From positions 62,001 through 126,000 of the forward strand of contig JAKSKN010000001.1 in the NCBI GenBank assembly GCA_024401695.1: a stretch of DNA of 64,000 nucleotides. The letters run 5' to 3'. Under the pieces are notes generated by a model. That model was not told where the DNA came from and made no database searches. It worked only from the letters and a program-made list of their open reading frames with translations. Source of the stretch: Bacteroidales bacterium. GTDB taxonomy: Bacteria; Bacteroidota; Bacteroidia; Bacteroidales; UBA932. This document shows positions 1-64,000 of the stretch, one piece after another (positions within the stretch are counted from its first letter, which is position 1; each line of letters begins with the position of its first letter). The translations under genes were made by a program, and so were the position numbers.

Positions 1-579
1 ACGCGCATCTGCAATACATAACTTCCCGTCGATCTCACATAAGGCACGGAAAAGATTTTCACTTGACGCCATTCGGGTATGAGGGACTTCTACTCCACCA
101 TGTATCATCATCTCCTGGGCAAAGCCGGAGCCAAAATAAGCAGCAGCAGAATCAAGTTCGGCAGAATAGTTCTTATGGAGGAATTTCCACCTTCCATTAT
201 ATGCAACAAATGCCCCATTGTTTCTAGTACATCGAAAACCACGGTATCGCTTCCCCATTCCGTCACTAACATGGTCTCCGGCAATATTACTATGCCTGAA
301 CTCATTCAGACATTGTCCAGTAAATGCTGCAGCGCAGCAGAAACTGATATTAAAACTGCTTGTGTCCGGCATCTCGCCAGTTACAAGGCCTACAGAGCCA
401 AGATGAGGATAGTATATCCTCAACCCGGCTTGAGTCGTATCAACCTCCACAGCCGCCCACATTTCCGATTCAAAATCGGCTTCTAGGGCAAATTTATTAC
501 GGCCATTGCCTGCACAACTGCCAAGCGACAAAAAACAGCATACAAGAAATATACTATGCAACAACCGGTCAATTCCCAT
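1..579 (-). CDS. Phosphodiester glycosidase-like lipoprotein (C-terminus off window)
   Basis: The gene runs off the left edge, leaving 193 codons visible. I chose the ATG at 579, which lies inside the last codons of the upstream gene (11-nt overlap, translational coupling). A hydrophobic signal follows with a lipobox (LGSC, residues 19-22), so the product should be an exported lipoprotein. The visible end reads LFRALCEIDGKL, which aligns with the KALCERGGQI block of the gene at 1975-2877. I infer that both carry a PF09992/DUF2233-type fold (family of the uncovering enzyme NAGPA). It is the last visible gene of a LytTR-headed operon. The substrate cannot be read. The missing C-terminus prevents a check of catalytic residues. 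Confidence 0.6.
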   Translation of the reverse strand, partial: MGIDRLLHSIFLVCCFLSLGSCAGNGRNKFALEADFESEMWAAVEVDTTQAGLRIYYPHLGSVGLVTGEMPDTSSFNISFCCAAAFTGQCLNEFRHSNIAGDHVSDGMGKRYRGFRCTRNNGAFVAYNGRWKFLHKNYSAELDSAAAYFGSGFAQEMMIHGGVEVPHTRMASSENLFRALCEIDGKLCIADAR

Positions 580-1357
580 ATTCTTCAATAAATTCGTGAA
601 AACTCTCAATGAATTCGTCCATAGTCTTGCCCTCATAGGAAATCAAGACAGGGTACATCAACTTACCAAAGTTGGATGGAATATCCGCCAGGTCATCGAT
701 GTTAAGAATGTCGTGCGTCAGCTCGTGATACATAAGCCAGTAGCGCATAGCTTTACCGAACTTCGCCCACGATGATGGGTTGATATAAATCTCTATGATA
801 TCATCACGGTCATAGCCATAAGACATAGCATGTGCATGCCTGACATCTGTAATCTTGTCGAGATTTGCGAACTTGATAATGGTCTTATGAGGGTGTGTTG
901 GGATGATGTCGAAAAACTCAAGGTCCCTGTAATACTTGTCCAGATAGAACTGGAAATCCACATCAGGATCGTCATAAGCGCTTGCAACAATCTCTTTATA
1001 TAGCAAGTCCGCCTCACTCTTCCTGGGAATAATGCATACAACCAAAAGAATAATGGCGGCTAGGCCTATGCAGACAGAAAGCCATACCTTCGCGATAAAA
1101 TGCTTCTTTTCCTTGGCTGATGGCAAAAGAGAAGTTAGACTCTGCTCTTCAATCGGTTGAGGGTTCTCTTCCTGTGGGAGCGGCGGAGGAACGGCCCAAC
1201 AAAGATGCTTCAGTTCATCTATTTCTGAAATGGGTGTCCACCTTTCCAATCCGATGCACCAAAACTTCGTGCCGGGACTGAATTGCATGTCGTTCAGTCC
1301 TTCCAGGGTAACGGGGCCTTTCCTCTCTCCGTTTTGTATGTAATAGTACTGGTTCAT
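569..1357 (-). CDS. GYF_2-domain membrane protein with HELTH metallopeptidase-like motif
   Basis: 262 aa. Residues 3-46 look like a GYF_2 (DUF4339) domain (YYYIQNGERKGPV, then a W-x-P stretch), a cytoplasmic protein-interaction module. A proline-rich linker and one membrane segment (about 90-110) follow. The C-terminal part, predicted to face the periplasm, contains HELTH at 211-215, an HExxH zinc-binding pattern seen in metallopeptidases, followed by an acidic IDDL. I see no confident third zinc ligand, so peptidase activity is an inference. It sits 3 nt after the gene at 1361 and overlaps the next gene by 11 nt, so all are probably co-transcribed from the promoter near 3280. The GYF fold call is fairly sure; the enzyme call is weak. 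Confidence 0.65.
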   Translation of the reverse strand: MNQYYYIQNGERKGPVTLEGLNDMQFSPGTKFWCIGLERWTPISEIDELKHLCWAVPPPLPQEENPQPIEEQSLTSLLPSAKEKKHFIAKVWLSVCIGLAAIILLVVCIIPRKSEADLLYKEIVASAYDDPDVDFQFYLDKYYRDLEFFDIIPTHPHKTIIKFANLDKITDVRHAHAMSYGYDRDDIIEIYINPSSWAKFGKAMRYWLMYHELTHDILNIDDLADIPSNFGKLMYPVLISYEGKTMDEFIESFHEFIEEYGN

Positions 1358-1360
1358 AGG

Positions 1361-1954
1361 TTATTTCTTGTATTGATCTGTGAATACCAGACTACAAACT
1401 GATGCATCAAACAAAGACTCAAGGGAATCATTCCAATTAGCAGAGGTGAACATTCCGGTAATTGTTATTACCTTATCCTCGTAAAACGTATAATAATATT
1501 TGCAAGTCATTCGCAGACTGTCCCCATATCCGGACATCGTCAAACTGACTTTGTAGGTAAAGAACGGATATTTGTCCACTGTGAGTATTTTCTTGCTCAA
1601 AAGTTCCGGAGAGCTATTAGGATAATCCTCCTTTATCATATCAAGAACGGAACCCGACATTACATCGTACATATCGAGGAACTCTTTTCTCGAAAAAAAG
1701 GTGACGTTATCCGTTACAAGCAGGGATAGTTTTGCCGAATTCTTCGAACTATACATCTTCACGATATGCGGGCGACGCGCCTGCTGTTCTGTCCACCCCT
1801 TCGGAGGCTGGAATTTCAAGTTAACCCCCAATGACCTGGGCAACCCGTCAATGCTCACATAGCCATCCAGCCAATCAACGTATGACGGCTGGGCGTAGGA
1901 AAGGCCTGCCGAAAACGAAAATAGGATGACGATAATTAAGAGTTGGCGTTGCAT
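1361..1954 (-). CDS. Exported protein of unknown function
   Basis: 197 aa using the ATG at 1954, which starts directly at a typical signal peptide (MQRQLLIIVILFSFSAG, cleavage near YAQ). A longer in-frame start at 1999 exists but would overlap the upstream gene and bury the signal. The mature part has an alternating hydrophobic/charged pattern, with KFQPPKGW near its start and KVITITGMF near its end. This is reminiscent of PsbP/DUF1795-like small beta proteins, but I do not claim membership. It lies between two membrane/exported proteins of the LytTR operon, suggesting a shared envelope task. Confidence 0.6.
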   Translation of the reverse strand: MQRQLLIIVILFSFSAGLSYAQPSYVDWLDGYVSIDGLPRSLGVNLKFQPPKGWTEQQARRPHIVKMYSSKNSAKLSLLVTDNVTFFSRKEFLDMYDVMSGSVLDMIKEDYPNSSPELLSKKILTVDKYPFFTYKVSLTMSGYGDSLRMTCKYYYTFYEDKVITITGMFTSANWNDSLESLFDASVCSLVFTDQYKK

Positions 1955-1974
1955 GGATTGAAGGCAAAATGTTA

Positions 1975-2877
1975 TTAATTTCCTGAAGATGCTTCCCAAA
2001 TGATATAACTTTCCATCTCGAACTGAGAGACTCTATTGTCTGAGAACTCGGTGAAAGCCCCGGTTTTGTCTCGATAGAAGCCATAAGAATACTGGCTTCC
2101 CATAAGATAAATCGCGTTGCTGACACCAAAGTCCGCCAAAGCTTGGGCGAAATCATGGAAAGATTCTGGATTATCTGAGATTATTACCATTATTTGCCCG
2201 CCACGCTCACACAGAGCCTTTCGGATAGATTTACCTTTCGGCTCGTTATCAACCATTACTCCATTATCCACGAGCGGGTACTGGCGGAAAAAATAGCCGT
2301 TTTTATCAATAGCCTCTTCAAACAATTGCGTATTGTCAGTAACGCCTATTGTCATCGCGCCATTGATAATTGAGCAGAACCCTCTTTTGGCAGATCCCTT
2401 GGCCAACAAATCTCCGTTAAGTACAAATGCTCCAACTATTTTGCCATTGTCGGCACGTACGTCTGCCGCCTGAGCGGCAAGAACAATAGACTTATCTGTA
2501 AATTCGGGTGTCCGTAGTACGAGACGAGGTGTAGTATTATGGGGGATGTAAATAGTGAAAGATACATCATTCACAATATCTGTCAGCATCTCCGCATAAG
2601 CGATTTCCGAATTGTCTTCGTAGTCTCCTATTGGCATCGTACTTGAATGGACAGCTACGCATTCTTTTGCATTACGCTGTTCATTTGTAGCGCTCACCTC
2701 GGATTTGCCCTTCTTCGTCGCAACTAAAATAATTGCTGCGACTAGAATTATCAGGATAAATGCGAGAATCCAAATGAAAATCGAACCTCCTTTCTTTCCA
2801 TCATTCCTTTTCGAAACAGGACTGATGATTCTAATTTCATCATCTCTGATTTCGTTTATATTATTCTTACTGTTCAT
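1975..2877 (-). CDS. Membrane-anchored phosphodiester glycosidase-domain protein
   Basis: 300 aa. A charged cytoplasmic N-terminus of about 30 residues precedes one membrane helix (about 32-53), leaving a periplasmic domain of about 240 residues. That domain reads like PF09992: a conserved GAFVLNGDLL stretch, then RGFCSIINGAMTIGV, VDNGVMVDNEPKGKS, RKALCERGGQIMVI and a terminal NAIYLMGSQYSYGFYRD. Family members cleave phosphodiester or glycosidic bonds in glycans; the substrate here is unknown. Its start overlaps the LytTR gene by 11 nt, so the regulator and this protein are translationally coupled. A second, lipoprotein copy of the domain ends the operon (1-579). Confidence 0.65.
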   Translation of the reverse strand: MNSKNNINEIRDDEIRIISPVSKRNDGKKGGSIFIWILAFILIILVAAIILVATKKGKSEVSATNEQRNAKECVAVHSSTMPIGDYEDNSEIAYAEMLTDIVNDVSFTIYIPHNTTPRLVLRTPEFTDKSIVLAAQAADVRADNGKIVGAFVLNGDLLAKGSAKRGFCSIINGAMTIGVTDNTQLFEEAIDKNGYFFRQYPLVDNGVMVDNEPKGKSIRKALCERGGQIMVIISDNPESFHDFAQALADFGVSNAIYLMGSQYSYGFYRDKTGAFTEFSDNRVSQFEMESYIIWEASSGN

Positions 2878-3244
2878 CGCCTTTTGGTGTTAATGAATCA
2901 ACATATTCCTTAAGCTTTATGAGGACCTCCCTTGAGGCGGTCAGTTCATGACGACATTTATCGCAATCTGACAAGACAAGACGTTGCTTGGAGATGTCAA
3001 TCAGATGGATATAGTCCTTGTTGATAATTAGCCCCCGACCAGTACGGATAAAGATGGCTCCTGATTTCCCAAGTTGCTCAGCAATCAGCGCTTCAACCTG
3101 GCCCAACTGCATACAGAGAAGAGAAGTTCTGTTATCCACAGTTGTAAGATTCGAGTAATTTCCGTCAGACGAGATAAATACAATCTTATCCAACGGGAAT
3201 CGCAACAATTCCGTTCCTTTGGATATTATGAGGTGGGTTAACAT
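2867..3244 (-). CDS. LytTR-domain DNA-binding regulator without receiver domain
   Basis: 125 aa, essentially only a LytTR domain (about residues 10-108). It begins FPLDKIVFISSDGNYSN, the usual IxYIExxGxY entry of the family, and continues with FIRTGRGLIINKDYIHLID, the family's R-x-hydrophobic-hNxxxI segment. There is no REC domain or membrane helix, so it probably acts as a free cytoplasmic regulator, most simply of its own operon. It is the first gene of the operon and overlaps the next by 11 nt. LytTR-only proteins upstream of membrane partners are common in Bacteroidetes. The regulator call is solid; the target is inferred from position. Confidence 0.85.
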   Translation of the reverse strand: MLTHLIISKGTELLRFPLDKIVFISSDGNYSNLTTVDNRTSLLCMQLGQVEALIAEQLGKSGAIFIRTGRGLIINKDYIHLIDISKQRLVLSDCDKCRHELTASREVLIKLKEYVDSLTPKGDEQ

Positions 3245-3265
3245 TATTTCCTACTGATTCTTTGG

Positions 3266-3296
3266 CAAATATGAGTTTTTTCAATCAAAGCACAAA
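3266..3296 (-). promoter_or_regulatory. Candidate Bacteroidales promoter for the LytTR operon
   Basis: On the minus strand a TTTG (3296-3293) is followed after exactly 19 nt by CATATTTG (3273-3266). This matches the TTTG-N19-TAnnTTTG layout except for the first base of the -7 box. The start codon lies 22 nt downstream. Confidence 0.5.
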
Positions 3297-3361
3297 AGAT
3301 TTGATTGTCAGATGTATGAAATCAACAAAAGATGTATGAATTCTCGTTTCATTGACTAGGA

Positions 3362-3614
3362 TTATCGCTCCTCGGAAAGCAATTTATACATTTTGAACAA
3401 TTCAGCGACGCAGTCGGATTCAGTCATTGTGCGCCAGTTGAAGCCGTAAGCTTCCATCACGGCCTTGTCGTTTTCCTGATGAGCCTTGCGGAGTTCGACG
3501 GGCATTGTGAGTTCGTCATAAAGGTCGGCAAGGGAGCAGTCGGGGTATTTGGCGCGGGCATCGAGGATGGCCTGGGCGGTCTGCTCGATTTTGGCTTTCT
3601 TGGGGTTGGAGGGT
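3362..3614 (-). pseudogene. C-terminal remnant of an MmeI-like DNA methyltransferase
   Basis: An open minus-strand frame with no start codon ends at the stop at 3362-3364. It encodes about 83 residues with the phrases YPDCSLADLYDELTMP and ELRKAHQENDKAVMEAYGF. I recognise these as the conserved C-terminal end of MmeI-type (IIG) restriction-methylation enzymes. Everything upstream, including the methylase and nuclease domains, is missing. The open frame stops exactly where the recombinase fragment on the other strand begins (3613), so a deletion or insertion breakpoint lies there. Non-functional alone. Confidence 0.65.
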
Positions 3615-3900
3615 GTCGGACTACAACAATATCCACAAGGATGATATCGAGACTTACCAGATGCGTTCCATCGTGGATGTACCCGACCCGGAGAATCCGG
3701 GAAAGACGATTGCCAAGATTGAAACGAAGGACGTGAAGGTCATCAATATCCGACAGAAGAAGACCGGTGCCAAAGTCGCAATCCCGTGTTCGCCTGATCT
3801 CATCAAGATTCTGGAGAAGTACAAGCTGGTTCACAGCCACACCGCCCGCCGCACCGGAGGTTGTGGATAAGATTATGGGCAAGTACGATTACTTCAAGTA
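3613..3900 (+). pseudogene. Internally deleted tyrosine recombinase remnant
   Basis: The open frame begins at SDYNNIHKDDIE, a phrase that normally follows the first catalytic arginine of Bacteroidetes tyrosine recombinases. It continues to IPCSPDLIKILEKY and VHSHTARRTGG, the HxxR block. The reading frame then breaks, and the end of the gene resumes in another frame as EVVDKIMGKYDYFK plus stop (3900). The segment between the HxxR block and the last 14 residues, carrying the catalytic tyrosine, is gone, as is the N-terminal half. A second, different recombinase C-terminus lies at 7555-7692. Confidence 0.7.
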
Positions 3901-3942
3901 ATGCTCTTTTCTTATCAGGCGCCCAGCTAAAAAAAAGAAACA

Positions 3943-3983
3943 AAAAGAAGCAACCGACTAAATATCAAGCGATTGCTTCTTTT
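3943..3983. terminator. Bidirectional intrinsic terminator
   Basis: Perfect 11-bp arms AAAAGAAGCAA (3943-3953) and TTGCTTCTTTT (3973-3983) enclose a 19-nt loop and are flanked by A-runs and T-runs. The hairpin closes off the recombinase remnant before the AbiE operon promoter. Confidence 0.7.
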
Positions 3984-4177
3984 CTTTTTCTATTTTCTTT
4001 TCCGATTCTTTTATTTTATGCCATCTTTTAGGAAATAACACCTATTGGTTTTTGCGCCTTCTGTTCGAAGATCATCTCCTACCATTGAATAGATCATTTT
4101 TCTGATTTCAGCAACACCAACATCATTACCTGATTGAAGATCTGTGTCTTGAGATGTGGTAGATAATTTGGAGAATA

Positions 4178-4230
4178 TTTGTTTTATTGATAATGTTCAT
4201 TATCTTTGTTGTGTTCAGTTTTATTGAACA
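4178..4230 (+). promoter_or_regulatory. AbiE operon promoter with inverted-repeat operator candidate
   Basis: TTTG (4178-4181), 19 nt, TATCTTTG (4201-4208) is a full match to the Bacteroidales promoter pattern. Just downstream lies the inverted repeat TGTTCA-N7-TGAACA (4212-4230), around the expected transcription start and 22 nt before the AbiEi start codon. AbiEi antitoxins studied elsewhere repress their own promoters by binding inverted repeats, so this is a natural operator candidate. Confidence 0.7.
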
Positions 4231-4251
4231 AGAAATAATAGTTGTACAACA

Positions 4252-5238
4252 ATGGACGCAATTATAGGAGAAATACTATCTAGAGCTGTTACTAATCTTG
4301 CTGATACAATAGTAACTGGTGATGAAATCGGCATAGAGATTTATCCTCAAGGTGGTTTGGATGGTGTTATTACCATTCTTGGGTATCCTTTTGCCTGCGA
4401 AGTGAAAAGATCTGTAGTTGCTGCCAACTATAATTCCGTCATCAGCCAGATAAAAAATTATCAAGGCAATATGCCCGTCCTTCTTGTTGCCGGGAAAATC
4501 TCCCGCACATTGATGAAACAAGCAATAAAGGATGGCGTAAACGTATTGGATGCTGCCGGCAATTGCGAAATCCGTGTAGCGGGCACCCCGCTGTTCCTGA
4601 GTATCTCCGGACATACCGATGCCATAAAGATGGGAGGTGAAGGCATCGCCTTCCGTTCCGCCGGCCTCAAAGTACTGTTCTATTTGTTGCAGGATCCGGC
4701 GAATGTCGGTAAACCATATCGCACAATCAAGGAAGAAACGGGAGTGTCACTGGGAACAGTGAAGAATGTCATAGACTCACTTGAAGATCAATATATTCTG
4801 ATATCTTCCGGAGTCCGATATCTGAAAAACAAAAAAGAACTGCTGGACCAGTGGGTAATAAACTATAACAGGACTCTCAAACCAAAACTGTTTTTGGGAA
4901 GGATGAACTTTATTGGTGGATATGAAAAGCAGTGGGACACCATCAAACTTCCCGAAGGAATGTGCTGGGGAGGAGAGTGCGCCTCTTACATTCTGGATGG
5001 CTACCTGTATCCGGAGCGGTATGAAATCTATTCTACAGTACCGTCCAATACATTGACTAAAGCAGGATGCGCTATTCCGTCAGCCGATGGAAATATACAA
5101 GTTTACAAGAAGTTTTGGCTGGATGACACATCGGCTCCGGCCCTTCTGGTATACGCAGATCTGATGGGAAGCGGTGACGGACGTTGCCGCGAAGAAGCAC
5201 AACGTATTTATGACAGAGAACTATCCTATCTCAAGTAG
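4252..5238 (+). CDS. abiEi: AbiEi-family antitoxin / transcriptional repressor (type IV TA)
   Basis: 328 aa. The N-terminal third has a restriction-fold look (DGVITILGYPFACEVKRSV, then VLLVAGKIS and NVLDAAGNCEIRV). It is followed by a winged helix (about 143-205) reading SAGLKVLFYLLQDP, YRTIKEETGVSLGTV and LKNKKELLDQWV. This combination is what I know from PF09952-type AbiEi antitoxins, at about their usual length. In characterised AbiE systems this protein counteracts the AbiEii nucleotidyltransferase and represses the operon. It overlaps the next gene by 29 nt and is preceded by a strong promoter with an inverted repeat. It appears intact, in contrast to the broken genes on either side. Confidence 0.8.
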   Translation: MDAIIGEILSRAVTNLADTIVTGDEIGIEIYPQGGLDGVITILGYPFACEVKRSVVAANYNSVISQIKNYQGNMPVLLVAGKISRTLMKQAIKDGVNVLDAAGNCEIRVAGTPLFLSISGHTDAIKMGGEGIAFRSAGLKVLFYLLQDPANVGKPYRTIKEETGVSLGTVKNVIDSLEDQYILISSGVRYLKNKKELLDQWVINYNRTLKPKLFLGRMNFIGGYEKQWDTIKLPEGMCWGGECASYILDGYLYPERYEIYSTVPSNTLTKAGCAIPSADGNIQVYKKFWLDDTSAPALLVYADLMGSGDGRCREEAQRIYDRELSYLK

Positions 5239-6073
5239 CGCTCTTGCAAATCGTTTTCAAGTTGAGGTGCTGAAGGCGCTTTCTTCCTCATTTAAGGAAA
5301 TGGGGAAAGATTTCATCGTCATAGGGGCAGCATCGAGAGATATCCTCCGAAAATACTTGAAGGCCGAAGCTTCAACTCGAAGGACTAAAGACCTTGATAT
5401 CGCCATCGGAGTAGATACCTGGGACGACTTCTTCCTGATTTCAGAGACACTGCAGTCAAAAGGATTCCGAAAGGATTCTGTGATGAAACAACGGTTCTAT
5501 TTCCAAAATGCGGACTCCGCTGAATATGAAATAGACATTGTCCCGTTCGGAGGTGTTGCAAAAGATGATCAGAACATCTACTGGCCTCCGGAAGAGAATC
5601 CCAGAATGTCCGTCAAAGGCTTCTCATCAGTATTGAAAGATTGCATCAACATAATTGTCGATGACGATTTTTCTTTCAAGATACCCTCAGTTCCGGCATT
5701 CTTCATCCTAAAACTTGATGCATGGACCGACAGACACCTGCTGAATAACAAAGATGCAAAGGACATGTCCTATATCCTGAACAACTACTATCTGCATGAT
5801 GTAACAAAAGGCCTGCATCTTGAGATTTGTGATATCCTGTCGGATAATTTTGATGAATATGTCGCTGGAGCATATATGCTTGCCAATGATATTGCGGCCT
5901 TGCTCAATCCAGAAGAACTAGCTTCGTACCTTCAGGATATCAACTCTGAACTGGCTCTCGCAGAAAACAGTGCGCTGCTTAACGACTGTATGATAGAAGG
6001 CGTGACATTCGATGAAGTCAAGGAAGGGTGGTCAATGATTGCAACAGTTTTTAGAGAAGCCATCGGGAAATGA
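5210..6073 (+). CDS. abiEii: AbiEii-family nucleotidyltransferase toxin
   Basis: 287 aa from the ATG at 5210; the 12-residue longer version lies further inside abiEi. The nucleotidyltransferase core shows FIVIGAASRDIL, then TKDLDIAIGV (the paired acidic residues of the DxD motif) and YEIDIVPFGG (third acidic residue), followed by a helical C-terminal half with ILKLDAWTDR. Related AbiEii/MenT toxins transfer nucleotides to tRNA acceptor ends and stop growth; this is established for the family, not shown here. It overlaps abiEi by 29 nt and shares an ATGA overlap with the PP2C gene, so the three should be made together. Confidence 0.8.
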   Translation: MTENYPISSSALANRFQVEVLKALSSSFKEMGKDFIVIGAASRDILRKYLKAEASTRRTKDLDIAIGVDTWDDFFLISETLQSKGFRKDSVMKQRFYFQNADSAEYEIDIVPFGGVAKDDQNIYWPPEENPRMSVKGFSSVLKDCINIIVDDDFSFKIPSVPAFFILKLDAWTDRHLLNNKDAKDMSYILNNYYLHDVTKGLHLEICDILSDNFDEYVAGAYMLANDIAALLNPEELASYLQDINSELALAENSALLNDCMIEGVTFDEVKEGWSMIATVFREAIGK

Positions 6074-6654
6074 AATACACATCATCATCAAAAGCAGGAA
6101 CGGGCAAGACGAACGAAGACGCAATCCTTGTAATCCAGCCTTCGCTCGAAGAAATCGTTGCAATGGTATGCGATGGAATGGGCGGTTTGGATTTCCCTGA
6201 AATCGCTTCAGAAATAATGGCAACGTCCGTCAAGGATGTTTTCAGTGCTGGAATAAGGGACAATGTTCCGGAACAGATTCACAGCGCCTTCGCTCTCGCG
6301 ACTGAAGAACTTACAAAAGAGTCTGCCAGACGAGGCGCCAGGCTGGGATGTGCCGTTGGAATAGTTGTCATAAAAGCCAAAGTGATGTGGTACTCCAGCA
6401 TAGGCAATGTCAGGATATACCTTACGGAGAGCGATATCACCAAACGTCTCCTGACTCAAGATGACGTCTACACTGATGAAAATGGGATATCATATTTGAC
6501 CAATTGTATAAAAGGAAACGGAAGCATTCCCAACATACAAGTGATGAAGTTAACGCTTCCGGAACATTATATAGTTGAAACCTGTTCTGACGGATACTAC
6601 GAATCCAATCCCATTGACGATTCGTCAATAGTGTCAATCCTACAGACCGATTGA
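6070..6654 (+). CDS. PP2C-family Ser/Thr phosphatase coupled to AbiE
   Basis: 194 aa, shorter than the usual 230-260 aa PrpC-like phosphatase, but motifs from both ends are present: GKTNEDA near the start, VCDGMGGLD, YSSIGNVRIYL (GN instead of GD), VETCSDGYYE, and a terminal IDDSSIVSIL in the position of the family's final acidic pair. The metal-binding aspartates therefore seem retained. The ATGA overlap with abiEii places it third in the operon. The stop codon abuts a truncated ATPase fragment, so the last residues could be altered by a deletion joint. A phosphatase in an AbiE operon is unusual; its substrate might be the toxin, the antitoxin or a host protein. Confidence 0.75.
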   Translation: MKYTSSSKAGTGKTNEDAILVIQPSLEEIVAMVCDGMGGLDFPEIASEIMATSVKDVFSAGIRDNVPEQIHSAFALATEELTKESARRGARLGCAVGIVVIKAKVMWYSSIGNVRIYLTESDITKRLLTQDDVYTDENGISYLTNCIKGNGSIPNIQVMKLTLPEHYIVETCSDGYYESNPIDDSSIVSILQTD

Positions 6655-7507
6655 TTTCGAGAAGATTCTCGGCAATCTGAAACTGATGAACGATGAAGGC
6701 AAGATGACTATGGCCGCCCTGCTGCTGTTCGGCAAGAATCCGCAGGCATACTGCCTCAATGCCAGATTCAAAATCGGCCGGTTCGGCAATGGAGCCGCTG
6801 ATCTCATCACTCAGGATCTTATCGAGGGCAACCTTATCCAGATGGCAGACAAGGTCATCGATGTCCTGTCGGCCAAATATCTTGTAAGACCTATCCACTA
6901 TGAAGGGATGCAGCGCGTGGAGCCTCTTGAGATTCCGGAGAAGGGACTCAGGGAGATACTCTACAACAGCATCATTCACAAATCCTACGATGGCCCTGAC
7001 AATCAGATGAAAGTCTATGATGACCGCATCAGCCTTTGGAACTACGGCAAGATGCCGGAAGGCACAACCATCTCTGATATGTTCAAGGAGCATCGTTCGA
7101 TGCCGAGGAACAAGCTTATCGCAAACGCCTTCTTCCACGCCGGCTTTGTGGAAGCCTGGGGCCGCGGCTTTGAAATCATCGAGGAATCGTTCAAGAACGC
7201 AGAACTTGAAGTTCCGCAGTTCGTTGAAGAGTTCAGCGGTGTGACGGTAAATATCAAGCGAGAGGTCTTCGCCGCCATTCAGCACGGGGCCAGAATCGAC
7301 GACAGGACCGGCAAGGTGGTGAATGCTTCCTATGACACCAATGATGTTACCAAAACCACGAGCTCAATTGCTATCAAACTTGGCGTTTCATCAAGGACAA
7401 TAAAGAGAGATCTGAAGGTTCTTCAGGACCTTGGGTATATTGAGCATTGCATACTTGAAACATCTTGCGAGAGGCGCCCACTGGGTGCCTCTTTGCTTAT
7501 GCTGTAA
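6648..7507 (+). pseudogene. Truncated AlbA_2/HATPase_c_4-type regulator, N-terminus missing
   Basis: The frame reads PIDFEKILGNLKLM, then MAALLLFGKNPQAYCLNARFK and EKGLREILYNSIIHKSYD (ATPase N-box-like), HRSMPRNKLIANAFFHAGFVEAWGRGFEII and a C-terminal helix-turn-helix (about 7365-7440). This is the ATPase and wHTH part of the large family of RecG-like putative transcriptional regulators. The N-terminal AlbA_2 (Schlafen-like) domain is absent and the frame begins inside the PP2C gene. The first ATG is at 6686. The last 15 residues (CERRPLGASLLML) look foreign. Probably a deletion product, although a shortened protein could still be made. Confidence 0.65.
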
Positions 7508-7554
7508 GCAGATGTAAAATAAAACTGTGTTTAAAACAGGAACCTCAGATAATA

Positions 7555-7692
7555 GGAACTTATAGAGGATATGTCTATGACATCTGCAAGATTACCGGCC
7601 ATTCCAATATCAAGACTCTGGAGCGGTACATCAAGGCCAATGAGCTTGAGACCGTGAAGAAGATTACCGAGGCTTACGATTATTTCAAGTAG
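7555..7692 (+). pseudogene. C-terminal remnant of a second tyrosine recombinase
   Basis: The frame encodes GYVYDICKITGHSNIKTLERYIKA and then VKKITEAYDYFK plus stop. It contains the histidine of the catalytic box (ITGHS) and the catalytic tyrosine (ERYIKA), but nothing upstream of them. The family end YDYFK is shared with the remnant at 3613-3900. The two remnants flank the AbiE-PP2C operon in the same orientation. Confidence 0.7.
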
Positions 7693-7724
7693 CAGGGAAA
7701 AACGGGCTGCTTAAAATCGGCCAG

Positions 7725-8012
7725 TTACAGTAACTGCCACACTCCCTTAACCTTCGAGTGTTCGGGATTGATGTAGCCGTTTTCCTTGAGCCAGGAAATA
7801 GAACGCCAGATGGAACTTTCATCTACTCCAAGGTTATCTTCCATCTGCGAATATTTGATTTTCGGATTCTGCTTTAAGAGTTCATATACGTTTTTCACCA
7901 TCAATGAAGGAAAGTTTGGTTTTCCCTCATTTGTGAGGGTTTTTGTATCATTTTCCCTCATTTGTGAAGGTTTTTCTGCATCAATGTCAGTTTTTCCCTC
8001 ATTTCCCTCCAC
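7725..8012 (-). pseudogene. Winged-helix C-terminal fragment of an ATPase-type regulator
   Basis: 95 aa from a GTG. A low-complexity linker (repeated NEGK and MREN-like units) is followed by NVYELLKQNPKIKYSQMEDNL and WRSISWLKENGYI, a winged helix of the type that ends the HATPase_c_4 regulators nearby. There is no ATG, and the frame is cut at the inverted repeat 8006-8047. A protein product is doubtful. Confidence 0.5.
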
Positions 8013-8047
8013 CAGATATCCCTGCTCAATGGCATATCTGGTGGAGG
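8006..8047. repeat. 14-bp perfect inverted repeat at a divergent fragment junction
   Basis: Arms CCTCCACCAGATAT (8006-8019) and its exact complement (8034-8047) enclose a 14-nt loop, with further T/A pairing outside after one mismatch. Both arms lie in frames reading YLVE outward, so the repeat is the symmetry centre of two divergent, related linker-coding segments. Confidence 0.8.
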
Positions 8048-8325
8048 AAAATAATCAAAAACCTTCACAAGTGGAGGAAAATAGTGCCACCAATGGAGGA
8101 AAATCATCGGAAGTGGAGGAAAATGAATCAAAAACCTCCACTGATGAAGGAAAAACTCCGATAGCCATTCCTTCCTACAAAGACGTATATGAAGCGATTA
8201 TAGCCCTGCCGGCATATCTTGCCGGATATATCGAGAGGCTTGGGACAGGAACCACCGATGTTGTCGAGACCTGCGTGGCAGCCGGCCTTCCCGCACCTGA
8301 ATACAAACTGTCCGATTTAAAGTGA
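8029..8325 (+). pseudogene. Fragment of an ATPase-type regulator (linker plus GTGTTD segment)
   Basis: From the ATG at 8029 the frame carries repeated VEEN-type units, then IPSYKDVYEAI, then the segment PAYLAGYIERLGTGTTD. The last segment also occurs in the intact gene at 9215-10741 with near-identical DNA (8205-8308 against 10275-10378). The frame stops after EYKLSDLK. The ATPase core before it and the DNA-binding domain after it are missing. It looks like a remnant of a second copy of that gene joined to unrelated linker sequence. Confidence 0.55.
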
Positions 8326-8331
8326 CCCCCT

Positions 8332-8637
8332 TTGGATGACATCGCCGAAATCGTATCCGGGAAACATTCAATCCAGCAGTGTATGGACATCATACTCGGC
8401 TCGATGGCATTTATGCTCAACAAGCATAACGAAGAAGTCCCTGAAGGGCAGACGGAGCGCGGAAAGAGAACCATAGCAAAGGAGAAACTGTTCTTCCACA
8501 TACTCGGCCACATACGTGCACTGAAAGGCTACGAGAATTTTCCAGATATACTGTGACACTCCTGCAGAGGGGCCTGTGGACTACTGGAAGCATCCGTACC
8601 GTCATTGGTCGTTCCTTGCCAGCGAGTTTGTAAAATA
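8332..8637 (+). other. Unrecognised short frames, probably gene debris
   Basis: An open frame of 74 codons (8332-8556, TTG start; the first ATG is near 8380) reads VSGKHSIQQCMDIILG and ends KGYENFPDIL. A second frame, with no start, ends at 8637 with VDYWKHPYRHWSFLASEFVK. I recognise neither. Both stop before the small-RNA locus and are probably 3' ends of displaced genes. Confidence 0.3.
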
Positions 8638-8710
8638 GAAAAAGCCCCGCTTATGCTACATAAACCGCTCAAGTGGAACTAGAGCCTTCGCATAGGAGTA
8701 GGACTTTTCT
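8638..8710 (-). ncRNA. Small structured RNA, copy 1 of a tandem pair
   Basis: A minus-strand promoter (TTTG 8744-8741, 18 nt, TACCTTTG 8722-8715) should start RNA near 8710. The RNA folds as a closing stem GAAAAGUCC with GGGGCUUUUUC (one bulge), an inner stem UAUGC/GCAUA, and a hairpin CUCUAGU-UCC-ACUUGAG (one U-U mismatch). It ends in a U-rich run at about 8640. Copy 2, 115 bp upstream, keeps this architecture with different paired bases, so base pairing has been conserved while sequence changed. There is no open frame. The family is not one I recognise. Confidence 0.65.
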
Positions 8711-8714
8711 AACG

Positions 8715-8744
8715 CAAAGGTAAACAAAATTTCTGAAATGCAAA
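8715..8744 (-). promoter_or_regulatory. Promoter of small RNA copy 1
   Basis: TTTG-N18-TACCTTTG on the minus strand. The -33 box begins immediately after the T-run that ends copy 2. Confidence 0.65.
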
Positions 8745-8745
8745 T

Positions 8746-8824
8746 AAAAAAAAGAAAAGCTCCGCCAACACTACTAACCCTCCAAGTAGGAACTTAGAAC
8801 TTCATGTTGCACAGGTCTTTTCTC
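8746..8824 (-). ncRNA. Small structured RNA, copy 2 of a tandem pair
   Basis: Its promoter is TTTG (8859-8856), 18 nt, TATCTTTG (8837-8830). The RNA shows a closing stem GAAAAG/CUUUUC (then CC/GG), an inner stem CAACA/UGUUG where copy 1 has UAUGC/GCAUA, and a hairpin UCUAAGU-UCCU-ACUUGGA. The UCC of the loop is shared with copy 1. It ends at an eight-T run directly before the -33 box of copy 1, so the two units are packed head to tail. Confidence 0.65.
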
Positions 8825-8829
8825 ATCTG

Positions 8830-8859
8830 CAAAGATAGAGAATTTTTCTGAATTCCAAA
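8830..8859 (-). promoter_or_regulatory. Promoter of small RNA copy 2
   Basis: TTTG-N18-TATCTTTG on the minus strand, with the same spacing as the copy 1 promoter. The 18-nt spacers are alike in the two promoters (both contain TTCAGAAA). Confidence 0.65.
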
Positions 8860-8989
8860 CAATATCGTGAATTGTCCTTTCAAACGGATTTCACGTAAAT
8901 ATGTAGCAGAATATTCACATTATTGGCATAACAAGTCGCATTATATGAGGAGTTTTATTAACTTTGTGTGTGCTCAACTGAAAAATGCA

Positions 8990-9214
8990 ATGGCGAAGAA
9001 ACAATTGAATAGAATCAAGGTCGTTCTGGCCGAAAAAAACAAGACAGGAATCTGGTTGGCCCAGCAACTTGGAAAAGACCGCACTACCGTGTCAAAATGG
9101 TGTTCGAATGCAGTTCAGCCATCACTTGAGACAGTTATTGAAATTGCACAATGTCTGGGCGTAGGAGTTGAGGAACTCATACGTATGCCGGAGAAAAATG
9201 AAGGAGGAGAATAG
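8990..9214 (+). CDS. XRE-family helix-turn-helix regulator
   Basis: 74 aa from the ATG at 8990; longer starts add residues with no family resemblance. One HTH_3 domain: IKVVLAEKNKTGIWLAQQLG, KDRTTVSKWCSN, PSLETVIEIAQCLGVGVEEL. A TAACTTTG -7 box lies at 8959-8966, with no good -33 box. Its stop codon directly touches the next start, so it is coupled to the DUF4062-ATPase gene and stands at the head of the type I R-M locus. It is probably an autoregulator of this region, in the manner of R-M controller proteins, but no operator is evident. Confidence 0.85.
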   Translation: MAKKQLNRIKVVLAEKNKTGIWLAQQLGKDRTTVSKWCSNAVQPSLETVIEIAQCLGVGVEELIRMPEKNEGGE

Positions 9215-10741
9215 ATGGTACGAGTTTTCATAAGCAGCGTTCAGAAAGAGTTTTCCGAAGAAAGAAAGGCTCTTGCGAAATATATTCGTGAGGATGCTTT
9301 GCTCCGCAGGTTCTTTGAACCTTTCATTTTTGAAGAGCTGCCGGCAATCAACCTGTCTGCTCCGGAAGCATACTTGGCAGAGGCGGCGCAGAGCGAAATC
9401 TATCTTGGCATATTCGGCAAGGAGTATGGGTATGAGGATGCAGATGGGGTTTCACCCACGGAAAGGGAGTTTGACAAGGCGACCGAGCAAGGAAACCATC
9501 GAATCATTTTCATCAAGCGATGCAGTGAGCGTAATCCCAAAGAAACGAAATTCATAAAGAGAGTTGAGGAGCAGCTCGTACGCAAGGGATTCAATGATTT
9601 TGAAGAACTCCGGACATCTGTCTATTCTTCCCTGATTCGCTTTCTTGAGGATAATGAGTATCTGAGATTCCTGCCTTGGGATGCCTCCCTGCACAGGACT
9701 GCGACTCTCGACGATATTGACAGAGAGAAGGTGAAGTCTTTCGTAGCCCTTGCAAAAGAAAAACGAGGGTTCCCGCTGGATTATTCGGATGATAACCTGC
9801 TGAAGATTCTGGTGCATCTGGACCTGGCCACCGCTGAAGGACGGCTTACGAATGCAGCCCTGCTGCTTTTCGCAAAGAATCCGCAGCATTTCTTCCTGAC
9901 AACGGAGGTGAAGTGCGTGGTGTTCCCGACTACAGTGAAGACGAAGCCGCTGCTGTCGTATCAGACATTCAGAGGCAGCATCTTTGAACTTGTTGATGAG
10001 GCTGTCGGTTTCGTTATGCAGCATATCGATGCGGCGGTAAGTGTTCATAACAAGGCAGCTGTCGATGTTGAATATGAGATTCCAATCAAGGCAGTGCGCG
10101 AAGTGATTGTGAACGCCATCGTACATTGTCAGAACGAAAGTAATGCAAGCGTTGAGGTGATGCTCTTCAAGGACAGGCTCGAAGTCTGGAATCCTGGGAC
10201 TCTTCCTCAAGGGCTCACTCTGGACAGCTTGAAAGGTGTACACAACTCCATTCCGGCGAACCCGATTATCGCTCTGCCGGCGTATCTTGCCGGATATATC
10301 GAGAGGCTTGGGACAGGAACCACCGATGTCGTCGAGACCTGCGTGGCAGCCGGCCTTCCTACGCCCGAATACAAACAGGAGCAGAACCATTTCATATCCG
10401 TCATCTGGAGGAAGATGCCCGATGCGAATGGCCCCCAAAGTGGCCCCCAATATCTGATTGATAATAAAGACATTGACAATACCGATTCACAAAGTGGCCC
10501 TCAATATGGCCCCCAAAGTGGCCCCCAAGGAAAACTCGCTCAAAGATACCGCGGACTGCTGGAAACAATAGTTGCAAAACCGACAATCAGCAAAGAAGAT
10601 CTGGCAGCACAATTCAAGATATCCCTGACCACTTTGAAAAGAGACCTGAGAAGTCTGCGTCAATCCTATGAAATCACGTGGATAGGATGGACACAGAACG
10701 GCCATTGGGAGGTCAAGGAGTTGGAAAAGAAGAAACAGTAA
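9215..10741 (+). CDS. DUF4062 - HATPase_c_4 - winged-helix protein
   Basis: 508 aa. The N-terminal 85 residues are a DUF4062 domain (RVFISSVQKEFSEERKAL, then AQSEIYLGIFGKEYG), a Rossmann-like fold related to TIR/SIR-type sensor domains. Residues of about 185-390 form the ATPase part (NAALLLFAKNPQ, KAVREVIVNAIVH, YIERLGTGTTDVVE). A short Gly-Pro-Gln repeat linker follows (about 409-450), then a C-terminal winged helix (ISKEDLAAQFKISLTTLKRDL). The usual AlbA_2 domain is replaced by DUF4062. It sits between an XRE gene and hsdR. Most likely a regulator or accessory defence protein of the R-M locus; the function is not proven. Confidence 0.75.
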   Translation: MVRVFISSVQKEFSEERKALAKYIREDALLRRFFEPFIFEELPAINLSAPEAYLAEAAQSEIYLGIFGKEYGYEDADGVSPTEREFDKATEQGNHRIIFIKRCSERNPKETKFIKRVEEQLVRKGFNDFEELRTSVYSSLIRFLEDNEYLRFLPWDASLHRTATLDDIDREKVKSFVALAKEKRGFPLDYSDDNLLKILVHLDLATAEGRLTNAALLLFAKNPQHFFLTTEVKCVVFPTTVKTKPLLSYQTFRGSIFELVDEAVGFVMQHIDAAVSVHNKAAVDVEYEIPIKAVREVIVNAIVHCQNESNASVEVMLFKDRLEVWNPGTLPQGLTLDSLKGVHNSIPANPIIALPAYLAGYIERLGTGTTDVVETCVAAGLPTPEYKQEQNHFISVIWRKMPDANGPQSGPQYLIDNKDIDNTDSQSGPQYGPQSGPQGKLAQRYRGLLETIVAKPTISKEDLAAQFKISLTTLKRDLRSLRQSYEITWIGWTQNGHWEVKELEKKKQ

Positions 10742-10809
10742 TTTTTTTGATGTAAATGTTCCGATAATATTGTGTTATCTGAAGATAAGCAAGCAAGACA
10801 GAAATACAG

Positions 10810-13119
10810 ATGGAAGACATTCGCAATCTCTCCGAGGAGGACATAAAGCTCCGGTACATCACTCCGGCGGTAAATTCTGCCGGGTGGGATAACGACCATA
10901 TCCGGATGGAGTATTTCTTTACGGACGGCAGAGTTATAGTCCAAGGAAACCAGCACGGACGCAAGGCTCGCAAGAAAGCAGATTATGTGCTATTCGCGGC
11001 TCCAAATCAACCTATTGCCATTGTGGAGGCCAAGGACAACAACAAGCCCGTTGGCGGTGGTCTGCAGCAAGCAATGGAGTATGCTGAAATCCTGGATATT
11101 CCTTTTGCGTTCTCTTCCAACGGCAGCGGCTTTATTGAGCACGACTTTCTAACCGGTGGAGAAAGGGAAATCAAGATGAATGAGTTCCCGAAACCTGATG
11201 AATTGAAGGCGCGGCTTGCCGAGTTCAAGAACTTCACTCCGGAGCAGCAGAAGATAGTCGATACACCTTTCTATTGGGACAGGTACACAAATACACCAAG
11301 GTATTATCAACGCATTGCAGTAAACAGGACCGTTGAAGCTATCGCCAAGGGTGAGAACAGGATTCTTCTTGTGATGGCCACCGGTACAGGTAAAACATTC
11401 ACGGCTTTCCAGATAATCCACAGGCTGATAAGCTCCGGTGCAAAGAAAAAAGTCCTTTATCTCGCAGACCGCAATGTTTTGATTGACCAGACAATGGTTC
11501 AGGACTTCAAGCCGCTGAAGAAGATAATGACCAAGATAAAGCATCGTGAGATGGACTCCGCATTCGAGGTCTATATGGCGCTTTATCAGCAGCTGGTGTC
11601 TTATGATCCGGAGGTTCTTGACCCTTTCAAGGAGTTTGCTCCGTCGTTCTTTGATCTTATCATTGTGGATGAGTGTCATAGGGGCAGCGCGAAGGATGAT
11701 TCCGAATGGAGAAAGGTTCTGGAGTATTTCTCCGATGCGACTCAAATCGGTATGACCGCTACGCCAAAGGCCGTAGCCGGTGCCGATAATCTTGCATATT
11801 TCAACGAGCCTCTTTATACATACTCTCTCCGTCAGGGAATTGAAGACGGCTTCCTTGCTCCGTACAGGGTAACGAACTCTTTCATCAACATAGACCTTGA
11901 AGGCTGGTGTCCGGAGGAAGGCGAAGAAGATATTGACGGCAAGCTCATCGAGTCCGGCTTCTATAGCCGCCAGAACTTCGGACGGGACATCGCCATTCTT
12001 GAGAGGCGGAATATCGTGGCCAGAAGAATCACCAAGATGCTTCACAAGATTGGCCGTATGACCAAGACCATTGTGTTCTGCAGCGATATCGAGGAAGCCG
12101 AGGCAATGAGGGAACTTCTGGTGGAACTCAACAAGGACCTTTGCCAAAGGGATTCAAGATATGTTATGAGAATCACAGGCGATGACAATGTCGGCAAGAA
12201 GCAGCTTGACAATTTCATTGACCCTGACCAGGACTACCCTACCGTTGTCACCACATCGGAACTTCTTTCTACCGGTGTTGACTGCAAGACCTGCGGCCTT
12301 ATAGTCATAGACAAGGAAATAGGCTCGATGACCGAATTCAAGCAAATCGTCGGACGTGGTACCCGACTGAAGACTGACAAGGGCAAATGGCATTTCGAGA
12401 TACTGGACTTCCGCAATGCCACTCAACTCTTCAAGGATCCTGAATTTGACGGTGATCCGGAACTGTCAACACAAAATAGTGTCTCCGGATATAAGCCGAA
12501 GCCGTCCAGGAATGGAGAACTCCACGATGACAATGAGCCGCGCTATGGCCATTCAAAATACCACGTTGACGGTGTTGAGGTTCAGATTGATACAGAGAAG
12601 GTGTCATATCTGGGAACTGACGGCCATACTCTTGTGACGGAGAGCCTCACGGATTTCACCAGAAAGAATATACGCGGTAAATATGCCACTCTTGACGATT
12701 TTATCAAGAATTGGTCTGAGGCTGACAGGAAGAAGGTTATTGTTGAGGAATTGAAAGAGTACAATGTCCTAATCGATGCGCTCCGGGAATCCAATCCGGA
12801 ACTTGCCAATGCGGACATCTTTGATATCGTATGCCACATTGCTTTCGACAAGAAGCCGCTCACCCGCAGGGAAAGGGCGAACAATGTGAAGAAGAGCGAT
12901 TATCTAAGCAAGTATGAAGGAATGGCCAGACAGGTTCTGGAAACCCTTCTTGACAAATACGCCGATAACGGCATACTTGAATTGGAGCGGCTTGACATTT
13001 TGGTGCTCAGACCTTTCAGCGATTATGGCACTCCAGTGAAGATTATGAAGCTCTTTGGAGGCCGCAATGGATATGAGTCCGCCATCAAGGGACTTGAGAA
13101 ACGATTATACGCAGCATAA
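10810..13119 (+). CDS. hsdR: Type I restriction enzyme, R subunit
   Basis: 769 aa. The N-terminal nuclease domain shows KADYVLF and IAIVEAK (PD-(D/E)xK pattern, residues about 57-78). The SF2 translocase follows with Walker A VMATGTGKTFTA, DECHRGS (motif II), MTATPKA (motif III) and QIVGRGTRLKTDKGK (motif VI). The C-terminal helical domain reads ITRR-like KPLTRRERANNVKKSDYL. It uses ATP to translocate DNA and cleaves unmodified DNA when assembled with HsdM and HsdS. It is 68 nt after the DUF4062 gene and 6 nt before hsdM. It appears complete. Confidence 0.93.
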   Translation: MEDIRNLSEEDIKLRYITPAVNSAGWDNDHIRMEYFFTDGRVIVQGNQHGRKARKKADYVLFAAPNQPIAIVEAKDNNKPVGGGLQQAMEYAEILDIPFAFSSNGSGFIEHDFLTGGEREIKMNEFPKPDELKARLAEFKNFTPEQQKIVDTPFYWDRYTNTPRYYQRIAVNRTVEAIAKGENRILLVMATGTGKTFTAFQIIHRLISSGAKKKVLYLADRNVLIDQTMVQDFKPLKKIMTKIKHREMDSAFEVYMALYQQLVSYDPEVLDPFKEFAPSFFDLIIVDECHRGSAKDDSEWRKVLEYFSDATQIGMTATPKAVAGADNLAYFNEPLYTYSLRQGIEDGFLAPYRVTNSFINIDLEGWCPEEGEEDIDGKLIESGFYSRQNFGRDIAILERRNIVARRITKMLHKIGRMTKTIVFCSDIEEAEAMRELLVELNKDLCQRDSRYVMRITGDDNVGKKQLDNFIDPDQDYPTVVTTSELLSTGVDCKTCGLIVIDKEIGSMTEFKQIVGRGTRLKTDKGKWHFEILDFRNATQLFKDPEFDGDPELSTQNSVSGYKPKPSRNGELHDDNEPRYGHSKYHVDGVEVQIDTEKVSYLGTDGHTLVTESLTDFTRKNIRGKYATLDDFIKNWSEADRKKVIVEELKEYNVLIDALRESNPELANADIFDIVCHIAFDKKPLTRRERANNVKKSDYLSKYEGMARQVLETLLDKYADNGILELERLDILVLRPFSDYGTPVKIMKLFGGRNGYESAIKGLEKRLYAA

Positions 13120-13125
13120 CAGGAT

Positions 13126-14637
13126 ATGGCAGTAAACAATCTCGTCAAGAGAATTCAGAATATTATGCGGCAGGATGCCGGCATAAACGGTGATGCCCAA
13201 CGCATCGAACAGATGGTATGGATGTTCTTCTTGAAGGTCTATGACGCACAGGAGGAGATATGGGAATGCACGAAGGAAGAAGGATACACTTCGATTATTC
13301 CTGAAGAGTACCGCTGGAGGAATTGGGCTGTCGATAATGCTGACGGCAAGGCTCTCACAGGCGATGCGCTGCTCAAGTTCATCAATGAAGAGCTGTTCCC
13401 TGCTATGAAGAATCTGCCGGTGGATGAGAATACACCTCGCGGAAAAGCCATTGTAAAAGAGGTTTTCGAAGACCTCAACCAGTATATGAAGAACGGCATT
13501 TCGCTCCGCCAGGTCATCAATGTAATCGATGAGATTGACTTTTCGGACGCGGAAGACCGCCACACTTTCGGTGATATCTACGAGGGAATACTCAAGGATC
13601 TGCAATCTGCAGGAAACGCCGGAGAGTTCTATACTCCCCGTGCGTTGACGGACTTTATGGTCCAGACTCTTTCCCCGAAGCTCGGAGAGTCATTCGGTGA
13701 TTTCACGTCCGGAACCGGCGGATTCCTTACCTCTGCACTCAATTTCCTGAAACCGCAGATCAAGAATGTTTCTGACGAGAAAAAATTCCAGTCTTCGGTT
13801 GTAGGCCAGGAATGGAAGCCTCTTCCTTATCTTCTCTCCATCACGAACCTGCTGGTGCACGACATAGAAGCTCCTAACATCAAGCACTGCGATTCTCTCG
13901 GTACCAAGATGAGCGATTTCAAGGATGCCGACAAGGTGGATGTAATTGCGATGAATCCGCCTTACGGAGGCAGCACGGAAGCCAGCGTGAAGGGCAATTT
14001 CCCTATGGATATGCGCTCAAGCGAGACTGCCGACCTCTTTATGGTCCTGATAATGTACCGCTTGAAAAAGGCAGGGCGCGCTGCCGTCATTGTTCCGGAC
14101 GGATTCCTGTTCGGCGTTGATGGCGCCAAGCTGGCCATCAAGACCAAGATGCTTCGCGAGTTCAACCTCCACACAATTATCAGGCTTCCCGGGAGCATCT
14201 TCTCTCCATACACCAGCATTGCGACCAACGTCCTTTTCTTCAACAATGAAAAGGCGGAAGGCGCAGGGGCGAATTTCAACACCAAGGAAACCTGGTTCTA
14301 TCGTCTCGATATGCCGGATGGCTATAAGCACTTCTCCAAGACCAAACCGATGAAACTGGAGCATACTGCTCCCATTCAGGAATGGTGGAATGATCGCAAG
14401 GAAATCGCCAGTGAGGAGATTGGTGAGAAATCACGTGTATTCACGGCTGAAGAGCTGATTGCGATGGACTGCAACTTCGACCAGTGCAAGTTCCCGAAAG
14501 ACGATGAAGAAATCCTGCCGCCTGCAGAACTGCTTGCCGACTACTTCAAGAAGCGCAAGGCTCTGGACCACGAGATAGACAAGACCCTTGCCGAAATTCA
14601 GCAGATTCTCGGGATTGAAATCAAGAACGAAGACTAG
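13126..14637 (+). CDS. hsdM: Type I modification methyltransferase, M subunit
   Basis: 503 aa. An HsdM N-terminal helical domain is followed by an N6-adenine methylase: GEFYTPRALTDFMV, DFTSGTGGFLTS (SAM-binding motif I position), VDVIAMNPPYGGS (catalytic NPPY) and AVIVPDGFLFG. It methylates adenine in the target chosen by HsdS. It is 6 nt from hsdR and 9 nt from hsdS, one transcription unit. It appears complete. Confidence 0.95.
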   Translation: MAVNNLVKRIQNIMRQDAGINGDAQRIEQMVWMFFLKVYDAQEEIWECTKEEGYTSIIPEEYRWRNWAVDNADGKALTGDALLKFINEELFPAMKNLPVDENTPRGKAIVKEVFEDLNQYMKNGISLRQVINVIDEIDFSDAEDRHTFGDIYEGILKDLQSAGNAGEFYTPRALTDFMVQTLSPKLGESFGDFTSGTGGFLTSALNFLKPQIKNVSDEKKFQSSVVGQEWKPLPYLLSITNLLVHDIEAPNIKHCDSLGTKMSDFKDADKVDVIAMNPPYGGSTEASVKGNFPMDMRSSETADLFMVLIMYRLKKAGRAAVIVPDGFLFGVDGAKLAIKTKMLREFNLHTIIRLPGSIFSPYTSIATNVLFFNNEKAEGAGANFNTKETWFYRLDMPDGYKHFSKTKPMKLEHTAPIQEWWNDRKEIASEEIGEKSRVFTAEELIAMDCNFDQCKFPKDDEEILPPAELLADYFKKRKALDHEIDKTLAEIQQILGIEIKNED

Positions 14638-14646
14638 CCTGGCCAT

Positions 14647-14871
14647 ATGAACGGAAAGCAACTCAAAAACAGCATTCTTCAGTGGGCCATACAGGGCAAG
14701 CTTGTCCCTCAGGACCCGAACGACGAGCCGGCATCGGTACTTCTTGAACGCATCCGCGCAGAGAAAGCCCGCCTGGTCAAAGAAGGCAAAATCAAGAAAG
14801 ACAAGAACGAATCAATCATCTACAAAGGTGACGACAATTCCTATTATCGGAATGTAGTCGCCATAGCATAG
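14647..14871 (+). CDS. hsdS: Expressed 5' part of hsdS, cut at the inversion point
   Basis: 74 aa. It begins with the conserved helical segment LKNSILQWAIQGKLVPQDPNDEPAS and reaches GDDNSYY at the 10-bp repeat 14838-14847, after which seven unrelated residues (RNVVAIA) precede the stop. Intact relatives continue SYYEKF into the first target-recognition domain, and that exact continuation stands inverted at 17002. In the present orientation hsdS is therefore cut before its first recognition domain. Confidence 0.75.
   Translation: MNGKQLKNSILQWAIQGKLVPQDPNDEPASVLLERIRAEKARLVKEGKIKKDKNESIIYKGDDNSYYRNVVAIA
14838..14847 (+). repeat. hsdS inversion repeat A, left copy
   Basis: TTCCTATTAT in the frame Ser-Tyr-Tyr at the point where hsdS is cut. 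It is exactly inverted at 16993-17002, 49 nt before the recombinase start. Confidence 0.7.
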
Positions 14872-14877
14872 CAAAAT

Positions 14878-15705
14878 ATGGAGACTCTCAAAAAGAAACT
14901 CAATGCACTTTTAGAAGCCAAAGTCAAACTTGATGAATCATTGATGACTAAACTCCCGAAATCAATTCTTCAAGAGGCTATCCAGGGGAGACTGGTTCCT
15001 CAAGACCCTTCTGATGAACCGGCATCCGCTCTTTTAGAAAAGATTTTGAACGAGAAACAACAACTTATAAAAGACGGCAAACTTAAGGCTAAAGATATCC
15101 GTTCCATCATCTACAAGGATGACGATAACAAGTATTATGAGCAGATAGGCCCAAAAATCGAAGATATCACTGAAGAAATCCCCTTTGAAATACCTGATTC
15201 TTGGTTGTGGTGTAGATTTGGGAATATTGTCAAAATGCACATTGGCAAAACTCCACCACGCGGAGAGTCAAAGTATTGGGCTGACGGAGCATATCCCTGG
15301 GTTTCAATTTCGGATATGAATAGCTCTGGCCATATCAAAAACACAAAAGAAAAAATATCCTCGGCAGCTGCAACGAGTCTTATGGGCAACAATATTAGCC
15401 ATATTGGGGAACTCTTGATGAGTTTCAAGTTGACAGTAGGTAAGACGGCCATCTTAGATATTGATGCTTTCCATAATGAGGCAATAATCACTATTGCACA
15501 ATACTACGATGATAATAATATCGTGCGTGATTATCTTTTCAATATTCTACCGATCATCTCAAATCTTGGTGATTCAAAAGATGCCATAAAAGGGAAGACG
15601 CTGAATAGCCAAAGCTTATTCAATTTGCTGATTCCGCTTCCTCCAATGCAGGAGCAGCAGAGAATAGTTCAGAAGATTGCCGAAATACAGACGTTAATTC
15701 AATAA
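14878..15705 (+). CDS. Half-size HsdS with one target-recognition domain
   Basis: 275 aa. It opens with a coiled segment and the central repeat PKSILQEAIQGRLVPQDPSDEPAS, then GDDNKYYEQIG-like sequence, one recognition domain (PFEIPDSWLWCRFGNIVKM to LLIPLPPMQEQQRIVQKI) and the distal coiled coil. It lies 6 nt after the truncated hsdS start. It corresponds to the second half of a full HsdS. Half-size S subunits can dimerise in some type I systems, so it may still give specificity, or be idle until inversion. The 26-bp repeat at 15124-15149 lies just before its recognition domain. Confidence 0.8.
   Translation: METLKKKLNALLEAKVKLDESLMTKLPKSILQEAIQGRLVPQDPSDEPASALLEKILNEKQQLIKDGKLKAKDIRSIIYKDDDNKYYEQIGPKIEDITEEIPFEIPDSWLWCRFGNIVKMHIGKTPPRGESKYWADGAYPWVSISDMNSSGHIKNTKEKISSAAATSLMGNNISHIGELLMSFKLTVGKTAILDIDAFHNEAIITIAQYYDDNNIVRDYLFNILPIISNLGDSKDAIKGKTLNSQSLFNLLIPLPPMQEQQRIVQKIAEIQTLIQ
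15124..15149 (+). repeat. hsdS inversion repeat B, left copy (26 bp)
   Basis: A 26-bp sequence coding for DNKYYEQI just ahead of the recognition domain of the half hsdS. The same 26 bp occur inverted, without mismatch, at 16178-16203. Confidence 0.85.
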
Positions 15706-17007
15706 GTCTAGCAACTCATCAATTCTGGCCGAAATTCTTTCCTGTTCTTGATATGGAGGAATCCCTATGAGTATATTGTAAAACAACTCCTTGTTGAGGT
15801 GCGGAATGGCAGCACCTTTCTTTGAGTTTCGTAGAGCATCCTTGTAGAATCGAATTGTATGAAGGACGTATGCCTTACACATTGTATCGCTAATCCATAA
15901 TTGCTTGAAAGTGCTTCCCATATATCCATTCTCAGGAACCGGAAACACCTCTCCGGAATTTTCGCCATCTACGAGAATGATGTTGTCGCCAGTTCTTACA
16001 TATTTGCCGTTCTGGAGTATTGTGGCGGCGGATTTTCCTCTCAAATATTTTGCATCAAGGCAAACACCGGGCCCGGTTCGCTTTATCCCATCTGTCAGCT
16101 GGCAAATGGTTGATAGCTTGCATACGGCCCACGTTTCGGGGAATGATAGTTCAGTATCAATCGGTTCGATGGAATCACCTATCTGCTCATAATACTTGTT
16201 ATCCTCACCTTTGAAGATAACGGAAGAGACTGCATCCTTAGCTTTTAACTTTCCTTCCTTTACGAGCCTATGCTTCTCGGTGTTTATTCTTTCCAGCAAT
16301 TTTTCCGCAGGCTCATCTTCTGAATTTTGAGGCACAAGTTTTCCTTGAATAGCCTCTTGCAAAATACTGCTGCGTAGTTCCTTCTTTATCGTTTGATTTA
16401 GATGGTCTAATGCATCTTGTGATTTCGAATACTTTTCAAGAATAGGTGCAATGGAAGATACTTTCTCAACAATCCTATCCTGCTCATCGATTGGGGGAAT
16501 TGGGATAAGGAACCCATTAAAATTATTCTGTGTCAACTGATTGATGGTGGTCGTCCCACTGACCTCTCGAAGCTGCGAAAAGAATAAGTCAGATTGCAAG
16601 AACAGATACACAAATTTATAAATGGGTGTCTTGCATATTGCCATAAACGCGCCAAAAGACATCTTTTCATTCAAATGAGGAATAATCGCCGCTTTGCCTA
16701 CCAGTTTTGCACTGCCATTCCTTGCACATATCAAGATATCGTTTTCCTCTACATACAGTTTCTCGGATATTTGGCACTTTACCTTAACTATATCATCAAG
16801 AACAAGTTTACCATCTTTAATATTTGATGACCTCAATACTACGGTACCTTCGGAAGCCACATCTCCGGGGGAATATGTAAGGCCAATATATGATTGTGAC
16901 ACATTCCTTATTCTCGCCCATTCCCACCCTTCCGGTATCTCGAACGGGATTTCCTCATCTACGCACACGACCCTTCCGTCTGGGAACTTCTCATAATAGG
17001 AACTCAT
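15694..17007 (-). CDS. Inverted two-domain hsdS cassette lacking its own 5' end
   Basis: 437 aa on the opposite strand, convergent with the half hsdS and overlapping it by 12 nt. From an ATG at 17007 it reads SSYYEKFPDG, PFEIPEGWEWARI (first recognition domain), central SSILQEAIQGKLVPQ, DNKYYEQIGDS (second recognition domain) and ends PPYQEQERISARIDELLDLLN. It lacks the N-terminal segment present at 14647, and I see no promoter close upstream, so it looks like a silent donor. Inversion between the 10-bp repeats would fuse it in frame to the 14647 start as a 499-aa HsdS. Confidence 0.8.
   Translation of the reverse strand: MSSYYEKFPDGRVVCVDEEIPFEIPEGWEWARIRNVSQSYIGLTYSPGDVASEGTVVLRSSNIKDGKLVLDDIVKVKCQISEKLYVEENDILICARNGSAKLVGKAAIIPHLNEKMSFGAFMAICKTPIYKFVYLFLQSDLFFSQLREVSGTTTINQLTQNNFNGFLIPIPPIDEQDRIVEKVSSIAPILEKYSKSQDALDHLNQTIKKELRSSILQEAIQGKLVPQNSEDEPAEKLLERINTEKHRLVKEGKLKAKDAVSSVIFKGEDNKYYEQIGDSIEPIDTELSFPETWAVCKLSTICQLTDGIKRTGPGVCLDAKYLRGKSAATILQNGKYVRTGDNIILVDGENSGEVFPVPENGYMGSTFKQLWISDTMCKAYVLHTIRFYKDALRNSKKGAAIPHLNKELFYNILIGIPPYQEQERISARIDELLDLLN
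16178..16203 (-). repeat. hsdS inversion repeat B, right copy (26 bp)
   Basis: Exact inverted copy of 15124-15149, located before the second recognition domain of the silent cassette. Recombination here would exchange second recognition domains. Confidence 0.85.
16993..17002 (-). repeat. hsdS inversion repeat A, right copy
   Basis: ATAATAGGAA on the plus strand. On the minus strand it encodes the same Ser-Tyr-Tyr in the silent cassette. The two copies bound a 2.17-kb invertible segment. Confidence 0.7.
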
Positions 17008-17050
17008 AGAAGCTGGGCTTCCATATATCTTTTATACCAACCAAATCAAA

Positions 17051-17860
17051 ATGTATATGGAAACAGCTTTCGAAACCGCTCTCCGTCAGTCGAATCTGGC
17101 GGAGAACACCATCGCGGCGTACATCTACACCGTGAACGATTTCTTCTCTCAGCACAAGGAACTGAACAAGAGGAATCTTCTCATCTACAAGACCTACCTC
17201 ATCGAGACATTCAAGCCCAAAACCGTCAATCTCCGGATACAGGCAATCAACAAGTACCTGGACTTTCTCGGCAAATCGAAACTCAGGCTCAAGTCAGTAA
17301 AGGTTCAGCAGCGGAGTTATCTGGAGAATGTCATCAGCAATGCAGACTACGAATTCCTGAAGAACAAATTGAAGAGAGAAGAGAATAAGGAATGGTATTA
17401 TGTTGTCCGGTTCCTTGCGGCCACAGGTGCGCGAGTGAGTGAACTCGTGCAAATCAAAATCGAGCACGTCAAGGTCGGGTATTTTGACATCTATGCCAAG
17501 GGTGGAAAGATTCGTCGAATCTATATCCCACAGAAATTGAGAGAGGAAACAAAATACTGGCTTTCCTTGACAGGCAGGGAATCGGGATACCTCTTCCTGA
17601 ATCGATTCGGTGAAAGGATAACGACCAGAGGTGTGTCTCAGCAGCTGAAGAACTATGCTGAAAAATATGGTCTCAATACTCAGGTAATCTACCCGCACTC
17701 TTTCCGCCACAGATTTGCAAAGAACTTTCTGGAGAAATTCAACGACATATCCCTTCTTGCTGACCTGATGGGACACGAGAGTATCGAGACAACGAGAATA
17801 TATCTTAGGCGCAGCAGTTTGGAGCAGCAGGAGATAATTGACAGGATTGTGACGTGGTAA
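17051..17860 (+). CDS. Tyrosine recombinase, probable hsdS invertase
   Basis: 269 aa. A SAM-like N-terminal domain (LAENTIAAYIYTVNDFF, TVNLRIQAINKYLDFLG) precedes a catalytic domain with the arginine in AATGARVSELVQI, HSFRHRF (HxxR), LADLMGHESIETTRIYLRR (histidine and nucleophilic tyrosine). All five expected catalytic positions seem present. It lies next to the invertible hsdS segment, the usual place for Bacteroidales type I R-M shufflon recombinases. The ATG at 17057 is an equally good start. Followed by a terminator hairpin. Confidence 0.9.
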   Translation: MYMETAFETALRQSNLAENTIAAYIYTVNDFFSQHKELNKRNLLIYKTYLIETFKPKTVNLRIQAINKYLDFLGKSKLRLKSVKVQQRSYLENVISNADYEFLKNKLKREENKEWYYVVRFLAATGARVSELVQIKIEHVKVGYFDIYAKGGKIRRIYIPQKLREETKYWLSLTGRESGYLFLNRFGERITTRGVSQQLKNYAEKYGLNTQVIYPHSFRHRFAKNFLEKFNDISLLADLMGHESIETTRIYLRRSSLEQQEIIDRIVTW

Positions 17861-17867
17861 TACGAAA

Positions 17868-17899
17868 TCCCCAGCACTCCGTAAAAGGAAAGCTGGGGA
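17868..17899 (+). terminator. Terminator after the recombinase gene
   Basis: TCCCCAGC (17868-17875) pairs with GCTGGGGA (17892-17899) and is followed by AAATTGTG. It is weak in T-run, so possibly bidirectional (A-rich on the left side). Confidence 0.5.
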
Positions 17900-17938
17900 A
17901 AATTGTGTCAGTACCGGCCTTGCGGCCTACGGCTCAGG

Positions 17939-18634
17939 CTAGTCTTCTTCGGCCTCGAACTTGGCAAGTGCAAGCATCTCGCCCGACTTCTCGCCGGTCG
18001 CGGTGTTGACGTAGAAGTACTTGACGAACACCTTCGGAGCACCCTCTGAAGGAGCACCGTACTTGGCATCGTAGTCGCTCTTGAGAGCGATGGCCGTGGT
18101 GACCGGAGTCTTCGGAGCGATGAACTCGGCAGCTTTGCTGTAGGCCTTGCTGATACCGTTGCTCTGAGGAGCGGAAGCACAGATGATGAGCTTGATGTTG
18201 GTGGTAACAGAAGGGATGGCTGAAAGAGTCAGCGTAAACGCCTCGTCTGACAGTGCGAGGGTTGCAGATGCAGGAGCATCAAGCCCGGTGAGAGCAGGAG
18301 GAGCAGTCATAATGCTGCCACTACAGAAGACTACCCAGTAGTTGAGCCTCATAAAGAGGTTGGAGCCGGTAATCTTCGTTTTGGTACCGAGAACGGAGCG
18401 GGCCTCTGCAGAAAGAGCTGCGGAGTTCCACGCCAGAATCTGCTCGTTGGTGAGAGACTGCCAAGCCTGAGAAAGTTTCTTGAAGATGGCTTTCACGGAA
18501 GCCTGGTCAGAAGTGCGGACACTTCCGCCGTATCCGCGGTTGCGGATATACTTGCGACCACGCGTTTTGGCTGCGGTCACACCCTTTGCGGAGCCTGACA
18601 TCTCCTCAAAGGCGATAGAAGGAAGATACTTCAT
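17939..18634 (-). CDS. Phage-like protein, third member of a three-paralog family
   Basis: 231 aa from the ATG at 18634, where the shared motif starts (LPSIAFEEMSGSAKGVTA). The N-terminal 95 residues match the proteins at 20136 and 21289: SGSA..VT, a G-R-K-Y block, T..Q, a LSQAWQSLT.EQ..AW segment, then TGSNLFMRLN. The C-terminal half is Ala/Thr-rich and beta-like (LDAPASATLAL, FTLTLSA), as in phage fibre or decoration proteins, but no known domain is clear. An ATGA overlap couples it to the upstream lipoprotein gene. Function unknown; a structural role is a guess from context. Confidence 0.6.
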   Translation of the reverse strand: MKYLPSIAFEEMSGSAKGVTAAKTRGRKYIRNRGYGGSVRTSDQASVKAIFKKLSQAWQSLTNEQILAWNSAALSAEARSVLGTKTKITGSNLFMRLNYWVVFCSGSIMTAPPALTGLDAPASATLALSDEAFTLTLSAIPSVTTNIKLIICASAPQSNGISKAYSKAAEFIAPKTPVTTAIALKSDYDAKYGAPSEGAPKVFVKYFYVNTATGEKSGEMLALAKFEAEED

Positions 18635-19110
18635 AATTTGAAGGGTTTTAGATGTGAAACAAAATATATAGCTGCGCAAACTATCAGTATAACAATAATT
18701 CCCAAGGCAATACCGCCCAGCTTGAGTTTCAATCGCTGCCACCAGGAAAGTTCTGCAGGAACCTCAATGTAATGGTCAACGTCAACCTTCTGCAGGACTA
18801 CCGAATCTCGATAGACAATCTCTTTTTGGATGGCTACCGGTTCATTGACTGGCTTGACTTCCAGATAATGCTTCAGGACATTGCCGGAAACTGATGCTTC
18901 AGATACGGCAAATTTGTTCTCCAGTACCGAGATAGTGTCCAAAGTCTCAACGGACTGCGATACGGCAGGCAATTGGACATAGACCGTATCAGGAACATAG
19001 ACGGTCTCCGTGCGGATTTCGACCGTGGTTTGTTCTCTCGGTGTGACCTGCCTGGTAACAGAGCAGGCCACAGAGAGGAAAAGGAGGAAAAAGAGTATGA
19101 AGTTTTTCAT
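18631..19110 (-). CDS. Lipoprotein with C-terminal membrane helix (spanin-like)
   Basis: 159 aa. Signal peptide with lipobox (LSVACS, cysteine near residue 16), a long hydrophilic central region rich in Val/Thr/Glu, and a C-terminal membrane helix (about 131-150, GGIALGIIVILIVCAAIYF). One end tied to a membrane by lipid and the other by a helix is the topology expected of a unimolecular spanin. The gene follows a holin-like gene. No sequence family was recognised, so this is inferred from topology and position only. Confidence 0.5.
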   Translation of the reverse strand: MKNFILFFLLFLSVACSVTRQVTPREQTTVEIRTETVYVPDTVYVQLPAVSQSVETLDTISVLENKFAVSEASVSGNVLKHYLEVKPVNEPVAIQKEIVYRDSVVLQKVDVDHYIEVPAELSWWQRLKLKLGGIALGIIVILIVCAAIYFVSHLKPFKL

Positions 19111-19120
19111 CGTGGATGGT

Positions 19121-19384
19121 CTATTCTATTTCCGTCTTGTCGGCCTTCTTCCGGAGCTCGGCATCGATGCGGACAAACTTGGCATCATAGGATGTCTTAA
19201 CTCCCAGAATTGCACCAGCCAGAACCAGGAGCTCGGACACAATCGAGATTGCAGAATTGGAGATTTCTCCTTTCGGGTCAATCAGGAAGATACACACCGA
19301 TGCGATACCCACACCGGCAGCAAAGCTGGCGATGGCCATACCGCCTTGAAGGCGCGTGAACTCTTTCTGAGATAACTTGGCCAT
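19121..19384 (-). CDS. Small two-helix membrane protein, holin-like
   Basis: 87 aa from the ATG at 19384, preceded by a GGAGAG ribosome-site-like sequence; a longer start at 19447 would overlap the previous gene. It has two membrane segments (GGMAIASFAAGVGIASVCIFL and SAISIVSELLVLAGAILG) and a charged tail (RIDAELRKKADK). Size, topology and position before a spanin-like lipoprotein suit a phage holin. It could also be an unrelated small membrane protein. Confidence 0.5.
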   Translation of the reverse strand: MAKLSQKEFTRLQGGMAIASFAAGVGIASVCIFLIDPKGEISNSAISIVSELLVLAGAILGVKTSYDAKFVRIDAELRKKADKTEIE

Positions 19385-19386
19385 AA

Positions 19387-20121
19387 CTACTCTCCATCCC
19401 TGACTGCAAAAAGGAATATGAAAGCATCGTGACCGGTGGAACCCCAACCGGAAACACGCTCTTCGTTTGTGAATACACCGTTCTCGATGCGGGCTTCGGC
19501 CATTCCGTCCATATCTTCATTGCCTTGATTGTAACCGCCGGGGAACGGAATATCAAGAGCAAAGTCCGTAGGCAGGCCCTGGATGGTAGCTTCCCACGGC
19601 AAGTCTCTGTAGGCATACGATACGCTGGTAATCTCAGCGTGAAGGAATACCCAATGTTCAGTAATGACGCACACAACATCAGAAGTATAGAGATACTTTG
19701 TCGGTTGCGTAAAGCTCACATAAGTCTTTGTGAGCATATCGGCATTCGTTTTCTTGTGCTTGCCGACATACATTGCCTGAATGTAGACGATGATTTCCTC
19801 GGCCCTTTCAAGAGTTGCCAATTTCTCCAGACAGATTGTATTCTTGTCCTTGATCCAACTGCGGATGACAGTGCCACCATCGTAGTTCATCGTGTAGGAC
19901 GAATACTGCCTGCGGTCAACGAACCTGACGAGAACTCCGGTCTCGGCCGATCTGTTTATAGACAAATCCGGAACTTTGATTTCCAGAACGTCAGCAGCCT
20001 GATATTCCGGTGATGTGGTGTCGTATGTGAATTTGGCATTGAGGACTACATAATTCTCTTCCTGATAGTCCTTGAACTGGATGACTCCAGCACCGAAATT
20101 ATTGCTTATTGAGTTGAACAT
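19387..20121 (-). CDS. Phage-like protein of unknown function
   Basis: 244 aa, no signal peptide. It begins MFNSISNNFGAGVIQFKDYQEENYVVLN and contains several predicted beta stretches (VLVRFVDRRQYSSY, VVCVITEHWVFLHAEI), then a Gly/Pro-rich segment (DIPFPGGYNQGN) and ends GWGSTGHDAFIFLFAVRDG. I do not recognise a family. It is 2 nt upstream of the holin-like start and 14 nt after the 20136 gene stop, so it is part of one operon. Confidence 0.5.
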   Translation of the reverse strand: MFNSISNNFGAGVIQFKDYQEENYVVLNAKFTYDTTSPEYQAADVLEIKVPDLSINRSAETGVLVRFVDRRQYSSYTMNYDGGTVIRSWIKDKNTICLEKLATLERAEEIIVYIQAMYVGKHKKTNADMLTKTYVSFTQPTKYLYTSDVVCVITEHWVFLHAEITSVSYAYRDLPWEATIQGLPTDFALDIPFPGGYNQGNEDMDGMAEARIENGVFTNEERVSGWGSTGHDAFIFLFAVRDGE

Positions 20122-20135
20122 AAGGCATTGACGAT

Positions 20136-21188
20136 TTATTTGTAATAGACTCCGGTACCGAACACTTCGGACGGTTTGACATATTCTCCACCACGACGGG
20201 CAACCATAATGTGATGCTCTCCCCAGTTGACGAACTGAATCTGGTAAGACTGGGCTGTAATCTTGCCTTCACTCGCTCCACGTGCCAAAACATAACTGAA
20301 TCCGTTCATATCGCTTGAAAACTTCTCATTAGGATATATCTCGGAAGAAGCCACGTTGCTGTGGCCAAGGCAGATTGAATCCAGCGCCATAGCGGGAGCC
20401 CCTGTACTGAAATCCATATCCAGTTTGGAAACGTGACTTTCTGGCGAAACATTCTCCAGAGTGTACTCCATTCTCTCAACCAGACCTTCCTCGTGAGCCT
20501 GCTCCTCTGAAATACAGAAGCGGGTCACGCGCATAGTCTCTCCGACAAAGCCGGTTGCAGGGTCAAGCCAGTACAGTTCGATGAAGACCTTGTCTCCAAC
20601 TTTCGGCATAAAGCCAATCTTCTCAGTGTAGAGCTGCGTCAAAGCGGCATCGCCCCAGTTGTCGGCCATACCAGGTGTAATGATGACGGTCTTGCTCCAA
20701 CCGGAACTGATGCCGACACCCTGACCGGCAGACATCTTCACAACCAGCTTGTAGGTTCCTGTGGGGTTGACGATGCCGGTAAGAAGGACACGCTTGGGCG
20801 TTACCCAGATTTCATCCCAATCCACTTCCGGGATGTCATTGAGGTAGTCCGGAGCATCAACGAGCATACCCTCACCGGCCATTTCGCGGTTGGCATTGAT
20901 GCGAACGAATGCATTATGAGCGGTCATCTCTGCCGCCTTACCGAATGTGGATATGCCCTTGAGATGCTCGGCCAAAGCTCCCCAGGCTTTCATTTGGGAA
21001 TCGGTGAGCTGCTTATATGCCCGGGAAACTTTGGACAGAGTATTTCTGGAGACTGCCTGGGCGGGAGTCTTGACTTTCGATTGATAGGCTTTGTGATTGA
21101 GAATCGTGCGGCCTCCGATGGACCTTGCCGTCACGTCTCCGGCTGAACCGGAGAAATCTCCGAATGCGATGGATGGTAAAACTTTCAT
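20136..21188 (-). CDS. Phage-like protein, second member of a three-paralog family
   Basis: 350 aa. The N-terminal shared domain reads LPSIAFGDFSGSAGDVTA, TPAQAVSRNTLSKVSRAYKQLT and TAHNAFVRINANREM. It is followed by a tandem beta-rich region (ILTGIVNPTGTYKLVV-like, then WLDPATGFVGETMRVTRF) and a distinct C-terminal domain (about 235-350) ending GEYVKPSEVFGTGVYYK. It is the longest of the three paralogs. A minus-strand TATATTTG box (21231-21224) lies 36 nt upstream with a TTTG 16 nt further, shorter than the usual spacing. First gene of the five-gene minus-strand operon. Confidence 0.6.
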   Translation of the reverse strand: MKVLPSIAFGDFSGSAGDVTARSIGGRTILNHKAYQSKVKTPAQAVSRNTLSKVSRAYKQLTDSQMKAWGALAEHLKGISTFGKAAEMTAHNAFVRINANREMAGEGMLVDAPDYLNDIPEVDWDEIWVTPKRVLLTGIVNPTGTYKLVVKMSAGQGVGISSGWSKTVIITPGMADNWGDAALTQLYTEKIGFMPKVGDKVFIELYWLDPATGFVGETMRVTRFCISEEQAHEEGLVERMEYTLENVSPESHVSKLDMDFSTGAPAMALDSICLGHSNVASSEIYPNEKFSSDMNGFSYVLARGASEGKITAQSYQIQFVNWGEHHIMVARRGGEYVKPSEVFGTGVYYK

Positions 21189-21223
21189 ACTGCGTCATAA
21201 TGCAGCAGCTACCAATTCCAATG

Positions 21224-21251
21224 CAAATATACAAAAATTATTTATTACAAA
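21224..21251 (-). promoter_or_regulatory. Candidate promoter of the phage-like operon
   Basis: TATATTTG at 21231-21224 with a TTTG at 21251-21248. The spacer is 16 nt rather than 18-20, so the -33 assignment is uncertain. Confidence 0.4.
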
Positions 21252-21288
21252 GTATCAATACTTTACGATATTTTACCTTTAGGACAAC

Positions 21289-22014
21289 TTAAAGGACATT
21301 GGACACATTCATCAGAAAAGAAGTCCTCCGGAATATGTTCCGATACCCAGTCTTCGTATCTATGAGACGATACCGACAATGCACCTGGTACGACGGAAGG
21401 TTCAGGCCCCAGATATCCCTGTAATCCGGAACAGAGACCGTCACCAGATTGTCGAAGCCTATGCAGTTCTCTGTTGCCAGAAAAGTGCGCATCTTCCCTC
21501 CGTTCCGACCTCTTCCGGGATGAGTGAGCTGCATCCTGACGTGAAGGCGGTATCTGAACGGATTTGCAGTTCCGTCCAGCTTCACTCTCAGCCTCAACCG
21601 GAGAGTACCGGGCTGCACTTCATCAACTGCTTGAAACCCCATCCACACTATCGGAAACTGTTCCCAGGGTGCAGGCTCCGGAACGTGTTCGTCATCCAGC
21701 TGCGCAAATCCGTGATACGCACTGACGAAAAGATTGTGGCCGGTGATATGCGTGCTCCCGTCAAAAGGAGGCCGATGGCTCGGAACCTCTTCTGCACAAG
21801 CATTCCAATGAAGCTGCACATCGTGGTCCAGAGTCTGCCAGGCAGCCAATGCCCTGCGATGAATTTCCAGCTGATCCAATTGTCCCGGAGTTCCAGGAAA
21901 TTCCGGACAGGCACGGTTCTTCCAGTAACATTTCCCATCGATGTGGAAGAACGTCACATTCCCTGCGGAGGACCAGCAGTCTGAAATCACCTTATTCGGA
22001 TAAAATCTTGGCAT
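21289..22014 (-). CDS. Phage-like protein, first member of a three-paralog family
   Basis: 241 aa from the ATG at 22014; the longer frame upstream has no family likeness. The shared domain is RFYPNKVISDCWSSAGNVTFF, a PGQLDQLEIHRRALAAWQTLDHDVQLHW segment and ITGHNLFVSAYHGFAQL. The C-terminal half is basic and Arg-rich (LRLRLRVKLDGTANPFRYRL). It is 100 nt upstream of the second paralog and probably transcribed separately. The shared domain recurs in Bacteroidetes mobile DNA as far as I can recall, without an assigned function. Confidence 0.55.
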   Translation of the reverse strand: MPRFYPNKVISDCWSSAGNVTFFHIDGKCYWKNRACPEFPGTPGQLDQLEIHRRALAAWQTLDHDVQLHWNACAEEVPSHRPPFDGSTHITGHNLFVSAYHGFAQLDDEHVPEPAPWEQFPIVWMGFQAVDEVQPGTLRLRLRVKLDGTANPFRYRLHVRMQLTHPGRGRNGGKMRTFLATENCIGFDNLVTVSVPDYRDIWGLNLPSYQVHCRYRLIDTKTGYRNIFRRTSFLMNVSNVL

Positions 22015-22860
22015 AGTGTATGACTCTGTTCCACAAAGATATGAAGAAGTCCCCAATGGGGAAACTCTTCCCCTCAAGGTATGCAAAGAGTTAGGTGGGA
22101 AGGACCACATAGGGGAAATCTCACAGGTTATATATTTTTATCCTTGAACTCTCCTCCGGGCGTGTGATGCCGGTCGATTCCGGCACGAGGTTGGGGCGTG
22201 CGTCAGTGTGGTCGGGCTCGGCGGTTTTGCTCTTTCGGGTGTGGCCGCGTCAGCGGACATCTCCTGAAGGAGTAAAAACGCGAGCAGGCAAGGCCGTAGG
22301 CCGCGGCAGGCGGCGGACGGAATGAGGTTCGAGCGGGGTACAACGGTCATTCCGCCGCTTGCACGATGGTGGAATAGCGGTACTCGGCAACAACGCTTCG
22401 GGCGTGTGAGTCCGGCCGCCGGGGCAAGGTGAGTTCCGAAGTGGTGGCGGAGCAGTCTGGAGCGGATCAGGCAGCGGAGACTGGAGGCAGTCAGCGACGC
22501 AGGAGCTGTCTGCCGGAAGGCTCCGATGACTCCGCGGAAGACTGCGGAGCAAAGCAGACTCTGTACGCTGGAGGGAGGTACGACCGGAATGCGGACAGTG
22601 TCTGCGTCCACGAAGGAACTGACCGCAGCCCCGAACAGCGTTGCCGGACATTAACATCCCGATAGGGATACCACTTTGCGAGTCTGCGACTGGAGTGCCG
22701 TAGTGAGGGACGAACGGAGTGCACAGAAGGAACAGTCTCGCTGGGCTGCGAGCCCTCGGAAGATGTGTGGGGAATGGAGCGGACACGGAACAGGAGCGAA
22801 GCGGATGTGTAGTGGATGCGGAATGGAACACACTTCTGGAGAGGATCTGGCGAGCAGCAT

Positions 22861-22893
22861 TAAGTCCCCCATTGGGGGTGCAGGGGGATATTA
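22861..22893. repeat. C-run/G-run extragenic repeat, REP-like
   Basis: TAAGTCCCCCATTGGGGGTG followed by CAGGGGGATATTA. A similar C-run/G-run unit lies at 55822-55860 between sugar-acid genes. Confidence 0.4.
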
Positions 22894-23190
22894 AAAAATA
22901 CCGCGGAGGCTTGGCTCTTGACTCTTTATCTGGAGTGCAGCGGAAGATAAGGAGTCACAGCCAATGCCGACCCGCCCGAAGGGCATAGAGTCCGCCGCCA
23001 TCGAGCGAGGTGGGGACGTTGAAGTTTCCGATAAAGGTCCATACGTGGTAAGACGTGGATGGACTGCGAGAGCAGTCCGCAGCCCGCTGACGGGGAAAAG
23101 GGTGTGGCTTCCCCTTGAAGCGGGCTGCTCCTACAGCGGCGGACTCTTCGGCCAGGCCTTGCACTGACGGTCGTAAGTGGCACTACTGGA

Positions 23191-23304
23191 ACAACTTAAC
23201 ATAATATCCATTCAAATTGTATAAAGCTGCGGGCTACTGCCCTTCGAATAGAAGCACAAAAGCCAATCCGCAGGGTTATACAATTTATATTATGTCTAAG
23301 TTGT
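23191..23304. repeat. 114-bp MITE-like interrupted palindrome
   Basis: Four nested paired blocks: ACAACTTA (23191-23198) with 23297-23304, CATAATAT (23200-23207) with 23287-23294, AATTGTATAA (23215-23224) with 23276-23285, and CTGCGG (23227-23232) with 23268-23273, around a 35-nt centre. Its local AT content is unlike the GC-rich surroundings. It could be a MITE or a folded recombination site; no flanking target duplication is evident. Confidence 0.6.
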
Positions 23305-23318
23305 GGATTACCAGCACT

Positions 23319-24053
23319 TTAGGCTCTTCGAAGGTAGGTGCCTGGCCGTTCATCTCCCTGGGGTTGGGGGATAAACGGATGCAGTGAGCTGACGGGCTTG
23401 CCCGGCTGCTGACTGCATACCGCTTTACTTTTCCCTGCTCTTCGGTGGCGGCTCTGCCGACATCGAGGAGCATAATAATAGACCCAGCAAGGTGGTTTTG
23501 GCGGCCTTGTTGCCGACGAAATGGCCGCAGCTGACCGCATTGTCTCCCTTCGCACTGTGCAAACGTTCCAGCCCGTAGTGACTGTGGACAACGGAGGGCT
23601 TGCACTGACCTTCGCATACCACTGATGCAAAATTTCGCCGAAGGCGGGAATCATCAAAAGTATCAAAACTCCCAATAGTACCAATACCACATATAGAAGG
23701 AAGACGCTTCTTTGTCTTGACACATAGTAGAGAAACACGAATAGTAGGATAACCACCGCACACCCGCTGCTTTTCTGATTGAAGTTTATCCTAAACATCT
23801 GTACTACAACCACGACAAATACGAAGAACCACACTGGCAGCACGATGACCGGCGGCAGCCGGTAGTCGGCCCGCCGCAGGGCGGGATGGCGGGAAAAGCC
23901 GCAGGGAGCGAAGCGACCGAGGCAGTGCGGAAGGCGGAAGCAAGTCTGTGGACTCCGCAGCGCAGCGGAGGATGTCAACAGTCTTGCCCGCCTGGAGCGA
24001 ATTGAAAGGGTCGGTGGTAAGGCCGACACTTGTGGCGGACTTTCGACCGACAC
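23319..24053 (-). CDS. Doubtful frame with three hydrophobic segments
   Basis: 244 codons. Only the middle (about 23620-23850) looks protein-like, with three strongly hydrophobic stretches (VIVLPVWFFVFVVVVVQMF, CAVVILLFVFLYYV, VFLLYVVLVLLGVLILLMIP), and this part is also less GC-rich than its flanks. Both ends resemble noise. It may be a decayed small membrane protein gene. No family recognised. Confidence 0.2.
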   Translation of the reverse strand: MSVESPPQVSALPPTLSIRSRRARLLTSSAALRSPQTCFRLPHCLGRFAPCGFSRHPALRRADYRLPPVIVLPVWFFVFVVVVVQMFRINFNQKSSGCAVVILLFVFLYYVSRQRSVFLLYVVLVLLGVLILLMIPAFGEILHQWYAKVSASPPLSTVTTGWNVCTVRRETMRSAAAISSATRPPKPPCWVYYYAPRCRQSRHRRAGKSKAVCSQQPGKPVSSLHPFIPQPQGDERPGTYLRRA

Positions 24054-24257
24054 CTATTTGTCTTTTGGCAACGGAGCCGAAGGCGGAGTGGCCGTGGAGC
24101 CCGAAGCAGTCTTTCACGGCTGGCGTTCAGCCAGACGGGAATGTCTGCCGGGCGGAACTTTATGGAGTGGAAGTCGCGCAGGCGCGACGTGCCGCAGCGG
24201 CTGGAACCAAGCCTTTCTGACGGAGCGTCAGCGAAGGAAGAAGGGCTTGACCGCTTT

Positions 24258-24562
24258 GAGAAAAAGAATCATCCGCCAGGCAAATGAACGTGTTGATGAA
24301 CACCGCTTGTTTTTTGATGCCTCATCCTCGTTGCCAAGGACGATGCTGAAGCAGCGGACTGGATAGGCAAAGCCAGAGAAGAACACGACCGAAAGACAGC
24401 AGAATACGGCGAGAGTATCGCTCGAATCAAGACCACCTTGCAGCACTCAAGCGGCGAAAGCGCAGCCTTACAAAACTCAAGGAGCAGTCCATCTGTCTTC
24501 GTTCGGACCAGATATCCCAAGCCATCATCAAATCCTACATTCTTCGCACACTTCTCAAGTAA
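24258..24562 (+). pseudogene. Frameshifted remnant of an unrecognised gene
   Basis: Three successive frames, each open for a stretch, together look like one protein: RKRIIRQANERVDEHRLFFDA, then LVAKDDAEAADWIGKAREEH, then LTKLKEQSICLRSDQISQAI ending RTLLK plus stop at 24562. The switches near 24325 and 24430 suggest two small indels. The composition is helical and charged. I do not know the family. Confidence 0.4.
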
Positions 24563-24574
24563 ACGACTAAAGCC

Positions 24575-24688
24575 ATGATCAATTTCATCACTGAAGTTTC
24601 CCGATGCCTGTTGTGCAATGATGCGCCTTGCACCAAGGCCTGCCCGGTTGGTGCCATATCCTCCGGAAAGAGGATACCGAAACTATAG
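24575..24688 (+). pseudogene. N-terminal fragment of a dihydropyrimidine dehydrogenase-type Fe-S domain
   Basis: 37 codons from ATG 24575: MINFITEVSRCLLCNDAPC, then TKACPVGAI, stopping shortly after. The CxxCxxxPCxxxCP pattern is the start of the Fe-S region of PreT/GltD-like proteins. The remaining cysteines and the flavin domains are absent, so this is a stub. Confidence 0.5.
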
Positions 24689-24747
24689 ACAACTGCCAAC
24701 AAAATCACACATCCTATGGCAGATTGTCAGGCCGAAAGTAATATTCA

Positions 24748-25308
24748 CTATTCCACAGTAAAGCCATAGATGCTGCTGAAATCATAAGCTCCAAGCTTGG
24801 CAGCTTTGAAAACGACAGCGTATTCGCCAGGCTGAAGGTCGGCTGTAATCTCCCAGGTGTTTTCGTCAACCAGTTCCCACTGGAATTCAATCCTTGTCTT
24901 CTTCTTTGTATTGATGCCTTGGATTGACATTCCCTCATCATAAACGCGCTTGTTCTTTACGACTTCAAGCGGTACGATCATAATCAGTTCGGGAGTCATT
25001 GATTTGATAAAAGGGTCATAGACTTTGGGAGTTTGGCGTATTGTTTTTTTCTCTGGGTCGATGACCATAACAAGTTTACCTGCTGCCTTTACTCCGGATG
25101 ATTCACCTTTATAAGTGAATTTGGTTTTTCCCAATTCAACGCCTATTACGTTTGTACCAGAATTTGCAGCCACTCCTGAAGTGTAGGGCAGATGAGTGAC
25201 AGTGCTGTCAATAACAGCATAGATGCCGGGAGCGAGTTTTCCGTTCTGAGCAAAGGTTGCCACCGCGAATGCAAGACAGGTGACTAGGAATGTAATGATG
25301 TGTTTCAT
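24748..25308 (-). CDS. Exported protein of unknown function
   Basis: 186 aa with a clear signal peptide (HIITFLVTCLAFAVATFAQ). The mature protein is about 165 residues and beta-rich: LAPGIYAVIDSTVTHLP, VIGVELGKTKFTYKG, PELIMIVPLEVV, WEITADLQPGEYAVVF. No family was recognised, though the final PGEYAVVF...YGFTVE layout recurs in Bacteroidetes exported proteins of unknown role. A TAATTTTG -7 box (25346-25339) lies 31 nt upstream, divergent from the promoter of the next gene. Confidence 0.65.
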   Translation of the reverse strand: MKHIITFLVTCLAFAVATFAQNGKLAPGIYAVIDSTVTHLPYTSGVAANSGTNVIGVELGKTKFTYKGESSGVKAAGKLVMVIDPEKKTIRQTPKVYDPFIKSMTPELIMIVPLEVVKNKRVYDEGMSIQGINTKKKTRIEFQWELVDENTWEITADLQPGEYAVVFKAAKLGAYDFSSIYGFTVE

Positions 25309-25338
25309 GAATCTATTATAATAGGTAGTATCAACCTA

Positions 25339-25346
25339 CAAAATTA
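25339..25346 (-). promoter_or_regulatory. -7 box for the exported protein gene at 25308
   Basis: TAATTTTG on the minus strand, 31 nt before the start codon. No clear -33 box was seen. Confidence 0.45.
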
Positions 25347-25369
25347 GCAATATATACACTGATTATTGC

Positions 25370-25377
25370 TAACTTTG
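25370..25377 (+). promoter_or_regulatory. -7 box for the lipoprotein gene at 25399
   Basis: TAACTTTG, 21 nt before the ATG; no clear -33 box. Confidence 0.4.
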
Positions 25378-25398
25378 CTCCGACAAATTTATAAAATT

Positions 25399-25605
25399 AT
25401 GAAGAATACCCTATTTGTCACCATTTTCCTTTGCCTGTTCCTGGTCAACAGCTGTTCTCGTAACGACGATCCGTCTCCTGACAAACCGCAAGCGATTGTA
25501 TCTTTCGTAAAAAATGTCGAAGGAGATTACTGGAAACAGATAAAGATGGCCATCGACGCAGAATGTGCGGCGTTTTTGGATTATTTCGGGATAGAAATTG
25601 AGTAA
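25399..25605 (+). CDS. Very short lipoprotein, possibly a truncated sugar-binding protein
   Basis: 68 aa from the ATG at 25399. Signal with lipobox (LVNSC, cysteine near 19). The rest reads AIVSFVKNVEGDYWKQIKMAIDAECA, which resembles the first strand and helix of periplasmic sugar-binding (Peripla_BP_4) proteins, where a fuller phrase continues into a 300-residue domain. Here a stop comes after DYFGIEIE. Probably a truncated gene, but a genuine mini-lipoprotein cannot be excluded. Confidence 0.5.
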   Translation: MKNTLFVTIFLCLFLVNSCSRNDDPSPDKPQAIVSFVKNVEGDYWKQIKMAIDAECAAFLDYFGIEIE

Positions 25606-25649
25606 TCTGCAAAATCCCCTTATATGGCGGCAGTTCACACAAATAGTCT

Positions 25650-25657
25650 TATTTTTG
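25650..25657 (+). promoter_or_regulatory. -7 box upstream of the 25710 lipoprotein gene
   Basis: TATTTTTG, 52 nt before the ATG at 25710; no obvious -33 box. Confidence 0.4.
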
Positions 25658-25709
25658 CACGGATAACCGGGACCTGGTTGGAACCGGAGATAGTTTTTTG
25701 AAAAAAAAT

Positions 25710-27278
25710 ATGAAATCAGTTACAAAATTTTTATTGTTTCTCGCCATTTGTGCTACGGCGCTTATTGTAACGTCGTGCGAGAAAGAACCGCAGGGTCCTT
25801 CACAGCAGGAAATTGAGTCAAATCTTCTTGGCAGGTGGAAACTTGTCAGCCTGGACGGCAAGGAAGTGGTTACAAATCATAAATCCGTATGCACTTATGA
25901 GGCCGGGGGCAAAAGCATTCACTCCGCTTCAGGATACATTCAGATGCTGAAAAATTATGTATGGTTCCCGAAACAGGAAATGAAATATTCCCTGACCGGC
26001 AACCAACTTGTTGAAAGTGGAAATTCAATTGAGCGCGTGTCGTCCATCAAGTCGATAGATTCCCGCCGGATGAAATTGTCTCTTGACAAATATATGTACG
26101 AAGGCGCTGCGGAAACTGCCGGCAAACTGCTGGAGATGGAAAAAATTTCCGCCGATTACTCCAAGGACGTCATTGGACTTTGGGAAGGCGTGGAAGTTAC
26201 CGGTGAAGAGACCTACGGAGGAGCTGAGGCGCGGATTGAATTCAATGCCGACGGCTCGTACGCGTATTATGTCAGGGAAAACGGATATTGGGTACGCAGT
26301 TCAAACGTCGATAACGAATATTTTGTGGATGGTGACTGGCTTGCAGCACGCTGGCGTATGAAAGAAGGGGCGGACTACAACTATGAGTGGTGGGACATCG
26401 AGTCCGTTACCGACACGCAGATGAAATGGTCTGCTCTCCGCGAAAAGGAGGATGGCACTCGTTTCAACACCACGTTTACCTGGAAGAAAGTGACGCATAG
26501 GCTGTGCGAAATCGGCAACACAGGGAAGGTGGCATCTTCGTGTAACATATCGACAAGTACGGATGGCTCTCCGATTACGCTTGCGTCTGATATGACTTTC
26601 TGGTATTGTCCTGACTGCTCCAAAATCACCGCGTATGATCTCTCGGAAGGAATGCCCGGCAGACTTATGAAGGATTACTCCTTCGTGCTTCACGGGGATG
26701 CTATCATTGACAATAACGGAGATGTGGTTTTCAACGGTTTCAAGTTCAATAACAAGGGATATGTCAGCCATCTGGTTTGCTTCAAGGAATTCAGCACAAG
26801 CCAGGGAACGACACACGTCACATTCGACATTGCCTACAATGATGAAGACCGGATGTCAAAGATTACATACAACTTCCTTGATGCAGATGAAAAGCCGGTA
26901 CACATCCAGAACATCGACCTTCTCTGGGAGGTCGGGCTTCTCAAGTCGGTGAAGTTCGACAATAATGGCGAGGTTAGTACAACGACTTACGAATACGGCA
27001 ACCAGGCGAATGTCCACCGTCAGCCTTCCGTTTCATTCTTCAACAGTTTGAATTTTTTGTCATTGGATGATATCCGTCCGTTCCTTGTTGCCGGATACTT
27101 CGGGAAGGGACCGGATATGTTTGAGGTGTCATCCCACGAGCCGGGTTCCCTTGTCGCTGAAGACAGGACCTATTCCGTGGAACTGGATGCGGAAGGTAAG
27201 ATAAATGTTCTGCACGAAGAGTATGGCGAAGGCTCTCACAAAGAATATGCGTTCACGTATTCTGACATAAAGAAGTGA
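25710..27278 (+). CDS. Large lipoprotein with lipocalin-like and RHS/DUF4595-like parts
   Basis: 522 aa from ATG 25710; an upstream TTG adds four residues only. Lipobox IVTSC. The N-terminal half has two units that begin LLGRWKLVSLDGKEV and VIGLWEGVEVTGEE, the G-x-W opening of Bacteroidetes lipocalin-like domains. The C-terminal half has YNDEDRMSKITYNF and LLKSVKFDNNGEVSTTTYEYG, the YD-like phrasing of DUF4595 lipoproteins. Probably surface or periplasmic; role unknown. The next small lipoprotein gene starts 6 nt later. Confidence 0.65.
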   Translation: MKSVTKFLLFLAICATALIVTSCEKEPQGPSQQEIESNLLGRWKLVSLDGKEVVTNHKSVCTYEAGGKSIHSASGYIQMLKNYVWFPKQEMKYSLTGNQLVESGNSIERVSSIKSIDSRRMKLSLDKYMYEGAAETAGKLLEMEKISADYSKDVIGLWEGVEVTGEETYGGAEARIEFNADGSYAYYVRENGYWVRSSNVDNEYFVDGDWLAARWRMKEGADYNYEWWDIESVTDTQMKWSALREKEDGTRFNTTFTWKKVTHRLCEIGNTGKVASSCNISTSTDGSPITLASDMTFWYCPDCSKITAYDLSEGMPGRLMKDYSFVLHGDAIIDNNGDVVFNGFKFNNKGYVSHLVCFKEFSTSQGTTHVTFDIAYNDEDRMSKITYNFLDADEKPVHIQNIDLLWEVGLLKSVKFDNNGEVSTTTYEYGNQANVHRQPSVSFFNSLNFLSLDDIRPFLVAGYFGKGPDMFEVSSHEPGSLVAEDRTYSVELDAEGKINVLHEEYGEGSHKEYAFTYSDIKK

Positions 27279-27284
27279 TAACTT

Positions 27285-27683
27285 ATGAAACATAAATCGA
27301 TTTTATTATTTGTCCTGCTGGTGGCAATCATTGCTTCCTTCAATTTTATCTCGTGTCATAAATATGAACCTGAAAATGATGACTATTCGGATTGGAGGGA
27401 GTTGACAGAGGTGGATTTGGACGTATATTTCAAAGCAAGGGAGGCATACCTCGATGATCCGGCAAATGCCGCAGACCCTGAATATTCGTTAATCGAATCG
27501 TTTGCATCCAAACCTTCTACCGTGAGAACGAAGGTGGTGGAGAAAGGTATTAATTATCAGTTTTCATCTGCAATGTTTGTTGTGACAATCTACAAGGGTG
27601 ATAGCGATGAGGTCGGAAAAGTGATTGAGATTGAGGAGAATATGCCTTCGTATCCTCGTAAACGAGACACAATCCCATACTAG
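27285..27683 (+). CDS. Small lipoprotein of unknown function
   Basis: 132 aa. Signal peptide and lipobox (FISC, cysteine 24). The acidic mature region (YEPENDDYSDWRELTEVD) is followed by a basic/beta end (VVTIYKGDSDEVGKVIEI). It starts 6 nt after the large lipoprotein and ends 4 nt before the acetyltransferase gene, so it is co-transcribed with both. No family recognised. Confidence 0.6.
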   Translation: MKHKSILLFVLLVAIIASFNFISCHKYEPENDDYSDWRELTEVDLDVYFKAREAYLDDPANAADPEYSLIESFASKPSTVRTKVVEKGINYQFSSAMFVVTIYKGDSDEVGKVIEIEENMPSYPRKRDTIPY

Positions 27684-27687
27684 CAGT

Positions 27688-28362
27688 ATGGAAAAGAGCA
27701 CTGCGGAAATGCTTGCACAGGCTGAAAAATATATAGAGTCGCGGGGGTTTCATCTGATGACAAGGGAGGAGATTCCAAAGTTTGCACGTTGTTCGGCGGA
27801 ATCTTACGGGGATATCTATTATGCCCTCGATGATTACTTCGTCGGACATCCGTGCACGAAGGATGAATTGTGGGAAATGTGGCTTTTCAATCTGAAGTAC
27901 TTCTATTCCAGAGCGCTCATCTACTCCGACAGCCCCGACTGCAACGCCTGGCTTCTATGGGTACCTCCTGGGTGCAAGGGTGTCTCGGTGATCGATTTCC
28001 TACGCTATGGTGGCATACGGCTGACTCTCAAGCTGGGTCTCCCGGCAATGAAGAGAATTATGCATTACGAAGACTACAGCGCTTCCGTGAGACTGAACGC
28101 CACCGGCGGGCGCGAGTGGTACTGGTACAACCTTGTGGTAAGGCCGGAGGCGCAGGGACAGCATCTGGTCGGCAAGCTTCTGAAACCGATGCTCGAATAC
28201 TGCGAACAAAACGGAAGACAGGCGTATCTTGAAACCCATTCGGAGAAGAATGTCGGGATATACAGACATTTCGGCTTCGAGGTAGTGAGCAATGGCACCA
28301 TCCCCGGCACAGATGTAACCCACTGGGGAATGGTGAAGCAAGTGTTAACGGATAATTTATGA
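27688..28362 (+). CDS. GNAT-family N-acetyltransferase
   Basis: 224 aa from the ATG at 27688; an upstream in-frame start overlaps the previous gene. GNAT core: NLVVRPEAQGQHLVGKLLKPML is the acetyl-CoA-binding motif A (Q/R-x-x-G-x-G/A variant) and AYLETHSEKNVGIYRHFGFEVV is motif B. The N-terminal 100 residues are aromatic-rich. The substrate cannot be read. An ATGA overlap with the VanX-like gene suggests a linked role, perhaps modification of amino-acid or peptide products. Confidence 0.8.
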   Translation: MEKSTAEMLAQAEKYIESRGFHLMTREEIPKFARCSAESYGDIYYALDDYFVGHPCTKDELWEMWLFNLKYFYSRALIYSDSPDCNAWLLWVPPGCKGVSVIDFLRYGGIRLTLKLGLPAMKRIMHYEDYSASVRLNATGGREWYWYNLVVRPEAQGQHLVGKLLKPMLEYCEQNGRQAYLETHSEKNVGIYRHFGFEVVSNGTIPGTDVTHWGMVKQVLTDNL

Positions 28363-29075
28363 AACGTCTTCTCTTTTTCGCATTGGCAGTTGCTGCCATT
28401 AGCGTTTCTTGCAGCAATGATACCGCAAACGACTTCGTGCTTGTAACCGACGTTGTGCCGGACGCCATTCTGGAGATCCGCTATTACAGCACATACAATT
28501 TTATTGGAGACCGCATTCCGGGCTACGAAGAACCGGTCGCCCTGCTCACCCGTCAGGCAGCGGATTCGCTGAAAGTCGTAAGCGACGAGCTCCTGCAGCA
28601 AGGCTACAGACTCAAGATTCTCGATGCATATCGCCCTCAGTGCGCTGTTGATTACTTTATGGAATGGGCGAAGGACACCTGCGATGTCCGGATGAAGGAA
28701 TACTTCTATCCGGAACTTTTCAAATCAGTCCTGATTCCTCAAGGATACATTGCAGAAAAGAGCGGACACACCCGCGGCTCGACCATAGACCTCACCCTGT
28801 TTGACATGAAGACGGAACGTGAGGTGGATATGGGTTGCACTTTCGATTATTTCGGAGTAGCCTCCCATCCCGATGTCCTGCCGGGACAGAAAATCGGTTC
28901 ATACAAGCCCATTACCGAAGAGCAATATCTCAACAGGATGATACTCCGCAATGCCATGCTTCGTCACGGCTTCAAACCCTACGACTGCGAATGGTGGCAT
29001 TTTACGTTGGCGAACGAGCCTTTCGCCGACACCTACTTCAACTTCCCCGTCAGCACATCATCGGTATCACGCTGA
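28359..29075 (+). CDS. D-alanyl-D-alanine dipeptidase (VanX/DdpX type), lipoprotein
   Basis: 238 aa with a signal ending VSCS (lipobox-like). Peptidase M15D signature: EIRYYSTYNFIGDRI, KILDAYRP, SGHTRGSTIDLTL (SxHxxG-D zinc ligands) and CEWWHFT (catalytic glutamate and zinc histidine). The enzyme hydrolyses D-Ala-D-Ala; outside glycopeptide-resistance clusters such proteins recycle or scavenge wall dipeptide in the periplasm. No vanH/vanA partners are seen here, so resistance is not implied. Overlaps the GNAT gene by 4 nt. Confidence 0.88.
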   Translation: MKRLLFFALAVAAISVSCSNDTANDFVLVTDVVPDAILEIRYYSTYNFIGDRIPGYEEPVALLTRQAADSLKVVSDELLQQGYRLKILDAYRPQCAVDYFMEWAKDTCDVRMKEYFYPELFKSVLIPQGYIAEKSGHTRGSTIDLTLFDMKTEREVDMGCTFDYFGVASHPDVLPGQKIGSYKPITEEQYLNRMILRNAMLRHGFKPYDCEWWHFTLANEPFADTYFNFPVSTSSVSR

Positions 29076-29111
29076 CCGGCGTTTTTGGATAGCATTCTCC
29101 GGATAATTGTG

Positions 29112-29119
29112 TAATTTTG
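29112..29119 (+). promoter_or_regulatory. -7 box of the PI-PLC lipoprotein gene
   Basis: TAATTTTG, 20 nt before the ATG at 29140. The nearest upstream TTTG (29084-29087) is 24 nt away, longer than usual. Confidence 0.4.
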
Positions 29120-29139
29120 CCCAAAATATTGTAACTAAA

Positions 29140-32100
29140 ATGAGGAAGGCTATTTTCGCCGTACTGGCAATTGCGTTTGTCGCTCTGACAACAGGCTGCA
29201 GGAAAGACGATGAACATATCAAAGACCCTGAAATTCCAGCTTCGGGCTACACATCTATTGAAGACCTTAAGGAGAAGGTCGCGGATGACTGGATTGCAAA
29301 CCTCGCAGTGGGAGACATCGACGATTTCTGTTTCGCCGAATATCGCCTTGCCGGCAAGGAACCCTGCTACATCCAGCTGACTGGCACCTTCGACGAATCA
29401 GGCGCAAGCTATGTGCTTGACACACTGAACATCCTCGATTGGGGCATTGAGGAAAAATACGAGGGTTACAGCGATGCTGGACTGTCCGGGGACGCAGTGA
29501 GAATCCATTTTGAAGACAATTCGACAGTATATCTGATGGTGAACAGCGTTTCAGCCGATTCCCTCAAATGCTCCACTGCATATAAAGGGAAGTCCGCCTC
29601 CGTCAACTTTTTCAGAGAGAGTGAATTGTCCTCTTACTTCGATGTTGTGACTTCAACCACCAAGGGAGTGAAGTCATCTATGGCCGAAGACGATAAACAG
29701 ACCAAAGCCGGAGACCTTGCCGCCACACCTCGTGGCATAGACAATGCGAACTGGATGTCAGTGGTAAAGGACGATAAGAAGCTCGTCTATATGACTATCC
29801 CCGGCACACACGATGCCACAACGTACAACGTGCAGGATGAGCTTGCATTTGCCGCCCGTTCCCAGGAAAAGAGCCTGTCCCAGCAGTGGGACTGCGGCGT
29901 GAGGGCCTTCGACCTCCGTATGAGAAAGGAAGCATTCACATCGTATATGTATCACGACTTCATATCCTGCAATATGTTGTTCGAGGATGCGTTAAAGGAA
30001 ATCTGGAACAAGGTCAAGGCAAATCCGAAAGAGGGTGCCGTTGTGATACTCTGTCCCGAAGGAAATGGATTCGTGAATAATGTAGGCTGGTGGGGTACCG
30101 TGATTACCACTGCCGTCAATCTGCTCACGCAGTTCGGCTTCCACATGTCAGACCTCTCCCTTCATGACTTGGAGACAGTGGAGGATGTTGTGAAAACCAT
30201 AAATGCTGTGGTGCCGCAGAATAATATTGCTCATTACGACCCGGATATGACTATGGGTGACCTGCGCGGGAAGATACTGTTCATTGCCCGAAGTGAGAAC
30301 TGGAGGTGGTACGACATAGGAGCAAGAGCAGACAGTTGGGGCGCAAACAAGGAGATATACTATAAGGGGAAAGATGGTACCGTGCAGAAATCCATCATCA
30401 CAGTTCAAGACAACTATGGTCCTAATCAGGGAGAGTCGAATGGTGACTATATTTCTGAAAAGCGCAGTGATTTCAAGGCATTGTGGGACTTGAAGAGTTA
30501 CACTGGTACTAACCAGCAATACAATGACCCGACACTTGTCGTAAATCAGGCATCCGGATTCGTTCTGGACCAGGCCTTCCCCGACTATCTCTCGGCCTGC
30601 AATGACCTGTACAATGATTTTGTCGGTTATGCCTCATCCGAAAATATTGGCCGTGGTATCATTCTTCAGGACTATGCCGGCAGGGGCGAGACGAAGCGAA
30701 TCTCTGCAGGGGCAGCGGAGGCATGCGCCGCTGTCGCATTTGCGATACCGCTTCTTCCGCGTAAATTAATGCTCAAAGCCTATCTGGCACTGGCAGAATT
30801 GGCTGCCTCGGAAAAGGAAACATACGGGCAGAAACTTGTGGATGCAGTGATAGACAACAATTTTAAGTCGGCTCGGGGGTGGGTTGTAAAAATTGGGGTA
30901 CAGTCTGCCAATGAGGAACAAGGAACCGTTGACATCAACGGCACTGGGAAAAAGGAAGCGGAAGTGAGAACGTATGAAATCGTCACTCTCAAAGCCTATC
31001 CCCAAAATGGCTATTCGTTAATGAAATGGGTAAACAGCAATGGTGAGGAAATAAGTCACTCCGAGACATGTCTACTAGAGGTTAGATATGATGATATTTT
31101 CACCGCTCATTTCGGAGAGACGTGCAAGGTTACGGTTGATGTTGATCCTGAGTGCCAGACGATGGTGGACATAGACCGCGGCCCGATGCTTGTCTCAAAT
31201 AAAATTGGTCACTTCGCAAGTTGGGAAAGGTCTGGAACGACCCGTGTGTATCAGGTCTTCCGGAATGATGAAATCAGTTTGGTTGACGGAGCTCACAGCG
31301 GGTGTGAACTTGTCGGTTGGACTGATTCGAAAGGAAAGACCTATGGACCCGGTGAGTGTGACGGAATAAAGGTTGACGGGGATATGCACTTCACTCTGAA
31401 ACTGAAAAAGTCTGAAAATGCAAAGAAATTGACCGTTAAAGTTTCTGATGGCTTTGAAAATTTGAAAGGCGTCATAAATCTGAGTTGGGGAGGAGTATTC
31501 ATGTCATTGACTGACAATGAGACAGGTCTCAATTACGATTGGAGCACTCTTTTGTATCTTTCCGAATATTTTGCATACAACTCTACTTACACGATGGAAG
31601 CAAAAGATATGGCCGGATATAAGGGAGATGAACATTTCTATTATTATTTCAAGTACTGGACTGATTCAAAAGGGAACCAGTATCGTGACAAGAAAATATC
31701 CGGGACGCTTACCTCCGATGTGGAATATACGGCGGTATTCGAGGAATTCAGCGGCAATGCGAGTAGGATTACTGCGTCATTAGCCGCCGGAATGGGCCCG
31801 GGTTGGGGTTCGGCTTCTATTGACGGGGAATACTATTTACCTGGAGACTTTGCGACGTTGACGGCCACGCCAGCACCGGGATGCTCATTTGTCTGCTGGC
31901 GCAACAAGGCGACAGGTGAAGAATTCAAGGAAAATCCTCTTTCTGTCAAAGTGGGAAATGATGCGGATTACGTCGCCTATTTCTCAAAAGAGGCTACTGA
32001 CGATATGTTCTCTAGTAGCATATTCAAGGCTGGGGACAATAAGTACATACAATTCATGAAGGGGACGCTGGTTTTTGAAAATGACGATATGTATATGACC

Positions 32101-32625
32101 GAGCATCAGTATGATGTCCCGAAATCCTTCTTCCATTGGCGGAATGAGCCCGCAATTGCCGTGAAAGAGGATTATCGCACAAGAAATGATAGAAAGAATG
32201 AGTCATTCTTTGCGAACGGTCTATTTACAAGTAAGGGTTTGCCGTGCCGACTTCTTGATCATGGAGAATTTCGTTATATAGCAGAGCATTACAAAATCGG
32301 TTATTGTGATGTCTGTGGAAATTACTGTATGGTGATTCTTCCTTTTGGGGCAGATGATAGTTCTATCGTTATTCCAGAGGATGGATATAACGCTGAAACC
32401 TGGAATGAACTTGAGAAGAAAGGAGCCGTCGCTATCCCTATTTATACATTTATAAGTGATTATATTGGTAGTGGGACTCCACGATGGGTTCGGGGAGTAT
32501 GGTTTGAAAATGCTGTGATGTGGCTGGGTAGAGGCTATGGCTATTATGATGCCAGAGGTGATTTTCAAGCAGAGAAAGGTGTCTATGCCGCTGCTGTGTT
32601 CCTTGTCCGCGAAGTGGCAGAGTAG
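29140..32625 (+). CDS. Large lipoprotein with PI-PLC X catalytic domain and bacterial repeats
   Basis: 1161 aa from the ATG at 29140 (lipobox LTTGC). After an N-terminal region of about 200 residues comes a PI-specific phospholipase C X domain: YMTIPGTHDATTY (first catalytic histidine), RAFDLRM and YMYHDFIS (second histidine), ending near residue 460. Several InlB-type beta repeats follow (KAYPQNGYSLMKWVN, SGCELVGWTDSKGK, TPAPGCSFVCWRNK), and a C-terminal domain with GVWFENAVMWLGRG and a CDVCGNYC cysteine pair. Probably surface-exposed, acting on phosphoinositol lipids or GPI-like glycans. It ends at a strong terminator. Confidence 0.8.
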   Translation: MRKAIFAVLAIAFVALTTGCRKDDEHIKDPEIPASGYTSIEDLKEKVADDWIANLAVGDIDDFCFAEYRLAGKEPCYIQLTGTFDESGASYVLDTLNILDWGIEEKYEGYSDAGLSGDAVRIHFEDNSTVYLMVNSVSADSLKCSTAYKGKSASVNFFRESELSSYFDVVTSTTKGVKSSMAEDDKQTKAGDLAATPRGIDNANWMSVVKDDKKLVYMTIPGTHDATTYNVQDELAFAARSQEKSLSQQWDCGVRAFDLRMRKEAFTSYMYHDFISCNMLFEDALKEIWNKVKANPKEGAVVILCPEGNGFVNNVGWWGTVITTAVNLLTQFGFHMSDLSLHDLETVEDVVKTINAVVPQNNIAHYDPDMTMGDLRGKILFIARSENWRWYDIGARADSWGANKEIYYKGKDGTVQKSIITVQDNYGPNQGESNGDYISEKRSDFKALWDLKSYTGTNQQYNDPTLVVNQASGFVLDQAFPDYLSACNDLYNDFVGYASSENIGRGIILQDYAGRGETKRISAGAAEACAAVAFAIPLLPRKLMLKAYLALAELAASEKETYGQKLVDAVIDNNFKSARGWVVKIGVQSANEEQGTVDINGTGKKEAEVRTYEIVTLKAYPQNGYSLMKWVNSNGEEISHSETCLLEVRYDDIFTAHFGETCKVTVDVDPECQTMVDIDRGPMLVSNKIGHFASWERSGTTRVYQVFRNDEISLVDGAHSGCELVGWTDSKGKTYGPGECDGIKVDGDMHFTLKLKKSENAKKLTVKVSDGFENLKGVINLSWGGVFMSLTDNETGLNYDWSTLLYLSEYFAYNSTYTMEAKDMAGYKGDEHFYYYFKYWTDSKGNQYRDKKISGTLTSDVEYTAVFEEFSGNASRITASLAAGMGPGWGSASIDGEYYLPGDFATLTATPAPGCSFVCWRNKATGEEFKENPLSVKVGNDADYVAYFSKEATDDMFSSSIFKAGDNKYIQFMKGTLVFENDDMYMTEHQYDVPKSFFHWRNEPAIAVKEDYRTRNDRKNESFFANGLFTSKGLPCRLLDHGEFRYIAEHYKIGYCDVCGNYCMVILPFGADDSSIVIPEDGYNAETWNELEKKGAVAIPIYTFISDYIGSGTPRWVRGVWFENAVMWLGRGYGYYDARGDFQAEKGVYAAAVFLVREVAE

Positions 32626-32648
32626 TCATCTGCTGTGATATGCTTCTT

Positions 32649-32682
32649 GAAGGCCGGATTGTTCTCAACCATTCCGGCCTTC
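32649..32682 (+). terminator. Terminator after the PI-PLC gene
   Basis: GAAGGCCGGA (32649-32658) pairs exactly with TCCGGCCTTC (32673-32682), followed by GAATTTCTTT. The strong GC stem suggests real termination. Confidence 0.7.
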
Positions 32683-32859
32683 GAATTTCTTTATACCGGA
32701 ACATGTCCCTCCATTAAGCCATATTTTCTTCAATAAAATACTTTCGGGAAACTTATTTCGTTTACAGCCGTCTAAACTGTCTGTTTTATAGAGTCTGGAT
32801 AATGTAATCTCAGCCCTGATTCGCAATATTCCTCATATAGAGGTGCACAGGCGTCTTCC

Positions 32860-33054
32860 CTATACTGTGCAATGCTTAAACATTGCAATCAGTTCCAATA
32901 TGGCATAGTCAGGGTTCTCCATTCTGCTCGCATCCTGCGTATAATTGATTTCTCTGGTGCCGTTGTTCTTGGCCCGAAATAGGAAGCTGTGGTTCATATC
33001 AGCAGCGGTCAGCCCGAATGCCTTGGCCGCTACCTGTTGCTGATTCTTTTGCAT
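32860..33054 (-). CDS. Small hypothetical protein
   Basis: 64 aa: MQKNQQQVAAKAFGLTAADM, a basic middle (FRAKNNGTREINY) and AILELIAMFKHCTV at the end. It looks like a folded small protein but I know no family. It lies upstream of the amidase on the same strand in otherwise empty DNA, and may be a leftover of the same mobile element. No promoter box was found. Confidence 0.35.
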   Translation of the reverse strand: MQKNQQQVAAKAFGLTAADMNHSFLFRAKNNGTREINYTQDASRMENPDYAILELIAMFKHCTV

Positions 33055-33123
33055 ACCGATTCCGTTTGAGGGGTAAATTTAGCAATTTCTTTTCAGCTTA
33101 CATTGGAAACGGCTGATTATGAT

Positions 33124-33774
33124 TCAAATATTGCCCTGAAGATATTCAATTATCCCTTCGACGTGGAGGTTGGTGATGGCCTCTTTGCCGGCACGGCTGG
33201 TGATGTAGGCCAGCGATTCTTTCGAATCCATGAATCCATTCTCGGTAAGGCAGGCTGCGCAGAGGGTTTTGGTCAATAGGTAGAAGGACTCTTCGAAGTC
33301 GATGTCACCGTCTGACCAGTCGCTGCGAATCTTTCTTCCGGAGAGGTTCTTGATGGCTGCTTCGGCAAGGCAGGTGGCGAGGTTGTCGGATTTCGTGCAG
33401 CCTTTGGAGGTATAGACACTCCACCCGGTTGCATTGAGCCATTTTGAGCCGTTTCCGGCGGCATTGGCGTGGATGCTGACTAAGATAACGTTTTCCTTGC
33501 CGAGGGTGGCGCAATGGGAGTTTACGCGGCGTGCCCGCTCTTTGAGGGGGATGTCTGTTTCTTCCGGAACAAGTAGCTCGGCATCGTAGCCCCGGTCCTG
33601 AAGATCCAGGACTATGGGTCTTGCGATTTCACGGTTGAATTTGTATTCGAGGAAGCGGCCATCCGGACTGCGTTTGCCGGGAGTGTCGGAGCCGTGGCCA
33701 TTGTCGATGAGAATTTTCGTGCTGGAGCACGATAGCCGTTCGCTATCGCTCACTCTCACTTCGTTCGGTTTCAT
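33124..33774 (-). CDS. N-acetylmuramoyl-L-alanine amidase (Amidase_3), lysin-like
   Basis: 216 aa from the ATG at 33774. Zinc-amidase motifs: KILIDNGHGSDTPGKRSPDG (first histidine), FLEYKFNREIA (glutamate), VILVSIHANAAG (second histidine) and LTENGFMDSKES (catalytic glutamate). It cuts the amide between muramic acid and L-Ala. With no signal peptide and only the catalytic domain, it suits a phage endolysin more than a housekeeping AmiC. It stands alone about 0.4 kb from the tRNA-Asp integration hot spot, and may belong to the phage-like remnants. Confidence 0.85.
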   Translation of the reverse strand: MKPNEVRVSDSERLSCSSTKILIDNGHGSDTPGKRSPDGRFLEYKFNREIARPIVLDLQDRGYDAELLVPEETDIPLKERARRVNSHCATLGKENVILVSIHANAAGNGSKWLNATGWSVYTSKGCTKSDNLATCLAEAAIKNLSGRKIRSDWSDGDIDFEESFYLLTKTLCAACLTENGFMDSKESLAYITSRAGKEAITNLHVEGIIEYLQGNI

Positions 33775-33954
33775 AGTGCTGCAGGTGTTGTGCAGCTCGC
33801 CGGATTCCGGAGGCAAAGATAGCTATTATTGCAATGCGGGAGAAATTTTGTAATTTCGCACTGACAGTTCGGTAGCCAATACCGGTATGTTAATTTACGA
33901 AAGGGTCCAGGCATTGAAAAATGTCTGGGCTTCTTGTTCAGTACAGAGCCTTGA

Positions 33955-34176
33955 TTTAGTACATTTTCAGTACATTTTGGCGAATTGTCGGATACAAAAA
34001 ATGCCCTACAACATCGTGTAAGGCATTATTAAGCGGTGCGGACGATACCGCAATAGTCGAAAATCGGGAGTTTTGCCTTGGAAGCCCAATTTTAGTACAT
34101 TTTCAGTACATAATCCCGAATTTTTCAAAATAAAAATGCCCTGCAATCACTTGTAGGGCATTTTAGAGCGGTGCGG
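33955..34176. repeat. Tandem duplication of tRNA-Asp 3' end plus terminator (att-like)
   Basis: A unit of about 135 bp occurs twice. TTTAGTACATTTTCAGTACAT is at 33955-33975 and 34091-34111 (identical 21 bp), a hairpin TGCCCT...AGGGCA/AAGGCA at 34002-34025 and 34137-34160, and GCGGTGCGG at 34033-34041 and 34168-34176. The second copy continues into the intact tRNA; the first does not. This is what integration of an element into the tRNA 3' end leaves behind. Confidence 0.65.
34137..34160 (-). terminator. Terminator of tRNA-Asp
   Basis: Minus strand TGCCCTACAAGTGATTGCAGGGCA forms a hairpin followed by TTTTTATTTT, 9 nt after the tRNA 3' end. Confidence 0.75.
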
Positions 34177-34242
34177 AAGGGACTCGAACCCTCGACCTCC
34201 GGCGTGACAGGCCGGCATTCTAACCAGCTGAACTACCGCACC
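34169..34242 (-). tRNA. tRNA-Asp (GTC)
   Basis: 74 nt without an encoded CCA. The acceptor stem GGTGCGG pairs with CCGCACC and the discriminator is G. The anticodon stem CCGGC/GCCGG carries the loop CTGTCAC, anticodon GTC. The T-arm holds GTTCGAG. Upstream of its 3' end lie a terminator and a duplicated copy of the 3' end. Confidence 0.95.
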
Positions 34243-34325
34243 AATGCTGGTTGCTTCGTTGGAAGCGGATGCAAATGTACGCAAAATTTTATAATCCGCA
34301 AGCGGGAAAACCGTTTTTTTCGAAA

Positions 34326-35372
34326 TTATTTTTCCGCCTTCATACGTCTCCCGCTCTGCTTGCGGAACTTGTCCAGTGCAAGCTGCTGCATATCCACGAC
34401 CGCATCACGCTCATCTACAATCTCATCACCCAAAATAGTCTCGATGACATCCTCCATCGTGATTATTCCCTGGAAGGAGCCATATTCGTTGATGATGCAG
34501 GCGATCTGCTCTTTCTTGGACACCATTCCATCCCAGATCACGCCAAGCGAGGTATCTTCCGAGAACGACTCGATGTCGCGGCGTATATCCCCCAGAGTCA
34601 TATCATACTTGTCCTCAGCCATAAGCTGGAGGGCATCCATCCGCAGGATATATCCAGTGATATACTCCGAATTGTCGGCATACACCGGCACACGGCTGTG
34701 ATGGAGATAGCGACGGTCCTTGTAGAATGACTTTATCTTCATCGACTCCGGCGCAATCGCCGCAACCACGCGCGGCGTCATCGCCTGAGTGGCGGTCAGT
34801 TCGTCGATATTGATCAGGTTCTGTATAATCTCGTTCTCGTCTTCGTCAAGTTCCCCCGACTCCTCGGCCACATCCGCCATCGCCCCCACCTCCTCACGCG
34901 ACACGGCGGCATCGACTTCCCGCGGCGAAATGAGCTTCTGCAGGCCCTCCACACATACCACTATCGGGTACAGACAGAAGATCAGCACCCTTATGCAACG
35001 CGTTGCAAATCCCATCAAAGCCCTCCAGTGCGTGGTTCCTATGGTCTTCGGGATGATCTCGGCAAACACAAGGATCAGGATGGTAGTCACGGCGCTCACA
35101 AGGCCGAACCACTCCGATCCGAAAAGGAGCGTTGCCTGACGGCCGACGCCCGCAGCGCCTATGGTATTTGCAATCGTATTCAACGACAGGATCGCCGCAA
35201 TCGGGCGCGAAGGGTCCTGCTTGTACTTCTTCATCAGAGAAGCAGGCTTGAAGCCCTCCTCCTCCCTCAACGTGATATATGAAATCGGAGTGCTCATAAG
35301 CGTGGCTTCGAGTATCGAACAGAGGAAGGACACCGCGAGCGCGCCGAGAAGAAAAACCAATAGTAGCGTCAT
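34326..35372 (-). CDS. CNNM/CorC-type membrane protein (DUF21 plus CBS pair)
   Basis: 348 aa. An N-terminal DUF21 domain has three to four membrane helices (LLLVFLLGALAVSFLCSILEATLM, AAILSLNTIANTIG, ILILVFAEIIPKTIG), the usual E-x-x-P-K-T signature included. A linker (ESGELDEDENEIIQNL) leads to two CBS motifs (AMTPRVVAAI to YITGYILRMDAL; CIINEYGSFQGIITMEDVIETILG). Members are implicated in Mg/Co efflux or homeostasis. The C-terminal CorC_HlyC domain is absent; the protein ends soon after the CBS pair, at RKQSGRRMKAEK. Start codon only 8 nt from a TATATTTG box. Confidence 0.85.
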   Translation of the reverse strand: MTLLLVFLLGALAVSFLCSILEATLMSTPISYITLREEEGFKPASLMKKYKQDPSRPIAAILSLNTIANTIGAAGVGRQATLLFGSEWFGLVSAVTTILILVFAEIIPKTIGTTHWRALMGFATRCIRVLIFCLYPIVVCVEGLQKLISPREVDAAVSREEVGAMADVAEESGELDEDENEIIQNLINIDELTATQAMTPRVVAAIAPESMKIKSFYKDRRYLHHSRVPVYADNSEYITGYILRMDALQLMAEDKYDMTLGDIRRDIESFSEDTSLGVIWDGMVSKKEQIACIINEYGSFQGIITMEDVIETILGDEIVDERDAVVDMQQLALDKFRKQSGRRMKAEK

Positions 35373-35379
35373 AACTTCG

Positions 35380-35387
35380 CAAATATA
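35380..35387 (-). promoter_or_regulatory. -7 box of the DUF21/CBS gene
   Basis: TATATTTG on the minus strand ending 8 nt before the start codon, so the leader must be extremely short. Confidence 0.4.
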
Positions 35388-35400
35388 GCCAAGAAATTCT

Positions 35401-35408
35401 TATCTTTG
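35401..35408 (+). promoter_or_regulatory. -7 box of the SGNH/esterase fusion gene
   Basis: TATCTTTG, 30 nt before the ATG at 35439, divergent from the DUF21/CBS promoter. Confidence 0.45.
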
Positions 35409-35438
35409 AAAAGAAACACAATAACCGACTATTTTATA

Positions 35439-35440
35439 AT
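35439..35440 (+). other. Start-codon choice for the SGNH/esterase fusion
   Basis: The ATG at 35439 begins a standard signal peptide (MKKVLLSIFAALLALSASAQ). The in-frame ATG at 35406 falls within the -7 box and is unlikely. Confidence 0.6.
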
Positions 35441-37766
35441 GAAAAAGGTTCTCCTTTCCATCTTCGCAGCACTGCTCGCACTCTCCGCAAGCGCACAGCA
35501 GGGCAGCACAGCACAACAGAACAGCACATCACAGCAGAACGACTGGGTGACCACCTGGGCCACCGCCCTCCAGATAGCCGAGCCGCACAACAACCCGCCC
35601 GAGCCATATCTGGCAGGCAATTCCTTCCGCCAGATCGTGCAGGTATCCCTCGGCGGCAGCCAGCTCCGCCTGCACCTTTCAAACATATTCAACGACGACG
35701 CCACCGAAATCCTCGGTGTGGAGATAGCCAGGGCAAAGACTATGGGCGCCACCCCTGAGATTGACGAGAAGACCACCGTCAGGCTCACCTTCAACGGCAG
35801 CGCCTCCGTCACGATGGCCCCGGGCGAAGCAGTCGTCTCCGACCCTGTCAAGTTCAATCTCGGCAACCGCGACAACGTTGCCATAACCATCCATTACGGC
35901 GCCATCTCAAGCACCAGGCTCACCAGCCATCCGGGATCCCGTACCAATTCCTACATCGTAAAGGGCAATTCCACCGACTTCAGCAATCCTGACGCAGTCA
36001 CCGCCCACTGGTACACCATATCCTCCATCGACGTCATCCCCGCCAGGCCGTCCAAGGCCATCGCAGTGCTCGGCGACTCCATCACCGACGGCCGAGGCAC
36101 CACTACCAACGGCCAGGACCGCTGGACCGACCAGCTTTCGCGCTCCCTTCTCCAGGATTCCCGTACCGACAACATAGCCGTGCTCAACTTCGGTCTCGGC
36201 GGCAACTGCGTCCTCCACGGCGGTCTCGGCCCATTCGCAATGAGCCGCTACGAGCGCGATCTCTTCGGACACGATGGCGTGAAATATGTGATCCTCTTCG
36301 AGGGCACCAACGACATCGGCGGCAGCCGCAGCCCTCTCGAGACCCTCGGCGGGCTCAAGGAAGCGTGGACAAAGATCGCCGCTGATGCCCACAAGCGCGG
36401 CATCAAGGTATTCGTGGCCACGGTCACCCAGATCAAGGGCAACGGCTACAGCCGCGACCCGCAGCACGACATCATCCGCAAGGAATTCAACGACTGGATA
36501 CGCACCAACAGGGATTTTGACGGTGTCATCGACTTCGACCACGTAGTCGCCGACCCGGCCGACCCTGACCGTATGGACCCGGCATTCCTCTTCGAGAACG
36601 ACTGGCTACACCTCAATGCCTCCGGCTATGAGAAGATGGGCTTCTCCATCGACCGCAACCTCTTCGTCGACGCACAGCCACTGTGCACCAACATCAACCG
36701 CAGCGGCTACCCTCGCCTGCTCCCTGACGGAAGCGTGGAATTCAGGGTGAACGCCCCTTCGGCAAGCAGGGTGCAGATTGACCTTTGCGGAGCGAAATAT
36801 GACCTTACCAGCGCGGGACGCGGGCAGTGGGCCGGCAAATCGGCGCCTCAGGTGCCCGGCTTCCACTACTACAACCTCCTCATTGACGGCGTCAGCGTCG
36901 CGGATCCTGCGAGCGAGTCCTACTACGGCTGCGGACGTATGTCCAGCGCCATCGACATCCCGGAAGAGGGATGCGAGGACTTCGAATGGCAGGACGTTCC
37001 TCACGGCCAGGTGCGCACAATGAGCTACTGGTCTGAATTTGAAGGGGCCTGGAGGCCGCTTATGGTTTACACTCCTGCCGGTTACGACAAAGGCAGCAGG
37101 AAATACCCTGTGGTTTATATCCAGCACGGAGGCGGCGAAGACCACCGCGGATGGATGCAGCAGGGCCGCGTGGCACAGATAATGGACAACCTCATCGCAA
37201 GCGGCCGCGCCGTGCCTATGATAGTCGTCAGCGCCAACAGCAACGTACGCCCTAAGCGTACCGGCACCGTCACAAGCGGCGGAATGGGCGGCGGCGGTTA
37301 CACCTGGGAAGGTATGCAGAGCTTCCGGGAGGAACTTCTGAACAATGTGATCCCTTTCGTCGAGAAGAACTTCCGCGTCAAGTCCGACAGGCACAGCCGT
37401 GCGATGTGCGGCCTCTCTATGGGCGGCGGCCAGTCATTCTACATCGGTCTGCGCTCCCCTGAGGTATTCGCCAACGTAGGCGTTTTCTCAACAGGAATGT
37501 TCGGCGGCATCGCCGGGGCGGCAAATGTCAACCTTGAAAACGAGGTGCCGGGCATCTACTCCGACACAGCGGCATTCAACGCGGCACGCGACGTCTTCTT
37601 CCTCAGTTGCGGCGAGCAGGACCCGCGCATCACACACACCCGCGCAATCGTTGACCAGATGCGCTCCAAAGGCGTCAAGGTCGGCTTCGAATCCTATCCC
37701 GGAGACCACGAGTGGCAGGTCTGGCGCAAGAGCTTCAAAGCATTCGCACAGCAGCTGTTCAAATAA
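35439..37766 (+). CDS. Two-domain esterase: SGNH hydrolase fused to esterase D
   Basis: 775 aa, signal peptide then a Gln/Ser linker. Domain 1 (about 40-410) is SGNH: AVLGDSITDGRG (block I serine), FGLGGNCVL, FEGTNDIGG (block III asparagine) and WLHLNASGY (Asp/His block V). An E-set segment (about 420-500: FRVNAPSASRVQIDL) precedes domain 2 (about 520-775), an esterase D/CE1-like alpha/beta hydrolase with YIQHGGGEDHRGW, CGLSMGGGQS (nucleophile) and GDHEWQVW (histidine). Such pairs remove acetyl or feruloyl groups from plant xylan. There is no SusCD pair nearby. Ends at a strong terminator. Confidence 0.88.
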   Translation: MKKVLLSIFAALLALSASAQQGSTAQQNSTSQQNDWVTTWATALQIAEPHNNPPEPYLAGNSFRQIVQVSLGGSQLRLHLSNIFNDDATEILGVEIARAKTMGATPEIDEKTTVRLTFNGSASVTMAPGEAVVSDPVKFNLGNRDNVAITIHYGAISSTRLTSHPGSRTNSYIVKGNSTDFSNPDAVTAHWYTISSIDVIPARPSKAIAVLGDSITDGRGTTTNGQDRWTDQLSRSLLQDSRTDNIAVLNFGLGGNCVLHGGLGPFAMSRYERDLFGHDGVKYVILFEGTNDIGGSRSPLETLGGLKEAWTKIAADAHKRGIKVFVATVTQIKGNGYSRDPQHDIIRKEFNDWIRTNRDFDGVIDFDHVVADPADPDRMDPAFLFENDWLHLNASGYEKMGFSIDRNLFVDAQPLCTNINRSGYPRLLPDGSVEFRVNAPSASRVQIDLCGAKYDLTSAGRGQWAGKSAPQVPGFHYYNLLIDGVSVADPASESYYGCGRMSSAIDIPEEGCEDFEWQDVPHGQVRTMSYWSEFEGAWRPLMVYTPAGYDKGSRKYPVVYIQHGGGEDHRGWMQQGRVAQIMDNLIASGRAVPMIVVSANSNVRPKRTGTVTSGGMGGGGYTWEGMQSFREELLNNVIPFVEKNFRVKSDRHSRAMCGLSMGGGQSFYIGLRSPEVFANVGVFSTGMFGGIAGAANVNLENEVPGIYSDTAAFNAARDVFFLSCGEQDPRITHTRAIVDQMRSKGVKVGFESYPGDHEWQVWRKSFKAFAQQLFK

Positions 37767-37770
37767 AAAA

Positions 37771-37790
37771 AAGAGGCCCGGGGGCCTCTT
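37771..37790. terminator. Bidirectional terminator between convergent genes
   Basis: GAGGCCC (37773-37779) with GGGCCTC (37782-37788), flanked by eight A on the left and eight or more T on the right. It serves both the esterase and the TSCPD gene. Confidence 0.85.
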
Positions 37791-37793
37791 TTT

Positions 37794-38180
37794 TTATAGT
37801 GCTATCAGCAGTGCCTGGACCAGCTGGTCAGGGCAGCTCGTGCCGCGGCCGGCACAATCGATCCCGCCGAGTCTGTCAACGGCATCCTGCACCTTCATCC
37901 CGGCGACCAGACGTTCCACACCCTGGGTGTTGCCCGGGCAGCCGCCCGTGAACTCAACCTTCTGGATGACACCATTCTTGATCTTGACATCAATCTGCTT
38001 CGAGCAGACCTGGGCGTTGGTCTTGACTACAATCTCACGGACCCCGTTGGCCGTCTTGTCTGAAATGAGTTTTACCGGGTATGCAAAGTCTCCGTTCATA
38101 GATTTTCCTGATTTGTTCTGCCCGCACGCAGCCGTGACGGCGGCAAGGCAGATGAATACGATTGCTAGAATTTTTTTCAT
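37794..38180 (-). CDS. TSCPD-domain exported protein
   Basis: 128 aa from the ATG at 38180, with a signal peptide (KKILAIVFICLAAVTAACG, lipobox-like AAC). The C-terminal 80 residues match the TIGR03905/TSCPD family: QVCSKQIDVKIKNG, VEFTGGCPGNTQGVERLV, GGIDCAGRGTSCPDQLVQAL. Family members are usually cytoplasmic and of unknown function, some linked to radical or cofactor metabolism; an exported, lipid-anchored form is less common. All conserved cysteines are kept. Confidence 0.85.
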   Translation of the reverse strand: MKKILAIVFICLAAVTAACGQNKSGKSMNGDFAYPVKLISDKTANGVREIVVKTNAQVCSKQIDVKIKNGVIQKVEFTGGCPGNTQGVERLVAGMKVQDAVDRLGGIDCAGRGTSCPDQLVQALLIAL

Positions 38181-38198
38181 TTTATGCTGCTGTTTGCA

Positions 38199-38227
38199 CA
38201 AAAGTAGGAAAATTTTCCCTACTTTTG
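38199..38227. promoter_or_regulatory. Palindrome holding opposed TACTTTTG -7 boxes
   Basis: CAAAAGTAGG (38199-38208) and CCTACTTTTG (38218-38227) form a perfect inverted repeat around AAAATTTTC. Each arm contains a TAnnTTTG box, one facing the TSCPD gene (start 19 nt away) and one facing right. Confidence 0.5.
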
Positions 38228-38243
38228 GATTGTTAGGAATGAT

Positions 38244-38386
38244 GAAAAAATAAGTTGGTAAAGATTTATGAGGGATTGTTTATGTATTTTGGATATGGAA
38301 TGAAGGAGCGTAGCCGTGCTACGTGACTGAATGACATGTTCAAAAGACAAAACAAGAACCATAAAGATTACCAAGTTATTTTTTAA
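38244..38386. repeat. MITE-like element with imperfect terminal inverted repeats
   Basis: Left arm 38244-38270 and right arm 38360-38386 are imperfect complements (AAAAAATAA[G/C]TTGGTAA core). The centre is the perfect hairpin CGTAGC-CGT-GCTACG (38309-38323). No frame runs through it. The outer phrase TTAGTCATTCTTAAAAAA (as read from the right end) recurs near 53270. Confidence 0.55.
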
Positions 38387-38409
38387 GAATGACTTAGTCA
38401 GTCGAAATT

Positions 38410-39027
38410 ATGAAAAAGTTGGTATGTATCATTGCTGCCGCAATGGGCATTTGCGCAGCGGCATCAGCCCAGAAAACATCTGATCTGGGCGCGTGGTTGA
38501 ATCTTCAGGCAACAGCATCGATCGGCAAGGGCGGCTATGCGCTCCTCCGTGGAGAGTACCGCGCCAACAATGACCTCAAGAACACAGAGTGTATGTTTAT
38601 GGTGCTTGCCGGAGGCTACCGTTTCGCCCCGTGGCTCAGTGCAGACCTCGGTTATGAGATGTGGAGCATAGGGAGCAACCTTAACCAAAAGGCCGTGCTT
38701 ACCGCAACCGGCACGCTGCGCCGCGAGAACCTTGCATTCTCCCTCCGTGAGAAGTACGAGCTGACATTCACACCGAGCGGCTCCACGAACAACTGCCTCC
38801 GTTCGCGCATACGCGGCCAGTATTACTCAGAAGGAGCATTCCGCCCATACCTTGCAGCAGAGCTCTTCGCCTGGTCGGGATGGCAGCGGGCGCTCTTCTA
38901 CATCGGCACCGAGATATCCCTGTCAAAGCACAGCACCATCGACATATTCTATTGCTATCATATGCCTAATGGTGCAATGCCTGTCTCAACCCTCGGTCTG
39001 GGCTACTATTTCAATTTCTCATTGTAG
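38410..39027 (+). CDS. DUF2490 outer-membrane beta-barrel-like protein
   Basis: 205 aa with a signal peptide (LVCIIAAAMGICAAASAQ). The body is amphipathic beta strands with aromatic girdles (YALLRGEYRANNDL, FAPWLSADLGYEMW, IDIFYCYHMPNG) and ends in YYFNFSL with a terminal aromatic-hydrophobic pattern. This is the DUF2490 family, predicted small barrels of unknown role. It is preceded by the MITE-like repeat, so its promoter may lie in that element. Confidence 0.8.
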   Translation: MKKLVCIIAAAMGICAAASAQKTSDLGAWLNLQATASIGKGGYALLRGEYRANNDLKNTECMFMVLAGGYRFAPWLSADLGYEMWSIGSNLNQKAVLTATGTLRRENLAFSLREKYELTFTPSGSTNNCLRSRIRGQYYSEGAFRPYLAAELFAWSGWQRALFYIGTEISLSKHSTIDIFYCYHMPNGAMPVSTLGLGYYFNFSL

Positions 39028-39032
39028 CGGGA

Positions 39033-42000
39033 CTACTCCAGCAGCTTGTTGATCGCCTTGATCAGGCCCTCCTTGTCAAACGGTTTCGGCAGATAGGCGT
39101 CGGCACCGATTGACAATCCGTGTTCGCGGCTCTTCGCCTCCACCCTGGCGGTTAGGAGAATGACCGGGATGTCGCAGAGGTTAGGGTCGCGCTTGATCTT
39201 GTCGGTCAGTTCAAAACCGTCCATCACAGGCATCATCACATCGCTGACGACCACATCGACATGCTGGTTCTGAGCGATTTCATAGGCTTTCTTTCCGTTG
39301 GAGGCAGAAAGCACGACAGCCGCAACCGCCGAGAATTCCTCAATGAGATATTCGCGGAGGTCAACGTCATCGTCAACTATGAGAAGCGTTGCATTTCCGA
39401 TCGAAGTCGCGCCCGCACGGGAGATGCGAGGCGCAGCGACAGGCTTGGAGGCCACCGGCTTCGGTTTGTCGAGGCTCGAAGAAAGATCGAAGTAGAATGT
39501 CGCACCCTTGACGGCATTCTCATACGCTCCCATCTGGCCTCCGTGCATCTCAACGATGGAGTTCGCGTATGCCAGACCAAGGCCGGAGCCAGATTTCTGG
39601 GCGTAGCCCTGATAGAACCTTGAGAACAGTTTGGTCATATCCACACCGCCAAGGCCCTCCCCCTCGTCTGAGACGAATACCCTGTACGACTTGCTTTCCG
39701 GCTGGTAGGTCGTACCGACGGTGATGGTAGTATTGTCAGGGCTGTGCTTGAAAGCGTTGATCAGCATATTCGTGATGACATTCTCAAGTTTCTGGGAATC
39801 GATCATAACGTTTCCGACGGCAGGGTCAAGCTTCTTGACAAGGGAGATCCTGCGGCCCCCGGCCTCATCCTCAAAAGCTGCCGCCTGCTCGCTGACCCAA
39901 TTGTTGAGTCCCTTGACCTCGCCGTTGAAAGAAGCTGAGCCGTCCTGAATCTTATGGGAATCAAGCACGGTGAGGATCAGACGGCTCATACGGTTGGCCT
40001 GGCGGAGCACATTGTTCAGCACATTGTATTCCGGATCCGACTTGTCCTTGTTCTTGAGAAGGCGTGACAGAGGGCTGATGATCAACGTAAGCGGGGTCTT
40101 GAGCTCGTGGCTGACGTTGAGAAGGAACTTCAGGCTGTCCTGGCCGGCCTTGTTCTCGGCCTCGGACTCTGCAAGTGCCAGCTTGTAATCGGCATCGGAC
40201 TTATATGAATGGATGATCACATACAGCAGGGTGATACCGACCAGCAGGACCATAGCCCAGAACCACCAGGCCTTGTACCACAACGCAAGCACCTTGATCT
40301 GTATCAGGTCAACCGGCTCGGTCCAGGATCCGTTCTGCAGCGTGCAGCACGCCTGTACCTTATGCACGCCGGCAGGCAGCATTGAAAACGACAGATCCGG
40401 GTTATCCGTATCTATGACCGTCTCATTGCGGCGGGTCTTCACAATGAATCTGAACTGCTTGTCCCGAAGTATATTGTTCTCGTGGACGACAAGCCTGATG
40501 TCAAGGGATTTATAAGAGGACGTCAGCACAAGCCTTGATGGGATCTCATTGAGTCTGACGCCGTTCAGCACCAGATCCTGTATTTCAATATCCGGCTTGT
40601 CCGTCAGGAAGAAATTCACCGACGGGTCGACGGTCAGCATACCGTTCACACCGCCGAACAGGACCCGGTCTTCGGTATGCAGCCAGGACTTGCCGTTGAA
40701 CTTGTTCCAGTTGACTCCGTCGTTGTTGCCGAACTTTATCAGGTTGTCGAGCTTCGGAAGATATACGAACATCGATTGCGAGGTCGCTATCCATATTCTG
40801 TCAGAATTGTCGACAAGCACGACCTCCGCTGAGCGGATCTTGTCGAATTCCATCTTCCTGGCCTCTTTCTGGCCTTCCTCGAAGACATAGACACCATTGT
40901 CGGTAGCAAGCCAGAACGCACCGGAATCATCCATCGAAACGGAGTTGATGTTATTTCCCTCGTCAATTTCGAAGACATACTCGTGCCTGTACGCGTTGGC
41001 ATCCCAGAAATACAGGTATTTCTCGCAATAGTAGTATTTTCCCTGGCCCTGCGATACAGGATAGATGGCATCGTGGCCCTCGTGCATAGGCACCGGGTGG
41101 CGGACCACCGTATTGGTCGAGAGGTCCCAGACGTATGCATCCACGGCAAGGATCAGCACGTGACCGAGGTTGTCCATACTCAGGCCGACCTTCTGCCCGG
41201 AATATCTGATCCTGTCATAGAATTCCTGGTCCTTGATTTCGGTGAAAGGACGCAGCCTGTGTGCTTCCGGGGTATAGATATACAGGCCGTCATTCGCACA
41301 GAAGAGAAGCAGGTCATCATTCGGGAGAGTCAGTATCGACTCGACGCGCCGGTTGCCTATCTCAGGATACCGTGTGATTTCAGTATTCGAATCGGTCTTG
41401 TACATATTGTATGAGTACAGTCCCGAAGAGGCCGTCCCTATCCAGACATACTTGGAATGGGCCTTCGACTGCGAAAGGCTCAGTATCTCGTCGGAAGAAT
41501 GTCCGAACTGGTCCGACACGGGCGCAAAGGCGATGGTTCGCATATACACGTCTCTCAGCACGATCGCTCCCAGGTCGTCGCGGACCGCCCACACTGAATT
41601 GCCGGCATCCAGACACATCTTGATGATAGTGTTGCAAGGGAAGGAATTGAAGTCATCGGACTTCCTCATCAGATGGCGTATCGCCCCTGTATCGGGGTTG
41701 AGGATATTGATTCCGCCGCCGTCCGTGCCTATCCATATCTCTCCGTTGTTCTCCAGGAAACAGGTGACAAGGTCGGAGCTGAGGTCGGAATTTCCTGTAT
41801 TATATGATGCCACGAGGTTAATATTGTCGTAGCACTCTATGCCCTTGTTGTATTGCGAACGCCAGAAACGGCCGTGGCTGTCAAAAAGGAATGCATTGTT
41901 CGAATCGACCTGAGAGGCGGCAAGTTCCACCCTGCCGGTCTTCAGGTAATAGATCGCGAATCCGGTCTCCTTGTTGAAGAGCCCTATGGCCCCGTTGTCA

Positions 42001-42539
42001 TACGGTTCACATATCGCATCGATGCGGAAACCCTTGCCTATGCCAAGCTTGACCTTCCGCAGCACCCTGTCCTCCTTTGTGTTGTAGACATAGAGTTCGT
42101 CCAGCCCCCCGATATAGACCAGGCCGTCGGAAGCCAGGAACCCGCAATAACCGATGACGCTCTCTTCGCTCCCATCCTCACCGGTGAACGTCAGAGTCTT
42201 GAACGAATCCGTCTTGGGCATATACTGCGTCATTCCCCTGTCGGTATATATCCAGAGACGGCCTATGCCATCCTGCCCTATGTTGTAGATATAGTCGCCG
42301 GGAAGCGATCCATCACGGCCATCGGCATAGTACCATTTGATTTCAGAGTTGTAGCCGAAGCGGAAAAGTCCGTTGGGCGTGCCTCCCCACGCGTAGCTTC
42401 TGGACTGCACGAACACGCAGTTCAAGCCTTTCGTAGCCGCCTCAGGCGACGGAAGGTTCTGGAAATACAAGCCTTTGGCCCCTGCACTCAGGCAAACGGC
42501 AATCAAACAGATGACAGAAAGCAGTCTTTTCATATTCAT
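39033..42539 (-). CDS. Hybrid sensor kinase with propeller and receiver but no DNA-binding domain
   Basis: 1168 aa. Signal peptide, then two periplasmic seven-bladed Reg_prop propellers (repeats such as IWIGTDGGGINIL and VWIGTASSGLYSY), a Y_Y_Y domain, one membrane helix (about 755-778), HisKA (LLNVSHELKTPLTLI), HATPase (DEGEGLGG, GSGLGLAYA) and a receiver (LLIVDDDVDLREYL; phospho-acceptor in VVVSDVMMPVMDG). Classical Bacteroidetes HTCS proteins add an AraC-type HTH after the receiver; this one ends right after the receiver (LPKPFDKEGLIKAINKLLE). Its start overlaps the stop of the companion kinase (ATGA). Confidence 0.9.
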   Translation of the reverse strand: MNMKRLLSVICLIAVCLSAGAKGLYFQNLPSPEAATKGLNCVFVQSRSYAWGGTPNGLFRFGYNSEIKWYYADGRDGSLPGDYIYNIGQDGIGRLWIYTDRGMTQYMPKTDSFKTLTFTGEDGSEESVIGYCGFLASDGLVYIGGLDELYVYNTKEDRVLRKVKLGIGKGFRIDAICEPYDNGAIGLFNKETGFAIYYLKTGRVELAASQVDSNNAFLFDSHGRFWRSQYNKGIECYDNINLVASYNTGNSDLSSDLVTCFLENNGEIWIGTDGGGINILNPDTGAIRHLMRKSDDFNSFPCNTIIKMCLDAGNSVWAVRDDLGAIVLRDVYMRTIAFAPVSDQFGHSSDEILSLSQSKAHSKYVWIGTASSGLYSYNMYKTDSNTEITRYPEIGNRRVESILTLPNDDLLLFCANDGLYIYTPEAHRLRPFTEIKDQEFYDRIRYSGQKVGLSMDNLGHVLILAVDAYVWDLSTNTVVRHPVPMHEGHDAIYPVSQGQGKYYYCEKYLYFWDANAYRHEYVFEIDEGNNINSVSMDDSGAFWLATDNGVYVFEEGQKEARKMEFDKIRSAEVVLVDNSDRIWIATSQSMFVYLPKLDNLIKFGNNDGVNWNKFNGKSWLHTEDRVLFGGVNGMLTVDPSVNFFLTDKPDIEIQDLVLNGVRLNEIPSRLVLTSSYKSLDIRLVVHENNILRDKQFRFIVKTRRNETVIDTDNPDLSFSMLPAGVHKVQACCTLQNGSWTEPVDLIQIKVLALWYKAWWFWAMVLLVGITLLYVIIHSYKSDADYKLALAESEAENKAGQDSLKFLLNVSHELKTPLTLIISPLSRLLKNKDKSDPEYNVLNNVLRQANRMSRLILTVLDSHKIQDGSASFNGEVKGLNNWVSEQAAAFEDEAGGRRISLVKKLDPAVGNVMIDSQKLENVITNMLINAFKHSPDNTTITVGTTYQPESKSYRVFVSDEGEGLGGVDMTKLFSRFYQGYAQKSGSGLGLAYANSIVEMHGGQMGAYENAVKGATFYFDLSSSLDKPKPVASKPVAAPRISRAGATSIGNATLLIVDDDVDLREYLIEEFSAVAAVVLSASNGKKAYEIAQNQHVDVVVSDVMMPVMDGFELTDKIKRDPNLCDIPVILLTARVEAKSREHGLSIGADAYLPKPFDKEGLIKAINKLLE

Positions 42540-45500
42540 ACTTCTTTTGGCAGGTCGAAATAGAATGTCGCACCCTTCCTCGGGGTATTGTTATAAGCGG
42601 ATATCTTGCCGTTCAGGCTGTCCACGATTGCCCTGGAATAGGACAGGCCCACGCCGAAACCGGTCTTGTCCTCGGTCTCGGTGTAATATTTGTCGAAGAG
42701 ATGTCCCAGCGTCTCATCCTTCACTCCCGGTCCCATATCCGACACGAACACCCTGTACGAGGCGGAATCTTCAAGATTCTTCGTACCTATGGTGATGGTG
42801 GATTCTTCAGGACTGACCTTGATGGCATTCAGCATAATGTTGCTGATCACTATGTAGCATCTGCCGGCATCAATGTCGGCGCTGCCGAGATTAGGGTCGA
42901 GGTCAAACCGCAGCGAGAGATTCCTCGACTGTATCTCGTCCTCGAAATTGGCGGCGACGCTGCGGACCCAGCGGTTGATATTGTGCCTCTCGATGAGTGC
43001 CGAGCCCTTGCCGTCCTCGATCTTTTCTGCGGTCAGGATCGTGTTAAGGAGCATCTTGATGCGTTCTGCATTCCTGTACACCGGCACAAGCCTCGCGGGC
43101 TCCACCGTCTCGTTCTTCCTGATCATACGCTCAAGAGGTCCAAGAATCAGGGTAAGCGGAGTTCGGAGTTCGTGACTGACGTCAATAAGGAAATTCATAC
43201 GCTGCTCTTCGCCGCGTATGACAGACTGCTGCCTCTCGGCATCAAGCTGCATCTGCCGCTGCCGCTTTCTCACCGCATTGCCCAGCAGGAGTCCGCCTGC
43301 AAGGACGAACGAAACTATCGCCCAGAACCAGACCGACTGATACCACGGACAGCGTATCCTGAATTCGCACAGATCGACATCATCGATCCAATGGCCTTCA
43401 CGTGACGTGCACGAAGCGCTGACAGTGTATCTGCCCGCCGGGAGGTTCTGAAGGCTGATCCCGGGCTCGCTGACCTCATACTCTTCCACGCCGCCGGAAC
43501 TGCGGACCTTGAATCTGAAAAGCTTTGCGCGCAGCACATCATCGCCGTGGGCGATGACATCCAGCCTCAAGCTGTTATGCCCCGCAACCAGGTCAATGGC
43601 TTCCGTGACCATCTTGCCGTCAGCAATCATATTCACAAGCTCGATTGACGAAGGCTCGCCGCTCGAAAACGAAAAGTCGCTGCCGATTTTCACGAATCCA
43701 TTGACGCCGCCGAGATAGACGTTCCCCAGATTGTCCACAAGCTTGGCGTGAGAGACATAGAGGTTCTGGAAGGCGCCGTCGATCTCGTCGACGAAGATGA
43801 TATTCTCCACATCCGGCACAAAGGCCACAAGCATATTCCTGGTTCCGACCCAGACGTTGCCATCCGGAGCACAAACCAGCGATTCCGGGTTCCTGGAGGC
43901 CTCAAAACGGGACTCATATTCCCTGAAAGACCCGTCCCTTGGGTTAATCCTGACCAGATTGCTGCCGTGGATAGCCCAAAGCGAACCGTCAGGAGACATA
44001 CTGACGCCCTTGATCTCCCCCTCTCCCTCGTCGAATGAAAGGAATTCCGTCACCACGAAGGTTTCCGTATCCATCTTGTAGATATGACGGGGGTCAAAGA
44101 GCAGACTGCCTTCAGAGCCGACGACAAAATGCAGCGTACCGGCTTCGACATCGGCAGGCAACGGATACCGCGCAAAACCGCCGGTAGAGAAATTCAGACA
44201 ATATATCAGGTCGGACAGGACGGCGACACGGTTTTCGTCGATCTTCAGCAGACAGGCCTTCTCTCCGTTCCTTATCGTGTAATGAAGAGCGTTGAACATA
44301 TCGGCCGGACGCATATCCCCCGTCCTCTTGTCGAATATGAAGAGGCCTTCCGACACGCACGACAGCAGCAGCTGCCCCTTGCGGTAACCCGAAATGGCAT
44401 AGATGCTGTGTCCGCTTGTCTTCTCGTATGTCGTGAGTGTCTCCGACACCGGGTCGAAGCGTATCAGTCCGCCGCCTTCGGTTCCGAGCCACACATCGGT
44501 CTCATCCTCATCCTGATAGATGGAGGAGACGCCTTCCGAGACACCGCCGGCAATCTCTTCGGAACGTATTGCGAGGATATCGGACTTATGGATGATTATG
44601 GTTCCGCCACGGTTCCTGGTGGCCCATACCACATCATCTTCGCCCCCGGCAAGGTGTGTGATTGAAAGTCCCGGGAATGAAAGAGGGTCGGACGGGCTCT
44701 TCTTGAGCACGGTTATCGCGCCGCTGCGGCGGTTGATGATGCTTACGCCATTGTCGGTGCCGACCCAGATGTCTTCGCCGTTCTCAAGGAAGCAGTGCAC
44801 GAGATCCCAGCTGAGTCCGTTGTCCGCCCTTGTGTATGCGGCAATCAGAGAGCCGTCGCGGGCATAGCGTTCCACACCGCAGCCGTGGCGGGTTGTCCAG
44901 ATGTTGAACTGGCTGTCGATGTACAGCTTCGAGAAGGATTCGCCCGGAACCTCGCACTGGAAAGGGAACCTGGCGACCATCCCGGTCTTCGGGTACATCA
45001 TATATATGTCGTTGCCATTGCTGTCGAAAAGCACGATGCCCCCGTCCATCCAGACAAACATATCGGTGATCCTGAGCGAGGAGCCGGACGGTATCTGCGC
45101 GACCTCAACCACCTTCCTGGAGGTCTCATCGTATCTGTACACTGCGTTCTCGCCACCGAAGAAGGTACCTTCGTCAGTCGTGATCACCGAATAGGCAATG
45201 ACTGCAGGCTCGGGATCGACCACATCGAAACCGGCGAAAGGGGTCCCGAGGAAACCGTGCACACCTTCCGGCGAAAGCACCCAGAAAGTACCGTCCCGGC
45301 TGCAGGTGGTGGCCAGGACATCACCCAGGAGATAGTCGGACTCTGCCCTTCCGGAACCGGACACTTTGCTCAACGCGCCGTTGCCCAGTCGGTACAGGCC
45401 GTCCTTTGCGCTCAGCCATACAAAGCCGTGGGGTTCGCTGAACACCTGGTTCACCTCGGAAGGATATCCGTCCTGCGGACCGAGGAGGAGATATGAGTAG

Positions 45501-45583
45501 CGGGTGCCGGCTGCGGATGCAGTCAAGCCGCACACGAGCGACAATACAAGCGATAATCGGACAAAAATGTGTCTCATATTCAT
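42536..45583 (-). CDS. Propeller-type sensor histidine kinase without receiver or HTH
   Basis: 1015 aa from the ATG at 45583, the same MNM opening as its neighbour. Signal peptide, Reg_prop propellers (FVWLSAKDGLYRL, IWVGTDNGVSII, VWLGTEGGGLIRF), Y_Y_Y domain, membrane helix (SVWFWAIVSFVLAGGLLLG), HisKA (LIDVSHELRTPLTLILGPL) and HATPase (DMGPGVKDETLG, GFGVGLSYSRAI). It ends there, at FYFDLPKEV. It is the upstream gene of a translationally coupled pair with the receiver-bearing kinase, so the two may phosphorylate a shared receiver or heterodimerise. Glycans are the usual ligands of this sensor class. Confidence 0.9.
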   Translation of the reverse strand: MNMRHIFVRLSLVLSLVCGLTASAAGTRYSYLLLGPQDGYPSEVNQVFSEPHGFVWLSAKDGLYRLGNGALSKVSGSGRAESDYLLGDVLATTCSRDGTFWVLSPEGVHGFLGTPFAGFDVVDPEPAVIAYSVITTDEGTFFGGENAVYRYDETSRKVVEVAQIPSGSSLRITDMFVWMDGGIVLFDSNGNDIYMMYPKTGMVARFPFQCEVPGESFSKLYIDSQFNIWTTRHGCGVERYARDGSLIAAYTRADNGLSWDLVHCFLENGEDIWVGTDNGVSIINRRSGAITVLKKSPSDPLSFPGLSITHLAGGEDDVVWATRNRGGTIIIHKSDILAIRSEEIAGGVSEGVSSIYQDEDETDVWLGTEGGGLIRFDPVSETLTTYEKTSGHSIYAISGYRKGQLLLSCVSEGLFIFDKRTGDMRPADMFNALHYTIRNGEKACLLKIDENRVAVLSDLIYCLNFSTGGFARYPLPADVEAGTLHFVVGSEGSLLFDPRHIYKMDTETFVVTEFLSFDEGEGEIKGVSMSPDGSLWAIHGSNLVRINPRDGSFREYESRFEASRNPESLVCAPDGNVWVGTRNMLVAFVPDVENIIFVDEIDGAFQNLYVSHAKLVDNLGNVYLGGVNGFVKIGSDFSFSSGEPSSIELVNMIADGKMVTEAIDLVAGHNSLRLDVIAHGDDVLRAKLFRFKVRSSGGVEEYEVSEPGISLQNLPAGRYTVSASCTSREGHWIDDVDLCEFRIRCPWYQSVWFWAIVSFVLAGGLLLGNAVRKRQRQMQLDAERQQSVIRGEEQRMNFLIDVSHELRTPLTLILGPLERMIRKNETVEPARLVPVYRNAERIKMLLNTILTAEKIEDGKGSALIERHNINRWVRSVAANFEDEIQSRNLSLRFDLDPNLGSADIDAGRCYIVISNIMLNAIKVSPEESTITIGTKNLEDSASYRVFVSDMGPGVKDETLGHLFDKYYTETEDKTGFGVGLSYSRAIVDSLNGKISAYNNTPRKGATFYFDLPKEV

Positions 45584-45614
45584 ATTAGGCACTATAAAGA
45601 TAGCAAATTATTCT

Positions 45615-45622
45615 TATATTTG
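45615..45622 (+). promoter_or_regulatory. -7 box immediately before the lipid-kinase gene
   Basis: TATATTTG ends one base before the first ATG of a double ATG (45624, 45627). If used, the mRNA would be nearly leaderless. No -33 TTTG at the usual distance. Confidence 0.4.
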
Positions 45623-45623
45623 G

Positions 45624-46517
45624 ATGATGCAATACATATTCGTTATCAACGGACGCGAGGACAAATCGTCAATCCGTCCAGAAATAGAGAAACAGCTTGC
45701 CGGGCTGGATTTCCATTATGAGATCTACGTCACGACCGGCATAGGGGATGCCACCCGCTATGTCAATCTCATATGCGACCTGTATCCGAAGATCGAGCAC
45801 TGTTTCGTCGCCTGCGGAGGCTCCGGTACGGCAAATGAAGTCGCCTCCGGAATCGTGAACCGTGAGAACAAATATATGGCCGTGATGCGTTTCGGCATCA
45901 CGAACGACTTCGTGAAGAACTTTCCGGGCCGCGATTTCGACAACGTCCGCGCACTGCTGAACGGGACTATGACCAGAATTGACGCCCTCAAGGTCAATGA
46001 AAGCTATTCCATCAACGTCATAAATATCGGAATGGACGCGATGGTCGCCTATTTCGGCGAGATCTATCACGCCGCCGGCTACAAGGACGGTTTCAGGAGG
46101 GCTCTCGCCCACGCAGTCCTCGGCCACCGCATCAACCGCGTACGTATCGAGGCGGACGGCAGGGTCCTCAGCCGTAAATTCATAATGCAGGCAACCCTGG
46201 GCAATGGCAAGATCTGCGGCGGAGAGTATCTCTGCTCCCCGCACGCGGTTCTCGACGACGGCCTTATGGAAGTCTGCGTCTTCAAGACGATGCTGTTACT
46301 CACGCTCATCAGGATACTTCCTAAATACAGGAACGGCCAGCATCTGGACGATGACTTCTGCCGGCACCACCTGCGCTATACGAGAGCAAAGCACGTCGAG
46401 CTCTCATCAGACAGGCTCATCTACCTGAGTCTCGACGGCGAGACGATCATTTCCAGTCACTTCAACATCGACGTGCTCGACAAGGCCGTCAACCTCATCC
46501 TACCGGCAGAATTATGA
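45624..46517 (+). CDS. Diacylglycerol/sphingosine kinase-family protein
   Basis: 297 aa; ATG 45624 and 45627 are equivalent. DAGK catalytic motifs: FVINGRED near the start, HCFVACGGSGTANEVASGI (the GGDGT loop, here GGSGT), a FGITNDFVKNF segment in place of the usual G-T-N-D phrase, and DDGLMEVCVFK near the C-terminus. Family enzymes phosphorylate diacylglycerol or related lipids at the membrane. The serine in GGSGT is a variation worth noting. An ATGA overlap with the NMT1-like gene makes it the first of three coupled genes. Confidence 0.82.
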   Translation: MMQYIFVINGREDKSSIRPEIEKQLAGLDFHYEIYVTTGIGDATRYVNLICDLYPKIEHCFVACGGSGTANEVASGIVNRENKYMAVMRFGITNDFVKNFPGRDFDNVRALLNGTMTRIDALKVNESYSINVINIGMDAMVAYFGEIYHAAGYKDGFRRALAHAVLGHRINRVRIEADGRVLSRKFIMQATLGNGKICGGEYLCSPHAVLDDGLMEVCVFKTMLLLTLIRILPKYRNGQHLDDDFCRHHLRYTRAKHVELSSDRLIYLSLDGETIISSHFNIDVLDKAVNLILPAEL

Positions 46518-47461
46518 AAAAGTTGTCATTAGCCGCGGCCGCGCTGTTCGCCGCAATATTCCTGTACGGACAGGAGAAAGTGAGATTTATGCCGGCCTGG
46601 ATTCCTCAGGCCCAGTTCGCCGGTTTCTATATGGCGCAGGAGAAGGGCTTCTACGCCGACGAAGGTCTTGACGTGGAGATAAGCAACCTCAGCATCAGCT
46701 CCTCCGTCAACCCGCTGGAGGAATTATCCACCGGCAACATCGACATCTGCACATCCCAGCTGGTGCAGGGCACTATTTCCCGGAGCAAAGGCAATCCCAT
46801 CCTGAATATCCTTCAGATCGCCCAGAACAGCTCTCTCATATGCGTAAGCCACACTCCTGTCAAAAACCTGTCCGACCTCGACGGGCTCCGCATCGCCAGA
46901 TGGAAATCCGGCCACGGCGAGCACGCCGACATGGCCTGCCGGGAATTCGGGGTGCAGCCGAAATGGGAGTACACGCTGACCGGCATCAACCTTTTCATTT
47001 CAAGGGCGGTTGACGCTATGATCGCATACAGGTTCAGCGAATACCTCCAGCTGCTTTTCGCAAAAGGCAGGATCCCGTCCGAGAACGTCATCGATTTCGG
47101 CGACTTCGGTTTCAATTTCCCGGAGGATGCCGTTTTCACTTCCGAAACGTTCTACAATGAGCACAAGGATGCGGTCGACAAGTTCGTCCGCGCCTCAATC
47201 CGTGGCTGGCAGTATGCCGCCGCACATCGCGACGAAACGGTTGACGTGGTTATGCGCTATGCCCTCGACAACCACAACAACACGAATCACGCGATGCAGA
47301 AGATGATGCTGGATGAGATACTGGACATCCAGGTGGACAAGGATTCCGGCAAAGCGACTTTCGGTCACGTAGATGTGGAGTCATTCGACCAGATGAATGA
47401 GGAGCTTTCCGCCATCGGACTGATTGAGAATCCCGTGAACTATAAAGATTTCATAAAATGA
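46514..47461 (+). CDS. NMT1/THI5-like periplasmic binding protein
   Basis: 315 aa with a signal peptide (LSLAAAALFAAIFLYGQ). The domain opens VRFMPAWIPQAQFAGFYMAQEKGFYADEGLDV, the hallmark of NMT1/THI5-like solute-binding proteins (pyrimidine, thiamine-precursor or similar ligands). NLSDLDGLRIARW follows, and a C-terminal helical part. No ABC permease or ATPase gene is near. Instead it overlaps, by ATGA, a sensor with an extracytoplasmic dCache domain, which suggests ligand presentation to that sensor rather than import. Confidence 0.85.
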   Translation: MKKLSLAAAALFAAIFLYGQEKVRFMPAWIPQAQFAGFYMAQEKGFYADEGLDVEISNLSISSSVNPLEELSTGNIDICTSQLVQGTISRSKGNPILNILQIAQNSSLICVSHTPVKNLSDLDGLRIARWKSGHGEHADMACREFGVQPKWEYTLTGINLFISRAVDAMIAYRFSEYLQLLFAKGRIPSENVIDFGDFGFNFPEDAVFTSETFYNEHKDAVDKFVRASIRGWQYAAAHRDETVDVVMRYALDNHNNTNHAMQKMMLDEILDIQVDKDSGKATFGHVDVESFDQMNEELSAIGLIENPVNYKDFIK

Positions 47462-49371
47462 GCAACCGAGTATCATTCATCAGCAGGTCCATTTCCAGAA
47501 AACTGAGCCGCAAGATCGTGCTCCTGACACTGCTCATTTTCGTGCTGGCGATGATTGCGGTGGCAGTGGTTTCACTCATCGCTATCCACAATGAATCCAT
47601 CGGCAACGCACGCGGAGCTCTCCGCAACACATCCCTCGACATCGAGTCCCTGCTCGTCAACGTCGAATCGGCAGGCAGGGTCACAACCAGATCCATAATC
47701 CACTTCAACTCGGAGGGATCCGACATCTCTCACGTCACGGAAGATGCAGTCCTGAGCGACAAGACGATATCAGGCTGTGCAATGGCCTTCGAACCGCACA
47801 AAAGTGCGCATTCCGACAGGGAATACTATATGGTGGCATCATATATATCTGAAGGCGAAGACGTTGCCAGGACGGTCAATCTCGGCGGGACCGATTATGA
47901 CTATCTCACGATGGACTGGTATCAGATCCCGAAGCTGCTGGACAAGCCGTACTGGAGCGAACCATATTTCGATGTCATAACATCCCAGACGGTCACCACA
48001 TACAGCATTCCCGTCTATGACGACGGGGATGAACTTGTCGGCATCCTGAAATTCGACATCGCGCTGACCTGGCTGACGGATATGATCTCTTCACTGCAGC
48101 CGTATCCAAGTTCCTACAACATCCTGATCGGACGCAACGGTTCCTTCATCTCCCACATACAGAGGGAAAAGATCCTCAACGAGACGATATTCTCCGAGCC
48201 TCTGGCCGAAGGCAATGAAAAGGCCCTGGGTATGGCTATGGAGATAATGTCGCAACAGGATGGTCTGCTGCATTTCACGTTCAAGGGCAAGGGATATTAC
48301 CAGATCTTCGAGAAGCTCAGGAACGGGTGGACCGCGGTCATAGTATGCCCGCAGTCGGAAGTGTATTCCGATGCAAGGATGATCAACATCACGCTCGCGA
48401 TCGTCGCCCTTCTCGGCATAATCCTGATGTACCTCGGTTGCAAGAAGATCATCAGCAGGTCCACTATGCCTCTGACCGAGTTCACCAACGCCGCTCTTAC
48501 GATGGCCAAGGGCAATTTCAACGCCACCATCCCCGACGTCGACAGCCAGGATGAGATCCGCTACCTGCACGACTCGCTCTGCTACCTCCAGTCATCCATC
48601 AACACTTACATAAAGGAACTGAAGGCGAGCCTCGTATCCAACGAGAAGTTCGAGAACGAGCTCAACATCGCCAGCGCCATCCAGCGCAATATGCTCCCGA
48701 GGGAGTTCCCGAAGACGAGCGACTTCGACCTCTACGCAGCCCTGTTCCCTGCCAAGGAAGTCGGCGGCGACCTGTATGACTTCTATGTCAAGGGCGACCA
48801 CCTCTACTTCGCCATCGGCGACGTTTCAGGCAAGGGCGTCCCGGCCGCCCTGTTCATGGCGATCACCCGTTCCGCATACCGCTTCATCTCGGGTATGGGA
48901 ATGAATATGGAGCAGGTTGAGCGCAACATCAACAACGCCTTCACCGAAGGCAACGAAAGCGGGATGTTCGTCACGATGTTCATCGGATGCCTCGACCTCA
49001 AGACACTCGAGCTCGAATACTGCAACGCCGGTCACAACCCTATCGTCGTGGTCTCACCGTCAGGAAAAGCCGATTTCCTCCACGCCAAGGCCAACCTCGC
49101 CGCCGGACTCATCGGCGGGTTCCAGTATCAGGGCGAAACGCTGCAGCTCGAGAAGGGCAGCCGCCTCATCCTCTACACCGACGGTATCTCCGAAGCCGAG
49201 AACCGCCAGAAAGAGCTGTTCGGCGAGGACCGCCTGCTCGAATACTCCGCCAGCGTCCCTGTCACCACCTCCGCCAAGGACTTCACCGACGGGCTCCTCG
49301 ACGCCGTCCGCGGCTTCACCGACGGTAACGAGCAGAACGACGACATCACCGTCCTCACCATCCGCGTATAA
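47458..49371 (+). CDS. Membrane sensor phosphatase: dCache, HAMP, SpoIIE PP2C
   Basis: 637 aa. Helix 1 (about 22-44), a dCache-type sensor (about 50-290; DYLTMDWYQIPKLLDKPYW, SIPVYDDGDELVGILKFDI), helix 2 (about 300-322), HAMP (PLTEFTNAALTMAKGNF), a linker helix (ELNIASAIQRNMLP) and a SpoIIE phosphatase: GGDLYDFYVKG, IGDVSGKGVPAALFM, LYTDGISEAEN, NDDITVLTI. This RsbU-like protein would dephosphorylate an anti-sigma-antagonist or another partner in response to a signal. No RsbV/RsbW-type gene is in the window. Third gene of the coupled operon. Confidence 0.92.
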   Translation: MSNRVSFISRSISRKLSRKIVLLTLLIFVLAMIAVAVVSLIAIHNESIGNARGALRNTSLDIESLLVNVESAGRVTTRSIIHFNSEGSDISHVTEDAVLSDKTISGCAMAFEPHKSAHSDREYYMVASYISEGEDVARTVNLGGTDYDYLTMDWYQIPKLLDKPYWSEPYFDVITSQTVTTYSIPVYDDGDELVGILKFDIALTWLTDMISSLQPYPSSYNILIGRNGSFISHIQREKILNETIFSEPLAEGNEKALGMAMEIMSQQDGLLHFTFKGKGYYQIFEKLRNGWTAVIVCPQSEVYSDARMINITLAIVALLGIILMYLGCKKIISRSTMPLTEFTNAALTMAKGNFNATIPDVDSQDEIRYLHDSLCYLQSSINTYIKELKASLVSNEKFENELNIASAIQRNMLPREFPKTSDFDLYAALFPAKEVGGDLYDFYVKGDHLYFAIGDVSGKGVPAALFMAITRSAYRFISGMGMNMEQVERNINNAFTEGNESGMFVTMFIGCLDLKTLELEYCNAGHNPIVVVSPSGKADFLHAKANLAAGLIGGFQYQGETLQLEKGSRLILYTDGISEAENRQKELFGEDRLLEYSASVPVTTSAKDFTDGLLDAVRGFTDGNEQNDDITVLTIRV

Positions 49372-49413
49372 CTGGTCTGTCCGCAATATACGCGTCGCGA
49401 CGACATTGGAGAC

Positions 49414-49478
49414 GGACAGCCAATCCGACGACCGTTTTGGCCCCGCCCTACTTGTCAGGGAGGCGGATTGGCCTGTCC
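49414..49478. repeat. Large intergenic inverted repeat after the SpoIIE gene
   Basis: GGACAGCCAATCCG (49414-49427) pairs with CGGATTGGCCTGTCC (49464-49478), with one extra base. GTCGCGAC palindromes flank it (near 49394 and 49490). It has no T-run, so it is not a simple terminator. Confidence 0.5.
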
Positions 49479-49510
49479 GCGACAGACGAGTCGCGACGGG
49501 CGGAGAGGAA

Positions 49511-49542
49511 TTTGAATAATCAGAGATTATTTGGTAATTTTG
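49511..49542 (+). promoter_or_regulatory. Promoter of the MMPL exporter operon
   Basis: TTTG (49511-49514), 20 nt, TAATTTTG (49535-49542), with the ATG at 49570. A full pattern match. Confidence 0.7.
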
Positions 49543-49569
49543 CAAGATTTTTAAGAGCAGGCTTACCTG

Positions 49570-51957
49570 ATGACAAGATTATTCATTTCGCTTTACAGAT
49601 ACTTCAAGGCCCATAAGGCCGTCTTCTATTGCATCCTCGTCGTCTCCGCCCTGGTCTTCGGCTATTTCGCGACGAAGATCCGCTTCGAGGAAAACATCGC
49701 AGCGCTTCTTCCCAAGACCGAAAAAAGCTCCGACTGCGACATCGCATTCGGAGACATCAGGGTAAAAGACAAGATTTTCCTCCAGATACTCTCCCGAAGC
49801 GGCAATATGACGCCGGAAGAGATCGGGGCATCGATGGACGAATTCCTCGAAATGCTCGTCAGCAGAGATGAGAAGGGTCTCATAGCCAACACCTTCAACC
49901 GCATCGATACCGACGACATAATGAACATCGTCTACTACGGGATGGGAGCCCTCCCGAACCATATAGACGAAAGTTACTACCCGGTCATCGACTCCCTCCT
50001 CACCGAAGAGACATTCGACGACATCGCCTCCGGCAATATGAAGTCAAAGCTGACCGACCTGGGAGGATATACGCTCGTCGACGGTCATATCTTCTCTTCG
50101 GACAGCACTGTGGCGCTCGCATTCATCACTCCGGCCTTCAGTTCATACGACACCTGGCGCGGAACCTACCTCGAAGGCCTGATGACCCGATGTGTCAAGG
50201 AATACGAAGCCGCACACCCCGACTGCGAAATCCTTTTCCACGGAGTGCTCATCGAAGGCGTCTTCAACTCACGTCAGATCAAGAAGGACATCTACTGGAC
50301 GGTAGGCATCTCGCTTCTGCTCATCTGCTTCATCATCTGCTTCTGCTTCAAGAGCAAGAGCACGCTTCTGCATATCGTACTGCCGATCGCCTACGGAACG
50401 ATCTTCGCACTGGCGATAATGTATTGGGTCAAGGGAGTGATGTCATTCATGGCGATAGGCATAGGGGCGCTGATTATGGGCGCTGCCCTGAGCTACTGCC
50501 TGCACGTGCTCACGCACCACAAGTTCGTCGACGACGTCGAAACCGTGATCAAGGAACAGACCCGTCCGGTCTGCCTCGGCTGTCTCACCACGGTCGGAGC
50601 CTTTTCCGGACTGCTCTTCACCACCAGCGACCTGCTCAAGGACTTCGGCCTCTTCGGCACCCTGATGCTCCTGGGCACGACATTCTTCGTGCTTGCATTC
50701 CTGCCGCAGTTCTTCACCGAAGGCCCCGCCGAGAAAAACGAAAAGGCATTCAGGGTGATCAACAAGATCAATTCCTACCCTCTCGACCGCAACAAGCCGG
50801 TAGTGATCCTGATGGCCGTCATCTCGCTGATCACCATCATCGAGTCACGCAATGTCCAGTTTGACAACGACCTCAACAACATAGGCTACAAAGAGCCGGT
50901 ATTCGTCCGCTCCGAAAACATCTACAACGAGAAGGTCAACGGCAACTGGTACTGCCAGTACTACGCCGCCCACGCCAGCGACCTCGACAGCGCTATCATC
51001 TACAACCGCGCCCTGAACGCCAAGCTCGATTCCCTCAAGGGCATCGGCGCCATCCATTCATACAGCGGAGTCGACGGCATACTCATACCGTTCGAGGAGC
51101 AGCAGCGCAACATCGATGCGTGGAAAGAATTCTGGACCCCCGAGCGCGTTTCCAGGACCTTCAACCTCCTGAAGAAGGAAGCCGCCGAATACGACTGGTC
51201 AAGCACCGGATTCGACATTCCCGAGACTTTCAAGCTTATGGCAGAAAGCGATTACGAGCCCCAGTCACTCTACGACGCGGGAGTGGTCCCGGAGGCCCTT
51301 CTATGCAACTTCGTCGAGAACAATGAAGACGGATGGATGGTATTCACAGGCGTCCTGCTCGACCGCAGCAAGCTCTACGAGCTCAACGACGAGATATGCG
51401 CCACACCTCACGTGATAGTGCTCGATCCGTTCTACTACACAGGCGATATGGTCGAGATCGCGCACCGCGATTTCAACATCGTGCTGCTCATCTCATCCAT
51501 TTTCGTATTTCTGGTATTACTTTTGTCGTTCAGGAGCCTGGCGGTTGCCATCATCGCCTTCCTTCCAATGGGGCTGAGCTGGTACATCGTCCAGGGAATA
51601 ATGTACATATTCGGCATACAGTTCAATCTGGTCAACATAATGATCTCGACGTTCATCTTCGGCATCGGCGTCGATTACAGCATCTTCGTGATGGACGGAC
51701 TCATCAGCAACGCCAGGTACAAGACCCACAGGCTGCTCATCTGCCACAAGGCGGCCATATTCTTCTCCGGGGTCACGCTGCTCATAGTGACCGGATCACT
51801 CATCTTCGCCACACATCCTGCCATCTATTCGGTAGGTATCAGCACAATTATCGGTATGACCTCAAGCATACTCATAACATATGCGCTCCAGCCTATGCTC
51901 TTCAGGCTTCTCCTCAAGAGTGACTACCTGCGCAAAAAAGCACTTCGGATAAAATGA
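49570..51957 (+). CDS. MMPL/RND-family exporter
   Basis: 795 aa. RND layout: helix 1 (AVFYCILVVSALVFGYFATKI) followed by a periplasmic loop (about 40-235), helices 2-6 (TVGISLLLICFIICFCF, TLLHIVLPIAYGTIFALAIMYW, MSFMAIGIGALIMGAALSYCLHVLTHH), then the repeat with a second loop and helices 7-12 (LLISSIFVFLVLLLSFRSLAVAI, MISTFIFGIGVDYSIFVMDGLI). The GIGVDYSIF and GAALSYCLH phrases are the paired central-helix signatures. Likely a proton-driven exporter of lipids or lipid-like molecules, coupled by ATGA to a LolA-like carrier. Substrate unknown. Confidence 0.88.
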   Translation: MTRLFISLYRYFKAHKAVFYCILVVSALVFGYFATKIRFEENIAALLPKTEKSSDCDIAFGDIRVKDKIFLQILSRSGNMTPEEIGASMDEFLEMLVSRDEKGLIANTFNRIDTDDIMNIVYYGMGALPNHIDESYYPVIDSLLTEETFDDIASGNMKSKLTDLGGYTLVDGHIFSSDSTVALAFITPAFSSYDTWRGTYLEGLMTRCVKEYEAAHPDCEILFHGVLIEGVFNSRQIKKDIYWTVGISLLLICFIICFCFKSKSTLLHIVLPIAYGTIFALAIMYWVKGVMSFMAIGIGALIMGAALSYCLHVLTHHKFVDDVETVIKEQTRPVCLGCLTTVGAFSGLLFTTSDLLKDFGLFGTLMLLGTTFFVLAFLPQFFTEGPAEKNEKAFRVINKINSYPLDRNKPVVILMAVISLITIIESRNVQFDNDLNNIGYKEPVFVRSENIYNEKVNGNWYCQYYAAHASDLDSAIIYNRALNAKLDSLKGIGAIHSYSGVDGILIPFEEQQRNIDAWKEFWTPERVSRTFNLLKKEAAEYDWSSTGFDIPETFKLMAESDYEPQSLYDAGVVPEALLCNFVENNEDGWMVFTGVLLDRSKLYELNDEICATPHVIVLDPFYYTGDMVEIAHRDFNIVLLISSIFVFLVLLLSFRSLAVAIIAFLPMGLSWYIVQGIMYIFGIQFNLVNIMISTFIFGIGVDYSIFVMDGLISNARYKTHRLLICHKAAIFFSGVTLLIVTGSLIFATHPAIYSVGISTIIGMTSSILITYALQPMLFRLLLKSDYLRKKALRIK

Positions 51958-52520
51958 AAAAAATCATCGCAATCATTGCCGCCGCCCTCTGCGCACTCAC
52001 TATGAACGCCCAGGACAGCGCACAGATCATCTCCAAAATCGAAAAGGCGAACTCCAGCTCAAGGACCGTCCGCGAGAATTTCTCCGAGGTTATGACACCC
52101 GCCGACAAATCCCTCAAGCAGAAGAAGCGTGAAGGCGTGTTCGAGTACAAGCCGGACTATTTCAGGATGGATTACACCAACAACGACCTCTTCCTCATAG
52201 AGAACAACGTGATGACTCTCAAGAACGGAGCCGCCACACAGAAATTCGACCTCACGAAGAACCTGATGATGAAGGGACTCAGCAACACCCTTATGTATGC
52301 ATTCCAGGGCCAGCTCACCAAGCTTGCAGTCGAGCAGAACGCCGACATCACCGCCAGCCGCGACGGGAACTTCTACCTCGTCACCCTCAAGGCGAAGAAG
52401 AAGGCACCCCGCGGATACAGCCAGATCGTGGTTTACTACAGGGTATCGGACTGTATGATCAATTCAATGAGGATGGATGAGTTCACCGGAGCTTCGACCT
52501 ACTATAGCATCGCAAAATAA
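51954..52520 (+). CDS. LolA-like periplasmic lipid carrier
   Basis: 188 aa with a signal peptide (KIIAIIAAALCALTMNAQ). A LolA fold is suggested by NSSSRTVRENFSEVM near the start, REGVFEYKPDYFRMDYTN, LFLIENNVMTLKNG and the terminal MRMDEFTGASTYYSI. It overlaps the MMPL exporter by 4 nt; MMPL plus LolA-like pairs occur together in Bacteroidetes lipid and pigment export loci. Here there are no biosynthesis genes, so what is moved is open. Confidence 0.78.
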   Translation: MKKIIAIIAAALCALTMNAQDSAQIISKIEKANSSSRTVRENFSEVMTPADKSLKQKKREGVFEYKPDYFRMDYTNNDLFLIENNVMTLKNGAATQKFDLTKNLMMKGLSNTLMYAFQGQLTKLAVEQNADITASRDGNFYLVTLKAKKKAPRGYSQIVVYYRVSDCMINSMRMDEFTGASTYYSIAK

Positions 52521-53266
52521 TGGCAATTGACGGTAAATCATTGAAAGACGGCTGCGTCGCGTGGATACGCGACTGGTTCGCGCCGTTCGGTCCCACAAGC
52601 ACCGCAGTGCTGGGAATGAGCGGAGGCAAGGACAGCACTGTTGCCGCAGCCCTTTGCGCGGAGGCCCTCGGGCCGGAGCGCGTGATAGGTGTGGCAATGC
52701 CTGCCGACGGCCAGAGCCTCAACGAAGCCGACGAGATATGCCGGTTCCTGGGTATCAGATACTACTGTCTCCCAATCGGCAGGATAGAGGCGGCCGCCGA
52801 TGAACTCGGCACCATCCTCTCACCTGACGGATTCTCCAACCAGACAGAGCAGAACATCCCGCCACGCATCCGTATGATGATGCTTTACGCAGTGGCACAG
52901 AGCAGCAACGGCTTCGTCGCCAACACCTGCAACCTCAGCGAGGACTACATCGGTTACGCCACCCTCTTCGGCGATGCCGCCGGTTCCTTCTCCCCTCTCG
53001 GCAAGCTCGTCGTGCGCGAGGTGCTCGCAATAGGCCACGAACTCGGCCTGCCGTCAAAATGGGTCGACAAGACTCCGGACGACGGTCTGCCGCACTCCTG
53101 CCCGGACGAGGCGAAGTTCGGATTCACCTACGCCACCCTCGACCGCTACATCCGCGAGGGCATCTGCGAAGACGCTGAAGTAAAGGCAAAGATTGACAGG
53201 ATGCACTCTCGCAACCTCTTCAAGACCGAAATTCTCCACATCCCCTCCTTCGAGCCGGAATTCTGA
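52520..53266 (+). CDS. nadE: NAD(+) synthetase, ammonia-dependent type
   Basis: 248 aa. The PP-loop is LGMSGGKDSTVAAALCAEAL (residues about 30-49); NTCNLSEDYIGYATLFGDAAGSFSPLGKLV and the KTPDDGLPHSCPDEAKFG segment complete the NAD synthetase signature. It has no N-terminal glutaminase domain, so it should use free ammonia to convert deamido-NAD to NAD. Its start overlaps the LolA-like stop by one base (TAATG), an operon without obvious functional link. Followed by two stacked hairpins. Confidence 0.93.
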   Translation: MAIDGKSLKDGCVAWIRDWFAPFGPTSTAVLGMSGGKDSTVAAALCAEALGPERVIGVAMPADGQSLNEADEICRFLGIRYYCLPIGRIEAAADELGTILSPDGFSNQTEQNIPPRIRMMMLYAVAQSSNGFVANTCNLSEDYIGYATLFGDAAGSFSPLGKLVVREVLAIGHELGLPSKWVDKTPDDGLPHSCPDEAKFGFTYATLDRYIREGICEDAEVKAKIDRMHSRNLFKTEILHIPSFEPEF

Positions 53267-53288
53267 CATTAGTCATTCTTAAAAAAAA

Positions 53289-53320
53289 GACCTGCTGAAA
53301 ATATTGCATTCCAGCAGGTC
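53289..53320 (+). terminator. Terminator of nadE
   Basis: GACCTGCTG (53289-53297) with CAGCAGGTC (53312-53320), A-run before and ATTTTTC after. Confidence 0.8.
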
Positions 53321-53324
53321 ATTT

Positions 53325-53361
53325 TTCACCAGGTACCCCATTTTTGACCCCACCTGGTGAA
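53325..53361 (-). terminator. Second hairpin between nadE and the M64 peptidase gene
   Basis: TTCACCAGGT (53325-53334) with ACCTGGTGAA (53352-53361), perfect 10-bp arms. On the minus strand it is followed by AAAAAT, so it is weak as a terminator for the opposite gene. Confidence 0.45.
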
Positions 53362-53415
53362 GAAAACCGCATCCAGAGCCCGCTTTTTCTACAGGTCATT
53401 ATGTTAAGTCATTTA

Positions 53416-54651
53416 TCAGCGGGTATAGAACCTAATCATATCCAGAATCGCACGCTGGCAGACCGGGCAGAAGGCTCCGCAGCTGTTGGTGTGCATACGG
53501 CAGTCTTCCGCAGGACGCCATACGCCTTTGGACGAATATCCGCCGCCTTCGAGAAGGTCGACACCGGGCACGCCGGTGAGGAGCATATCCTTCCACTTCG
53601 ACTCGAAGTCGACCTTGGTCGTAAGGTTCTTCTCCCAAGGCTCGACGTCCGGGAAATACCACTCGGAATACATATCGTCATAGTAATACTCGTCGGCAAG
53701 GGCGCCGAAGCTGTGGCCGAATTCGTGGACCACGACAGGGCGGAACATCTGGTGGTGAGCCGTAGTCAACGTATATGAATTGTATATGCCGCCACCTCCG
53801 TAATAGTCGGTGTTGGCAAGCACGATTATGTGCTCGTAAGGTATCCCCGCCAATGCATCGTGCATATCCTTCAGGTGAAGCGTCGTGAGGTACCTGTCCA
53901 TATAGAACGTATTGAAGTGCGACGAGAGCGGAGAAGACTTCCACTCGCCCTTCTGTGGCACGCTCACTCCGGAATCTTCCGACGGCAGGGCCACGGCGAT
54001 GAAGTTGAAGCAGTCCTTCATCGAGCCGAACGGCTCGTGGGCAAGGATAGACTCAACGGCTGTGGCCGCATCGGCATAGAATGTCTCTGCCTCGGCGGCG
54101 GTATAGCCTTCAGCCAGAATCACCACGTCTATGCAGTTGTCAAGGGTACCTTTATGAAGCAAGCGCGTCGGAGCGCCGGAAGGCACGAGCGGGCGTATCA
54201 TCACGTCAGCCGGGTCCACCCTGTGGGTAAGCGAACTCTGAAGGTCGCCGTGGGGGCTGAACAGCTCCACGGTTATGTCGGCCTCAGCCGAAGGCATTGG
54301 CACCAGGAAGACGTTCTCGAAGCTGCGGCGCGTCTTAGTCGCCTCCTCGGTAAGCTGCCACTCGTTGAAAAGCGTGCTGAAGGAGGTTCTGTACAGCACC
54401 TTCGCCGTGGCGGCGTCCCGCATCGTTATCTGGCCGTTGCCTTTGACGGGCACATCGGCCATATTCACGGTGCGGCCGTACCATCCCTCCGAAGAGCGCA
54501 GTTCATCGAGGGATATCTCAGAACCGGCGCTGTCGCCCGAGAAGATGTAATCCAGACGGAGGGTCCTGTTCAACAGGTCCCCGGTCACAGTCTGTGCCAT
54601 AGCGGCAAGGCCGAGGCACAGGAGGGGCAGAAGGATGGCGGCACGTTTCAT
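53416..54651 (-). CDS. M64-family (IgA-peptidase-like) exported metallopeptidase
   Basis: 411 aa from the ATG at 54651, where a signal peptide starts (RAAILLPLLCLGLAAMAQ). An N-terminal beta domain is followed by the M64 catalytic region: DVVILAEGYTAAEAETF, PFGSMKDCFNFIAV, IVLANTDYYGGGG and VVHEFGHSFGALADEYYY with the HExxH zinc site. The C-terminus has a Cys-rich CGAFCPVCQRA. The family contains Clostridium ramosum IgA protease; Bacteroidetes members are abundant and their substrates mostly unknown. It starts 1 nt after the sugar-acid operon's last gene and may be read with it. Confidence 0.9.
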   Translation of the reverse strand: MKRAAILLPLLCLGLAAMAQTVTGDLLNRTLRLDYIFSGDSAGSEISLDELRSSEGWYGRTVNMADVPVKGNGQITMRDAATAKVLYRTSFSTLFNEWQLTEEATKTRRSFENVFLVPMPSAEADITVELFSPHGDLQSSLTHRVDPADVMIRPLVPSGAPTRLLHKGTLDNCIDVVILAEGYTAAEAETFYADAATAVESILAHEPFGSMKDCFNFIAVALPSEDSGVSVPQKGEWKSSPLSSHFNTFYMDRYLTTLHLKDMHDALAGIPYEHIIVLANTDYYGGGGIYNSYTLTTAHHQMFRPVVVHEFGHSFGALADEYYYDDMYSEWYFPDVEPWEKNLTTKVDFESKWKDMLLTGVPGVDLLEGGGYSSKGVWRPAEDCRMHTNSCGAFCPVCQRAILDMIRFYTR

Positions 54652-54652
54652 T

Positions 54653-55795
54653 CTATTCGGAGAAAAGTCGTCTGATATGGCGTTCGCAGAGGTTGTCGGT
54701 GATCTCGCGGCCGATAACGTCGGTGTGCTTCTCGAGCGCCGGATAGAACTCAGCACCGAGTTCGGCGGCAATCTTGTAGCTCACGTGTATGAGCTGGCGG
54801 AATGACGGATTGTAGAGAGGGTCGGACTGGTTGTGACGCATCGTGCGTGCGTAGGTCTCGGCATCCCATTTTTCCACTTCCTCCGGGCTTGGCAGTTCGG
54901 CCACGTCGATGTCGATGACGGTGGCGTAAGGGACTGTGAGCTCTTCCATACGGCCGAGGGCGTTGACATAGATGCGCTTCGCGAGGGCGAGGGCGTCAGG
55001 GTCGGCCACGGCGAGGCCGATATTCTCCTCGAGCCAGGTGGTTCCGGCGGTCTTGATATGGATTCCGGTGTCGTATTTGCGTATCAGGCGGCCCATTATA
55101 GGGTAGATGCTGAACTTGTCGGAACCGGAGTGGATGGACAGCTTGAGATTCTCCGGCAGACCGTATTCCTTCACCGCCTCGGCGATCACCTGAAGGTCCT
55201 GCTCGAACTCCTTCTCGAACCGGGCCAGGTCTCCGCGGTAATCCACGCCCTTGTTGAAACGGCCGGTGAACTTGGGCGCTATCGTCTGCACGGGAATCTT
55301 CTCTTCGGCGAGCGCCTTCAGGATAAAGCGGAGTTCATCCGGAGTCTGGGCCTCGTCCACTTCGTCCATCGACACTTCGGTAACAAAATTGCCGGCTCCC
55401 TTCTTTTCAGCTATGTGGCGGTAAATCTTTCCTGCCTCTTTTATTGCAGGCAGGAAACGCTCCTCGACGCTCCCCTTCTTGCCGATATAGTCTGCCACAT
55501 CGATGGTGAAGAAATCGGAGGCCTCGATGAAGCGGTCGACGTTGCCGAGATTGATATGGTCGGCGTCAACGAAATACTGGTCCTTGTAGCCGAGCGCCCT
55601 GACGGCCTCGTCGGCCTCATGGCGGGTCTCCATAGGGTCGGTGCCCACGATCTGATGCTCGCGGTTGCTCTTGTTCCAGACCGGAACGAAATGGACTCCG
55701 AACTGTTTTTCAGCCTCGATAAGGGCTTTCAACTGATTGATGCCTTCGTGTGCGAACCTGTCGCCTATGCCGAATGAATATTTGCCTATTATCAT
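54653..55795 (-). CDS. UxaE-like tagaturonate epimerase
   Basis: 380 aa from the ATG at 55795; an upstream TTG adds only two residues. The opening IIGKYSFGIGDRFAHEG, VWNKSNREHQIVGT, YFVDADHINLGNVDRFI and SIHSGSDKFSIYP match my memory of the UxaE family (PF16257), metal-dependent epimerases interconverting D-tagaturonate and D-fructuronate. The SIHSGSDKF histidine and aspartate are plausible ligands. It is the last of five sugar-acid genes. The exact sugar acid is uncertain, since related proteins vary. Confidence 0.7.
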   Translation of the reverse strand: MIIGKYSFGIGDRFAHEGINQLKALIEAEKQFGVHFVPVWNKSNREHQIVGTDPMETRHEADEAVRALGYKDQYFVDADHINLGNVDRFIEASDFFTIDVADYIGKKGSVEERFLPAIKEAGKIYRHIAEKKGAGNFVTEVSMDEVDEAQTPDELRFILKALAEEKIPVQTIAPKFTGRFNKGVDYRGDLARFEKEFEQDLQVIAEAVKEYGLPENLKLSIHSGSDKFSIYPIMGRLIRKYDTGIHIKTAGTTWLEENIGLAVADPDALALAKRIYVNALGRMEELTVPYATVIDIDVAELPSPEEVEKWDAETYARTMRHNQSDPLYNPSFRQLIHVSYKIAAELGAEFYPALEKHTDVIGREITDNLCERHIRRLFSE

Positions 55796-55821
55796 ATACA
55801 ATTGATTTGGAGTGAAACGAC

Positions 55822-55880
55822 TAAGCCCCCGGAGAGGGGGTTTGGGGGTGAGTCCCCTTGAGGGGAGCAGGGGTGTAGAC
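55822..55880. repeat. C-run/G-run extragenic repeat, REP-like
   Basis: TAAGCCCCCGGAGAGGGGG, then TTTGGGGGTGAG and CCCCTTGAGGGGAG. Two G/C hairpins lie in the short gap between the gnd and UxaE genes. A related unit is at 22861-22893. Confidence 0.5.
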
Positions 55881-55902
55881 CTGACGATACGATATCGACT
55901 GC

Positions 55903-57357
<1,455 letters not shown>

Positions 57358-57390
57358 ATTGATTGAATTTATTTGCATACTATCTCTTTC

Positions 57391-58533
57391 TCATTCCGCC
57401 GCCTCAGTGACTTCGAATCCAAGGCGTGCCAGTTTATGTGCAGCCTCCTTCCCGGAATGCAGAAGGGTGACTCCGAATGCCGTCGGCTCACGGCGTATCT
57501 GATAGTCGCCGCGGAGCTTCTCGAAAAGGGAAGGGTCTGCCTTCAGCAGATCCGAGTCCTCCTCCACACGGTAGGTGTAGAGAATGGCTTCGGTGAGCAC
57601 CTGCTGAGTTGTCTTGCCGCTGCAGTCGATGGTGAAGCGGAGCGCCTGCACGGGGGCCGGGATGCCGGAAGCAGACCAGCCCTTCAGCGCCTCTATGCCA
57701 AGGGCTCGGGCGACAGCCCGGACCGACATCGAGGTGCCGTTCGCCTTGCCGTCGGCGCTGTAGCCGGCTATGTGAGGGGTGGAGATGGCGAGCATCGACA
57801 TCAGTTCGGTGTCGATGGCAGGTTCACCCTCCCAGACATCCAGCACGGCTGCCTTGAGCCTGCAATCGTAGAGAGCGGCCTTCAGTGCCAGGTTGTCCAC
57901 AACGGGGCCGCGCGATGAGTTTATCAGTATCTGCGTCGGACGCAGCGTCGCGATGCGGGCGGCATCGAAGAGGTGCCAGGTTGCATCGGGGCCTTCCTTC
58001 TCAAGCGGCACGTGCACGGTGACGATATCAGCCTCAGAGAGCAGCTCATCGAGGCCGACGAATGCGTCGCTTCCCTCCCTGCGGGCACGCGGCGGATCGT
58101 TCAGAAGCACCTTCATACCCAGGATACCGGCCGCTTCGGCCACCTTGCTTCCCACATTGCCGACTCCGACCACACCGAGCGTCATCCTGTCGAGCTGCAG
58201 GCCGTATCGGGCAGCAAGGGTGACAAGGGTGGATGCAATGTACTGCTTCACACTCCAGGAATTGCATCCGGGAGCGTTGGTCCAGAATATTCCGTTGCGT
58301 TCGCACCAGGCGGTGTCTATGTGGTCATAGCCTATGGTGGCTGTCGCGATCGCCTTTACGGCAGAGCCTTTCAGAAGGGACTCGTTGCAGATAGTCCTGG
58401 TCCTGGTGATCAAGGCATCCGCGTCGCGGACCACCTCGGCCGTGGTCTCCTTACCGGGCAGGTACACCACATCCGCGTAAGGCTCGAACACCCCGCGGAT
58501 GAATGGTATCTTGTTGTCAATTACTATTTTCAT
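57391..58533 (-). CDS. pdxB: 4-phosphoerythronate dehydrogenase family (PdxB)
   Basis: 380 aa. D-isomer 2-hydroxyacid dehydrogenase: TATIGYDHID, NAPGCNSWSVKQYI, VVGVGNVGSKV (NAD loop), ILINSSRGPVVD (arginine), DVWEGEP (glutamate) and TPHIAGYS (histidine). The C-terminal region and overall length match PdxB, which oxidises 4-phosphoerythronate in vitamin B6 synthesis. Here it lies inside a sugar-acid operon, with ATGA overlap to the LarA-like gene, so a role in sugar-acid oxidation is also possible. Confidence 0.85.
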   Translation of the reverse strand: MKIVIDNKIPFIRGVFEPYADVVYLPGKETTAEVVRDADALITRTRTICNESLLKGSAVKAIATATIGYDHIDTAWCERNGIFWTNAPGCNSWSVKQYIASTLVTLAARYGLQLDRMTLGVVGVGNVGSKVAEAAGILGMKVLLNDPPRARREGSDAFVGLDELLSEADIVTVHVPLEKEGPDATWHLFDAARIATLRPTQILINSSRGPVVDNLALKAALYDCRLKAAVLDVWEGEPAIDTELMSMLAISTPHIAGYSADGKANGTSMSVRAVARALGIEALKGWSASGIPAPVQALRFTIDCSGKTTQQVLTEAILYTYRVEEDSDLLKADPSLFEKLRGDYQIRREPTAFGVTLLHSGKEAAHKLARLGFEVTEAAE

Positions 58534-59801
58534 TTGAATCTGTCTGGATGGGCCCAGAGGCCAAGCGCAGGATTTGAGATGAAATAGACCATCTCGTTGT
58601 TGATCTCATTCCATCCGTCCTTGAGACGTGGCAGCTTGTAGAGCGCCATCACGTGATCGATAGGCTTGTATTCGTAGCCCACACCCTCGATCTCCTCCTG
58701 TGACATATGGAAGCCCGGACAATATGATATCTTGAACCTGCCTTCGGACGAACCGTGGATGAGGTGTGCCGATGCACTGAGGTTGTCCTGCAGGTCTGCA
58801 TTCGCGGCGGTGGCCGCAAGAGTGGCCTGAGTGCCGCGGTATCCGTATTTGCGGATGAGGGCGTCGATCTGCGGATCCTCGCCGAAAGTCTTCAGTCCAG
58901 GCGCGAGGATCATCAGCTTGGCGTTGTCGGCAAGGGCCATGCGCGTGCGGTAGATGGCCTTGTTGCCCAGCCAGGTGCTGGTGAATTCGTCGGGGTCGAG
59001 CCAGACGAGGCACTTCCTGACCGGTTCCTCGACCATTGTGAAGTTGACCTGGAGGGAGAGCGCGGCCGCAAGCCGGAAGCACTCCTGGTCGTCGCCTATG
59101 AAGAGACCCTTCATCTCCATTTCTCCGGAGGCATTCTTTGCCATCACGGTCTGGATGTAGATTATTGGCAGACCGGCTATGAAATGCTGCCGGGCGTATT
59201 CCATCACGCTGCGCACAGGACTGTCGGCCCTGCCCATTATGCGTTCCATTCCATATGTGGCGCCCAGATAATGGCTCTTGTTGATCCCCTCGGGGCCTCC
59301 GACGCCGACAAAGATGTTCTTGGTGTAGTTGGCCATACCGATCACCTCGTGCGGGACCACCTGGCCTATCGAAAGTATCAGGTCGAATGAAGGGTCAAGC
59401 AGAAGCTTGTTGACCTGTGCCGGCCAAGGATAGTCGACACGCCCCTCGGACACTTCGCGCACGTAGTCCGCCGGCACCTCCCCCACTGTGACCACGTCGT
59501 TGCGCCAGTCGTGTACGCGGAAAAGGGATGCGGGCACGTGCCCGAACATTGCGGCGATCTGCCGCTCAGTCATAGGAGCGTGCGTCCCCAGCGCCGGCAT
59601 TATGTCGGTGAGGGCGTCGCCGTAATATTCCCAGGCCATCTCCGTGAGAGGCCCGGCAAAGGAATTCGCACGGGTGTAATCCGGCGGCAGGGCAAGCACC
59701 CTGCGCTTTGCTCCAAGCTTGTCAAACACAGCGTTCAGCGCCTCACGCGCCTCCTGAGACGTGATGACGTCGTTCCTTGAACCTCTTGAAAAGTATAGCA
59801 T
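58530..59801 (-). CDS. LarA-family nickel-pincer racemase/epimerase
   Basis: 423 aa. Hallmarks: LPPDYTRANS (substrate/nucleotide region), PALGTHAPMTERQI with the GTHxPMT motif, QVVPHEVIGMANYTKNIFVG, and GGPEGINKSHYLGA, carrying the His/His/Lys/His set expected to bind and attach the nickel-pincer cofactor. LarA racemises lactate, but the superfamily includes epimerases of other 2-hydroxyacids, D-gluconate among them. The cofactor synthesis genes larB, larC and larE are not in this window. Position between kinase and dehydrogenases suggests a sugar acid substrate. Confidence 0.82.
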   Translation of the reverse strand: MLYFSRGSRNDVITSQEAREALNAVFDKLGAKRRVLALPPDYTRANSFAGPLTEMAWEYYGDALTDIMPALGTHAPMTERQIAAMFGHVPASLFRVHDWRNDVVTVGEVPADYVREVSEGRVDYPWPAQVNKLLLDPSFDLILSIGQVVPHEVIGMANYTKNIFVGVGGPEGINKSHYLGATYGMERIMGRADSPVRSVMEYARQHFIAGLPIIYIQTVMAKNASGEMEMKGLFIGDDQECFRLAAALSLQVNFTMVEEPVRKCLVWLDPDEFTSTWLGNKAIYRTRMALADNAKLMILAPGLKTFGEDPQIDALIRKYGYRGTQATLAATAANADLQDNLSASAHLIHGSSEGRFKISYCPGFHMSQEEIEGVGYEYKPIDHVMALYKLPRLKDGWNEINNEMVYFISNPALGLWAHPDRFK

Positions 59802-59804
59802 AAC

Positions 59805-60884
59805 CTACCTTTGAACTCTTGCGTTGCCCTGCCAGATGCTCCAGATCTGGGCCTCGTCGGCGGGTTGTGCGTAATCGGTGAGGAAAGTGGTGGCGAGAGC
59901 GCCGCTGGCCCATCCGAACTGTATCCATTTCTCCGGCTCCCAGCCCTTCAGGATCGCATAGAGGAGTCCTCCCACGAAGCCGTCGCCGCCGCCTATGCGG
60001 TCGAGCACGTGTATCTCGCGCGGCTGCACCACCTGCCAGTCGTCGCCTGCAAGCATTATGGCGCCCCACAGGTGCTGGTTGGTATTCACCACCTCACGGA
60101 GAGTGGTGGCAAAGACCTGCGCGCCGGGATACTGCGCCTTGACGCGGGTGATCATTTCCTTGAATCCCTGGATCTTGCCGGAGATGTCCTTTCCGCCGGC
60201 ATCCGGTCCCTTGATCCCCAGGCAGAGCTGGAAATCCTCCTCGTTGCCAATAAGGATGTCGGCAAGGGAGCATATTTCTGAGAATATGGCGCCAAGCTCT
60301 TCCTCACGTCCTTTCCAGAAGGAAGCGCGGTAATTGAGGTCGAAGCTGATGCGGCTGCCGTATTTCTTTGCAGTGCGGGCTATGTCGAGGCAGAACCTGC
60401 CGGTCTCCGGGCTGAGCGCCGCGATGAGGCCGGAGAGGTGGACGAGCTGTACGCCCTCCCTGCCGAAGATGCGCTCGAGGTCAAAGTCGCCCGCACAGAG
60501 CGTGCGGCCCACTTCCCCGGCACGGTCATTCCACACGCGCGGACCACGGGAACCGTATCCGCTGTCCGCGACATTGATCTGATGGCGGTATCCCCACGGA
60601 CCGCCCTGCGCCACCTCCTTTGCCTCGAAGTCCATTCCGCGCGCACGCAGGTTCGACTTGATGAAGGAGGCAAATGGATTGCCTTCCACGAATGCCGTAA
60701 GCACCTTCACTGGAAGACCGAGATAGGACGAAATACTTGCGACGTTGGTCTCGGCGCTGGTTGCCTGAAGATGGAAAAGGTCGCTGCTGTGAACCGGCTG
60801 GCCGGACTCGGGAGTGAGTCTCAGGCCCATGCTCGTAGGGACCAGAAGTGCATATCTGCACCCTTCTTTAACTGATAATGCCAT
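59805..60884 (-). CDS. PfkB-family sugar-acid kinase (KdgK-like)
   Basis: 359 aa from the ATG at 60884; the frame stays open for another 454 codons upstream, but that part is antisense to pgi and the phosphatase. PfkB landmarks: TSAETNVASISSYLGL, DFDLERIFGREGVQLVHLSG, SFDLNYRASFW, GNEEDFQ and DRIGGGDGFVGGLLY with the catalytic GGGD. This resembles 2-dehydro-3-deoxygluconokinase. It phosphorylates the sugar acid before the downstream steps. First gene of the operon; a TATATTTG box lies 17 nt upstream. The gap to larA-like is 3 nt. Confidence 0.85.
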   Translation of the reverse strand: MALSVKEGCRYALLVPTSMGLRLTPESGQPVHSSDLFHLQATSAETNVASISSYLGLPVKVLTAFVEGNPFASFIKSNLRARGMDFEAKEVAQGGPWGYRHQINVADSGYGSRGPRVWNDRAGEVGRTLCAGDFDLERIFGREGVQLVHLSGLIAALSPETGRFCLDIARTAKKYGSRISFDLNYRASFWKGREEELGAIFSEICSLADILIGNEEDFQLCLGIKGPDAGGKDISGKIQGFKEMITRVKAQYPGAQVFATTLREVVNTNQHLWGAIMLAGDDWQVVQPREIHVLDRIGGGDGFVGGLLYAILKGWEPEKWIQFGWASGALATTFLTDYAQPADEAQIWSIWQGNARVQR

Positions 60885-60901
60885 ACCTATATAATTTGAT
60901 T

Positions 60902-60909
60902 CAAATATA
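60902..60909 (-). promoter_or_regulatory. -7 box of the sugar-acid operon
   Basis: TATATTTG on the minus strand, 17 nt before the kinase ATG. No clear -33 TTTG at the standard distance. Confidence 0.45.
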
Positions 60910-60941
60910 CAACAAATCTCCAAATCTACGCGGATTTTTCT

Positions 60942-60949
60942 TATCTTTG
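60942..60949 (+). promoter_or_regulatory. -7 box just before the CX5R phosphatase gene
   Basis: TATCTTTG ends 4 nt before the ATG at 60954, implying an almost leaderless mRNA or a start further in. Confidence 0.4.
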
Positions 60950-60953
60950 GGAG

Positions 60954-61748
60954 ATGATAGCTTTCGACAAGATACCAAACGCAAGAGAACTGGGCGGGAT
61001 ACGCGGAGCCGCCGGAAAAACCATACGTCACGGCCTGATCTACCGCACCGCATTTCTCGTGAATGCATCCGACGACGACATCACCAGGCTCTCCGAAGAA
61101 TTCGGCATCAGGAAGGTCATCGACCTCCGCTCCGAATTCGAAGTGGGCAAGCAGCCGGACCGCAGGGTCCCGGGCTCGGAATACGCCCACATCGAGATCG
61201 TCACCCTGAACGGTCACCTCTTCAAGGGTATGCACGACTGTTTCGAGAGCGCCAGCTGCTTTGAGGAAGGGATGGCGAAATTCATAATGTCTCCTGCAGC
61301 AAAGATGATCTGCGACGGCTTCTATGTCTCCTTCGTCGATGACGAGGAATGTCAGGACAGCATACACAATTTCTTTCAGGAAGTGCTTGCGACCGAAGGT
61401 CCCCTGCTCTTCCACTGCACGCAGGGAAAAGACCGCACAGGTCTGTGCGCCGCATTCCTGGAGCATATTCTCGGAGTCAGCCGGGAAGACATAATGAAGG
61501 ATTTCCTGATCACCAACGAGTCTTATGCCCACGACCTCGCCGTCGTCGGGGAGCACCTGCGCCGTATGGGCGGCGGTCCCGAGGAGGATATGTGCAGATG
61601 GACACTCGTGGGTGTGCGCGAGCAGTCGTTCCTGGACGCGCTGGACCGCATCGACAACCATTACGACGGTATGGACGCCTACATAAAAAATCAGCTCCGC
61701 ATAAGCGAAGCTGACATCGAGGTACTGCGCGGGCGCTATCTGGTCTAG
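60954..61748 (+). CDS. Tyrosine/serine phosphatase-like protein (Y_phosphatase3)
   Basis: 264 aa, cytoplasmic. Opening NARELGGIRGAAGKTIRHGLIYR and KVIDLRSEFEVG are standard for this family. The P-loop is LLFHCTQGKDRTGLCAAF, a CX5R site with Cys and Arg present. The C-terminal FLDALDRIDNHYDGMDAYI is typical. Substrates in this family include phosphoproteins and phosphoinositides. Its stop codon shares the CTAG palindrome at 61745-61748 with the stop codon of the convergent pgi gene. Confidence 0.85.
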   Translation: MIAFDKIPNARELGGIRGAAGKTIRHGLIYRTAFLVNASDDDITRLSEEFGIRKVIDLRSEFEVGKQPDRRVPGSEYAHIEIVTLNGHLFKGMHDCFESASCFEEGMAKFIMSPAAKMICDGFYVSFVDDEECQDSIHNFFQEVLATEGPLLFHCTQGKDRTGLCAAFLEHILGVSREDIMKDFLITNESYAHDLAVVGEHLRRMGGGPEEDMCRWTLVGVREQSFLDALDRIDNHYDGMDAYIKNQLRISEADIEVLRGRYLV

Positions 61749-63067
61749 ATGCGCTTGAGAATCGCTTCCGTCTCCTTTTCGTAACCAGGTTTGCGCAGAA
61801 GCGCGAACATATTCTTCTTGTATGCCTCCACGCCCGGCTGGTTGAACGGGTTGATGCCGAGAAGGTATGCCGATACGCCGCAGGCGAATTCGAAGAAATA
61901 GAAGGCTGCGCCGAGGTTGGCCTCGTCGATGCGCTCGATGGACACTTCCATCTGCGGCACACCGCCGTCGATGTGGGCTACCTTGACACCCAGCTGCGCC
62001 ATTGCGTTGCAATGCTCGACGTGCTGGCCGGCGAGGAAATTGAGGCCGTCGAGATTCTGCTCGTCGGAGCCGATGACCATCTCGCGGTTGGCCTTCTCGA
62101 TATTGATCACGGTCTCGAACATACAGCGGCTGCCTTCCTGGATGAACTGGCCCATCGAATGGAGGTCTGCTGTATTGGTGACGCTGGCAGGATAGATACC
62201 CTTGCCTTCCTTGCCCTCGGACTCGCCGTAGAGCTGCTTCCACCACTCGGCGAAATATGTGAACTTAGGATTGTATGTGACGAGGATCTCGACAGCCTTG
62301 CCGAGCTCGGTGTGCAGGAGGTTGCGCATTGCGGCATACTTCACTGCGGCGTTGTCCTCGCCCTTCCTGAGGAGTTCCTCACGCTCTGCGGCGGCACCCT
62401 TGAGCATCGCGCGCACGTCGAAACCTGCGAGGACTATAGGAAGGAGACCGACCGGAGTAAGGACGGAATAGCGGCCTCCCACGTTGTCAGGGACCACGAA
62501 AGTCTTGTAGCTTTCCTGGGTGGAGAGTGTCTTGAGCGCTCCCTTCACTGCGTCGGTGATGGCGACGATGCGCCCGGATGCCTCCTTCTTGCCATAGGTC
62601 TTTTCGATATATTCCTTGACGATACGGAAAGCGACTGCAGGCTCGGTGGTGGTGCCGGATTTGGAGATGACCACACAGGCTACGTTGCGGAGCTTTGCGA
62701 GGTCAAGAAGTTCGGCGAGATATTCCTCGGAAAGGTTGTTCCCGGCGAAGACCACTTTGGTCTGAGGTTCGATGAAACTGTGGCTCAGGGCTTCTATCGC
62801 GCATTTCGCGCCAAGATATGAGCCGCCGATGCCGATGGCGATGACAAGGTTCACGCCCTTGCTGCGCCAATCGTCACGGATCGCCTCGAATTCGCAGATG
62901 AGACTCTCATCGATATCGACCGGAAGAGTCTTCCAGCCCAGAAAGTCATTGCCCGCACCTTTTTCACCCTGAAGGGTGTCATAGGCCTTGAGGGCTTTTT
63001 CAACATACTCCTTATACTGCGCGCCCTTTACGAAGCTGTCGCATCCATTGACATTAACCTTTACCAT
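61745..63067 (-). CDS. pgi: Glucose-6-phosphate isomerase
   Basis: 440 aa, the short Pgi form. Signature pieces: VIAIGIGGSYLGAKCAIEAL, VVISKSGTTTEPAVAFR, GGRYSVLTPVGLLP, TADLHSMGQFIQEG and VSAYLLGINPFNQPGVEAYKKNMF with the catalytic lysine region. It interconverts glucose 6-phosphate and fructose 6-phosphate. It appears complete and stands downstream of the peptidase gene on the same strand, separated by about 47 nt. Confidence 0.95.
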   Translation of the reverse strand: MVKVNVNGCDSFVKGAQYKEYVEKALKAYDTLQGEKGAGNDFLGWKTLPVDIDESLICEFEAIRDDWRSKGVNLVIAIGIGGSYLGAKCAIEALSHSFIEPQTKVVFAGNNLSEEYLAELLDLAKLRNVACVVISKSGTTTEPAVAFRIVKEYIEKTYGKKEASGRIVAITDAVKGALKTLSTQESYKTFVVPDNVGGRYSVLTPVGLLPIVLAGFDVRAMLKGAAAEREELLRKGEDNAAVKYAAMRNLLHTELGKAVEILVTYNPKFTYFAEWWKQLYGESEGKEGKGIYPASVTNTADLHSMGQFIQEGSRCMFETVINIEKANREMVIGSDEQNLDGLNFLAGQHVEHCNAMAQLGVKVAHIDGGVPQMEVSIERIDEANLGAAFYFFEFACGVSAYLLGINPFNQPGVEAYKKNMFALLRKPGYEKETEAILKRI

Positions 63068-63113
63068 ATATTCGAATAGTTTGAATCATACAAATATAAT
63101 AATTTCCGCGCAC

Positions 63114-64000
63114 TTACCGAAGCATTGGCTGCAGCCATCCCGCAATCACCCGCAATCTCTTGACCATCAGGTCATAATCCAGGGTGGACGGGAGGTCTGA
63201 AGGCTTGTTGGTATTCATCGTCACCCCGGAAGTGAACATCACGCAGGGGATCCCACTCTCAAGAAACCATTTCTGGTCTGAGGTGCGCAGATAGAACAGG
63301 TCCGTGAACCCCTTGTTGCCATAATAGTCATAGCTCAGGTGCAGGCCGACCGTCCTGTTGGCCCACTCAAGGGCTTCGGCATAACGCTTCCCGCCAAGCG
63401 CCAGCATATAGGCGCGCCTCTGCCTGACGACGGGCTCCGAATCAGACCCGATGGTGTCCAGATTGACCATAAGCGCGATTTTGTATCCGCAGTGCGCAGC
63501 AAAATGGCGAGAACCCGCCAGGTCGTTGCCGTGCCCGTCGAAAGCGACGAAGATCAGCCCCGTCTGTCCGTCGGGGAAGCCGCCTCCTGCGAAATGTCTC
63601 GCCAGCGCGAGCATACCGGACACTCCGGAAGCGTTGGTGTCGGCACCCGGATAGCGCACACCGTCAATGACGCCGAGACCGTCGAAGTATGCGCCGACGA
63701 CTATGTATTGGCTGAACTTGCCGGGGGTGCGTGCAACGACGTTGCGTCCAAGGCGCCCGCCGGAGCTGAATGTCTGGAAATCAACGGAATAGCCTGCCGC
63801 CTCAAACTGTCTGAAAATATAGAAGGCTGCGCCGGTGGCACCGCCGGTGCCGTACTCCCTGCCGAAGCAGGCGGAATCGGCGAGGAATGCGACCTCGCCC
63901 GAGAGTTCTTCCGCAAGGAGCGCCGAAGCCGTCTTGTTGAGGTCGCCGCCCCTCGCTCCCGCACAAAATGCGAAGGCCAGGGCAAAATATGTAAATATTT
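63114..64000 (-). CDS. M28-like exported peptidase (N-terminus off window)
   Basis: About 295 codons are visible, beginning inside a signal peptide (IFTYFALAFAFCAG) at the right edge; the start codon lies beyond 64000. Sequence runs FGREYGTGGATGAA, then GAYFDGLGVIDGVRYPGADTNASGVSGMLAL (aspartate ligand), FVAFDGHGNDLAGSRHF, MVNLDTIGS and TDLFYLRTSD. The canonical FDGEE-x-GLxGS pair of glutamates is replaced by FDGHGNDLAGS, so catalysis may be altered. The fold call is good; activity is uncertain. Confidence 0.75.
   Translation of the reverse strand, partial: IFTYFALAFAFCAGARGGDLNKTASALLAEELSGEVAFLADSACFGREYGTGGATGAAFYIFRQFEAAGYSVDFQTFSSGGRLGRNVVARTPGKFSQYIVVGAYFDGLGVIDGVRYPGADTNASGVSGMLALARHFAGGGFPDGQTGLIFVAFDGHGNDLAGSRHFAAHCGYKIALMVNLDTIGSDSEPVVRQRRAYMLALGGKRYAEALEWANRTVGLHLSYDYYGNKGFTDLFYLRTSDQKWFLESGIPCVMFTSGVTMNTNKPSDLPSTLDYDLMVKRLRVIAGWLQPMLR

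Follow-up and report, generated by a model that had tools for sequence, protein, structure and literature searches.

In type III toxin-antitoxin systems the antitoxin consists of RNA repeats that are co-transcribed with the toxin gene, and in systems with an RNA-guided nuclease the omega RNA carries a variable guide segment past a conserved scaffold. RNA motifs next to DUF3800 genes were reportedly first described by Weinberg et al. in 2017. One of these, DUF3800-VIII RNA (RF03075), is an Rfam family to which, as far as we found, no function has been assigned. The excerpts of open-access literature that deal with DUF3800 do not name DUF3800-VIII, and a search of that literature for DUF3800 together with RNase HII and an antitoxin found nothing. 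The following sections describe two such RNAs in a 64,000-nucleotide stretch of a Bacteroidales genome (hereafter the window) and compare them with their relatives in bacteria and phages.

Two DUF3800-VIII RNA genes in tandem

The pair of RNAs in the window (Table 1) almost certainly represents two subtypes of DUF3800-VIII RNA gene on the minus strand, and the one closer to a decayed partner DUF3800 gene faces the tail of that gene. Both reach the RF03075 gathering score of 40.2 over the full model, copy 2 marginally, and their E-values in the 64-kb window (9e-7 for copy 1 and 6.5e-4 for copy 2) are beyond chance. Copy 1 was also recovered, with an E-value of 8e-9, by R1, a covariance model built solely from 12 phage or viral sequences (alignment A2), which missed copy 2 of the window. 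The whole-genome search returned no third RF03075 copy.

A preliminary description of this DNA had proposed two minus-strand structured RNAs spaced 115 nt apart (8756-8641), and their coordinates, stems, loops and U-runs are as it claimed. It had not been able to match them to a named family, and had named a match to a described family beforehand as one finding that would speak against it; both RNAs are RF03075, that is, new members of an already catalogued family. The absence of any ORF holds inside the RNAs, but not next to them, where a plus-strand DUF3800 remnant ends at 8640 and abuts copy 1.

Table 1. Features of the RNA pair and its surroundings, in positions of the window
Feature	Position	Strand	Evidence
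DUF3800 pseudogene, C-terminal remnant; stop codon 8638-8640 abuts RNA copy 1	8333..8640	+	tblastn, DNA identity
DUF3800-VIII RNA copy 1, subtype A (GTTCCAC loop arm, TTTATGTAG internal-loop strand)	8641..8707	-	RF03075 51.9 bits, model 1-64; R1 46.1 bits
Promoter of copy 1: TTTG (8741-8744), N18, TACCTTTG (8715-8722)	8715..8744	-	
Segment with copy 2 and its promoter, absent from sister locus G087	8745..8907, edges approximate		alignment A4
DUF3800-VIII RNA copy 2, subtype B (GTTCCTAC, TTAGTAG)	8756..8820	-	RF03075 40.3 bits, model 1-64
Promoter of copy 2: TTTG (8856-8859), N18, TATCTTTG (8830-8837)	8830..8859	-	
HTH_3/HTH_26 regulator ORF, probably with its start further inside	8867..9214	+	
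DUF4062 + HATPase_c_4 protein	9215..10741	+	
Type I restriction-modification hsdR and hsdM	10810..14637	+	

Structure, promoters and subtypes

Selection on the RNA structure, which had been proposed from the two copies, was confirmed by alignment A2, which was not fitted to the model: it contains 61 double changes with pairing kept, compared with 20.2 in shuffles. Paired cells make up 85.2% of this alignment (67.6% when shuffled), its covariation score is 0.588 (shuffled, 0.234), and a slide of the partner by one base cuts the pairing to 44-49%. The model-fitted alignment of 57 matches, which leans towards the structure, has a covariation score of 0.590 against 0.221 in shuffles, and its pairs with a double change are not above the shuffles (19 vs 18.5). 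Because G-U cells outnumber A-C cells (39 vs 5 in A2 and 126 vs 46 in the model-fitted alignment), the folded strand is the RNA strand analysed. The bases GAA, GU, CC and UAG are invariant among 24 sequences from chromosomes and phages, and the two-helix, covarying structure of RF03075 is retained in the window copies. Folding energy by itself gives modest z values, -1.54 (copy 1) and -2.89 (copy 2). RNAalifold recovered just 9 pairs, of the outer stem, from the mixed alignment A1, probably due to one inserted base that differs between the subtypes.

Each RNA has its own promoter, as had been proposed, with Bacteroidota-type TTTG and TAnnTTTG boxes and a spacer of 18 in both. Among 37 Bacteroidota places, TAnnTTTG occurs 5-12 nt upstream of the RNA exactly in 23 and with at most one mismatch in 30, compared with means of 0.28 and 4.1 in shuffles, this range having been picked after the sequences were seen and the places including near-copies. 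At one place (G074, L038:6950-7097) there is no TAnnTTTG box and a tRNA-Ala gene ends 9-10 nt upstream of the RNA; with no promoter box in between, transcription of the tRNA gene may also produce this RNA. The six regions compared lack this tRNA gene.

Comparison by eye groups copy 1 with the RNAs of L112, L094 and G106 and copy 2 with those of G142, G337 and G415. A local tandem duplication of the window RNAs was ruled out on the same comparison, each copy being closer to RNAs elsewhere, and the pair is taken as two subtypes instead of a diverged tandem duplicate. Copy 1 and its upstream flank recur at the sister locus G087, where about 20 nt stand in place of the copy 2 segment of about 163 nt; either a gain in the window or a loss at G087 would account for this. 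By blastn, window positions 8612-8744 and 8912-8968 match L033. A true tandem pair of one subtype occurs in L093, with a long DUF3800 frame. A DUF3800 tree of few rows and long branches, drawn without the open frames L082 and L162, requires 2 changes for the rows assigned to subtype B. The strict subtype-B pattern had no match in viral contigs, the two-copy segment gave short matches alone (E 0.02 or worse) against phage records, and the consensus RNA had no match in plasmids.

The DUF3800 gene: convergent layout and loss

In the window roughly the first 170 residues of DUF3800 are missing and the reading frame shifts inside what is left, the C-terminal third. This remnant has no Pfam match of its own. 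By tblastn it aligns with the intact DUF3800 protein of a relative, Candidatus Cryptobacteroides aphodequi (L112), at 94% over residues 171-240 and 100% over 240-271, and the DNA of the two is 92.7% identical over window 8333-8745. The plus-strand ORF 8332-8556, together with a second frame to 8640, matches the C-terminal DUF3800 beside the same RNA in relatives. Since the first 170 residues are gone and the frame is broken, no DUF3800 protein is expected from this locus, and the association with DUF3800 that belongs to RF03075 is found here through the remnant at 8333-8640 instead of an intact gene. The window RNA has outlived its partner. The earlier mention of "defence-gene debris" is partly right: the neighbourhood is defence-like, and among the debris is the partner gene of the RNA itself. 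Contig C44 of the same genome has another, full DUF3800 gene, with no match to the window RNA in the stretch of that contig analysed. Window 4252-7507 encodes an AbiEi-type antitoxin (PF09952) and an overlapping frame that weakly matches PDC-M21B of PADLOC, followed by PP2C and HATPase_c_4 frames as further defence-like genes.

In Bacteroidota relatives, in viral contig L136 and in Riemerella phages, DUF3800 converges on the RNA. Measured from the RNA 3' end, the position of the DUF3800 stop codon ranges from -3 to +24 nt over the 22 convergent loci with a long frame, one of which (L036) runs into a contig end. A tblastn search within 1.5 kb detected DUF3800 similarity at 32 of 59 RNA places, always on the 3' side and antisense in 31, a linkage that is partly built in, the Rfam family being named after DUF3800; the 27 places without DUF3800 include three with short, uninformative flanks (L146, L134 and L039). 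The sole same-strand case is a Synergistaceae contig with a phage antirepressor gene (L087), whose protein, like that of L136, passes the curated score of PF12686. This domain was found in 7 of 16 RNA-bearing genus genomes, beside the RNA in 5.

A 40%-identical DUF3800 protein is present in 14 Riemerella records, and in each of the three phage records read the RNA lies 8-9 nt past the DUF3800 stop; these phages are closely related and therefore count as one independent case. The Rfam model gives their RNA 34.8 bits, which is under its cut-off, and R1 gives 31.1 bits (E 1.7e-5). Record OQ791282.1, labelled Shigella phage Henu10, has its DUF3800 match at the same coordinates as Riemerella phage PT15, and the label may be wrong. 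In G143 (L041:2824-3946), a weak RNA match (33.4 bits) is convergent with the PDDEXK protein of the PADLOC candidate PDC-S02, not with DUF3800.

The convergent position, together with the A-run and U-run that flank the stem in Bacteroidota copies, would also suit a cis element alone, either a bidirectional terminator or an RNA antisense to the DUF3800 mRNA at its 3' end. This explanation is very unlikely given the conserved unpaired bases, the promoter and the strand-specific G-U pairs, as well as the orphan RNAs without DUF3800 nearby and the same-strand case L087.

Loss of the pair of genes is lopsided in that the protein goes and the RNA is kept. The 36 informative Bacteroidota loci, which were sampled partly from RNA patterns and Rfam scores and include several near-copies, fall into three groups: 17 have a long DUF3800 frame, incomplete at a contig end in one case; in 10, the window among them, the gene is interrupted or reduced to a remnant; and 9 have none by tblastn. 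A 37th locus was uninformative. Short DNA traces remain at two of the last group (G087 and L101). The C-terminal part next to the RNA is kept in 7 of the 10 remnants; in the other three the gene is interrupted (L107), scrambled (L040) or truncated by a contig end (L035). The median Rfam score is 49.4 both for orphan or remnant RNAs (n = 15) and for those beside a long gene (n = 7), a comparison biased upward in that badly decayed orphans fall below the search threshold and are invisible.

Seen from the protein, long DUF3800 homologues had the RNA in 5 of 5 cases in 151 genus genomes and, above the cut-off, in 3 of 4 cases in 393 genomes of the order and 395 of the phylum. In the remaining case (L154) DUF3800 is interrupted by an in-frame stop and the RNA is a remnant of 18.6 bits, and in G721 a fragmented DUF3800 gene is accompanied by an RNA remnant of 18.1 bits. 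No such RNA was found with four more distant DUF3800 proteins (E 1e-12 to 1e-14), with a weak homologue in G084 (E 1.5e-7) or with a Citrobacter plasmid DUF3800 (26%); these distant proteins may belong to other subfamilies. The RNA of L163 matches Rfam and was missed by R1. At G074 and G044 there was no clean empty site for the whole module, the relatives compared sharing flanks on one side. Two further neighbourhoods were noted. At L102:3-1653 an orphan RNA precedes, by 40 nt, a MazG-like gene and then a gene for a Schlafen group 3 helicase. In Paludibacter (L103:217-5555) an RNA sits among type I restriction genes, between hsdR and an unknown gene that adjoins an hsdS-like one.

Phage copies, possible function and known systems

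The phage-side set consists of 14 of 20 viral stretches scanned with Rfam plus two phage records; L135, L137, L143 and L148 were left out as the same stretch as L133, and L132 and L149 as apparent chance matches. RF03075 scored above the cut-off in 15 of these 16 sources, the viral contigs having been picked by a looser pattern. L145 has no Rfam match, but R1 gave 36.2 bits. DUF3800 was detected by tblastn in one source (L136), the downstream flanks of L146 and L134 being too short to show it, and was absent at 14 phage-side RNA places. Two other RNAs were noticed in passing. In viral contig L146 (1104-1198, 1301-1366) a DUF3800-VIII RNA is preceded on the same strand, at a distance of about 100 nt, by a skipping-rope RNA (RF02924, 50.5 bits), and in Rhizobium phage RHph_Y25 (L166:3079-3141) a sub-threshold Y RNA-like match (YrlA, 34.9 bits vs 69) directly follows a DUF3800-VIII-like RNA of 39.4 bits, just under the cut-off.

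The genes near phage RNAs without DUF3800 include those for a head protease, methyltransferase, primase, endolysin, farther away terminase, and unknown proteins. One explanation is that the RNA has a function of its own in phages and hosts, with DUF3800 a passenger or a homing-type nuclease that settles just behind it. Such phage contigs are consistent with this, as are the sharp end of the similarity at the RNA, the gain or loss of copy 2 as a unit, and B. subtilis, one of 14 control genomes, which matches RF03075 and not PF12686. However, the long close DUF3800 homologues found all have the RNA, bar one where both have decayed, and the phage loci scanned have no recurrent neighbouring gene; we regard this explanation as quite unlikely.

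The DUF3800 protein is RNase HII-like as modelled, with the fold similarity extending over the catalytic domain. It may be a metal-dependent nuclease that forms, with its RNA, a protein-RNA defence or toxin-antitoxin-like module. In the mechanism that we infer, the small RNA, once expressed, would bind DUF3800 via the conserved GAAG, GUUCC and GUAG bases and hold it inactive, or act as a decoy. Loss of the protein would then be harmless and prior loss of the RNA would not, leading RNAs to persist as orphans, and an orphan RNA, or one of an extra subtype such as the window has, would shield the cell or phage that carries it against DUF3800 modules arriving from outside, in the manner of a solitary antitoxin. 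We hold this mechanism as a whole tentatively, at somewhat less than an even chance. Its boldest form, in which the RNA is a portable antidote to an RNase HII-like defence nuclease, and orphan subtypes are gathered by bacteria as anti-addiction arrays and by phages as counter-defence, is rather improbable.

The lopsided loss, the extra subtype and the protein-less phage copies would fit a protective RNA better than one that is merely used. The second possibility, an active ribonucleoprotein in which DUF3800 cannot do without the RNA as its cofactor or guide, comparable to omega RNA, and the orphans act in trans or are dying, is unlikely: the orphan RNAs found retain full scores, phage contigs have the RNA without the protein, and Bacteroidota copies end in their own closing stem and U-run with no obvious guide, a point that is weaker for several phage copies without a clear U-run. 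Against the antidote mechanism itself stand the distant DUF3800 proteins without the RNA and the G143 RNA that faces the PDC-S02/PDDEXK gene, and orphan retention may reflect merely recent loss, or movement of the RNA alone. Taken together, the layout rule, the lopsided loss, the protein-less phage copies and the RNase HII-like fold allow this RNA to be treated as one half of a two-component module that can be tested. Should the antidote reading be true, the module would add a further kind of defence nuclease inhibited by RNA, with RNA mimics borne by phages.

Compared with the curated RF03075 family, the window RNAs reach its score over the full model and have the same structure with DUF3800 adjoining; they differ in that the partner is a pseudogene, two subtypes stand in tandem and copy 2 barely passes. 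The DUF3800 protein differs from RNase HII and RNase H2 in sequence, with 14% identity in the alignment compared. Like omega RNA with TnpB or IscB, a structured RNA adjoins a nuclease gene in mobile contexts, whereas DUF3800-VIII RNA is a different RNA on the opposite strand and without a visible guide segment. The proposed logic, in which a structured RNA restrains a nuclease, resembles that of the type III system ToxIN, whereas DUF3800-VIII RNA is convergent and mostly single instead of a set of repeats co-transcribed with a toxin, and its partner has an RNase HII-like fold. Finally, the phages that carry the RNA alone resemble phage phiTE with its pseudo-ToxI (PMC3475682).
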